A stretch of DNA of 37,798 bases, from assembly GCA_016793045.1 (NCBI GenBank), contig JAEUKZ010000226.1:1-37798 (forward strand). The letters are read 5' to 3'. Position numbers and translations under genes: made by a program. A model generated the notes under the pieces. That model worked only from the letters and a program-made list of their open reading frames with translations, searched no databases and was not told the DNA's origin. This document shows, in pieces, positions 1-37,798 of this stretch. Within the stretch, counting starts at the first letter, position 1; each line of letters opens with the position of its first letter. The DNA comes from Alphaproteobacteria bacterium. Lineage in GTDB: Bacteria; Pseudomonadota; Alphaproteobacteria; CACIAM-22H2.

Positions 1-467
1 GACATCGTGCCGAGCAGGCCCATGGCGCTGCCGGTCCTTGCCTTCGGCACCGTGTCGCCGACGAACGCCATGGTGAGCGCCATCATCACGGCCGCGCCGG
101 CGCCCTGCGCCGCCCGGGCGGCGATCAGCAACTCGAGCGTGGACGCGGCGCCGCACAGCACCGAGGCGCCCGTGAACACGGCGATCCCCGCCAGCAGCAG
201 CCGGCGGCGGCCGACGATGTCGCCGAGCCGTCCGGCGCTGACGATGAGGGTGGTGATGGCGAGGAGATAGGCCAGCACGATCCACTGGACCGCCTGGAAG
301 GACGCGCCGAACGCCTCGGCCAGGGTCGGCAGCGCGACATTGGCGATGCTGGTGCCCAGCGAGGACAGCAGCATCGAGAGCGACAGGCCGGCAAGCGCCC
401 AGCGGACCGAGGCGGTCTGCCGCGCCCGTCCGGCGTCGTCGTCGCGTGCTGCAAGGATTGGTTTCAC
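1..467 (-). CDS. MFS drug exporter, DHA2 (EmrB/QacA) type, N-terminal part
   Basis: This is the first 155 or so residues of a proton-driven multidrug exporter in the inner membrane; the rest lies beyond base 1. After a short charged N-terminus the protein shows TM1 followed by SIANVALPTLAEAFG, then QAVQWIVLAYLL as TM2, then the MFS motif A loop GRLGDIVGRRRLL, then TM3 and TM4 with RAAQGAGAAVMMA. Together these are typical of the 14-TM DHA2 family. I chose a GTG start at 467 because GGAG lies six bases upstream and the frame stays open; the nearest ATG (454) is in another, non-membrane frame. It is divergent from a LysR regulator, which probably controls it. The substrate cannot be read from this fragment. 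Confidence 0.88.
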   Translation of the reverse strand, partial: MKPILAARDDDAGRARQTASVRWALAGLSLSMLLSSLGTSIANVALPTLAEAFGASFQAVQWIVLAYLLAITTLIVSAGRLGDIVGRRRLLLAGIAVFTGASVLCGAASTLELLIAARAAQGAGAAVMMALTMAFVGDTVPKARTGSAMGLLGTM

Positions 468-541
468 CGTAAACTCCGTATCGTGGCGGCTCCGGAATTG
501 GAGCCGTCGCAAGCCTAGGCGCCGGGATCACATGGCGGAAT

Positions 542-569
542 ACGCACCATTTGCACTTTATTCGTGCGT
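542..569. promoter_or_regulatory. Candidate LysR operator in the exporter/LysR intergenic region
   Basis: A perfect 6-bp inverted repeat, ACGCAC at 542-547 and GTGCGT at 564-569, lies between the divergent exporter and LysR genes, about 40 bases before the LysR start. LysR proteins commonly bind dyads in such divergent spacers and act on both promoters. The arms are short, so this is a candidate only. Confidence 0.4.
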
Positions 570-609
570 CTGACGCCACATCCCGATCGGGCCGTGCTAT
601 GGTCGGCAC

Positions 610-1500
610 ATGTCGCGGCCCGATCTCAACCTGCTCGTCACCCTCGACGTCCTGCTCGCCGAAGGCAGCGTCGCGCGCGCGGCCCGGCGGCTGCGCCTCA
701 GCCCGTCGGCGATGAGCCGGGCGCTGGCGCGCCTGCGCGCGGCCACCGGCGACCCGCTGCTGGTCCGGGCCGGACGCGGCCTCGTTCCGACGCCGCGCGC
801 GATCGCGCTGCGCGAGCGGGTCGGTCCGATCGTGCAGGATGCGGAGGCGGTTCTGCGCCCCGCCGAAGCGCTCGACCTCGCGCAGCTCGTCCGGACGTTC
901 TCGCTGCGCACCAGCGAGGGCTTCGTCGAGACCTTCGGCGCGCAGCTGATCGCGCGCGTCGGCGCGGAGGCGCCCGGCGTGCGGCTGCGCTTCGTGCAGA
1001 AGACGGACAAGGACAGCGCCTCCCTCCGCGACGGGACGGTCGACCTGGAAACCGGCGTGCTCGGCGGGGCGACGGGTCCGGAGGTGCGCGCGCAGGCGCT
1101 GTTCCGCGACCGCTTCATCGGCGCGGTGCGCAAGGGGCACGCGCTCAGCCGGGGCAGGATCACGCCCGCCCGCTATGCGGCCGGGCTGCACATCGGCGTC
1201 TCGCGGCGCGGTCTCGACCGGGGCCCGGTCGACGAAGCCTTGCAGCCGCTCGGGCTGGAGCGGCGGATTGTGGCGATCGTCGGCGGCTTTTCGGCCGCAT
1301 TGGCGCTCGCCCGCGCCTCGGGCCTGATCGCCAGCGTTCCCGAGCGGCACACCGCAGGCCTGCGTGCCGGCATGCACAGCTTTGCGCTTCCGATCGCCGC
1401 GCCGGAGGTCACCGTCTCCCTGCTCTGGCACCCGCGGCTCGATGCCGATCCGGCCCATCGCTGGCTGCGCATGTGCGTGCGGGAGGCGTGCGCGGGCTGA
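610..1500 (+). CDS. LysR-family transcriptional regulator
   Basis: A 296-residue protein with the standard LysR layout. The N-terminal winged helix-turn-helix occupies about residues 4-62 (DLNLLVTLDVLLAEGSVARAA, then a recognition helix around SPSAMSRALARLR). A periplasmic-binding-protein-like effector domain runs from about residue 90 to 290. Length is normal for the family. The start is ATG 610, the first in-frame ATG in front of the helix-turn-helix. The gene is divergent from the DHA2 exporter, the usual arrangement for a regulator that controls its neighbour and itself. The inducer is unknown. Its stop lies six bases from the convergent cysteine-synthase-like gene. Confidence 0.93.
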   Translation: MSRPDLNLLVTLDVLLAEGSVARAARRLRLSPSAMSRALARLRAATGDPLLVRAGRGLVPTPRAIALRERVGPIVQDAEAVLRPAEALDLAQLVRTFSLRTSEGFVETFGAQLIARVGAEAPGVRLRFVQKTDKDSASLRDGTVDLETGVLGGATGPEVRAQALFRDRFIGAVRKGHALSRGRITPARYAAGLHIGVSRRGLDRGPVDEALQPLGLERRIVAIVGGFSAALALARASGLIASVPERHTAGLRAGMHSFALPIAAPEVTVSLLWHPRLDADPAHRWLRMCVREACAG

Positions 1501-1506
1501 GCCCTC

Positions 1507-2430
1507 TCATCGCCGGCTGAGGTACTTCATGCCGGTGTCGCACATCACGGTGACGACGGTCGCGGCGGGCCCGAGTTCCGCGGCCAGCCGCAGCGCGGCG
1601 GCGACGTTGGCGCCGGTCGAGGTGCCGCCGAACAGCCCTTCCTCGCGCGCGAGCCGCCGCGCCATCGCGCCGGCCTCGTCGGTCGAGACCGTCTCGATCC
1701 GGTCGGCGAGGTTGCCGCGCCACAGCGGCACGACGTAGCCGGCACCGACGCCGTCGATCTTGTGCGCGCCGGTCGGGCCACCGGAGAGGACCGCGGATTC
1801 GGCGGGCTCGACGGCGACGATGCGGATGCGGCCGTCATGGCGGCGCAGGGCCTCGCTCGTTCCGCGCAGCGACGCCGCGGTGCCGACGCTCTGGACGAAG
1901 GCGTCGATGCGGCCGCCGGTCTGGCGCCAAAGCTCGTCGGCCATCCTGTGATAGGCCGCGAGCTGGTCGGTGTTCTTCATCTGGTCGGTCCAGAACGCGC
2001 CGGTGCGTTCGGCGATCACGCGCGCGGCCTCGATCATGTCGCGGGTCAGCTTCTCCGTCATGCGGCCGCCGTCGCTCGCCACGATCTGCAACGCGGCGCC
2101 GAGGCGCCGCATGTGCTCGAGCTTCTCCGGCGCGAACGCGTCCGAGGTCACGATGTGCAGCGGATGGCGCTTCACCGCGCAGACGAGCGACAGCGACACC
2201 CCGGTGCTGCCGCCGGTGTATTCGACGACGGCACCGTCCGCGGGCAGGCGGCCATCCGCCTCGGCCGCCTCGACCATGGCGAGGGCCATGCGGTCCTTCA
2301 TGCTGCCGGTCGGATTCTCGCTTTCGAGCTTGAGCAGGATGCGCGCGCTGCCGGCGGGCACGACGTGGCGCAATGCCACCAGCGACGTGTTGCCGATGCG
2401 GTGCAGGATGTCTGGCAACACGGTGCTCAT
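1507..2430 (-). CDS. PLP-dependent cysteine-synthase-family enzyme (non-CysK branch)
   Basis: A 307-residue fold-type II PLP enzyme, probably cytoplasmic. The PLP lysine is K45 in ENPTGSMKDR. The phosphate/substrate loop, usually TSGNTG in CysK, reads TGGSTG (72-77), with Ser in place of Asn. GTAAS near the middle and GLFGGTSTGAN near the C-terminus are further PLP contacts. Known relatives make cysteine or cystathionine, or degrade amino acids; the altered loop argues against a plain O-acetylserine sulfhydrylase, and a separate cysK lies at 24246-25286. The start codon at 2430 shares ATGA with the stop of the DUF488 gene, so the two are translationally coupled. Exact reaction unknown. Confidence 0.85.
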   Translation of the reverse strand: MSTVLPDILHRIGNTSLVALRHVVPAGSARILLKLESENPTGSMKDRMALAMVEAAEADGRLPADGAVVEYTGGSTGVSLSLVCAVKRHPLHIVTSDAFAPEKLEHMRRLGAALQIVASDGGRMTEKLTRDMIEAARVIAERTGAFWTDQMKNTDQLAAYHRMADELWRQTGGRIDAFVQSVGTAASLRGTSEALRRHDGRIRIVAVEPAESAVLSGGPTGAHKIDGVGAGYVVPLWRGNLADRIETVSTDEAGAMARRLAREEGLFGGTSTGANVAAALRLAAELGPAATVVTVMCDTGMKYLSRR

Positions 2431-2804
2431 GGTCGCTTGTCCTTCTTGCGGTGGCGTTCCAGCCAGGTCTTCAGCGCGAGCGCGTTGTTGCGCTGCTCGT
2501 CGCGCGATGCATAGAGCAGGGTGACCGGTCCCCGCCGCAGGCGGTCGCGGATCTCCCGCACCGCCGCTTGCGCCGTCGCGCTCTCCAGTTCGGCGGCGTA
2601 GGCGGCGCAGAACGCGTGCCAATCGTCGGGCTTGCCGTGGAAGCGCTTGCGCAGCCCATCGCTCGGCGCGGCGTCCTTGAGCCAGAGGTCGATCCGCGCC
2701 TTGTCGCGTGCGAGGCCGCGCGGCCACAGCCGGTCGACCAGGATGCGCACGCCGTCGTCAGGGTCCGGCGGGGCATAGACGCGCTTCAGCTTGGGCTCGG
2801 TCAT
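2427..2804 (-). CDS. DUF488 family protein
   Basis: A 125-residue cytoplasmic protein of the DUF488 family, recognisable by VRILVDRLWPRGL, the WLKDAAPSDGLRK segment and VTLLYASRDEQRNNA. Family members are small and of uncertain biochemical role. I place the start at ATG 2804; a TTG at 2819 in the same frame would add five residues, and neither has a clearly better ribosome site. The gene overlaps the cysteine-synthase-like gene by four bases (ATGA) and is divergent from marR across a perfect palindrome, so MarR probably controls this pair. Confidence 0.82.
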   Translation of the reverse strand: MTEPKLKRVYAPPDPDDGVRILVDRLWPRGLARDKARIDLWLKDAAPSDGLRKRFHGKPDDWHAFCAAYAAELESATAQAAVREIRDRLRRGPVTLLYASRDEQRNNALALKTWLERHRKKDKRP

Positions 2805-2842
2805 GGCGGTCGGATCCAATCTCCGGTTTCCATGCAGCTACA

Positions 2843-2862
2843 TTATATGTATATACATATAA
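2843..2862. promoter_or_regulatory. Perfect 20-bp palindrome, probable MarR operator
   Basis: A perfect 20-bp palindrome with half-site TTATATGTAT stands between the divergent DUF488 and marR genes. It is almost pure AT in a very GC-rich window. It ends two bases before the marR ATG and overlaps sequences resembling a -10 element. MarR dimers typically bind palindromes of this size that cover their own promoter, so this is the likely autoregulatory operator. Confidence 0.7.
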
Positions 2863-2864
2863 CT

Positions 2865-3332
2865 ATGAAGGTCCCGAAGCAACCGCAAAAGACCCTGCGC
2901 ACCGATGCGGCGGCGCTGGTCGAGACGTGCGCCGGCTGGAACGTCAGGCTTGCGGCGCGGCGGATCAGCCAGTTCCTGGAGCGCGAGATCGCGGATACCG
3001 GCTTCACCGTGGCGCAACTCGGGCTCCTGGCGCAGATCGCGTCGCTGGCCGACGACACGCTCGGCGTGCTCGCGGCGCGCAGCGGCCTCGAGCAGTCGAC
3101 GCTGTCACGCAACCTGCGCACGCTCGAGAGCGCGGGGCTGATCGAGATCGCGCTGGTCGAGAGCGATCTGCGGCGGCGCGCGGTGTGGCTTACCGAGGCC
3201 GGGGCGCGGCGGCTGGAGGCGGCGATCCCGGTGTGGCGCCGTGCGCAGGGCAGGCTCGCCCGGCACGTCTCACCCGACCTCGTACAAAGGCTCGCGGCGC
3301 AGAGCGAGGCGCTTCCGCCCGCCGGGGACTGA
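2865..3332 (+). CDS. MarR-family transcriptional regulator
   Basis: A 155-residue winged-helix regulator. Residues 15-50 form the dimerisation helix (WNVRLAARRISQFLEREIADTGFTVAQLGLLAQIA). The helix-turn-helix follows (LGVLAARSGLEQSTLSRNLRTLESAGLI), and then the beta wing (VESDLRRRAVWLTEAGARRLE). ATG 2865 has no Shine-Dalgarno sequence because the 20-bp palindrome ends two bases before it. The mRNA may be leaderless, or translation may begin at ATG 2832 in the same frame, which would place the palindrome inside the coding sequence. The gene probably represses itself and the divergent DUF488/cysteine-synthase-like pair. The ligand is unknown. Confidence 0.88.
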   Translation: MKVPKQPQKTLRTDAAALVETCAGWNVRLAARRISQFLEREIADTGFTVAQLGLLAQIASLADDTLGVLAARSGLEQSTLSRNLRTLESAGLIEIALVESDLRRRAVWLTEAGARRLEAAIPVWRRAQGRLARHVSPDLVQRLAAQSEALPPAGD

Positions 3333-3364
3333 CGCCGTCATGATAGGGTGGCGGCCGGAGATCC

Positions 3365-3745
3365 ATGACGAGGGCGAGACGCGCAATGGCGAAGGCGAAG
3401 GTGGTGACGATCCACGGCATCAAGAACTGCGATACGATGAAGAAGGCGCGGGCATGGCTCGATGCCCACGGCATCGCCCATGCATTTCACGACTACAAGA
3501 CGCAGGGCATCGCGCGCGACGTGCTCGAAGCCTGGGCCGGCAAGGTCGGCTGGGAGGTGCTGATCAACCGCGCCGGCACGACCTTCCGCAAGCTGCCGGA
3601 GTCGGACCGGGACGGCCTTACCGAGAAGAAGGCGATCGCGCTGATGCTGGCGCAGCCCGGCATGATCAAGCGGCCGGTGCTCGACATCGGCGGCACGCTG
3701 ATCGTCGGCTTCAAGCCCGAGATCTACGCCAAGGCGTTCGCGTAG
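3365..3745 (+). CDS. ArsC/Spx-like thioredoxin-fold protein (YffB family)
   Basis: A small cytoplasmic thioredoxin-fold protein of 126 residues. VVTIHGIKNCDTMKKARAWL is the family signature with a single active cysteine (NCDTM, not CxxC). INRAGTTFRKL and KRPVLDIGGTLIVGFKPEIY are the conserved middle and C-terminal parts, with the substrate-site RPV motif. YffB relatives are often annotated as arsenate reductase but are more probably glutathione- or thiol-dependent reductases; no other arsenic gene is nearby. GGAG four bases upstream supports ATG 3365; ATG 3386, which fits the family length better, has a weaker GAG. The gene converges on the hydrolase with a gap of four bases. Confidence 0.86.
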   Translation: MTRARRAMAKAKVVTIHGIKNCDTMKKARAWLDAHGIAHAFHDYKTQGIARDVLEAWAGKVGWEVLINRAGTTFRKLPESDRDGLTEKKAIALMLAQPGMIKRPVLDIGGTLIVGFKPEIYAKAFA

Positions 3746-3749
3746 CGCT

Positions 3750-4421
3750 TCAGCGTGCCGTCATCCAGCGCGCGGCCGCGTCGAGGATTTCGGCGAGCAC
3801 GTCGACATCGCGGCGGCCCGAGCGCGAAGGGACGTGGAAGTCGTGGTCGGCATCGGCAACGAGGTGCAGCGTCGCGCGCGGGCCGAGACGTGCGATGGCC
3901 GGCCGCAGCAGATCGGTCGTCGCGAGCGCATCGCGCGTCCCCTGCAGGAACAGCATCGGCAGCGTGACGCCGGCGAGATGTGCCGCGCGCTCGTCCGACG
4001 GCTTGCGCGCGGGATGGAGCGGAAAGGCGAACAGCACCAGCCCACGCACCGCGGGGAGCGCTGCGAGCGCCTGCGCCTGCGTGGTCATGCGCCCGCCGAA
4101 CGAGCGGCCGCCGGCGAAGAGCGGCAGGTCGGGGGCGCGCCGCGCGGCTTCGGCGACGGCCGCGCGGACGGCGCCGTGGGCGGTCGCCGGCTGGTCTGGG
4201 CGCTTCGACCCGTGCTCCATGTAGGGGAACTGGTAGCGCAACGTCGCGATGCCGCGCGCGTCGAGGCCATCGGCAATCGCGGCCATCGCCCGGTGGGTCA
4301 TGCCTGCACCGGCACCGTGGGCGAGCACGAGGCAGGCGGTGGCCCGGTCGGGCCGCTGCCATAGTCCCGAGACGCTTGCGGCGCCCGTGATTTCGATCGT
4401 TAGCGGTGCGGCGACGGTCAT
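3750..4421 (-). CDS. Alpha/beta hydrolase of the KANL3/Tex30 (dienelactone hydrolase-like) type
   Basis: A 223-residue hydrolase without a signal peptide. An early strand ends in LVLAHGAGAGMTHRAM, giving the oxyanion region. The nucleophile elbow is GGRSFGG (G-x-S-x-G). LFLQGTRDAL carries the likely acid, and ADHDFH the likely catalytic histidine. The shape matches the KANL3/Tex30-like alpha/beta hydrolases common in alphaproteobacteria, whose substrates are unknown. ATG 4421 is the first ATG before the fold; the frame stays open further upstream but crosses the terminator at 4452-4478 and encodes nothing recognisable. Confidence 0.85.
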   Translation of the reverse strand: MTVAAPLTIEITGAASVSGLWQRPDRATACLVLAHGAGAGMTHRAMAAIADGLDARGIATLRYQFPYMEHGSKRPDQPATAHGAVRAAVAEAARRAPDLPLFAGGRSFGGRMTTQAQALAALPAVRGLVLFAFPLHPARKPSDERAAHLAGVTLPMLFLQGTRDALATTDLLRPAIARLGPRATLHLVADADHDFHVPSRSGRRDVDVLAEILDAAARWMTAR

Positions 4422-4451
4422 CGCTGCATGATACGCGATGCCGGCAACGAA

Positions 4452-4478
4452 AAAGGCCGCCGGAACCCGGCGGCCTTT
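4452..4478 (-). terminator. Rho-independent terminator of the SH3 lipoprotein gene
   Basis: A perfect 9-bp stem (GGCCGCCGG / CCGGCGGCC) with a three-base loop is flanked by A and T runs. On the minus strand it is followed by five T residues. It lies just downstream of the SH3 gene (ends 4525) and before the hydrolase start, so it separates these two minus-strand units. Confidence 0.85.
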
Positions 4479-4524
4479 CCGTCTCTCACTGCAGTCCGGC
4501 CGAAGCGGCGCGGACCGCCGGCAG

Positions 4525-4836
4525 CTAACGCAGGCTGCGCGAGAAGATGTACCCTTCGTTCGAGCCGGACATGACCTTGGTCCACTGGCCCGAAGTTTCC
4601 ATGACCTGAACTTCGGTGCCGCGGCGAAGGCGAGCAAGAACGCGCGCACGGTTGTTCGGCTGGGCGCGGAGATTCGCCGTGGTCGCGCTGACCGTCGCAG
4701 TGCGCGCGGCCGGCGCGGCCGCAGCGACCGCCGGGGTGGCGGCCCGAGCCGGAGCAGGTGCCGGAGCGGCGGCCTGATCCTGGGCGCAGGCTGCGAGGAG
4801 AAGCGACGCAGAAAGGGCGAGAACGATCTTCTTCAT
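4525..4836 (-). CDS. Small SH3-domain lipoprotein
   Basis: A 103-residue lipoprotein with two parts. The N-terminus MKKIVLALSASLLLAAC is a lipoprotein signal with lipobox LAAC; the cysteine at position 17 would be lipidated. After an Ala/Pro-rich linker (about 20-45), residues 46-103 form a bacterial SH3 (SH3_3) domain: TTANLRAQPNNRARVLARLRRG, then QWTKVMSGSNEGYIFSRSL. Such domains often bind peptidoglycan or other cell-wall parts, so the product is probably anchored in the periplasm near the wall. An AGGGG about ten bases upstream supports ATG 4836. An intrinsic terminator follows, so it is probably monocistronic. Confidence 0.85.
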   Translation of the reverse strand: MKKIVLALSASLLLAACAQDQAAAPAPAPARAATPAVAAAAPAARTATVSATTANLRAQPNNRARVLARLRRGTEVQVMETSGQWTKVMSGSNEGYIFSRSLR

Positions 4837-4937
4837 ATGTGGTAACCCCTGAGTTGAGGTAACCATGTATCGCCGCTTTGTCGTGGCGACGCAAGGGGTT
4901 CGTCGTTGAAGCCCGCCGAAATCACCGGCGAAATGCT

Positions 4938-5252
4938 CTACATGATCCAACGCAGCGCGTGACCGTCCGGGATCACGGACTCGTCGTCATCGCCGGCCAT
5001 CGATAGGATGACGGTGCCGGCAAAGGCGAGTGCGAAGCTTACCGGCGTGGTGCGCACGATCGTCGCGATCACGTGCCCCTGCTCGGGCAGGTCCAGCAGC
5101 ACCCGATCGCCGACGGTGACGGGTACGGGCGCTTCGATCAGCGCACCGCCGCGCGACATGTCGACAAGCCGGCACGCGACGGCCTGCCCGTTGACCACGA
5201 TGTGCGTGGGCAGGTCGACGACGTAGCGGTGATGTGCCCGGCGATCGCGCAT
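4938..5252 (-). CDS. Single-domain PilZ protein
   Basis: A 104-residue protein that is almost entirely one PilZ domain, the cyclic-di-GMP receptor fold. Both ligand motifs are present: RxxxR as RAHHR at the N-terminus (R5 and R9) and D-x-S-x-x-G as DMSRGG in the second strand. There is no enzymatic or membrane domain, so it probably works by binding a partner protein when cyclic-di-GMP rises. GGAG four bases before ATG 5252 supports this start; an upstream in-frame start would add an unlikely Cys-rich tail. A second PilZ gene lies at 5681 on the other strand. Confidence 0.86.
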   Translation of the reverse strand: MRDRRAHHRYVVDLPTHIVVNGQAVACRLVDMSRGGALIEAPVPVTVGDRVLLDLPEQGHVIATIVRTTPVSFALAFAGTVILSMAGDDDESVIPDGHALRWIM

Positions 5253-5428
5253 TCCTCTCCGCCATTCGCAGCCTGGGGCGGCGCGCGGACAGGACGCACA
5301 CAACCGCACCGTGAGTGCAAGGTTACAGGGCGCCCATTTACGGAGTCTTAAGGGGTTGCGGCGGATTTTAGACGAATGCCGACCAGCGCCCTTGCGGGCA
5401 CTGCAGCCTTTCAGGGGGCGCCGTTCCG

Positions 5429-5665
5429 ATGACCGACTACACCCGCCGACTCAGCGACAAGATCCTCAGCGCGTTCAACCAGGCGTGCGACCGCAGCGAA
5501 CTCGAAGTCGCGGAGCACCTGCTGCGCGCGCTTGAAGCGGCACTGACTCGCCGTGGCGGCGCGGCCACCGACGAGAAGCGCGAGGATGTTGCCGCCGTCG
5601 AGGTGGCTTTCGCCCGTCTGCAATCGCTCCGCGATCGGCGGCCGGTGGCTGCATTCGCGAGCTGA
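5429..5665 (+). CDS. Small predicted-helical protein of unknown function
   Basis: A 78-residue protein with no signal peptide and no domain I recognise. Most of it looks helical, with regular heptad-like spacing in LSDKILSAFNQACDRSELEVAEHLLRALEAAL, so it may pair with itself or with a partner. It starts at ATG 5429 with an AGGGGG somewhat far upstream. It lies 15 bases before a PilZ gene on the same strand, so the two are very probably co-transcribed. That suggests a partner or accessory role for the PilZ protein, but this is inference. Confidence 0.65.
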   Translation: MTDYTRRLSDKILSAFNQACDRSELEVAEHLLRALEAALTRRGGAATDEKREDVAAVEVAFARLQSLRDRRPVAAFAS

Positions 5666-5680
5666 TCGAGGAGGCCCGCC

Positions 5681-6019
5681 ATGACTGACCCGGCTGCGAC
5701 AGCTTCGGCAACGCAAAGCGGTATCGAGAAGCGCCGCCACCGCCGCAGCGCAGTGATCTGGCCGGCCGTCGTCACGACGCCGGACGGCGAGCGCAAATGC
5801 ACCGTGCTGAACCTTTCGGTTGGCGGGGCGCGCATCAAGATCGATGATCTCGCGCGCGCAGACGTGTCGGTGCAGCTGCGGATCGTCGGCGTCGGCCGCT
5901 TTCCGAGCCGGGTCGCCTGGCAGCGCAACGACAGCGTCGGCCTCGAGTTCTCGCTGGCGCCCGAAGTCGCCGCGTTCGCGATCAAGCACGCGCTGCAGAA
6001 CGGCCGCATCCTCGACTAG
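5681..6019 (+). CDS. Single-domain PilZ protein
   Basis: A 112-residue PilZ protein with both cyclic-di-GMP motifs: RxxxR in KRRHRRSA (R19 to R23) and N-x-S-x-x-G in NLSVGGARI. The rest of the barrel is VQLRIVGVGRFPSRVAWQRNDSVGLEF. No other domain is present. GGAGG seven bases before ATG 5681 is a strong ribosome site. It follows the small helical gene by 15 bases on the same strand. Like the divergent PilZ at 4938-5252 it probably acts as a stand-alone cyclic-di-GMP adaptor; the two differ enough in sequence that they need not share a target. Confidence 0.9.
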   Translation: MTDPAATASATQSGIEKRRHRRSAVIWPAVVTTPDGERKCTVLNLSVGGARIKIDDLARADVSVQLRIVGVGRFPSRVAWQRNDSVGLEFSLAPEVAAFAIKHALQNGRILD

Positions 6020-6101
6020 GGATCGGTGGGCGCGCCGGGCTTGTCGCGCGCCCCTTGGCGGCGCTACGGTGGTGCGGCATCCCATCGCCGAGGCGGCATC
6101 G

Positions 6102-6629
6102 ATGCGGCGCGCGATCTCCGTGTTTGCCTTGCTGGCTGCGGCCTCCGGTGCCGCGGCGCCTGCGCCGGTCCGTTTCCACGGCAGCGAGGCCGAGTCCGTG
6201 GCCGGCCGCTACATCACCGATGCGATCGCGTACGACTCGGATTACGACCCCGGCCGCGTCGCGGTTGCCTTCGTCGCCGCATATCAGCCGGCGTTCATCA
6301 CCCCTGCGCGGTTCGCGCCGTCGCTCGGGCATCAGGTCGTCCTGAGCAAGGGCCCGACCGAGCCCGGCCAGGGAGCGGGCGAACGCTGCGCGGGCTTCCG
6401 TGTATCGGTCGAACGATTCACGCCGGAAAGCCTTGCCGAACTCGCGCGGCGGCCGAATGATGCGGTGCTCGCAGTCGCGTCGGTCGATACCGTGTTCGGG
6501 TCGATCTGCATCACCGGCAGCGAAGACGTGCGGGTGGAAATCGAAGCGGTCGAACTGGCGCGCGCTGCGTCCGGCCGCAATGCGTTCGCCGATCCGTACA
6601 CGGCGGGCGGTGGCGGCGGAGGGTACTGA
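6102..6629 (+). CDS. Exported protein of unknown function
   Basis: A 175-residue protein. The N-terminus MRRAISVFALLAAASGAAA is a signal peptide, so the product is periplasmic or secreted. I recognise no domain in the rest. It has two cysteines that could pair (ERCAGF and GSICITG) and a Gly-rich C-terminal end (TAGGGGGGY). GAGG eight bases upstream supports ATG 6102; the same frame is open upstream but that part overlaps the PilZ gene. mepA begins three bases after the stop, so the two genes are almost certainly one operon and the protein may act in the wall or periplasm. Confidence 0.7.
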   Translation: MRRAISVFALLAAASGAAAPAPVRFHGSEAESVAGRYITDAIAYDSDYDPGRVAVAFVAAYQPAFITPARFAPSLGHQVVLSKGPTEPGQGAGERCAGFRVSVERFTPESLAELARRPNDAVLAVASVDTVFGSICITGSEDVRVEIEAVELARAASGRNAFADPYTAGGGGGGY

Positions 6630-6632
6630 AAG

Positions 6633-7496
6633 ATGGGGCGCAGTTTCTGGCGGGGCCTGTTTTTCGCCGGCGGGTTCGCGGCGACGTGCGCGGCCGGGCC
6701 CGCGACGGCGCAGACCTGGGAAACCGTCGGCCGGCCGAGTTCCGGCCCGCCGCAGGTTTTCGGCGGTGCCGCGAACGGCTGCATTGCCGGTGCGGTGCAA
6801 TTGCCGCTCGAGGGCCGCGGCTATCAGGCCGTGCGCGTGTCGCGCAACCGCTATTGGGGCCATCCCGATACGGTCGAGTTCGTCGTCGATCTCGCCGCGC
6901 AGCTCGCCCAGCGCGGCTTTCCGGCCATCTATGTCGGGGACATGGGCCAGCCGCGCGGCGGGCGCATGCCCTATGGCCATGCCAGCCACCAGAACGGGCT
7001 CGACGTCGACATCTGGTTCAACCTGCGCCCGAAGGCCCCCTTGCCGGCGGCCCAGCGCGAGGTGATCGAGACGCCGTTGCTGGTCCGGCGCGATCGCACG
7101 ATCGACTATGGCGAGTTCGACCGCCGGCATGTCGAGATGCTGCGGATCGCAGCGACGCAGCCGCGCGTCGAGCGCATCTTCGTGAATTTCGCCATCAAGC
7201 GCGAACTGTGCAACATCGTCACCGGCGACCGCCGGTGGCTGCAGCGCATCCGGCCGTGGTACGGCCACGACGAGCATTTCCACGTCCGTATGGCGTGCCC
7301 GGCCGGCAGTCCGGGCTGCGTGCGCCAGCCGGCCCTGCCGCCGGGCGACGGCTGCGACGAACTCGAATCGTGGTTCCGGCCGCCGCCGCCCCAGGTCGCC
7401 GTTGCAACGAGGGTGCGCCCGCGTCCGCGTCCTCCGGCGCCGCCGCAATGCGCCGCGGTGCTGCGCGGCATCGTGCCGGCGTCGCTGGCCCGCTGA
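6633..7496 (+). CDS. mepA: Penicillin-insensitive murein endopeptidase MepA
   Basis: A 287-residue periplasmic zinc endopeptidase that cuts the D-Ala-mDAP cross-links of peptidoglycan. A signal peptide covers about residues 1-27 (cut after PATAQ). The zinc and active-site residues of the LAS-type fold are visible: MPYGHASHQNGLDVDIWF contains H119 and D126, and PWYGHDEHFHVRMACP contains the histidines near 212-217. Length is close to that of E. coli MepA, with a Pro/Arg-rich C-terminal tail. It follows the unknown exported gene by three bases. Four bases separate it from the convergent ABC exporter gene. Confidence 0.94.
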   Translation: MGRSFWRGLFFAGGFAATCAAGPATAQTWETVGRPSSGPPQVFGGAANGCIAGAVQLPLEGRGYQAVRVSRNRYWGHPDTVEFVVDLAAQLAQRGFPAIYVGDMGQPRGGRMPYGHASHQNGLDVDIWFNLRPKAPLPAAQREVIETPLLVRRDRTIDYGEFDRRHVEMLRIAATQPRVERIFVNFAIKRELCNIVTGDRRWLQRIRPWYGHDEHFHVRMACPAGSPGCVRQPALPPGDGCDELESWFRPPPPQVAVATRVRPRPRPPAPPQCAAVLRGIVPASLAR

Positions 7497-7500
7497 CGAC

Positions 7501-10500
7501 TCAGCCGGCGGCGCGGCCGCGCGCCGCACCGCCCTGACGGTTGACGAGATGGGCGTAGAGGCCGCCGCGCGCCAGCAGTTCGGCGTGGCTGCCGGACTCG
7601 CGGATGCGGCCGTCGTCGATCACCGCGATCAGATCCGCATTGCGCACCGTCGACAGGCGATGCGCGATCACGACCGTCGTTCGGTCGCGCATCAGCAGCG
7701 ACAGCGCCTCGCGTACCGCGGCCTCGCTCGCGGCGTCGAGATGCGACGTCGCCTCGTCGAGGATGAGGATGCGGGCGTTGCGCAGGAAGGCGCGGGCGAT
7801 CGCGACGCGCTGGCGCTGCCCGCCGGAAAGCTGCACGCCGCGTTCGCCGACGCGCGTCGCCAGCCCCTCGGGCAGGCTGCGCACGAAGTCGCCGAGCGCC
7901 GCGCGGTCGAGCGCCTGCAGCACCTCGTCGTCGCCTGCCTCGGGACGGGCGAGCCGGACGTTGGCGGCGAGCGTGTCGTTGAACAGATAGGTGTCCTGCG
8001 CGACCAGCGCAATCTGGCGGCGCAGTGAATCGAGCGCGAAGTCGCGCAGATCGACGCCGTCGATGCGGATGGCGCCGATCGCCGGATCCCAGAAGCGAAG
8101 CAGCAGATTGGCGAGAGTCGTCTTGCCGGCGCCCGAGGGGCCGACCAGCGCCACCATCGACCCCGCCGCGATGTCGAGGCTCACGTCGGTGAGGGCGGGC
8201 CGCCGGCGCCCGGGATAGGTGAAGCCGACCTGAGCGATTTCGATCCGCGACCCGCCCGGCGGCTCCGCGGGCGTGCGCGGGCCGTCGACCACCGCCGGCC
8301 GCTCTCCGTGGACCACGGCGAGCCGCCGCGTCGAGGCGATCGTATCGGCGAGCTGGCGGCCGACCTGCGCGATCTCCGAAACCGGCAGGAATGCCGAGCC
8401 GGCGACGAGGATCAGCAGCGGCAGCACGGCCGGCTCGAGGCCGCCGTCGCGGATCAGCAGCGCGCCGGTAACCGCGACCGCGAGCATGCCGAGGCCGGTC
8501 GCGACCTCCAGCGCCGCCGACTGGCGCGACAGGTCGGCGAGCAGGGCGATGCGGTCGCGCTGGTAGCGCTCGACGTCGCCGAGAAAGCTCGCGCGCCGGC
8601 GCGCGAGGGCCTGGAAGGCGACCAGCTCGCCCAGGCCCTGGATCGTGTCGGCGACATGCGCGCTCATCGCGCCCAGTCCTTCGCGCGCACGCGCGCCGAG
8701 CGCGTCGATGCGGCGCCGCCCGTGCACCGGCGACAGCGCTGCATAGAGCAGGAAGGGGGCGAGGGCGAGCGCGACCGGCCAGGCCAGCAGCGCGAGTGCG
8801 AGGATGACCGCCGCGGGAACGAGGATGGCGACGAAGGCCGGCGCAATGGTGTGGGCGAAGAAGTATTCGACGGTCTCGATGTCCTGTGCGGCCAGCGCGA
8901 CGAGATCGCCCGAGCGCCGTCGCGCTAGATAGGCCGGAGCCAGCGAGTCGAGCTTCTGGTAGAGCGCGATGCGCATGTCGGCGAGGAGCCGATAGGCCAC
9001 GTCGTGGGCGAGCCACGATTCCAGCCAGTGGAGCAGGCCGGCGAGCGGGGCAACGATCGCCAGCGCCAGCAGCAGCGCGCCGGTGTCCGTGCCGCTGCGC
9101 ACCGCGGCGACGATCAGCGCGCCGATCACGCCGATGGCGACCATCGCGGCGACGCGGCCGATGCTGAACGCGATCGTGGCGCCGACCTGGGTCCGCCATG
9201 GCCGCACGATCGCAAGCAGGCTCGCGAACGTTGCGCGCCAACCGATCCGTTCGGCGGCCTCCGCGGGCGTTTCTTCGAGGGTGCCGGCACCGTCTGCATC
9301 GCGCGTGCCGGCGGGGGCTTCAAGCCGGTCGGCGAGGATGACGTCGACGGAGTCGGCGGCGGCATCGGCCTGCGCACCCATGAGGCGGCGGTAGGGTCCG
9401 TCGCGCGCGATGAGGTCCTGGTGGCGACCGCTCTCGACGACGCGTCCCTGGTCGAGGACGAGGATGCGATCGGCGTCGATCACGCTCGACAGGCGATGGG
9501 CAAGGATGATGGTCGTGCGGCCGCGCATCAGCCGGTCGAGGGCGGCCTGGATCAGCGCCTCGCTCTCGGCGTCGACCGACGACAGCGCCTCGTCGAGGAT
9601 GAGGATCGGCGCATCGCGCAGCAGGGCGCGCGCGATCGCGATGCGCTGGCGCTGGCCGCCGGAAAGCCGCGCGCCGCGCTCGCCCACCGGGGTCGCATAT
9701 CCCTGCGGCAGCGCGGCGATGAAATCGTGCGCGTTGGCGGCGCGCGCGGCCGCCTCGATCTCGCCCGGCGTTGCGTCGGGCCGGCCGAGCCGCAGGTTGT
9801 CCTCGATCGTTCCATGGAACAGCGTCGTGTCCTGCTGAACGACCGCGATGGCCCCGCGCACGGTCTCGGGATCGAGCGTCGTCACGTCGTGGCCGCCGAT
9901 GCGCACGGTGCCGCGCTGCGCGTCGTGCAGGCGCAGGAGCAGCCGCACGATCGATGACTTTCCGGCGCCGCTGGGGCCGACGATGCCGACGCGCTCGCCG
10001 GCCGCGACGGTGAAGCTGAGGCCATCATGCGCGGCGCCGCGTCCGCCGGGATAGGCGAAGCCCACAGCCTCGAACGCGATCGTCGGCTTGAGCGACGCGG
10101 CCGGTGTGCCGCTGCCGGCCGTGGCCGGCACGGCGGTGGCGAGCAGGGCATTGATGCCCTCGGCGGCCGATTGTCCGACCATCCCGCGATGGAGTACGGC
10201 GCGCAGGTCGCGCAGCGGGCGGAACAACTCGGTCCCCGCCATCAGAACGACCAGGAGCGCCTCGAGCGACATCTGGCCCTGCGAGACGCGGGCGGCGCCG
10301 AGCGCGAGCGCTGCCGCCGCCCCGACCGCCACGCCGAAGTCGGTTACGCCGCGCGTCATCAGGCTCGTCGACAGCACCCACATCGTGGTGTTCGACAGCG
10401 CACGGGCGCGCGCCGCGAGCTTGCGGCCGAAACTGCCGCTCTGGCCGAACGCCTTGAGCGTCGGCAGGCCCTGCATCGCGTCGAGGAATTCCTCGCCGAA

Positions 10501-11079
10501 GGTCTTGAACGCGTGCTGCCGGGCCAGTCCGGCGCGCTTGTCGAGGCGGTGGAAGATCAGGGGCAGGAACAGCGCAAGCAGCGCGAAGCCGAGCAGCACG
10601 GACGCGACGGGAACATCCCACCATGCGATCACCGCGAAGATCGCGATCGGGACGAGCGCCGCGACGCAGAGCTGCGGCACATACTGGCCGAAGAAGGTCT
10701 GGAGCTGTTCGACCCCGTCGACCATCGACAGCATGACGCCGCCGGTCCGGTCGGCCGCGAACCAGGCGGGGCCGAGCGCGACGATCTTGTCGTAGATCTC
10801 GCCGCGCAACCGCGTCTGCACTGCAGCCGCAGTCGCGTTGGCGACCAGTGTGCGCGCATGGTCGAGCGCACCGCGCAGGACGACCGAGGCGGCGATCGCG
10901 GCGACCAGTGCCGCGCTTGCTTCGAGCGAAGCGCCCTCGAACAGTCCTGCGAGCAGCATGCCGAGAAGGACGAAGCGCGCGAAGCCCGCCGCCGTGGCGG
11001 CCAGGCCGAGCGCGATCGAAAGCGCGATGCGTCCGCGCAGTCCTTGCGTCGCCGCCCAGAGATTCCGGTCGAAGTACAT
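7501..11079 (-). CDS. Single-chain double ABC exporter (CydDC-like, two TMD-NBD halves)
   Basis: A 1192-residue protein holding two complete ABC exporter halves in one chain. Half 1: membrane helices about 15-300, NBD about 333-570 with GPSGAGKSS (368-376), LSGGQRQR (472-479), Walker B ILILDEA and H-loop LAHRLSS. Half 2: helices about 615-920, NBD about 960-1185 with GPSGAGKTT, LSGGQRQR, ILILDEA and IAHRLST. Both NBDs keep the catalytic Glu, so both can hydrolyse ATP. The first membrane domain resembles CydD (FFGQYVPQL). CydDC exports cysteine or glutathione and is usually two proteins; other fused exporters move siderophores or peptides. ATG 11079 has GGGA just upstream; a longer frame to 11199 encodes only leader. 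A Fur-like box covers the probable promoter, which hints at an iron-linked role. Confidence 0.88.
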   Translation of the reverse strand: MYFDRNLWAATQGLRGRIALSIALGLAATAAGFARFVLLGMLLAGLFEGASLEASAALVAAIAASVVLRGALDHARTLVANATAAAVQTRLRGEIYDKIVALGPAWFAADRTGGVMLSMVDGVEQLQTFFGQYVPQLCVAALVPIAIFAVIAWWDVPVASVLLGFALLALFLPLIFHRLDKRAGLARQHAFKTFGEEFLDAMQGLPTLKAFGQSGSFGRKLAARARALSNTTMWVLSTSLMTRGVTDFGVAVGAAAALALGAARVSQGQMSLEALLVVLMAGTELFRPLRDLRAVLHRGMVGQSAAEGINALLATAVPATAGSGTPAASLKPTIAFEAVGFAYPGGRGAAHDGLSFTVAAGERVGIVGPSGAGKSSIVRLLLRLHDAQRGTVRIGGHDVTTLDPETVRGAIAVVQQDTTLFHGTIEDNLRLGRPDATPGEIEAAARAANAHDFIAALPQGYATPVGERGARLSGGQRQRIAIARALLRDAPILILDEALSSVDAESEALIQAALDRLMRGRTTIILAHRLSSVIDADRILVLDQGRVVESGRHQDLIARDGPYRRLMGAQADAAADSVDVILADRLEAPAGTRDADGAGTLEETPAEAAERIGWRATFASLLAIVRPWRTQVGATIAFSIGRVAAMVAIGVIGALIVAAVRSGTDTGALLLALAIVAPLAGLLHWLESWLAHDVAYRLLADMRIALYQKLDSLAPAYLARRRSGDLVALAAQDIETVEYFFAHTIAPAFVAILVPAAVILALALLAWPVALALAPFLLYAALSPVHGRRRIDALGARAREGLGAMSAHVADTIQGLGELVAFQALARRRASFLGDVERYQRDRIALLADLSRQSAALEVATGLGMLAVAVTGALLIRDGGLEPAVLPLLILVAGSAFLPVSEIAQVGRQLADTIASTRRLAVVHGERPAVVDGPRTPAEPPGGSRIEIAQVGFTYPGRRRPALTDVSLDIAAGSMVALVGPSGAGKTTLANLLLRFWDPAIGAIRIDGVDLRDFALDSLRRQIALVAQDTYLFNDTLAANVRLARPEAGDDEVLQALDRAALGDFVRSLPEGLATRVGERGVQLSGGQRQRVAIARAFLRNARILILDEATSHLDAASEAAVREALSLLMRDRTTVVIAHRLSTVRNADLIAVIDDGRIRESGSHAELLARGGLYAHLVNRQGGAARGRAAG

Positions 11080-11116
11080 GCCGTTCCCGCAAAGCCTCCA
11101 CGCCAAATGGCCCCGT

Positions 11117-11133
11117 CCCCACGCAGAGTGGGG
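11117..11133 (-). other. Hairpin in the ABC exporter mRNA leader
   Basis: A 6-bp stem CCCCAC / GTGGGG with a five-base loop lies about 40 bases before the start codon of the fused ABC exporter. It would form in the 5' leader of that mRNA if transcription starts near 11215. There is no U-tract, so it is not a terminator by itself. Confidence 0.35.
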
Positions 11134-11220
11134 CGGCGTGGCAATCCCGATCGGCGACGAAATGGTGGGCCGGCGCGCTGGCCCCAATCCCGCGCGCAAG
11201 CCTTCGTCCCCAGAGCCGAG

Positions 11221-11249
11221 AGGCTAGCCTAATTGAGAATGATTCGCAA
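11221..11249 (-). promoter_or_regulatory. Probable promoter of the ABC exporter overlapped by a Fur-like box
   Basis: On the minus strand TTGCGA (11249-11244), 17 bases, then TAGCCT (11226-11221) form a plausible -35/-10 pair about 140 bases before the exporter ATG. Over the -35 and spacer lies a 17-bp near-perfect inverted repeat at 11233-11249 (TTGAGAAT, G, ATTCGCAA; one mismatched pair). It fits the 7-1-7 form of Fur-family iron boxes. Binding there would block RNA polymerase, so iron-dependent repression is the natural reading, but it is inference. Confidence 0.5.
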
Positions 11250-11279
11250 CGTATCCGCCGCCTCGGCGGCCAGCGGCCG

Positions 11280-12041
11280 TCAATAGACCCAGGTGCGCAC
11301 CGGGCCGGTGTCGACGTGGATGTAGCGCTGGCCGCGATACGAGCCGACGCCGCCGTAGCGTATGCCGCGCGCGACGCGCACGAGCTGGCCGGAACTGCGC
11401 GAACGCGTGGTGATGTCCACCGCCATGCCGCGGGTATGGAAGCTGTTCTCGGCGACGCCGCTGCTTTGCATGTAGAGCTGGAAGTTCGTCTCCGGCGAGC
11501 GGAAGCCGCTGACGATCTGGAACGGCTCGCGCAGCCGCAGCCGCGCCTGCATCTGCGACAGCAGGTCGAACAGCCGCGGGTCGATCCGCGCGATGGCACC
11601 GGAGCGATGGTCGCGCAGCAGCACGTTGAGCTGGCGCAAACCGGCGGGGACGTGGCGACCGCCCTGCCAGTACACCCCGTTGAAGCTCTCGCCGGTGTGA
11701 ATGTTCGTGATCCACAGGCGGCGCACGCCGCCGCGTGCGGCAGGTTGGCGGCGCGCCTGCTGTCCGCGCGCCTGGGCCTGCGCCTGATCCTGGGGCCGCG
11801 TCCTCGGCTCGGGCGCTGCCGGGCTCGCGCTGCGCGGCGTCGCGGGTGTGGCGGCTTCCGCGGTTGCCGGCGCGACCAGCGCCGCTGCCCCCGCCGCGCC
11901 GGCGAGGGCGAAAAGTCCGCGGCGCGACAGGACGGGACCGTCGCCGGGAACGACGTCGAAATCCTTGGTGATGCGCGGGCCGCGGCGGTCGCCCAAGGCC
12001 GTCGCCCGGGCGGCGAGACAAAGCAGACAGCTACACTCCAC
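11280..12041 (-). CDS. DUF882 (M15-type) murein endopeptidase, MepK/YcbK-like
   Basis: A 253-residue exported protein. The twin-arginine motif SRRGLFALAG (39-48), followed by a hydrophobic stretch and an Ala-x-Ala site, suggests Tat export. A low-complexity Ala/Gln/Arg linker leads to the DUF882 peptidase domain (about 108-253). The zinc ligands of the M15/LAS fold are clear: H202 and D209 in FHTRGMAVDI, and H242 in YIHVDTG. E. coli MepK (YcbK) of this family cuts 3-3 mDAP-mDAP cross-links and sits beside an L,D-transpeptidase gene of the YcbB type, exactly as here. The start is a GTG at 12041 with GGGAG eight bases upstream; it gives an unusually long N-region before the twin arginines, so a later non-ATG start is possible. 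Confidence 0.86.
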   Translation of the reverse strand: MECSCLLCLAARATALGDRRGPRITKDFDVVPGDGPVLSRRGLFALAGAAGAAALVAPATAEAATPATPRSASPAAPEPRTRPQDQAQAQARGQQARRQPAARGGVRRLWITNIHTGESFNGVYWQGGRHVPAGLRQLNVLLRDHRSGAIARIDPRLFDLLSQMQARLRLREPFQIVSGFRSPETNFQLYMQSSGVAENSFHTRGMAVDITTRSRSSGQLVRVARGIRYGGVGSYRGQRYIHVDTGPVRTWVY

Positions 12042-12197
12042 GCCGCATACTCCCGGGGTCAGCGCGGCGCTTGCCGACGCATCGGGTCGGACTCGCCGCT
12101 AGGGGCCGCGCGCGCCGAACTCTGCCCAAAGGGCCCTGCGCTGACAATCGATTTTCCGGGCGATGCGCGCCGTCGCCAGTCGGGCGCCGCTCGGGCG

Positions 12198-14021
12198 TCA
12201 TGCGCCCTGGGCGACGACGGCCACGGGGCGCTGCTCCTGCGCCCGGGTGATCTGCTGGTCGATGTTGTAGATGTCCTCGCGGAACTGGATGTCCCCGTCG
12301 GCGTTGACCCAGCTCGTGATGTACGTCATCTGCACCGCGATCGGGCGCGCGACAGGCACCGAGCGGCGGATGTCGCCCGTGCCCATGGTCTCGCGGATCG
12401 TCTGCTGGGTCCACTCCGGCGCCCGGTTCCGCCGCAGCACGTACTCGACCATGTCGACCGGCCGCTCGAGGCGGACGCAGCCGGAACTTAGGGCCCGCAT
12501 GTCGCGCGCGAAGTAGTGCCGGTCCGGCGTGTCGTGCATGTAGATGTCGGGCGTGTTGACGAGCGTGAGCCGAAGCTGGCCGAGCGCATTGCGCGGGCCG
12601 GCCTCCTGGCGGACCATGAAATTGAACCGGTCCGGACGGACGGCGCGCCAGTCGTAGTTGACGATGTCGATTTCTTCGGCGGCATTCGACCAGCCGCGAT
12701 AGACGCGGAAGCCCTTGTCGACCATCTCCTGCGGGTTGCGACGCAGCCGCGGCAGCAGGTCCTCGCGCGACAGCTTGAGCGGCACCGTCCATGTCGGATT
12801 GAAAATGATCTCGACGACGCGGCTGGTCAGCAGCGGGGTCGGCCGCGCCTCGCGGCCGACGACCACGTTCATGGCGAGGACCTCCTGCGGGCCCTCGAAC
12901 ACGCGCACGCGATATTCGGGAATGTTGACGACGATCTCGGTCGCGTCGCCACGCGCGGGCATCGCGCGCAGGCGGTCGAGATTGACCAGGATCTGCTGCA
13001 CCCGCCATTCCGCGGTCTGGTTCAAGGAGCGCACCGTCAGGCGGCCGATGCGGGCATCGTCGCCGATGCCGTGACGGCGCTGGAAACGCTTCACCACGTC
13101 CTGCAGGGCGGCGTCGTAGACGTTGTTGCCCTGCGGGCCTTCCGCGGCGGCGCCGTCGACGACGGCCAGGCGGGCGCGCACGGCGCCGACGCGCGGATCG
13201 GTGGCGCCGGGCTCGATCGTCGGCCCTTCGGGCACGGTCGGCCAGCCGCCGGCCGCAGCGATCTCGCGCGCCCGGCGCAGCGCCCCGACGAGCAAGGCGT
13301 ACTCGGGCGTCTGCGGTGCGAGGCCGTGCAGAAAGGCGGCCGGATCGTCCGCCGCCGCGGCAGCCGCGAGCGTCGCGCGGCCGTCGACGGCGCGCGCCTG
13401 GGGCCGAATCTCTGCCGGCAGATTGAGGGTGGACACACGCCCGCCCTGCATGTCGATGCCGAAGCGCAGGACCGCGCGGGCCATCGCCAACTCGAACTGG
13501 GCGATCCGCTGCGGTTCGGTGGCCTGCGACAGATCGCGCAGGTCGCCGAGCCGGTAGTCGGTCGGGCTGAAGCCGAATTCGGCCGAGCGCTCGATCAGCG
13601 CGATCACGCCCTGCGCGCGCGCGCCGACGATGCCGTCGTTGAGCCATGCCGGCGCGTAGCCGCGCTCGCGATAGAGCCGGCGCAGCACCTCCGTCACCGC
13701 GGCGTCGGCGCGGTTGGCCGGCCCAACCGCGGTCGGCGCACCGAGCGCCGCCTGGAGCGCCGTCGCGATCGGAAGCTCGGACGGGGAGAGGTTCTCGGCC
13801 AGCGGACCGACGGCTGTGACCTCGGCGGCGGACGCACCGGCATGGAGGCTGGTCGGCGTCGGCGGCGCGATGCGTTCGACCTGCCGGGGTGCGGCCTGAC
13901 GGCGGGCAGGCTGGGCATGGGCGAGGTCGGCACCCAGACCGGCGAGGGCGATGAGACTGACAAGGAGCCCGCGGGCCACCGCAATTCCGTGCGGAGCCGC
14001 CTGCAGCAAGCGCGACGTCAT
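12198..14021 (-). CDS. YcbB-type L,D-transpeptidase
   Basis: A 607-residue periplasmic enzyme that forms 3-3 cross-links between mDAP residues in peptidoglycan. A signal peptide covers about 1-36 (cut after LAHA). An N-terminal scaffold domain (about 95-260) is followed by a peptidoglycan-binding domain (about 272-335) and the YkuD catalytic domain (about 362-535). The catalytic motif is complete: HDTP at 496-499 and SSGCVR with Cys515 as nucleophile. Length matches the YcbB (LdtD) family. GGAAAGA stands upstream of ATG 14021. It precedes the MepK-like gene by 156 bases on the same strand, pairing a maker and a cutter of the same cross-link. Confidence 0.93.
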   Translation of the reverse strand: MTSRLLQAAPHGIAVARGLLVSLIALAGLGADLAHAQPARRQAAPRQVERIAPPTPTSLHAGASAAEVTAVGPLAENLSPSELPIATALQAALGAPTAVGPANRADAAVTEVLRRLYRERGYAPAWLNDGIVGARAQGVIALIERSAEFGFSPTDYRLGDLRDLSQATEPQRIAQFELAMARAVLRFGIDMQGGRVSTLNLPAEIRPQARAVDGRATLAAAAAADDPAAFLHGLAPQTPEYALLVGALRRAREIAAAGGWPTVPEGPTIEPGATDPRVGAVRARLAVVDGAAAEGPQGNNVYDAALQDVVKRFQRRHGIGDDARIGRLTVRSLNQTAEWRVQQILVNLDRLRAMPARGDATEIVVNIPEYRVRVFEGPQEVLAMNVVVGREARPTPLLTSRVVEIIFNPTWTVPLKLSREDLLPRLRRNPQEMVDKGFRVYRGWSNAAEEIDIVNYDWRAVRPDRFNFMVRQEAGPRNALGQLRLTLVNTPDIYMHDTPDRHYFARDMRALSSGCVRLERPVDMVEYVLRRNRAPEWTQQTIRETMGTGDIRRSVPVARPIAVQMTYITSWVNADGDIQFREDIYNIDQQITRAQEQRPVAVVAQGA

Positions 14022-14050
14022 GTGGGAATCTTTCCGTTTTTCGTCCGGCC

Positions 14051-14079
14051 TATTTACCTTGTTTTCGCGCCGCGTTCAA
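14051..14079 (-). promoter_or_regulatory. Candidate sigma70-type promoter of the L,D-transpeptidase
   Basis: On the minus strand TTGAAC (14079-14074), 17 bases and TAAATA (14056-14051) lie about 30 bases before the transpeptidase start, in a stretch poorer in GC than its surroundings. Spacing is ideal, but the -10 match is only partial. Confidence 0.4.
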
Positions 14080-14174
14080 TCCGCCACGCCCCGAGGCGCC
14101 CCCGGATTGCCGCCGCCGGATGTGAGCTTGGCGCGAAGATCCCTAACGAATTCGATATGGGCGCGGCCGCCGCG

Positions 14175-14582
14175 CTAAAGGCGGTAGAGCGCGTCGGGAT
14201 CGACCGTGATGTCGACGATGCTGACCAGCCTGCCGTCGCGCAGCGCGCGATAGAAGCAGGTTCGCCGCCCGGTGTGGCAGGCGACGCCGGTCTGGTCGAC
14301 GCGCAGCAGCACGGCGTCGCCGTCGCAGTCGAAGCGGAACTCGACCAGGCGCTGGACCTGACCGGACGTCTCGCCCTTGCGCCACAGTTTGGCGCGCGAA
14401 CGCGACCAATAGCAGACCTCGCCGGTGCGCAATGTCTCCTCGACCGCATCGCGGTTCATCCACGCGAGCATCAGCACCTCGTTGGTGTCGTGCTGCTGTG
14501 CGATCGCGGCGACGAGGCCCTGAGCGTCGAAGCGCAGCGAGCCGAGCACCGCCTCGATGGCGAGCGCGGGCGCGCCGCTCAC
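14175..14582 (-). CDS. hisI: Phosphoribosyl-AMP cyclohydrolase (histidine synthesis)
   Basis: A 135-residue cytoplasmic enzyme that opens the adenine ring of phosphoribosyl-AMP, the third step of histidine synthesis. Family motifs are complete: LMLAWMNRDAV, then CYWSRSRAKLWRKGETSG, the magnesium-binding DCDGD (85-89), and the zinc cysteines C102 and C109 in CHTGRRTC. There is no fused HisE pyrophosphohydrolase domain, as is usual in alphaproteobacteria. No ATG fits; GTG 14582 shares GTGA with the stop of metC, a four-base overlap that indicates translational coupling. No other his gene is nearby. Confidence 0.93.
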   Translation of the reverse strand: MSGAPALAIEAVLGSLRFDAQGLVAAIAQQHDTNEVLMLAWMNRDAVEETLRTGEVCYWSRSRAKLWRKGETSGQVQRLVEFRFDCDGDAVLLRVDQTGVACHTGRRTCFYRALRDGRLVSIVDITVDPDALYRL

Positions 14583-15772
14583 GGCGCCGGCGCCGCAGCC
14601 TCGGCGGCGGCGCGCCGCGCGAAGGCGGCATCGAGATCGGCAATCAGGTCGCGCGGGTCTTCGAGCCCGGCGTGGATGCGCAGGAGCTGACCGTTCTCGG
14701 TCCACGGCACGGCGGTGCGCGCGTGCGCCGGGTTCGCCGGCAGGCAGAGGCTCTCGTAGCCGCCCCAGCTGTAGCCCATGCCGAAGAGCTGCAGCCCATC
14801 GACGAAGGCGGCGAGGCCGGCGCGCGTGGTCGGCTGCAGCACGACGCCGAACAGGCCCGAGGCGCCGGTGAAGTCGCGCTTCCACAGCGCATGGCCGGGG
14901 TCGCCCGCCATGGCCGGATGGAGGACGCGCTTCACCTCGGGCCGGCCGGCGAAATAGGCCGCGAGCTTGAGACCGGTCGCGTGATGGCGCTCCAGCCGGA
15001 CCGACATCGTGCGCAGCCCGCGCAGCGCCAGCCAGCAATCGTCGGGCGCGGCGTGGTGGCCGAAATCGCCGAAGGCCGCGCGGACCGTCTCGAGCGTCGC
15101 CGCGTTGCAGGCGATCGCGCCGAGAAGGATGTCGGAATGGCCGCCGATATACTTCGTCGCGGACTGCACCGAGATGTCGACGCCGAGCGCCAGCGGCTTG
15201 CAGTAGAGCGAGGTCGCCCAGGTGTTGTCCATGATGGTGACGACGCCGCGCGCGCGCGCGGCCGCGGCGATCGCCGGCACGTCCATCATCTCGAAGGTCT
15301 GCGAGCCGGGCGCCTCGACCAGGATCACCCGCGTGCGCGGCGTGATCAGCGCCGCGATGCCGGCGCCAATCGCCGGATCATAGTACGTGGCGGTGACGCC
15401 GAAGCGCTTGAGCACCCGCTCGGTGAACTTGCGCGACGGTTCGTAGACGCAGTCGCCGATCAGCACGTGGTCGCCCTGGCTCAGGAATCCGATCATCGCC
15501 GTCGAGATCGCGGCGGCGCCGGAGCCGACGATGATCGTGCCGGCGGCGCCGTCCAGCGCCGTGAGCGCATCCTGCAGTGCGATCGTCGTCGGCGTGCCGT
15601 GGCGGCCGTAGTAGACGCGGCCGTATTCGCGGCGCACGTTTTGCAAGGCATCGAGCGTGGGATAGAGCACCGTCGATCCGCGCTGCACCGCGGGATTGAC
15701 AAGGCCGGCATTGCTGTCGGGATCGCGGCCGAGGGTCGCGAGAAGGGTATCGGGCTTGAGCGGGTCCATCAT
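14579..15772 (-). CDS. metC: Cystathionine beta-lyase
   Basis: A 397-residue PLP enzyme of the Cys/Met metabolism family that cleaves cystathionine to homocysteine, pyruvate and ammonia, the penultimate part of methionine synthesis. YGRHGTPT (55-62) is the phosphate-binding segment from the partner subunit. MDNTWATSLYCKPL holds the PLP-contacting Asp182, and SATKYIGGHSDI holds the PLP lysine K207. The C-terminal WGGYESL and the charged arginine region agree with MetC rather than MetB or MetZ. Start: ATG 15772, with a second ATG directly after it. It overlaps hisI by four bases at its 3' end and is divergent from aapJ. Confidence 0.92.
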   Translation of the reverse strand: MMDPLKPDTLLATLGRDPDSNAGLVNPAVQRGSTVLYPTLDALQNVRREYGRVYYGRHGTPTTIALQDALTALDGAAGTIIVGSGAAAISTAMIGFLSQGDHVLIGDCVYEPSRKFTERVLKRFGVTATYYDPAIGAGIAALITPRTRVILVEAPGSQTFEMMDVPAIAAAARARGVVTIMDNTWATSLYCKPLALGVDISVQSATKYIGGHSDILLGAIACNAATLETVRAAFGDFGHHAAPDDCWLALRGLRTMSVRLERHHATGLKLAAYFAGRPEVKRVLHPAMAGDPGHALWKRDFTGASGLFGVVLQPTTRAGLAAFVDGLQLFGMGYSWGGYESLCLPANPAHARTAVPWTENGQLLRIHAGLEDPRDLIADLDAAFARRAAAEAAAPAP

Positions 15773-16062
15773 GTCATCTGTGGCTGGTCAACCGGTTGCA
15801 TCGGGATAATGGCATCGCCCGCCCAGCCGGCACCAGCGCCGCGATGTGCGGCGGGCGCCGATGCTTTCTTGGGCTTGCCCAAAGAAGTGCTGGCGCGGCC
15901 GGAGCTTGCCTTGGAAGTGCAGAGCAGCCATGCTAATTTTTTCTGACGTTCTGACGCCAAGCGGCACGGCAAAACGCGCGGCCGCAGCGTCGGCGGTGCA
16001 CGGGCTTCCTGTGCCCATCCGTTACCGGGAGCGTTTCACAAACGGTCGATAGGGAAGGTTCC
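15773..16062. promoter_or_regulatory. Divergent metC/aapJ intergenic region with an imperfect hairpin
   Basis: This 290-base spacer is the longest gene-free stretch and must hold the promoters of metC (minus) and aapJ (plus). An 11-bp stem at 15864-15887, with one mismatch and one G-T pair, has the core TTGGGC / GCCCAA and a two-base loop. A T-rich run (AATTTTTT) at about 15933-15943 may be part of the aapJ promoter; TTGGAA and TAATTT with a 17-base gap is a weak candidate. I looked for a SAM riboswitch on the metC side and saw none. Confidence 0.4.
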
Positions 16063-17142
16063 ATGAAGAAAAGTCTTATCATTGCATCCGGCCTAGCGCT
16101 GACGATGTCGGCGGCCGCGATGGTGGCCGAGGCCCAACAGGTGGGCCAACGGCCCGTGCAACTGGCGCAGGCGCCTGCGGCGCCGCCGGCCGGTGCGTCG
16201 CCGACCTTCGATGCCGTGCGCCAGCGCGGCTTCGTCCAGTGCGGCACCAACACCGGCCTCGCCGGCTTCGCGCGCCCGAACGCCCAGGGCGTCTGGGAAG
16301 GGCTCGACGTCGACGTCTGCCGGGCGGTCGCCGCAGCGATGTTCGGCGACGCGACGAAGGTGCGCTACACGCCGCTCACCGCGCAGCAGCGCTTCACGGC
16401 GCTGCAGTCGGGCGAGGTCGACGTGCTGTCGCGCAACACGACGTGGTCGTTCCAGCGCGACGTCCAGCTCGGCCTCGATTTCGTCGCGGTGAACTTCTAC
16501 GACGGCCAGGGCTTCATGGTGCCGCGCCGTCTGAACGTGCGGAGCGCGCGCGAGCTCAACGGCGCGACGGTCTGCGTGCAGCCCGGCACGACGACCGAAC
16601 TCAATCTCGCGGACTACTTCCGGGCCAACCGGATGCAGTTCACGCCGGTCGTCATCGAGCGCCTCGAAGAAGTGACGCAGGCCTATCTCGCCGGCCGCTG
16701 CGACGTCTACACGACCGACGTCTCGGGCCTCGCCGCGACGCGCTCTTCGCAGGTGCCGAACCCGAATGACCACGTGATCCTGCCGGAAGTGATCTCCAAG
16801 GAGCCGCTCGGGCCGGCCGTCCGCCACGGCGATCAGCGTTGGGCCGACGTCGTGCGCTGGTCGTTCTACGCGATGCTCGAAGCCGAGGAACTCGGCCTCA
16901 CCTCGCAGAACATCGACCAGAACATGAACAGCACCAACCCGGCGATCCAGCGCTTCGTCGGCGCGACGGGCGATTTCGGGCGCATGCTCGGGATCGACAA
17001 CCGCTGGTCCTACAACATCATCAAGCAGGTCGGTAACTACGGCGAAAGCTATCAGCGCAACGTCGCGCCGCTCGGCATCGAGCGCAGCGTGAACCGTCTG
17101 TGGCGCGATGGCGGGCTGATGTACGCCCCGCCGCTGCGTTGA
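16063..17142 (+). CDS. aapJ: General L-amino-acid ABC transporter, periplasmic binding protein
   Basis: A 359-residue solute-binding protein of the SBP_bac_3 family, receptor of the AapJQMP importer. A signal peptide covers about 1-24 (cut after VAEA), then a Pro/Ala-rich spacer. The domain starts near residue 49 (FDAVRQRGFVQCGTNTGLAGFA) and includes WEGLDVDVCRAVAAAMFGD, then VDVLSRNTTWSFQRD and the Asp/Arg residues that hold the amino acid (GRCDVYTTDVSGLAATR). These features match rhizobial AapJ, which has broad specificity, over plain glutamine receptors. GGGAAGG is well placed before ATG 16063. A stem-loop follows the stop. Confidence 0.93.
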   Translation: MKKSLIIASGLALTMSAAAMVAEAQQVGQRPVQLAQAPAAPPAGASPTFDAVRQRGFVQCGTNTGLAGFARPNAQGVWEGLDVDVCRAVAAAMFGDATKVRYTPLTAQQRFTALQSGEVDVLSRNTTWSFQRDVQLGLDFVAVNFYDGQGFMVPRRLNVRSARELNGATVCVQPGTTTELNLADYFRANRMQFTPVVIERLEEVTQAYLAGRCDVYTTDVSGLAATRSSQVPNPNDHVILPEVISKEPLGPAVRHGDQRWADVVRWSFYAMLEAEELGLTSQNIDQNMNSTNPAIQRFVGATGDFGRMLGIDNRWSYNIIKQVGNYGESYQRNVAPLGIERSVNRLWRDGGLMYAPPLR

Positions 17143-17150
17143 CGTCCGGC

Positions 17151-17191
17151 CCGCGGGGCCGCCGGCGCACATCGCGCCGCCGGCCCCGCGG
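17151..17191 (+). other. Very strong stem-loop between aapJ and aapQ
   Basis: An 18-bp, almost all G-C stem with a single C-C mismatch and a five-base loop (ACATC) begins eight bases after the aapJ stop. No U-tract follows, and three transporter genes continue downstream. Stems in this position usually protect the binding-protein mRNA from 3' decay and partly stop transcription, giving more receptor than permease. That role is inferred here. Confidence 0.75.
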
Positions 17192-17256
17192 TGCGAATTC
17201 GTTCGAACCGCGATCAACGCGGTCGAGTCAATCAGGGCAGGCAGAGTGAGGGGTCT

Positions 17257-18450
17257 ATGGCCACGGCGCCACGTTCAGCGCGTCGCCCGCCGGGTGCGGG
17301 TGTAAAGCTCTCGTTCAATGATCCGGTCGTTCGCGCCATCTTCTGGCAGATCGTGATCGTGGGCGCGGTCGGTCTGGTCGTCTGGTGGCTTGTCGGCAAC
17401 ACCGTGCGCAATCTCGAAGCCCGCCGCATCGCGTCGGGCTTCGACTATTTCTGGCGCGAGGCCGGCCTGCCCATCGGCGAGGCCATGATCGAATACCAGC
17501 CATCCGACAACTACTTCCGCGCCCTTGTCGTCGGCGTGCTGAACACGCTTCGTATCGCGGTGGTCTCGATCGTCCTTGCGACCATTCTCGGCACGCTGAT
17601 CGGCGTCGCACGGCTGTCGCGCAACTGGCTCGTGGCCAAGCTCGCCTCGGTCTACGTCGAGACGCTGCGCAACCTGCCGCTGCTGCTCCAGCTCCTGTTC
17701 TGGTACTCGGTGCTCCAGTCTCTGCCCCCGCCGCGCGAGGCGCTCAATCCGCTGCCGCATGTCTACCTGTTCGTGCGCGGTTTGCAGATGCCGTGGCCGC
17801 AATGGACGCCGGAGCTCGGCACCGTGCTGGCAGTCATGGGCATCGGTATCGTCGCGTCGTTCCTCGTGCGTGGCTGGGCCAAGCGGCGCCAGATGCTGAC
17901 CGGCGAACAGTTCCCGATCGGCTGGACGGCGGTCGGCCTCGTGGTCGCCCTGCCGCTCGCGGTCTTCGTGATGCAGGGCGCCAACCTGCCGCTCGACGTG
18001 CCGACGCTCGGCCGCTTCAACATCACCGGCGGCATCCTGATCACGCCGGAGTTCACGGCGCTGCTCATCGGTCTCGTGACCTATACGGCGGCGTTCATCG
18101 CCGAGATCGTGCGCAGCGGCATCCAGGCGGTCAGTCACGGCCAGACCGAGGCCGCCGCCGCGCTCGGGCTCAAGCGCGGGCAGGCGCTGCGGCTCGTGAT
18201 CCTGCCGCAGGCGCTGCGCGTGATCATCCCGCCGATGACCAGCCAGTATCTCAACGTCACCAAGAACAGTTCGCTCGCGGTCGCAATCGGCTATCCCGAC
18301 ATCGTCTCGATCGCCAACACGATCCTCAACCAGACCGGCCAGGCGATCGAGGGCATCGGCACGATCATGGCGGTGTATCTCACCGTCAGCCTGTCGATCT
18401 CCGCGTTCATGAACTGGTACAACCGGCGCATCGCGCTGAGGGAGCGTTGA
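17257..18450 (+). CDS. aapQ: General L-amino-acid ABC transporter permease AapQ
   Basis: A 397-residue inner-membrane permease of the HisMQ family. The long middle section between the first membrane helices and the conserved C-terminal permease core is typical of AapQ/BztB and absent in shorter His/Gln permeases. VVGVLNTLRIAVVSIVLATILGTLIGVARLS begins the core fold; the EAA loop that contacts the ATPase is TEAAAALGLKRGQALRLVILPQALRVIIPP. GAGGGG precedes ATG 17257. One base separates its stop from aapM. The pair forms the heterodimeric channel fed by AapJ. Confidence 0.94.
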   Translation: MATAPRSARRPPGAGVKLSFNDPVVRAIFWQIVIVGAVGLVVWWLVGNTVRNLEARRIASGFDYFWREAGLPIGEAMIEYQPSDNYFRALVVGVLNTLRIAVVSIVLATILGTLIGVARLSRNWLVAKLASVYVETLRNLPLLLQLLFWYSVLQSLPPPREALNPLPHVYLFVRGLQMPWPQWTPELGTVLAVMGIGIVASFLVRGWAKRRQMLTGEQFPIGWTAVGLVVALPLAVFVMQGANLPLDVPTLGRFNITGGILITPEFTALLIGLVTYTAAFIAEIVRSGIQAVSHGQTEAAAALGLKRGQALRLVILPQALRVIIPPMTSQYLNVTKNSSLAVAIGYPDIVSIANTILNQTGQAIEGIGTIMAVYLTVSLSISAFMNWYNRRIALRER

Positions 18451-18451
18451 G

Positions 18452-19576
18452 ATGGCCAACGGACGCGTCGCTGCCGTTTCGCTGCCCGCCGACCGGCCGG
18501 TCGCGCACGGCTTCCTGTCGCGCGCTCTGCTGTGGGCGCGGGCGAACCTGTTCAGCTCGTGGCTCAACAGCGTGCTCACGCTCGTTCTCGCCTATTTCCT
18601 GGCGAAGGGCCTGATCAGCTTCGTGTCGTGGGCCTTCATCGACGCGATCTGGTCGCTGCCGACGCAGGACACGCGGCCGTGCCGAGACGCACGCGCCGAG
18701 AGCGCGTGCTGGGCGCTGATCGGGGAACGCAACCGCTTCATCCTGTTCGGCACCTATCCGTTCGAGGAGCAATGGCGCGCCGCGCTCGCGGTCGGCGTGT
18801 TCCTGGCGCTGTACGGCCTCAGCACGGTCCGCGCCTTCTGGAACTTCCGCCTCGTGGTGATCTGGACGGTCGGCCTCGCCGCGATCGGCGTCCTGATGTG
18901 GGGCGGCGTGTTCGGCCTTGCCTATGTCGAGCAGGAGAAGTGGGGCGGCCTGCCGCTGACGCTCATCCTGGCGACGTTCGGCATCGCCTTCGCGTTCCCG
19001 CTGTCGATTCTCGTCGCGCTCGGCCGCCGCTCGGCGATGCCGGCGGTACGCATGATCTGCGTCACCTACGTCGAACTGATCCGCGGCGTTCCGCTGATCA
19101 GCGTGCTGTTCATGGCGTCGGTGATGTTCCCGCTGTTCCTGCCCGAAGGCATCACCATCGACAAGCTGCTGCGCGCGCAGGTCGCCATCATCCTGTTCGC
19201 CGCCGCCTACCTGGCGGAGGTCGTGCGCGGCGGTCTGCAGGCGATCCCCAAGGGCCAGTACGAGGCAGCGGATGCGCTCGGCCTCGGTTATTGGCGCAAG
19301 ACCGGGCTGATCATCCTGCCGCAGGCGCTGCGCATCTGCATTCCGCCGCTGGTCAACACCTTCATCGGGCTGTTCAAGGACACGTCGCTGGTGACGATCA
19401 TCGGCCTCTACGACCTGCTCGGTGCCGCCAAGGCGTCGATCGTCGAGCCCCGCTGGGTCGGCTTCGGCGTCGAGGCCTATATGTTCATCTCGCTGATCTA
19501 CTTCATCTTCTGCTTCGCGATGTCGAAGTACAGCCAGGGACTCGAAGTCGAGTTCTCGCGGCACACGAAACGCTGA
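18452..19576 (+). CDS. aapM: General L-amino-acid ABC transporter permease AapM
   Basis: A 374-residue permease, partner of AapQ. It has a cytoplasmic N-terminus, several extra N-terminal helices with a periplasmic Cys pair (DTRPCRDARAESACW) and the conserved permease core: ILVALGRRSAMPAVRMICVTYVELIRGVPLISVLF, then the EAA loop YEAADALGLGYWRKTGLIILPQALRICIPP. The start is ATG 18452, one base after the aapQ stop, so the two are translationally coupled. The ATPase gene follows after 15 bases. Confidence 0.94.
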   Translation: MANGRVAAVSLPADRPVAHGFLSRALLWARANLFSSWLNSVLTLVLAYFLAKGLISFVSWAFIDAIWSLPTQDTRPCRDARAESACWALIGERNRFILFGTYPFEEQWRAALAVGVFLALYGLSTVRAFWNFRLVVIWTVGLAAIGVLMWGGVFGLAYVEQEKWGGLPLTLILATFGIAFAFPLSILVALGRRSAMPAVRMICVTYVELIRGVPLISVLFMASVMFPLFLPEGITIDKLLRAQVAIILFAAAYLAEVVRGGLQAIPKGQYEAADALGLGYWRKTGLIILPQALRICIPPLVNTFIGLFKDTSLVTIIGLYDLLGAAKASIVEPRWVGFGVEAYMFISLIYFIFCFAMSKYSQGLEVEFSRHTKR

Positions 19577-19591
19577 CGTAAGAGGACATCC

Positions 19592-20368
<777 letters not shown>

Positions 20369-20376
20369 GGCTGGCG

Positions 20377-20886
20377 ATGCGCACGGCACCCGCCGCCCGC
20401 GCGGCGGCGCTGCTGGCGCTGGTCGGGTGGTCCGCCGCGGCGCTGGCGCAGCAGCCGGTGCCGCGCACCGGGCCTGTCGCGCCGACGGCACCCACGGCCC
20501 CGACGGCACCTTCCGCGCCCATGCCGCGGACAGGCCCCGCCGCGACGCCCGCGACCGGTGAGGCCGAGTACACCACGCGCGACAATGGCGGGCGCTGCGC
20601 GCGGCCACCATGCCCGCGCTGGGACGTGCGCAACGCCGCGACGCGCGAGCGGCGCACGGTCGCTCGGATCGATCTGTCGGCGCTGCGGCTCAATCAGCAG
20701 GCGACGAACGATCTGATGGCCGATCTTGCCGAGGGCCGCTTCGTGGTCCGCGGCGCCATCGTCGCCGCCGGCCAGGGCCAGCCGGCGGGCGAGGCGTTGC
20801 GCGTCACCCGCGTCGTGTCGGTGACGCTGGGCACGATCGCCACGCGCTTTCCCGCGCCGGCGCCGCAAGCTGCGCCGCGCCGCTAG
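20377..20886 (+). CDS. Exported protein of unknown function
   Basis: A 169-residue protein with a signal peptide (about 1-24, cut after AALA). A spacer of Pro-Thr-Ala repeats (30-50) follows, then a compact domain from about residue 62 that begins YTTRDNGGRCARPPCPRW, with two close cysteines. I recognise no family with confidence; the start of the domain recalls the small exported DUF6748 group, but I cannot confirm it. It starts eight bases after aapP, so it may be read as a fifth operon gene, though a role in transport is not suggested by its sequence. Its TAG stop shares the palindrome CTAG with the convergent gene's stop. Confidence 0.72.
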   Translation: MRTAPAARAAALLALVGWSAAALAQQPVPRTGPVAPTAPTAPTAPSAPMPRTGPAATPATGEAEYTTRDNGGRCARPPCPRWDVRNAATRERRTVARIDLSALRLNQQATNDLMADLAEGRFVVRGAIVAAGQGQPAGEALRVTRVVSVTLGTIATRFPAPAPQAAPRR

Positions 20887-22436
20887 GGCCCAGCCGGTTC
20901 GTAGCGCGCGCCGTCCGGCAGCCCGCGTGCCCAGTCCGCGATAGGCGCGCGCAACGCCGCCGCCGCCTCCGTCCGCGTGGCGTAGAACGTGACCGTGTCC
21001 TCGGAGGCCGAGACCTGTGCGGAGGACAGGCGCAGACGGCCAAGCACGGTCCAGCCGGGAGGCACGGCGCGGCCGAAGACGGGCGCGTAGATCATCGCGA
21101 GGTCGACGCCGTGGGCGCGGGCGAGCCGGTCCATCCAGTCCGCCGGCCGGTCGGGCGACGTGCGCAGCCGGCGGTTGGCATCGGAGGCGAGGCCCCAGTA
21201 GTCGAGCACGTAGTGCCGGTTGCCGAAGCTGACAAAGCCGAGATCGTTGACGCCCACGGGCGCGCGCACGAAGTCGACGGCGAGGCGCTGCATCTGCGCC
21301 TGCTGGTCGTAGATGTTGCGGCTGGCGCCCGGCGTCAGCGCGGTCGCATAGGCGAGATGGCCGTTGAGCCCGAGCAGCGGCAGCGCGATCGCGATCGTGG
21401 TCATGCCTGGGCGCGCCGCGAAGCCGCGCTGCAGCCATGGCCGCGCCACGACGATGCCGGCGGCGAGCACTGCCGACAGCGCATAGACCTCGTAGCGCGC
21501 GAACCAGCCGAATCGCCCGGCGACGAGATGCGCCGCAATTACCGCCAAGGCGAAGAAGGCCAGCGCGCGATCTCTGCCGCCGCAAGCGCCGGCGAACAGG
21601 CGCAGGACCAGGCCGGCGGCGCCGACGAGCATCAGCAGGCCTGACCATTCGCCGAGGCTTGCCCGCAGCTGGGCGAGGACGCCGGCAAGCGTGCCGCCGA
21701 CGCCGCGATCGACCGCGCCGGCCGCGGCGGCCTGCTTCGCCAGCACCGAACTGGGCAGGGGCGGCAAGCCGTGTGCGAGCAGGAAGGCGGCGAAGCCGCC
21801 GACGGTCGCGACGATCGCGGCGCCGACGGCGAGCGCGAAACCGCGATGGCCTTGCGCCCACAGCACGACCAGCGCCGCGCCGGAAACCGCGAGGCCTTCG
21901 TAGCGCAGCGCCGGCCCGGCGACGAGAGCGAGCGCCAGCCACCACGGCGGCGATCCGCGCTCGCGCGCGAGGCCGAGCACGACCGCGAGGCTCGCCAGCA
22001 CGTGCAGCGAATGCTCGAGGCCGGTGAAGGCGAGGCCGATCCAGTTGAAGGCCAGTGCCGTCGCGACGCTCAGCACCAGCATTGCGCGCGGACCGGCGCC
22101 GGCCGCTTCCCATAGGCGGGCGACGATCAGCACCGCGCCGAGCGTCGCGGCGGCGTTGATCAGCAGCGGCACCAGCGCGCCGAGCGGCGTTGCGATCAGC
22201 GGGACGAGCAGGAACGGGAACAGGATGGACGACGACGGCGCCGCCGGCTCGCCGGGATTGATGCCGTAGAAGCCGTCGCGCAGCCGCTCGGCGAGCGCCA
22301 GGTGGATGTAGGGATCGTCGATCGAATAGATCAGGCGCCCGCCGGTGAGCGCGGTGGCCGCCTGGAAGACGGCGATGAAGAGGATCGCCGTCACCGCGGC
22401 CGCGGTCAGGGCGGCCGGGTGGACGGCCCTGGTCAC
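20883..22436 (-). CDS. Polytopic membrane protein resembling GT-C glycosyltransferases
   Basis: A 517-residue membrane protein. About eleven hydrophobic segments occupy roughly the first 370 residues, and a soluble C-terminal domain (about 380-517) follows. In the first extracytoplasmic loop the acidic pair in YSIDDPYIHLALAERL is the kind of motif that GT-C enzymes (ArnT/PMT-like) use for lipid-linked sugar donors. The family assignment is by pattern only. The start is GTG 22436, overlapping the GNAT stop as GTGA. The tail converges with the exported gene, sharing CTAG. Confidence 0.72.
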   Translation of the reverse strand: MTRAVHPAALTAAAVTAILFIAVFQAATALTGGRLIYSIDDPYIHLALAERLRDGFYGINPGEPAAPSSSILFPFLLVPLIATPLGALVPLLINAAATLGAVLIVARLWEAAGAGPRAMLVLSVATALAFNWIGLAFTGLEHSLHVLASLAVVLGLARERGSPPWWLALALVAGPALRYEGLAVSGAALVVLWAQGHRGFALAVGAAIVATVGGFAAFLLAHGLPPLPSSVLAKQAAAAGAVDRGVGGTLAGVLAQLRASLGEWSGLLMLVGAAGLVLRLFAGACGGRDRALAFFALAVIAAHLVAGRFGWFARYEVYALSAVLAAGIVVARPWLQRGFAARPGMTTIAIALPLLGLNGHLAYATALTPGASRNIYDQQAQMQRLAVDFVRAPVGVNDLGFVSFGNRHYVLDYWGLASDANRRLRTSPDRPADWMDRLARAHGVDLAMIYAPVFGRAVPPGWTVLGRLRLSSAQVSASEDTVTFYATRTEAAAALRAPIADWARGLPDGARYEPAGP

Positions 22437-23395
22437 GGCGCGTGCCCGGGATGGACCATCTGCCGCTTGCTCTGCCGCACCGGCTCGAAGCCCATGCGCT
22501 GATAGAGCGCGAGCGCCTTGGGATGGTCGAGCGTGCAGGTGCTGACCGTGAGCCTGGCCGGCTTGTAGCGCCATGCCACGTCGATGCCCCAGTGCAGGAA
22601 CCACGGCCCGAGCCCGCGCCCGATGAAGTGCGGCATCAGGCCGAAATAGGCGATCGCAATCGCGCCTTCGTCGCGGCGGTCGAGCTCGATGAAGCCCGCA
22701 GGTTCGCCGTTGACGTAGAGGACGTAGACCTCGACCGCCTTGTCGCCGATGATCGCCGCGAGCGTCGCGTCGGACATGCGGCGGCGGTCCCACCACAGCC
22801 ACGTCTCGCCGACCGTGTTGTAGAGATAGCGATAGAAGGGGACGCTGATCGGCTCGGCGCGCAAGACGGCGAGCTTGAGCGCCGGCGGCGGCGGGGCGGG
22901 AACGCGCGGCGCCGCCGTCATCTCGAGATGGGTGACGGTGATGTCGATCACCGGCAGCCCGGTGCCGACCGGCACCAGGCGCTTGCCCATCGAGGTCCGG
23001 TCCTCCACGACGTAGCCGATGCTTTCGTAGAAGGCCTGGACGCCCGGCTGATGGCCGCGGATCTGCAGATTGACCTTGGGCAGGTCGAGCCGCGCCAGCC
23101 AGGCCTCGCCCTGCGCGATCAGCGCCCTGGCGTAGCCCTTGCGGCGATGGTCGGGATGGGTGGCGACGCGGTGCAGCCAGCCGCGATTGCCTTCGTGGCC
23201 GACCGCGGCGGTCGCGACGATCGTGTCGCCGATCAGCCCGACATAGAGCCGCGCATTCGACCAGCGCTGGATGAAGTCGAGGTCGCGGTCGACCTCGACC
23301 GCGTGGCCGAGCGTCTGCGCCCACAGCGCGATCACGCCGGGGCGGTCGGACTCGCGGAACGTCCGGATTGCGAGCGGCGGACTGTCGGCGTTCAT
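22433..23395 (-). CDS. Double GNAT-domain acetyltransferase
   Basis: A 320-residue protein with two GNAT domains in tandem. N-terminal domain: about 8-145, with the acetyl-CoA loop VATHPDHRRKGYARALI and FYESIGY near its end. C-terminal domain: about 165-315, with FGLMPHFIGRGLGPWFLHWGI and ALYQRMGFEPV. GNAT domains move acetyl groups to amines; the substrate is unknown. The C-terminal half resembles stand-alone alphaproteobacterial acetyltransferases that open with PFYRYLYNTVGETWLWWDRR. ATG 23395 shares ATGA with the sseA stop, so they are coupled. Confidence 0.86.
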   Translation of the reverse strand: MNADSPPLAIRTFRESDRPGVIALWAQTLGHAVEVDRDLDFIQRWSNARLYVGLIGDTIVATAAVGHEGNRGWLHRVATHPDHRRKGYARALIAQGEAWLARLDLPKVNLQIRGHQPGVQAFYESIGYVVEDRTSMGKRLVPVGTGLPVIDITVTHLEMTAAPRVPAPPPPALKLAVLRAEPISVPFYRYLYNTVGETWLWWDRRRMSDATLAAIIGDKAVEVYVLYVNGEPAGFIELDRRDEGAIAIAYFGLMPHFIGRGLGPWFLHWGIDVAWRYKPARLTVSTCTLDHPKALALYQRMGFEPVRQSKRQMVHPGHAP

Positions 23396-24246
23396 CCGCT
23401 CTCGACCGGCGTGTCGCCGGGCAGGCCCCATTCGGACCACGAGCCGTCATAGACCGCGACGTCGCGCGCGCCGATCAAGGTCAGGCCGAGTGCCAGCACG
23501 CAGGCGGTGACGCCCGAGCCGCAGCTCGCGACGATCGGGCGCGCCGGGTCGATCCCGGCGGCGGCGAAGCGTGCACGGATGTCCTCCGGCTGCAGCACGG
23601 TCTTGGCGTCGGGATCGAGCAGCGTGTTGAACGGCACGTTGGCGCTGCCGGGGATGTGGCCGCCGCGCAGGCCGGCGCGCGGTTCCGGGTCGACCCCGCG
23701 GAAGCGGCCGGCGGACCGCGCGTCGACGACCTGCGCTGCCCGCGAGGCGAGATTCGCGAGCATCTGCGCTTTCGAGCGCACGAGTTCCGGGCGGAAGCGC
23801 GGAACGAAGCGCGCCGCCCGCGGCCGCGGCACGCCGCCTTCGAGCGGCCGATCTTCCGCTTTCCATTTCGGCAGCCCGCCGTCGAGCACGGCGACACGGT
23901 CGTGGCCGAAGGCGCGCAGCATCCACCAGGCGCGCGCCGCACTCATCAGTCCGTAGGCATCGTAGGCGACGACCATGCTGTCGCTGCCGATCCCGATCGC
24001 CTCCATCGCCGCCGCGAACTCAGGCGGCGAGGGCAGCATGTGCGGCAGGTCGCTGGAGTGGTCGGCTATGCCGTCGACGTCGAAGAAGGCGGCGCCCGGA
24101 ATATGCGCGGCGGCGAATTCCGCGCGCGCATCGCGCTTCACGGTGGGCAGGTGATAGGTCGCGTCGACGATGGCCACGTCCGCTCTCCCGAGATGCCCGG
24201 CGAGCCAGTTCGTCGACACCAGCGGTCCTGCGGGAAGGTCGGCCAT
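23392..24246 (-). CDS. sseA: 3-mercaptopyruvate sulfurtransferase
   Basis: A 284-residue enzyme with two rhodanese domains (about 8-130 and 160-280) that moves sulfur from 3-mercaptopyruvate to thiol acceptors or cyanide in the cytoplasm. The active-site loop is CGSGVT (242-247), the form typical of mercaptopyruvate sulfurtransferases rather than thiosulfate rhodaneses. The N-terminal domain lacks an active cysteine, as normal. Its ATG overlaps the cysK stop as TGATG. Together with cysK this joins making cysteine with handling a product of its breakdown. Confidence 0.93.
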   Translation of the reverse strand: MADLPAGPLVSTNWLAGHLGRADVAIVDATYHLPTVKRDARAEFAAAHIPGAAFFDVDGIADHSSDLPHMLPSPPEFAAAMEAIGIGSDSMVVAYDAYGLMSAARAWWMLRAFGHDRVAVLDGGLPKWKAEDRPLEGGVPRPRAARFVPRFRPELVRSKAQMLANLASRAAQVVDARSAGRFRGVDPEPRAGLRGGHIPGSANVPFNTLLDPDAKTVLQPEDIRARFAAAGIDPARPIVASCGSGVTACVLALGLTLIGARDVAVYDGSWSEWGLPGDTPVESG

Positions 24247-25286
24247 CAGGTCTTCTCCAGCGGTGTCGGCACTGCGGATTGCGGCGCCTCGAGCCAGGCG
24301 GGGACGGGCAGGTCCTTAGAGCGCAGGAACTCGGGGTTGAACAGCTTGCTCGCGTAGCGGCCGCCGCCGTCGCACAGGATGGTGACGATGGTATGGCCGG
24401 GGCCGAGCCGGCGCGCGAGCCGGATCGCGCCGGCGACGTTGATCCCGGTCGAGCCGCCGACGAAAAGGCCCTCCTTGATCAGCAGCTCGAAGGCGAGCGG
24501 GATGGCCTCACCGTCCGCGATCTGGAACGGCGCGTCGATCTTCATGCCCTCGATGTTCCGGGTGATGCGGCCTTGGCCGATGCCCTCGGTGATCGACGAG
24601 CCCTCGGACTTGAGCGTGCCGGTCGTGTAGTAGCTGTAGAGCGCGGCGCCCATCGGGTCGGCGAGGCCGATCACGATCTTCGGATTCTTCTCGCGCAGAT
24701 ACATCGACGTCCCGGCAAGCGTGCCGCCGCTGCCCACGGCGCAGATGAACCCGTCGATCTTGCCAGCGGTCTGCTCCCAGATCTCCGGCCCGGTGGTGCG
24801 GTAGTGCGCATCGCGGTTGGCGGTGTTGTCGAACTGGTTGGCCCACACCGCGCCGCGCGGATCGGCCTTGGCGATCGCTTCGGCGAGCCGCGCCGACACC
24901 TTGATGTAGTTGTTGGGGTTGGCGTAGGGCGCGGCGGGCACGAGGCGCAGCTCCGCGCCGATCTGGCGCAGCGTGTCCTTCTTTTCCTGGCTCTGCGTGT
25001 CGGGCATCACGATGACCGAGCGGTAGCCGCGCGAATTGGCGACGAGCGCGATGCCGATGCCGGTGTTGCCGGCGGTGCCTTCGACGATGGTGCCGCCGGG
25101 CTTGATGAGGCCCCGGCGCTCGGCATCGAGGATGATCGACAAGGCGGCGCGGTCCTTGACCGAGCCGCCGGGATTCTGGAACTCGGCCTTGCCGAGGATC
25201 TCGCAGCCGGTCGCGTCCGACGCGGCGTTGAGGCGGATGAGCGGCGTGTTGCCGACGGCGTCGGCGAAGGATCTGCGTATGGTCAT
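24246..25286 (-). CDS. cysK: Cysteine synthase A
   Basis: A 346-residue PLP enzyme that makes cysteine from O-acetylserine and sulfide. The PLP lysine is K44 in NPGGSVKDRAAL, the substrate loop is GTAGNTG (70-76), and GGSTGINVAGA near the C-terminus completes the phosphate pocket. It is slightly longer at the C-terminus than E. coli CysK. The start is ATG 25286. It overlaps sseA by one base and lies 33 bases after the Nudix gene on the same strand, so it belongs to a long minus-strand operon. It keeps the usual Asn in its substrate loop, unlike the paralogue at 1507-2430. Confidence 0.92.
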   Translation of the reverse strand: MTIRRSFADAVGNTPLIRLNAASDATGCEILGKAEFQNPGGSVKDRAALSIILDAERRGLIKPGGTIVEGTAGNTGIGIALVANSRGYRSVIVMPDTQSQEKKDTLRQIGAELRLVPAAPYANPNNYIKVSARLAEAIAKADPRGAVWANQFDNTANRDAHYRTTGPEIWEQTAGKIDGFICAVGSGGTLAGTSMYLREKNPKIVIGLADPMGAALYSYYTTGTLKSEGSSITEGIGQGRITRNIEGMKIDAPFQIADGEAIPLAFELLIKEGLFVGGSTGINVAGAIRLARRLGPGHTIVTILCDGGGRYASKLFNPEFLRSKDLPVPAWLEAPQSAVPTPLEKT

Positions 25287-25319
25287 GGGCCGGAGCTTAA
25301 CGACTGGCCCGGCGCCGGT

Positions 25320-25934
25320 TCAAGCGGGGTGGGACGTGCCCCACCGCGCGCGCAAGGCAACGTGATGAAGGGCGAGCCATTGCAGCGCGATGACGCATTT
25401 GCCGTTGACGATGCGGCCGTCGGCGAGCGCCGTCAGTGCCGCGTCGCGCGACATCGGCAGGACGCGGATGTCCTCGTGTTCGTGCGCGAGGCCGTGGATG
25501 CCGCCCGCGCCGCGCGAATCGACCGCGCCGCAGAACATCGTGCACAGCTCGTTCATGCCGCCGGGGCTCGTCATCACCGTGCCGATGCGTTCGATCGCGC
25601 CGACCGTGCAATTCGCCTCCTCGCGTGCTTCGCGCCGCGCGACCGCCTCCGGGGCCTCGTCCGTATCGATGAGGCCCGCGATGATCTCGATCTGCCACGG
25701 CTGAACGCCGGCGAGATAGGCGCCGGCGCGGAACTGCTCGATCAGGACGACGATGTCGCGCGGCGCATCGTAGAGCAGCACGGCGGCGACGGGCTTGCGT
25801 TCGTAGACCTCGCGATGCATCGGCTCGGTCATGCCGCCGGCAAAGCGGCGATGGCGCAGCGTCAAGTCGGTGATCCGCCCGAAGCCCCGGTAGGCGACGC
25901 GGCGATCGATGATCTCCACGTCGTCGCGGGTCAT
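25320..25934 (-). CDS. Nudix hydrolase, ADP-ribose pyrophosphatase-like
   Basis: A 204-residue cytoplasmic Nudix enzyme. The Nudix box starts at GLIDTDEAPEAVARREAREE and reads on to ANCTV; it keeps the metal-binding REAREE but has Asn where the consensus has Gly. FEMALE features such as EQFRAGAYLAG before the box and SPGGMNELCTMF after it match ADP-ribose pyrophosphatases (NudF-like). I use ATG 25934; GTG 25967 in the same frame overlaps the upstream stop as GTGA and would add 11 residues. The choice matters because a 14-bp stem-loop covers 25939-25968. cysK follows after 33 bases. Confidence 0.86.
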   Translation of the reverse strand: MTRDDVEIIDRRVAYRGFGRITDLTLRHRRFAGGMTEPMHREVYERKPVAAVLLYDAPRDIVVLIEQFRAGAYLAGVQPWQIEIIAGLIDTDEAPEAVARREAREEANCTVGAIERIGTVMTSPGGMNELCTMFCGAVDSRGAGGIHGLAHEHEDIRVLPMSRDAALTALADGRIVNGKCVIALQWLALHHVALRARWGTSHPA

Positions 25935-25938
25935 CGCG

Positions 25939-25968
25939 CGTGACGCCGCCGGGTCCGGCGGCGTCACG
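25939..25968 (-). other. Perfect 14-bp stem-loop over the solenoid stop and the Nudix start region
   Basis: CGTGACGCCGCCGG at 25939-25952 and its exact complement at 25955-25968 are separated by two bases. The stem contains the stop codon of the solenoid gene and the possible GTG start of the Nudix gene, and it ends four bases before the Nudix ATG. No T-run follows. It could limit read-through or hide the Nudix ribosome site until upstream ribosomes open it. Confidence 0.65.
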
Positions 25969-27508
25969 GCGCCGGCCGGTTCATCCGCGCCGCGACCAGC
26001 GCCAGGGCGATGGCGCGCTGCGAGGATGCGCGCAGCGTGCGGGCGGCGGCGTAGGCGGCGGCGAGATTGCCACCGCGCGCCTCGGTGTCGATCACGTCGA
26101 CCATCACGTCGTCGCGCAGTTCGCGGGCGCGGATCTGCTCCGCGATGCGGCGTCCGCCGTCGGCGTTGCGGTGCTGGCGGGCGAGGGTGCGCGCCGCGGT
26201 GGCGAGCGCGGCGTCGCGGATCTGCGCGTCCTCGATCTTCGCAGCGGCGGCAAGCGAGCCGGCGGCGTCGCCCGCAGTGCTGCGCGATTCGACGATCGCG
26301 ACGTAGATCGCGTTGCGCAGCGGCGGCGAGGCGGGCTGCGCGGCTTCGAGAGCCTGCGGGATGCTGCTGGCGGCGAGCGCGAGCGCGGCGCGGCGCCGCG
26401 CGTCATCGCGGAACGGCTGCTCGGTGATCTCGGGCACCAGCGCCAGCGCGTCGGCGGCGCGGCCGATGAGCGCCAGCGCGTTGGCGACGCCGGCGATCGC
26501 CTGGTCGCGGCCGAGGCGATCGGCGATGCCGCGCGCGTAGGCGAGCGCGGCGGTCGCGTCGCCGCGGACCATGGCGGCGGCGACGCGCGCTTCGGAATCG
26601 TGCCGTTCGGCATCGCCTTCGACGCGCGGCACCGCCTCGATCGCCTCGCGCACCAGGGCGTCAGCGGCGCCGGTGTCGCCGACGCGGACCTTGAGCTGTG
26701 CCGCCTCGACGAGCAGGCGAATGCGGTCCGCCTCGCTCTGGCCGTTGCGTGCGATCGCCACAAGCGAGTCGGCGACGTCGTTGGCCGCGCCGCGCGCGTT
26801 CGCGGCCAGTGCTATCGTCGCCAGTTCGGCGAGCGCGCCGATGCGCGCCTCGACGTTCGCGATGGTCCGGATCGTCTCGCCGGCGCCGACATAGTCGCCT
26901 GCGCGCGCGCGCGCCGCGGCGACGATGGTCGCCATCGTGTCCTTGAGGCCCTGGTCGGGGATCCGCCCCATCGACGAGATCGCCTCGGCCATGGTCGCCG
27001 TTGCGACGCTCGCGGCGCCGGCACGGCTGGCGATCTCCGAGATGAAGGCATAGGTCAGCACGCGCGCGTCGACCGGCGCGACTTCCTGGGCGATGCGCTG
27101 TGCGGCGTCGAAGTCGCCCGCGCGGGCCTGCTCGCGCGCGATGCGGCCGAGCGTCTGCGCCTTGCGGCCCTCGTCCTGCAGGCTGCGCGCGAACGCGAGC
27201 GCCTCTGTGAAGCGGTCCATGTAGGAGGAGATCAGGGCAACGTTCTCGGTCGCCTCGCCGCGCATCTCGGGGTCGCGGATCTGGCGCAACAGCGTCCGCG
27301 CCGCGGCGAAGTCCCGCGCCCGCACGCGCGCCTCGGCGATCCGCGCATAGGCGTCCTCGCGATCGCCGGGGTCGCTGGTCGCACGGGCCGCCTGCATCGC
27401 TTCGTCGAACAGCCGGTTCTGCGGCGGCAGAGTCTGCGCCAGGGCAAGGCCGGGCAGGATGCTGAGAATGACGCCCGCGAACTGGCTGGTACGGACAAGG
27501 AACGACAT
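25964..27508 (-). CDS. Exported alpha-solenoid (TPR-like repeat) protein
   Basis: A 514-residue periplasmic or surface protein with a signal peptide (about 1-24, cut after LALA). The rest is built of paired helices with the repeating form of Ala-rich TPR-like units, for example DREDAYARIAEARVRARDFAAA and GRIAREQARAGDFDAAQRIA, recurring about every 34 residues. Such solenoids hold protein partners together; the partner is unknown and no catalytic motif is visible. ATG 27508 opens the signal peptide but has no Shine-Dalgarno; an inverted repeat stands ten bases before it. It heads a six-gene minus-strand run. Confidence 0.75.
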   Translation of the reverse strand: MSFLVRTSQFAGVILSILPGLALAQTLPPQNRLFDEAMQAARATSDPGDREDAYARIAEARVRARDFAAARTLLRQIRDPEMRGEATENVALISSYMDRFTEALAFARSLQDEGRKAQTLGRIAREQARAGDFDAAQRIAQEVAPVDARVLTYAFISEIASRAGAASVATATMAEAISSMGRIPDQGLKDTMATIVAAARARAGDYVGAGETIRTIANVEARIGALAELATIALAANARGAANDVADSLVAIARNGQSEADRIRLLVEAAQLKVRVGDTGAADALVREAIEAVPRVEGDAERHDSEARVAAAMVRGDATAALAYARGIADRLGRDQAIAGVANALALIGRAADALALVPEITEQPFRDDARRRAALALAASSIPQALEAAQPASPPLRNAIYVAIVESRSTAGDAAGSLAAAAKIEDAQIRDAALATAARTLARQHRNADGGRRIAEQIRARELRDDVMVDVIDTEARGGNLAAAYAAARTLRASSQRAIALALVAARMNRPAP

Positions 27509-27518
27509 GGAATGGTGA

Positions 27519-27556
27519 CCGGTTGGGGTGGGGACGCGACCTTGTAGCCCAACCGG
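27519..27556 (-). promoter_or_regulatory. Inverted repeat in the leader of the solenoid gene
   Basis: Perfect 9-bp arms CCGGTTGGG (27519-27527) and CCCAACCGG (27548-27556) are separated by 20 bases. The near arm is ten bases before the start codon at 27508, where no ribosome site is visible. It may be a protein-binding operator or an mRNA stem that gates translation. Confidence 0.45.
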
Positions 27557-27711
27557 CCGCGCCCTGCCAGAGCCGGCCCGGTCCGGGATCGCGCGTTCAC
27601 CGCGGTGTGTGTGCCGCGCATCGCGACGATCCTGGATCAAGTTTCAGATGCCTGCCGCCCGGGCTTGGTCGTATAAGTCCGCCCCACCATGCCAAAGAGC
27701 GGGGATTCGCG

Positions 27712-28200
27712 ATGAAGTTCGGGCGCGTCGGTCTTGCGGTTCTCATGGCGTCACTGGCGGTCGGCCCCGCCCATGCGCAGCAGCGCTGCCTGCAGCCGGC
27801 CGAGCGCACGGCGCTTCACGTCAAGGTGCTGCAGAGTGATCTGATGGTGGCGGCGCTGTCGTGCCGCGACGTGCCGGGCTTCGACTATCGCGGCGCCTAC
27901 AACACGTTCATGCAGCGCCACGGCACCGGCGTGTCGCGCCACATGGCGACCCTGCAGGGCTATTTCCGCGCGGCCTATGGCGGCCAGTGGCAGAACCGCT
28001 TCGACCAGTTCTCCGCCGCGATCGCCAACGAGGCCTCGCGCCAGTCGATGTCGAGCGTCAGCTTCTGCGTCGAGTCGGTCCAGGTCATGCAGTGGGCGAT
28101 GCAGATCACGGCCGAATCGCTCGGCTCGTCGGCCGACATGTTCGCGCAGTCGCGCGGCGTTCGCAGCGGCTGCCACGCCGAGTCCGCACGCGCGCGCTAG
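27712..28200 (+). CDS. Exported helical protein of unknown function
   Basis: A 162-residue protein with a signal peptide (about 1-23, cut after AHA). The mature part begins QQRCLQPAERTALHVKVLQS, is mainly helical, and has four cysteines (RC, SC, FC, GC) that could form two disulfides. I do not recognise the family. A -10-like TATAAG (27672-27677) lies upstream, and GCGGGGA precedes ATG 27712. A nine-codon open frame starting at 27689 ends in ATGA across this start codon. It is divergent from the solenoid gene and followed by a strong hairpin. Confidence 0.72.
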   Translation: MKFGRVGLAVLMASLAVGPAHAQQRCLQPAERTALHVKVLQSDLMVAALSCRDVPGFDYRGAYNTFMQRHGTGVSRHMATLQGYFRAAYGGQWQNRFDQFSAAIANEASRQSMSSVSFCVESVQVMQWAMQITAESLGSSADMFAQSRGVRSGCHAESARAR

Positions 28201-28236
28201 GCTCCGCGCGCTCGCATCCGCTGGCCCCAAATGGAA

Positions 28237-28264
28237 GGGGGCGCGTCCTTGCGGACGCGCCCCC
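28237..28264. terminator. Hairpin between convergent genes, probable two-way terminator
   Basis: A perfect 12-bp stem (GGGGGCGCGTCC / GGACGCGCCCCC) with a four-base loop stands 36 bases after the exported-protein gene and 33 bases after the end of the OmpA-family gene on the other strand. T-runs are poor on both sides, so termination may be partial or factor-aided. Confidence 0.6.
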
Positions 28265-28297
28265 GGGACTCCGTACGGGTTTTGATCCCGTTTCCTG

Positions 28298-29380
28298 CTA
28301 TTGCACGACGATTTCGGCGCGCCGGTTCTGCGCCTCTCTCGTCTGATCGGGCGTCGGAACGAGCAGCTGAGACTTGCCCATCGCACGTGCGGTGATCACG
28401 TTCGCCGGGACGCCAAGCTGGACCAGCGCATTGCGCACCGCTTCAGCCCGCCGCTGCGACAGCCCAATGTTGTACTGCACCGAGCCCACCGTGTCGGTGT
28501 GCCCGGTCACGAGCGTCATCCGGGCACTGCCGCCGGCCTGGATGACCTGTGCTGCCTGCTGGATGGTCGCCATCGCATCAGGCCGCAGATTCGAACGGTT
28601 GAAATCGAAGAAGACGATGAAGGCCTGCTGCGCCGGGCGCACCGCTGGCGGCGGCGGCGGGGGCGCCGGCGGGGCAACCGGCGGCGGCAGCGGCGGGGGC
28701 GGCTGCACCTGGCCGAACAGGTAGCGGAAGCCCGCCGTGACCGTGTGCTGGCGGTTCGTGAAGGTGTGGTCGGCGGACGGGCTCAGCGTCGAAGCGAAAC
28801 GCGGCTCCATCGTGCCGAAGAAGCGGTAGTCGACGCCAAGCGCCAGTTCCGGCGTGACCTGGAAGGACAGGCCCGCAATGCCCTGATAGGCAAGCACGAC
28901 GTCGTGGTCGCTGAAGGCGGTCGCCGATGCCGCGCCCGCTCCCGGGGTCGCCCGCACCTGGGCGTAGGAGGCGCCAACGCCGACGCCGATATAGGGCGTC
29001 ACGAATGTGCCGGTGTTGATGTCGTAGATGACATTGCCCATCGCGGTGATGTTCTGCATGCGACCGCTCGCGGGCGCGCCGAACATGTTGTCGATGGAAT
29101 TGCGGCGGTACGCGCCTTCGATTTCGACCCGGAAACCGTTGCCGATGATGTAGCCGACCGTGCCGCCCGCCAGCCAGCCGGTGTCCCAGCTGGCACGGCC
29201 GCCTGAAGGGGTCTGCGGGCCGGAAATGCGCGAGTCGACCGGCCACGTCGCGCCGCCGAATGCCCCAACGTAGAACGATGCCTGCGGCAACGCCGGGGTC
29301 GCGAAGTTGCTCATCTGCGCCATGGCAACGCCGGACGTCGTGCACATCAGCGCTGCGACGATGCCGAGCCGTAGTCTCAT
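28298..29380 (-). CDS. OmpA-family outer-membrane protein (barrel plus peptidoglycan-binding domain)
   Basis: A 360-residue outer-membrane protein. A signal peptide covers about 1-22 (cut after AMA). Residues 30-230 form an OmpA-type beta barrel, with alternating strands ending in aromatic residues such as FYVGAFGGATW and HTVTAGFRYLFG. A Pro-rich hinge (about 232-255) leads to the OmpA C-terminal domain (about 258-360): IVFFDFNRSNLRPDA, TGHTDTVGS, YNIGLSQRRAEAVR and NRRAEIVV. The Asp of HTDT and Arg of NRRA are the residues that grip mDAP in peptidoglycan. ATG 29380 begins the signal peptide; ATG 29392 would add four residues but is too close to its AGGGG. Confidence 0.9.
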   Translation of the reverse strand: MRLRLGIVAALMCTTSGVAMAQMSNFATPALPQASFYVGAFGGATWPVDSRISGPQTPSGGRASWDTGWLAGGTVGYIIGNGFRVEIEGAYRRNSIDNMFGAPASGRMQNITAMGNVIYDINTGTFVTPYIGVGVGASYAQVRATPGAGAASATAFSDHDVVLAYQGIAGLSFQVTPELALGVDYRFFGTMEPRFASTLSPSADHTFTNRQHTVTAGFRYLFGQVQPPPPLPPPVAPPAPPPPPPAVRPAQQAFIVFFDFNRSNLRPDAMATIQQAAQVIQAGGSARMTLVTGHTDTVGSVQYNIGLSQRRAEAVRNALVQLGVPANVITARAMGKSQLLVPTPDQTREAQNRRAEIVVQ

Positions 29381-29636
29381 TGTCGTCCTCATTCCCCTGC
29401 AACCGCCGTCAGACGTACGGCCGCGGTGTAATACTGGTCCCCCGATACTCAGGACCGCAGACGTTTCGCACCCGACCAAGGCGATCGATCGGTTAATGCC
29501 GCCGCGATCCAGAATCGACTGAACTGGCTTTTATCATTTTTCCTCAGCAGCGAAACACGGCAGTTTCACTTTTGCCTCGCCCTGTTGCGGATATGCCACA
29601 GTTCGGTTTCGTTTGTCCGCACCGAAGGATAGCCGG

Positions 29637-30572
29637 TCACGCCGGCGTGTACGGGTGGACTCGCCGCCAATGTTCGGCGATGTCGCGCCGCCGGCAAACC
29701 CACACCCGCTCGTGGCGCTGGATGTAGTCGAGGAACCGTGCCAGCCCCGCGAGACGGCCGGGCCGCCCGACGAGCCGCATATGAAGCCCGATCGACATCA
29801 TCTTCGGCGCAGTTTCGCCTTCCTTGTAAAGGACATCGAACGCATCCTTGAGGTACGTGTAGAAGTCGTCCCCCGTATTGAACCCCTGCGCGGTACCGAA
29901 TTTCATGTCGTTGTTGTCGAGGGTGTAGGGGATGACCAGATGGCCTTTGCCGTTCAAGGTCATCCAATAAGGAAGATCATCGTTATAAGCATCTGAATCA
30001 TAGAGAAATCCGCCGTCTTCGACGACCAGGGCGCGGGTGTTGTCAGAGATCCGCCCGGTATACCAGCCGACCGGCCGCTCGCCGCAGGCGTCCTTGATTG
30101 CGGCGATCGCCAGCTTCATGTGCCGGCGCTCCTCCGCGATCCCCATCTTCTGATAGTCGATCCACCGCCAGCCGTGGCTGGCGATCTCGTGTCCGGCCTC
30201 GGCCATGGCGCGCGCGCCGTCCGGATTGCGCGCGACGGCCATGCCGACGGCATAGCTGGTGAAGTGGAGCCTGCGTTCGCCGAAGGTGCGCAGAATGCGC
30301 CAGAAGCCCGCCCGGCTGCCATATTCGTAGACGGATTCCACCGAATGGTCGCGCCGGCCGATCCGTGGCGTGAGGCCGACGACCTCGTAGAGATATGTCT
30401 CCGACTGCTTGTCGCCGTGGAGGATCGAGTTCTCGCCGCCTTCCTCGAAGTTGAGGACGAAGGAGACGGCGATCTGCGCATCGCCCGGCCAGCGTGGGTG
30501 GGGCGGATTGGCGCCGTAGCCGATCAGGTCGCGTGGATAAGCCGCACGGGGTGATCCGTTCTTCTTTGCCAT
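29637..30572 (-). CDS. puuE: PuuE-type allantoinase (polysaccharide-deacetylase fold)
   Basis: A 311-residue cytoplasmic enzyme of the polysaccharide-deacetylase fold. The N-terminus YPRDLIGYGANPPHPRWPGDAQIAV and NFEEGGENSILHGD are the hallmark of the PuuE group, which opens allantoin to allantoate without a bound metal. EIASHGWRWIDYQ and GWYTGRISDNTR are the later conserved blocks. ATG 30572 precedes YPRDLIGYG by 12 residues; an upstream ATG at 30689 would add 39 residues with no similarity. No other ureide gene is next to it, so its place in purine breakdown here is inferred from sequence alone. It is divergent from the caspase gene. Confidence 0.88.
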   Translation of the reverse strand: MAKKNGSPRAAYPRDLIGYGANPPHPRWPGDAQIAVSFVLNFEEGGENSILHGDKQSETYLYEVVGLTPRIGRRDHSVESVYEYGSRAGFWRILRTFGERRLHFTSYAVGMAVARNPDGARAMAEAGHEIASHGWRWIDYQKMGIAEERRHMKLAIAAIKDACGERPVGWYTGRISDNTRALVVEDGGFLYDSDAYNDDLPYWMTLNGKGHLVIPYTLDNNDMKFGTAQGFNTGDDFYTYLKDAFDVLYKEGETAPKMMSIGLHMRLVGRPGRLAGLARFLDYIQRHERVWVCRRRDIAEHWRRVHPYTPA

Positions 30573-30739
30573 AATGAAGCCGCCTTGTTTGATCTGAATC
30601 GACCTTAGCGGATGCAGCGAAACGGCGCCAAGGGAGCGCCGCCGGCTTGGCCGCCGGGCCGGACATTGGGGGTTGGCGAAGAATGGCACGTTGGCTAGTG
30701 TCTCGGCCGGGTCAATGCCGACGACGGGAGGACGATGCG

Positions 30740-32896
30740 ATGTGGCGGACGATGGTCCGGTTCACCGCGCTCTTGCTGTGCTGCGGCCTCGCGATCTTCG
30801 CGGCTGAACCCGCGGCGGCCCAGAGTGATGCGCCGGTGCCGGAGCGCCGCGTGGCGCTTGTCATCGGCAATTCGGCCTATCAGCACCTGACCCGCCTCGA
30901 CAATCCGCGCAACGACGCGACCGCGATCGCGCGCCAGCTTCGCGAGTCCGGCTTCGAGATCGTCAACGACGGTCCGTATCTCGACCTCGACAAGGCGGGC
31001 ATGGAGCGCGCGCTGCAGGAGTTCGGCCGCCGGCTGCGCGGCGCCAATGTCGGCATGTTCTACTTCGCCGGCCACGGCCTGCAGGTGCGCGCGCGCAACT
31101 TCCTCATGCCGGTGTCCGCCCGCATCGACACCGAGACCGAGATCCCGCTGCAGGCGCTCGATGCGAGCCTGGTGCTCGAACAGCTCGAGGCATCCGGCGC
31201 GCGGCTGTCGATCGTCGTGCTCGATGCCTGCCGCAACAATCCGTTTCCCGGCGGCCAGTTCCGCTCGATGACCGGCGGCCTCGCGCAGATGCAGGCCGCG
31301 ACCGGGACGCTGATCAGCTTTTCGGCGCAGCCCGGCGCGCTCGCGATCGATGGCCCGTCGGAGGGCAACTCGCCATACACCGCGGCGCTGATCGAGAAGA
31401 TGCGCACGCCCGGGCTCAACGTGCTCGACGTCTTCAACGAGACCGGCGTTACCGTCGCCCGGGCGACGTCGCGGCTGCAGCAGCCCTGGGTGTCGAACTC
31501 GCCGATCGAAGGGCGCTTCTTCTTCACGCCGGTGTCGCTGGCGACGCCGCCGCCGACCGCGATGGCGCCGGGCCCGAGCCAGGTCGACCCCGCTGCGCTC
31601 GAACTGACGTTCTGGCAGTCGATCCAGGCAAGCCGCGACCCGGCGGAGTTCGAGGCCTATCTCAACCGCTACCCGCAAGGCAACTTCGCCGGGCTGGCCC
31701 GCGCACGTCTCCAGGCGTTGCGCGCGACCGCGGCAGCGGCTGCAGCACCGCCCGCAGCGCCGACGCCCGCGCCCGCATCGACGCCGCCGCCGGCGCCCGC
31801 CCAGGCCGCGGCACCGCCGCCCGTCCGCCCGTCCGCGACACCGCCAGCGCCGCCGCCGGCACCACCGCCGCAAGTGGCCCAGGCGCCGGCCGCGCGTGCG
31901 ATCGTTCCAGGGCTGTGTCCGCAGACCTTCCAGGGCAACCGCAATGCCGCGGGTCCGCTGGTCTGCCGCTGCACGCAGGAACTCACTTCCGGCACGCGCG
32001 TCGTCTACGGCACCAACATCTACACCGATGATTCCTCGATCTGCCACGCGGCCCTTCATGCCGGCGTGATCAATCGCCAGGGTGGCACGGTGATCGTGCG
32101 CGCGCAGGGCAGCCGGCCGAACTTCCAGGCCTCGACCCGCAACGGTTTCACAACGACGCGCTTCGGCGCCTGGCCCTACAGCTTCTCGGTCGCGCTGGCG
32201 AGCGAGGCCGATCTGCGCGCCGCCGCCGAACCGCCGCGGCCGCCTGCGCCGCCGGCGGCTCCGGCCGCAGCTCCGACGCAACAGGCGGCGCTGCCCGCCA
32301 CACCCAGCGCTCCGCCCGCGACCGCGACGCCGCCCGCCGCAACGTCGCCGCCCGCTCCGCCGGCCGTCGTGACGCCGCCAGCGGGCGCGCCGGCGCCCGC
32401 GGCTCCGGCCGGTCCGAATGCCGGCGTGGTCGCTCCGGCTTCGCCCGGGGCAAAGCCGGGCATCCCGTCGGCGGGCGCCGCCGTGCCGGAGGCGCCTGCG
32501 CCCGGGGCAAGCGGCACGCGCACCGGAACCGCGGTCGCACGTCTGCCGACAGGCAAGAGCGCGTCATTTCCGGTCTGCCCGATCAATCTGGAGCAGATGC
32601 GGTCGCAGACTCCGACGCGCATCGTCTGCTCCTGTACGCCGCAACTGATCGCGTTCAACATCGCGGTGTTCGGAACCGACGTCTACACGGACGACTCCGG
32701 AGTCTGCAACGCGGCGATTCACGCTGGCATCATCGATCGCGATGGCGGCATCGTTGTGGTCACGCCGGGGGCGGGGCGGCAGTCCTTTGCAGGCTCGGCC
32801 CGCAACGGCGTACAGTCGCGCAACTACGGCCGGTGGCAATGGACCTATAGTCTGTCGCGGCCGAGTGCAGCGGATGTCGGTGCATCGGCCCGCTGA
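30740..32896 (+). CDS. Exported caspase-like protease with two LCCL domains
   Basis: A 718-residue exported protein. A signal peptide covers about 1-27. Residues 34-265 form a caspase (peptidase C14/metacaspase) domain with the catalytic pair H112 (FYFAGHGL) and C164 (VLDACRNNPF). Next come a short helical unit (about 283-328, FWQSIQASRDPAEFEAYLNR) and a Pro/Ala-rich linker. LCCL domain 1 spans 393-485 (C393, C409, C411, C435; GTNIYTDDSSICHAALHAGV). After a second Pro/Ala linker, LCCL domain 2 spans 613-705 (C613, C630, C632, C656; GTDVYTDDSGVCNAAIHAGI). Four cysteines per LCCL is the usual number. Perfect GGGAGG eight bases upstream fixes ATG 30740. potF follows after 35 bases. Substrate and partner unknown. 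Confidence 0.9.
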   Translation: MWRTMVRFTALLLCCGLAIFAAEPAAAQSDAPVPERRVALVIGNSAYQHLTRLDNPRNDATAIARQLRESGFEIVNDGPYLDLDKAGMERALQEFGRRLRGANVGMFYFAGHGLQVRARNFLMPVSARIDTETEIPLQALDASLVLEQLEASGARLSIVVLDACRNNPFPGGQFRSMTGGLAQMQAATGTLISFSAQPGALAIDGPSEGNSPYTAALIEKMRTPGLNVLDVFNETGVTVARATSRLQQPWVSNSPIEGRFFFTPVSLATPPPTAMAPGPSQVDPAALELTFWQSIQASRDPAEFEAYLNRYPQGNFAGLARARLQALRATAAAAAAPPAAPTPAPASTPPPAPAQAAAPPPVRPSATPPAPPPAPPPQVAQAPAARAIVPGLCPQTFQGNRNAAGPLVCRCTQELTSGTRVVYGTNIYTDDSSICHAALHAGVINRQGGTVIVRAQGSRPNFQASTRNGFTTTRFGAWPYSFSVALASEADLRAAAEPPRPPAPPAAPAAAPTQQAALPATPSAPPATATPPAATSPPAPPAVVTPPAGAPAPAAPAGPNAGVVAPASPGAKPGIPSAGAAVPEAPAPGASGTRTGTAVARLPTGKSASFPVCPINLEQMRSQTPTRIVCSCTPQLIAFNIAVFGTDVYTDDSGVCNAAIHAGIIDRDGGIVVVTPGAGRQSFAGSARNGVQSRNYGRWQWTYSLSRPSAADVGASAR

Positions 32897-32931
32897 GCGG
32901 CCGGGCGACGAGGCAACGGGGGGCTAGGACG

Positions 32932-34032
32932 ATGCGGCGATGGATCGGGTTGGCGGCGTTGGCGCTCGCGCTGCTCGCGGCGCAGCTGCCGGCGGCGGCG
33001 CAGCAGCAGACGCTCGCGATCTTCAACTGGACGGACTACATCGCGCCCGAGACGCTGCAGCGCTTCGAGGCCGAGACCGGCATCCGCGTCACCTACGACA
33101 CCTACGATTCGAACGAGACGCTGGATGCGCGGCTGCGCGCCGGGCGCAGCGGCTTCGACCTCGTGGTGCCGAGCGCCTCGCCCTTCCTCGCGCAGCAGAT
33201 CCCCGCCGGGCTCTACCAGCCGCTCGACCGCAGCAAGATCCCGAACTGGCGAAACCTCGACCCGATCATCATGCGCGGGCTCGAACGCTACGACCCCGGC
33301 AATCGCCACGCCGTGCCGTGGATGTGGGGTACGACGGGCATCGGCTACAACGTCGCGCGCGTGCGCGCGATCATGCCCGACGCGCCGCTCAACTCGCTGC
33401 GCATGTTCTTCGATGCCCAGGTGGTGGCGCGCTTCCGCGGCTGCGGCGTCCAGTTCGTCGATTCGTCGACCGACGGCATTCCGGCGGCCCTCGCGTTCCT
33501 CGGCCTCAATCCCGACAGCAAGGCGGGGGCCGACCTCAACCGCGCCGTCGAGCTGTTCGCGCGCATCCGCCCGAACATCAGGCGCTTCCATTCCTCCGAA
33601 TACATCAACGATCTCGCCAACGGCGACGCCTGCCTCGCGTTCGGCTATTCCGGCGACATCATCCAGGCGGCGCGGCGCGCGCGCGAGGCGGGCCGCGGCG
33701 TCGAGATCGGCTATGCGATCCCGACCGTCGAGGGCGCGCTGACCTCGACCGACACCTGGGTGATCCCGGTCGGCGCGCGCAACGTCGAGGCGGCGCATCG
33801 CTTCATCGACTTCGTCCTGCGGCCGGAGATCGCGGCGATGAACACCAACTTCATCGGCTACGCCAATGCCGTGCCCAGCTCGCTGCCGATGGTCGACGCG
33901 GCGATCCGCAACAACCCGGGCATCTATCCGCCCGACGAGGTGCGCCGGCGCCTGTATCTTATCTCTCCGGCGGACCGCAGCTACGACCGCCTGCGCACCC
34001 GCGCCTGGACCCGCATCACGACGGGACGATGA
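32932..34032 (+). CDS. potF: Polyamine ABC transporter, periplasmic binding protein (PotF-like)
   Basis: A 366-residue solute-binding protein of the PotD/PotF family. A signal peptide covers about 1-24 (cut after AAA). The domain starts with LAIFNWTDYIAPETLQRFEAETGIRVTYDTYDSNE, the classical polyamine-receptor opening. YDLVVPSASPFLAQQI-like region, WMWGTTGIGYN and CLAFGYSGDI follow, the last two lining the polyamine site. It resembles PotF (putrescine) more than PotD by length and the WMWGTTGIGYN form, but specificity is inferred. Its stop overlaps potG as ATGA; a run of G's lies before ATG 32932. Confidence 0.88.
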   Translation: MRRWIGLAALALALLAAQLPAAAQQQTLAIFNWTDYIAPETLQRFEAETGIRVTYDTYDSNETLDARLRAGRSGFDLVVPSASPFLAQQIPAGLYQPLDRSKIPNWRNLDPIIMRGLERYDPGNRHAVPWMWGTTGIGYNVARVRAIMPDAPLNSLRMFFDAQVVARFRGCGVQFVDSSTDGIPAALAFLGLNPDSKAGADLNRAVELFARIRPNIRRFHSSEYINDLANGDACLAFGYSGDIIQAARRAREAGRGVEIGYAIPTVEGALTSTDTWVIPVGARNVEAAHRFIDFVLRPEIAAMNTNFIGYANAVPSSLPMVDAAIRNNPGIYPPDEVRRRLYLISPADRSYDRLRTRAWTRITTGR

Positions 34033-35102
34033 CCGCCGGGCCCGTCCTGCGGGTCGCCACGCTCGGCAAATCCTTCGGCGGCATCGCGGCGGTCGACGGC
34101 GTCGGCTTCGAGGTCGAGGCGGGGGAGATCTTCGCGCTGCTCGGGCCCTCGGGCTGCGGAAAGACCACGCTGCTGCGGCTGATCGCCGGACTCGAGGTCC
34201 CAGATTCCGGGACGATCGCGATCGACGGCGAGGACATGACCGGCGTGCCGGCGTGGCGCCGCCCGGTGAACACCGTGTTCCAGTCCTACGCACTGTTTCC
34301 GCACATGACCGTGGCGCAGAACATCGCCTTCGGCTTGCGCCAGGACGGCCTCGCGCGCGCCGAGATCGGCCGCCGCGTCGACGAGATGGTAGCGCTGGTG
34401 CAGCTCGGCGGCCTCGAGCGGCGGCGTCCTGACCAGCTCTCGGGCGGCCAGCGCCAGCGCGTTGCGCTCGCGCGCAGTCTCGCCAAGCGCCCGAAGCTGC
34501 TGCTGCTCGACGAGCCGCTCGCCGCCCTCGACCGCAAGCTGCGCGAACAGACGCGCGGCGAACTGGTACGGATCCAGGCGCATACCGGCACCGCCTTCAT
34601 CCTGGTGACGCACGACCAGGAGGAGGCGCTGGCACTGGCGCGACGCGTCGCCGTGATGCGCGCGGGGCGGATCGAACAGCTTGGCCCCCCGCGGGCGGTC
34701 TACGACCGGCCGGCCTCGCGCTACGTCGCCGATTTCATCGGCCGGGTGAACCTGCTCGAAGGCACGCTGGTGGATGCCGGCGCGCCGGCGGCGGTGCGCT
34801 GCGGCGCGCTCGACATCGTGCTGCGGGCCCGCGACGGCGGCGGCGCGGCGGCCGGCGCCGCGGTCTGGCTCGCGGTGCGGCCGGAGCATGTCGCGCTCGA
34901 CCCGCACGGCGCGGGCGAGAACCGAATGAGCGGCACGGTCGTCGCGTCATCCTTCCTGGGTGAAAGCGTGCTGGTCGACGTCGCTGTCGGCGGCGGCGCG
35001 ACGATCCGCGCGCTCGTGCCGGCACGGCATGCGGTGCCCGCGCCGGGCGGAGCGGTCGCGCTCGGCTTTGCCGCCGCGGCGGTTTCGGTGCTGACCCGAT
35101 GA
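34029..35102 (+). CDS. potG: Polyamine ABC transporter ATPase (PotG-like)
   Basis: A 357-residue ATPase subunit. Nucleotide domain about 7-240: Walker A GPSGCGKTT, Q-loop VFQSYALFPHMTVAQN, signature LSGGQRQR, Walker B LLLLDEPLAALD and H-loop VTHDQEEALA. A C-terminal TOBE-type regulatory domain (about 245-357) is typical of the PotA/PotG/FbpC class. The start is ATG 34029, overlapping the potF stop by four bases; its own stop overlaps potH by four bases. It energises PotHI. Confidence 0.91.
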   Translation: MTAGPVLRVATLGKSFGGIAAVDGVGFEVEAGEIFALLGPSGCGKTTLLRLIAGLEVPDSGTIAIDGEDMTGVPAWRRPVNTVFQSYALFPHMTVAQNIAFGLRQDGLARAEIGRRVDEMVALVQLGGLERRRPDQLSGGQRQRVALARSLAKRPKLLLLDEPLAALDRKLREQTRGELVRIQAHTGTAFILVTHDQEEALALARRVAVMRAGRIEQLGPPRAVYDRPASRYVADFIGRVNLLEGTLVDAGAPAAVRCGALDIVLRARDGGGAAAGAAVWLAVRPEHVALDPHGAGENRMSGTVVASSFLGESVLVDVAVGGGATIRALVPARHAVPAPGGAVALGFAAAAVSVLTR

Positions 35103-36001
35103 ATGCGCCGCTGCGTACCGACGCGACGTGGCGGGCGCTGGTGCTCGGTCTCCCATGGCTGTGGCTGCTGCTGCTCGGCTTGGCGCCGCTCGGGCTCGCG
35201 GTGGCGATCAGCTTCGGCACCGCGAGCGAAGGGGCGCCGCCCTATGACCCGCCGCTTGCCTGGTCCGCGGACGGGCTGCGTGTGGCGCCGTCGCTCGAGT
35301 CCTATGCGCTCGTCGTCGGAGACGACCTCTATGTCGTCGCGTTCTTCAACTCGCTTCGCGTCGCCGGCCTGGCAACGCTCCTCTGCCTCGCCATCGGCTA
35401 TCCGATGGCGCTGGCGATCGCTCGCGCGCCGGCGCCGCGGCGGCCGCTGCTGCTGCTCTTCGTCATGTTGCCGTTCTGGACGTCGTTCCTGGTGCGCGTC
35501 TACGCCTGGACGACGCTGCTGCGGCCGACGGGTATCATCAACACCGCGCTGCTCGCCGCGGGTGCGATCGACGCGCCGCTCGAGCTCTTCGCCAGCGAGC
35601 CGGCGATGCTGATCGGCATCGTCTATTCGTACCTGCCGTTCATGGTGCTGCCGCTCGCGCTGTCGATCGAGCGCGTCGACCCAGACGTTCTCGCCGCCGC
35701 GGCCGATCTCGGCGCACGGCCGCGCACCGTGCTGCTGCGCATCCTCGTGCCGCTGACCTGGCCGGGCATCGTCGCCGGATCGGCGCTCGTCTTCGTGCCG
35801 GCGGCGGGGGAATTCGTCATCCCCGACCTGCTCGGCCCGTCCGACACGCCGATGATCGGCCGCATCCTCTGGAACGAGTTCTTCGCCAACCGCGACTGGC
35901 CGGCGGCGTCGATGATCGCGGTGCTGCTGCTCGTCGTTCTCGTGCTGCCGGTTGCGGCGATCCAGCGCGCCGCCGCGCGGGCGGAGCGCGGCGTGCGATG
36001 A
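35099..36001 (+). CDS. potH: Polyamine ABC transporter permease (PotH-like)
   Basis: A 300-residue inner-membrane permease with six predicted helices. Near the N-terminus are PWLWLLLLGLAPLGLAVAISF and a periplasmic loop. The EAA-type loop is DPDVLAAAADLGARPRTVLLRILVPLTWPGIVAG, which contacts the ATPase, and FVIPDLLGPSDTPMIGRILWNEFFANRDWPAASM is a PotB/PotH hallmark. ATG 35099 overlaps the potG stop (ATGA), and its stop overlaps the potI start (ATGA). Confidence 0.92.
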   Translation: MNAPLRTDATWRALVLGLPWLWLLLLGLAPLGLAVAISFGTASEGAPPYDPPLAWSADGLRVAPSLESYALVVGDDLYVVAFFNSLRVAGLATLLCLAIGYPMALAIARAPAPRRPLLLLFVMLPFWTSFLVRVYAWTTLLRPTGIINTALLAAGAIDAPLELFASEPAMLIGIVYSYLPFMVLPLALSIERVDPDVLAAAADLGARPRTVLLRILVPLTWPGIVAGSALVFVPAAGEFVIPDLLGPSDTPMIGRILWNEFFANRDWPAASMIAVLLLVVLVLPVAAIQRAAARAERGVR

Positions 36002-36798
36002 CGCGCGGCGAGCGCTTCGTGCTGCCGGCCGCGCTCGGCGCCGGCTACTTCTTTCTCTACCTGCCGCTGGCGATCGTCATCGTCTATTCGTTCAACGAGT
36101 CTCGGCTGGTCACGGTATGGTCCGGCCTGTCCGCACGCTGGTACGGCGAGCTGCTGGCCAACGACCGCATTCTCGATGCCGCAGGGCTGTCGCTCGGCGT
36201 CGGGCTCTGCGCAGCGACACTGGCGACGGTGCTTGGCACGCTCGCCGGCGTCGCGATGGCGCGCTTCGGCCGCTTCCGCGCGCGCTTCCTCTTCGCCGTG
36301 CTGCTCGCCGCGCCGCTGGTGATGCCGGAGGTCGTGACCGGTCTCACGCTGCTGCTGATGTTCGTCACCCTCGAGCAGGTGGTCGGCTGGCCCGACGGCC
36401 GCGGCTTCGCGACCCTTGTTCTCGCGCATGCGAGCTTCGGCCTGTCCTACGTCGCCGTCATCGTCCAGGCGCGGATGGCGATGCTCGATCCGGCCCTCGA
36501 GGAGGCCGCGGCCGATCTCGGGGCGCCGCCGGCGCGGGTCTTCCGTGCGGTGACTCTGCCGCTGCTGCTGCCCGCCGCAGCGGCAGGCTGGCTGCTCGCG
36601 TTCACGCTGTCGCTCGACGACCTTGTGATCGCGAGCTTCACGTCGGGGCCCGGCGCGACGACGCTGCCGATGTACGTGTTCGCGAGCGTGCGCCTCGGCG
36701 TCTCGCCGCAGGTCAACGCGCTCGGCACCGTGCTGGTCGGTTTCGCGGCGACGCTCGGCCTCGTCGCCTGGGCGATCTGGCGGCGGACAGCGCGATAG
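35998..36798 (+). CDS. potI: Polyamine ABC transporter permease (PotI-like)
   Basis: A 266-residue permease, partner of PotH. It has YLPLAIVIVYSFNESRLVTVWSGLSARWYGELLAND at the N-terminus, the usual PotC/PotI opening, then six helices and the EAA loop DPALEEAAADLGAPPARVFRAVTLPLLLPA. TLSLDDLVIASFTSGPGATTLPMYVFASVR is the family hallmark near the C-terminus. It completes the potFGHI order. The stop is 15 bases from the convergent dehydrogenase gene. Confidence 0.92.
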   Translation: MTRGERFVLPAALGAGYFFLYLPLAIVIVYSFNESRLVTVWSGLSARWYGELLANDRILDAAGLSLGVGLCAATLATVLGTLAGVAMARFGRFRARFLFAVLLAAPLVMPEVVTGLTLLLMFVTLEQVVGWPDGRGFATLVLAHASFGLSYVAVIVQARMAMLDPALEEAAADLGAPPARVFRAVTLPLLLPAAAAGWLLAFTLSLDDLVIASFTSGPGATTLPMYVFASVRLGVSPQVNALGTVLVGFAATLGLVAWAIWRRTAR

Positions 36799-36813
36799 CG
36801 CGCAGCGGTCGAT

Positions 36814-37725
36814 TCAGCGATAGCCCGTCACGTCGGCGGGCTTGCCGGCGTCCTGGACCTCGACGACGTAGCGCCACGCGTCGGGCCGGCTTCCGTCGAG
36901 GTCGGTGAAGCCGTAGATCTTGGCGAGTTGCCCGCTCGACAGCGACGCGCCATTCCAGCGCGACCGGTCGGGATCCTGCGCCAGCGCGGCGACGGCGCGG
37001 CCGACGAAGGCCGGGCTCTCCGAGATGGCGAAGTGGGGTGCGCGCGCGGTCGCGTCGCGCCAGTTGGCCTCGGTCACGCCATAGGCTTCGAGCATCGCTT
37101 CGGAGCGCAGCCATCCCGGCGTGAGCGACACGGCCGTTGCGCCGCGGTGCTTCAGCTCGTGCGAGAGGGCAAAGGCCATTCGGCCCACCGCAGCCTTGGC
37201 AAGGTCGTAGAAGAACGACACGCGGTAGTTGGCCTGGTTGTAGGCGTCGGTGCCGTCGGTGACTTCGACGACCAGTCCGCCCGGCGTCTCGATGAGCAGC
37301 GGAATTGCGAAATGGCTGGTGATCGCGTGGGTCTCGACGCCGCGGCGCAAGGTGCGCAGGCCGATCTCGAGCGAGGACTCCCAGACGGACTTGTTCCACT
37401 CCATCGTCGTGGCGCCCCAGATGTCGTTCACCAGCACGTGCAGCGCGCCTTGTTCGGCGCGGATCCGCGCGACCAGCGCCTGTACCGCCTCGGGCTCGAG
37501 ATGGTCGACCTGCACGGGGATGCCGCGGCCGCCGGCCGCGTCGACGAGCAGGGCGGTCTCCTCGATCGTCTCGGGGCGATTCATCTCCGATCGCTGCGCA
37601 CGCGTTGTCCGGCCGGTAACGTATACCGTCGCACCGGCCGCACCGAGCTGGACGGCAATGCCGCGTCCGGCACCCCGCGATGCGCCGGCGACGAGCGCGA
37701 CCTTGCCACTGAGCGGCGCTTCCAT
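36814..37725 (-). CDS. Short-chain dehydrogenase/reductase (DHRS1-like)
   Basis: A 303-residue NAD(P)-dependent oxidoreductase. The nucleotide loop is AGASRGAGRGIAV, followed by VTGRTTRAQ. The active-site tyrosine and lysine are in FFYDLAKAAV (Y-x-x-x-K). The usual catalytic serine position reads EVTDGTD, so Thr may take its place. LHVLVNDIWGAT stands where most members have NNAG. The length, longer than the 250-residue norm, and the extra C-terminal block fit the DHRS1-like group. AGGAAGGA six bases before ATG 37725 is a strong site; an upstream start at 37764 would add 13 residues. The substrate is unknown. Confidence 0.88.
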   Translation of the reverse strand: MEAPLSGKVALVAGASRGAGRGIAVQLGAAGATVYVTGRTTRAQRSEMNRPETIEETALLVDAAGGRGIPVQVDHLEPEAVQALVARIRAEQGALHVLVNDIWGATTMEWNKSVWESSLEIGLRTLRRGVETHAITSHFAIPLLIETPGGLVVEVTDGTDAYNQANYRVSFFYDLAKAAVGRMAFALSHELKHRGATAVSLTPGWLRSEAMLEAYGVTEANWRDATARAPHFAISESPAFVGRAVAALAQDPDRSRWNGASLSSGQLAKIYGFTDLDGSRPDAWRYVVEVQDAGKPADVTGYR

Positions 37726-37798
37726 GCCGATTCCTTCCTGATAGGTCGAGGCGTTCGCCCGCATAACGCGTTGCGTCTCCGTAAGATTGTCGTCGGTG

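Follow-up and report, generated by a model that had tools for sequence, protein, structure and literature searches.

An apparently exported caspase-family protease carrying two LCCL domains in an alphaproteobacterial genome

Bacterial relatives of caspases are mostly discussed as cytoplasmic death or defence enzymes, and many of them carry export signals. In a stretch of 37,798 nucleotides from an alphaproteobacterial genome (contig JAEUKZ010000226.1, hereafter the window), one gene encodes a peptidase of this kind (family C14) joined to two copies of LCCL, a small binding module mainly familiar from immune proteins of animals. The locus raises the question of where such a protease would act and what its LCCL domains would contribute.

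The gene, its putative export signal and its catalytic domain

The gene (30740-32896, + strand, as are all its features given below) is supported by Pfam profiles and frame-specific third-position GC, and encodes 718 amino acids in a frame uninterrupted from the ATG at 30740 to 32896, with a Shine-Dalgarno-like GGGAGG (30726-30731) 8 nt before the start codon. Third-position GC is coding-like in its own frame only (0.85 vs 0.70 and 0.61), and this holds through all domains. Given the good ribosome-binding site and this frame-specific composition, 30740-32896 is taken as a genuine, unbroken gene, and the shadow is the antisense open reading frame of 528 aa. The source assembly is fragmented (462 contigs), so that a chimera or a decayed gene could be suspected, but such an artefact is exceedingly improbable: the frame is single and unbroken with coding-like composition throughout, the catalytic residues are all intact, and the C14 plus LCCL architecture recurs in another assembly, which belongs to a different family (locus L015, identical to L100).

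Residues 1-28 read MWRTMVRFT-ALLLCCGLAIFAA-EPAAA followed by Q28. By inspection, residues 1-27 (30740-30820) present the n, h and c regions of an export signal, with a basic start, an uncharged hydrophobic core and AAA before Q28, lack a lipobox, and appear to be a Sec type-I signal sequence that would be cleaved after AAA27. Outside the LCCL domains, cysteines are found at positions 14 and 15, within the signal sequence, and at the catalytic position 164; the mature chain holds nine in total, none of them stray, which fits a protein destined for an oxidising compartment and lends independent support to export. A crude export-signal test was positive in 71 of 89 LCCL-encoding frames from public genomes vs 71 of 347 other genes at the same loci. 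Judged on its sequence, the C14-LCCL protein appears to be exported from the cytoplasm. The export predicted in the initial annotation is supported by the signal sequence and the cysteine pattern, and its preference for action outside the cytoplasm over cytoplasmic cell death is in turn favoured by this predicted export.

The Peptidase_C14 profile was matched at residues 36-259 (30845-31516) with 115 bits against a Pfam cut-off of 21.4 (E 5.4e-33), and an AlphaFold2 model of the domain, built with 16 homologues, reached a pLDDT of 86.7. The best solved match to this model was the MALT1 paracaspase (VIA Z 26.8, rmsd 2.2 over 206 residues), after which came animal caspases with Z over 20. The His/Cys dyad, initially described as complete, was found in alignment with the family at the very residue numbers proposed, H112 (31073-31075) lying in AGHG and C164 (31229-31231) in LDACRNN. 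They align with MALT1 H415 and C464, a numbering confirmed by residue count (D365-H415 = 50, H415-C464 = 49). With the profile, the modelled caspase fold and the dyad, the protein is assigned to peptidase family C14 as a predicted protease; with the EACC1-associated caspase model NF047832 it scores 72.7 bits, below the curated cut-off of 140.

Three acidic residues, D59 (30914-30916), D162 (31223-31225) and D204 (31349-31351), align with MALT1 D365, D462 and E500 and are invariant across 17 aligned C14 sequences. MALT1 D365 is presumably a residue of the S1 pocket receiving P1 Arg. The P1 Arg of MALT1 is anchored by D462 and E500 (PMC4626109), E500 being also named in PMC8283722. At the sequence level, the acidic S1 pocket of the paracaspase/orthocaspase type is present and the basic S1 pocket of Asp-specific metazoan caspases is absent. 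Because the S1-pocket acids of MALT1 are kept as D59, D162 and D204, cleavage after Arg or Lys, and not after Asp, is predicted; from the Arg/Lys or Asp substrates initially envisaged, the pocket alignment would retain the basic residues and discard Asp. MALT1, the nearest solved fold to this C14 domain and alike in its S1 acids, is nevertheless a cytoplasmic animal signalling protein with death and Ig domains.

The LCCL tail and its exported caspase relatives

The catalytic domain is followed by a helical FW...EYL.RYP.G.FA.LAR element common to exported alphaproteobacterial caspases (residues 285-330; 31592-31729), then by Pro/Ala linker 1 (31730-31909), LCCL1 (residues 391-486; 31910-32197), Pro/Ala linker 2 of about 120 aa (32198-32566) and LCCL2 (residues 610-707; 32567-32860). 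That Pro/Ala linkers join C14 to the LCCL domains was borne out by composition, residues 330-404 being 65% and residues 495-615 59% Pro+Ala. LCCL (PF03815) was matched twice, with 143 bits against a Pfam cut-off of 22.6 (E 3.5e-42), the individual stretches scoring 75.4 and 76 bits, and each contains the four cysteines ascribed to it in the initial annotation (393/409/411/435 in LCCL1, 613/630/632/656 in LCCL2); those of LCCL2 (C4, C21, C23 and C47 in domain numbering) are conserved across bacterial LCCL. The AlphaFold2 model, which covers LCCL2 and was made with 35 bacterial LCCL sequences, had a mean pLDDT of 96.8 and a pTM of 0.88, and its best solved match was the cochlin LCCL 1jbi (TM 0.82, VIA Z 13.9, rmsd 2.0 over 95 residues, 26% identity). 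The concern that these regions might fail to fold as LCCL was thereby eased, since LCCL2 is predicted to fold as the cochlin domain and LCCL1 is assigned by profile and alignment. A weak Rxt3 match to this part of the protein reflects the fold that Rxt3 and LCCL have in common.

Within the family of this caspase, exported C14 proteins that combine the FW..EYL..P.G.FA.LAR element with a Pro/Ala tail are frequent. The same genome encodes an exported paralogue of the same layout (contig C30, L209, minus strand), its tail showing by eye two DUF4189-like units. The Azospirillum caspases AZL_RS22875 and AZOLI_RS20305, composed of C14 and two DUF4189 matches, come closest in their catalytic domain among the sequences compared (53-54% over the columns of the tree, clade 99/99) and have the same FW element, Pro/Ala linker and pair of Cys-bearing tail units; these units, however, are DUF4189-like and not LCCL, and the genes are plasmid-borne. 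Other tails on related caspases are SH3 or unnamed. Bradyrhizobium A5ECX2 has a signal peptide, C14 and two tandem C-terminal YARHG domains (PMC3355149); compared by this published description, it resembles the apparently exported window protein as an alphaproteobacterial C14 protease sent out of the cytoplasm whose C-terminal module pair is thought to bind the cell wall, but helical YARHG replaces LCCL. In a survey of 671 prokaryotic caspase homologues, in which LCCL is unmentioned, many linked domains and N-terminal helices (possible signal peptides) pointed to an extracellular location (PMC3501461), and a literature search returned no paper on a caspase with LCCL. Exported caspases with tandem C-terminal modules are thus already known in Alphaproteobacteria from A5ECX2, the paralogue and Azospirillum, and the framing in the initial annotation needs adjusting to this; it is the LCCL tail that is new on such a chassis. 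Similar C14 homologues are also encoded on 21 IMG/VR contigs classed as viral (L132-L152), some of 30-65 kb, which are prophage cargo or misclassified host DNA.

Distribution of LCCL and origin of the pairing

Scanning one genome for each bacterial or archaeal species with a single pattern gave 289 LCCL-encoding stretches, the best 80 of which fall in Pseudomonadota, Myxococcota, Cyanobacteriota, Chloroflexota, Acidobacteriota, Actinomycetota and others. In the 79 proteins nearest the query, taken from these best 80, LCCL stands beside M57 (16/79), OmpA (6/79), C14 (2/79), S-layer homology (1/79) and TIR (1/79), the M57 and OmpA counts not being independent events as many of the 79 belong to related myxobacteria and Acetobacterales. 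The two C14 proteins are the window gene and one other, and further fusions may exist beyond the best 80. Although the literature presents LCCL as a domain of animals and apicomplexans, it is a widespread exported module in bacteria, joined repeatedly to proteases and envelope anchors and in one case to TIR; with 289 stretches in species genomes, the initial impression of an exotic domain is not supported as it stands.

Several of these proteins deserve description in their own right. A Myxococcaceae gene (L036:4912-6267) and similar loci encode an M57 metalloprotease that starts like a lipoprotein and ends in two LCCL domains, resembling the window protein as an apparently exported protease with an LCCL pair but differing in an unrelated metalloprotease domain and in the absence of Pro/Ala linkers. 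In Neoroseomonas soli (L090:2516-3628) two LCCL domains are joined to an OmpA peptidoglycan-binding domain, and in a Nitriliruptoraceae metagenome-assembled genome (L098:5049-6410) LCCL is joined to three S-layer homology domains, both of which hint at an envelope location. Aromatoleum toluolicum (NZ_WTVS01000149.1, L099:3011-4039) encodes a predicted transmembrane protein that begins with a TIR domain and continues through a single hydrophobic helix and a Pro/Ala linker to LCCL. This is the layout of a Toll receptor, with LCCL facing outward; a literature search returned no paper that treats LCCL and a TIR domain together in a bacterial transmembrane protein.

LCCL is sparse in the class of the window genome, occurring in 10 of 385 sampled genomes, two of which, the window genome included, have it as a C14 fusion. 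The window genome is the only LCCL carrier among 23 genomes of its family/order. Within the phylum, 7 of 398 genomes carry LCCL, again counting the window genome, and the others have it in frames of 229-438 aa, mostly too short for the C14-LCCL architecture. No further C14-LCCL protein was seen in the frames read from 61 genomes of the order of G354, and the search for more copies also took in four genomes of the other carrier's order. As for a mobile-element origin of the combination, it is unsupported, LCCL being matched in no phage record and in three plasmids.

The other C14-LCCL protein, from the Rhodospirillales genome MAG-111 (L015), resembles the window protein in its apparent export signal, C14, FW element, linker and LCCL, but has a single LCCL and a catalytic domain of another lineage. 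In the C14 tree, the window caspase groups with Azospirillum (99/99) and the MAG-111 caspase with other family members (93/94). Forcing both fusions together was rejected (AU p 9.5e-5), in a tree where both fusion rows have longish branches, from which the longest other rows had been dropped and whose grouping was tested after a first tree had been seen. In the LCCL tree, a shared origin of LCCL in the two fusions gave an AU p of 0.25 over 96 columns, LCCL being short. Two fusions in different caspase lineages imply that the pairing probably arose twice, the simplest reading of the trees being two separate LCCL acquisitions. Such recurrence speaks for a pairing that is of use, though an older single fusion followed by exchange of the catalytic domain is possible. 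The combination of C14 and LCCL is rare and seems to have at least two origins in bacteria.

A small exported protein consisting of two LCCL domains only is encoded elsewhere in the same genome (contig C440:72-761, L211). Its role as donor of the window LCCL domains is not supported, since the window pair group together (96/94) and the C440 pair likewise (92/90). The host falls in the same class as the Rhodospirillales genome (G312) that carries L100, and is an alphaproteobacterium distantly related to Azospirillum, which provides the closest match to its rRNA region among plasmid-borne copies (about 87%).

Proposed working, alternatives and gene neighbourhood

With moderate confidence, and drawing on sequence, models and analogy, we favour an exported paracaspase-like Cys protease that would cleave after Arg/Lys and be positioned at the envelope or surface by its two LCCL binding modules. 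The protein would be exported by Sec to the periplasm or beyond; its C14 domain, MALT1-like in predicted fold, would cleave after Arg/Lys with H112/C164, a specificity suggested by D59/D162/D204; the two LCCL domains, each with disulphides and held on a long, flexible Pro/Ala tether, would bind an envelope or surface component at two points; and the tethered protease would cut envelope or extracellular proteins near the LCCL ligand. This ligand would most likely be a glycan or of lipopolysaccharide type, as suggested by bacterial LCCL-OmpA and LCCL-S-layer fusions and by animal LCCL biology, the latter transferred at 26-27% identity. Among LCCL proteins, interaction with bacteria or LPS is documented for cochlin and CRISPLD2 (PMC10892792). 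The tail probably sets the site of action and not the chemistry, because in relatives the same catalytic chassis is combined with tandem modules of other types (DUF4189-like, YARHG). The wall or surface sensing put forward in the initial annotation is plausible, and the whole suggests a surface-anchored or surface-switched protease rather than an intracellular suicide enzyme.

The main rival to such simple targeting is a switch resembling horseshoe-crab factor C, whereby the LCCL domains would be sensors holding a latent caspase under control until a ligand from foreign or damaged envelope activates it. We regard it as rather unlikely, in spite of the independent pairing of LCCL with proteases and of factor C being a protease with LCCL that answers endotoxin (PMC10892792). 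The Aromatoleum TIR protein, whose LCCL is predicted to face outward from the membrane, is receptor-like in layout, and the linkers are long enough for LCCL to fold back onto the catalytic domain; yet a zymogen feature was not identified and Pro/Ala linkers of 60-120 residues transmit conformational change poorly. Moreover, the LPS-binding part of factor C probably lies outside LCCL. Both LCCL founders have their limits as models: Limulus factor C is likewise protease-joined but is an animal serine protease where the window protein has C14, and cochlin is an animal protein without a protease. Carried to its full extent, the idea would make the protein a bacterial counterpart of the endotoxin sensor, an exported Arg/Lys protease staying inactive until its paired LCCL domains bind LPS or another surface glycan on damaged cells or on neighbours. 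Such a device would have evolved separately two or more times among Alphaproteobacteria and once more, with metalloproteases, among myxobacteria; this is speculative and we doubt that it holds.

Self-release is quite improbable. The protease would cut its own linkers after Arg/Lys and free LCCL units as effectors in the manner of cochlin, whose LCCL is freed by proteolysis and then binds bacteria, with akhirin as a further precedent (PMC10892792, PMC12839204). The linkers contain few basic residues, many of them near domain edges (R363, R386, R493, R500, K572, R594, R601, K606), but R363, R500 and K572 precede Pro or a Pro-like context and may resist cleavage, and free LCCL is already supplied by the small two-LCCL protein of contig C440. 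Very improbable, finally, is a caspase of the classical cell-death type that acts in the cytoplasm and uses LCCL for interactions inside the cell, like fungal Rxt3. Rxt3 of nuclear SIN3/HDAC complexes shares the LCCL fold, which therefore need not mean an extracellular location; against such a reading stand the signal sequence, the cysteine pattern, the export signals on most bacterial LCCL proteins, the EACC1-type score (72.7 vs 140) and the scanned neighbouring genes, among which no defence-type partner (NACHT, STAND) was seen. A caspase tail with known binding biology offers a direct handle on the ligand and on the protease with vs without it, and the pairing, rare and probably convergent, is directly testable, both of its halves being established bacterial modules.

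In the neighbourhood, ABC transporter genes (solute-binding protein, ATPase, two permeases; 32932-36798, +) begin 35 bp downstream of the caspase gene. They are not conserved beside related caspases, where one distant ATPase match was the only one, and are therefore probably not part of the system. A polysaccharide deacetylase-family gene (29637-30689, -), divergent from the caspase gene, was set aside as a partner for its absence beside related caspases in the family. Also near the caspase gene is a gene for an outer-membrane beta-barrel protein with an OmpA C-terminal domain (28298-29479, -), and the window further encodes an L,D-transpeptidase with scaffold domain (YkuD, PF20142; 12198-14021, -).
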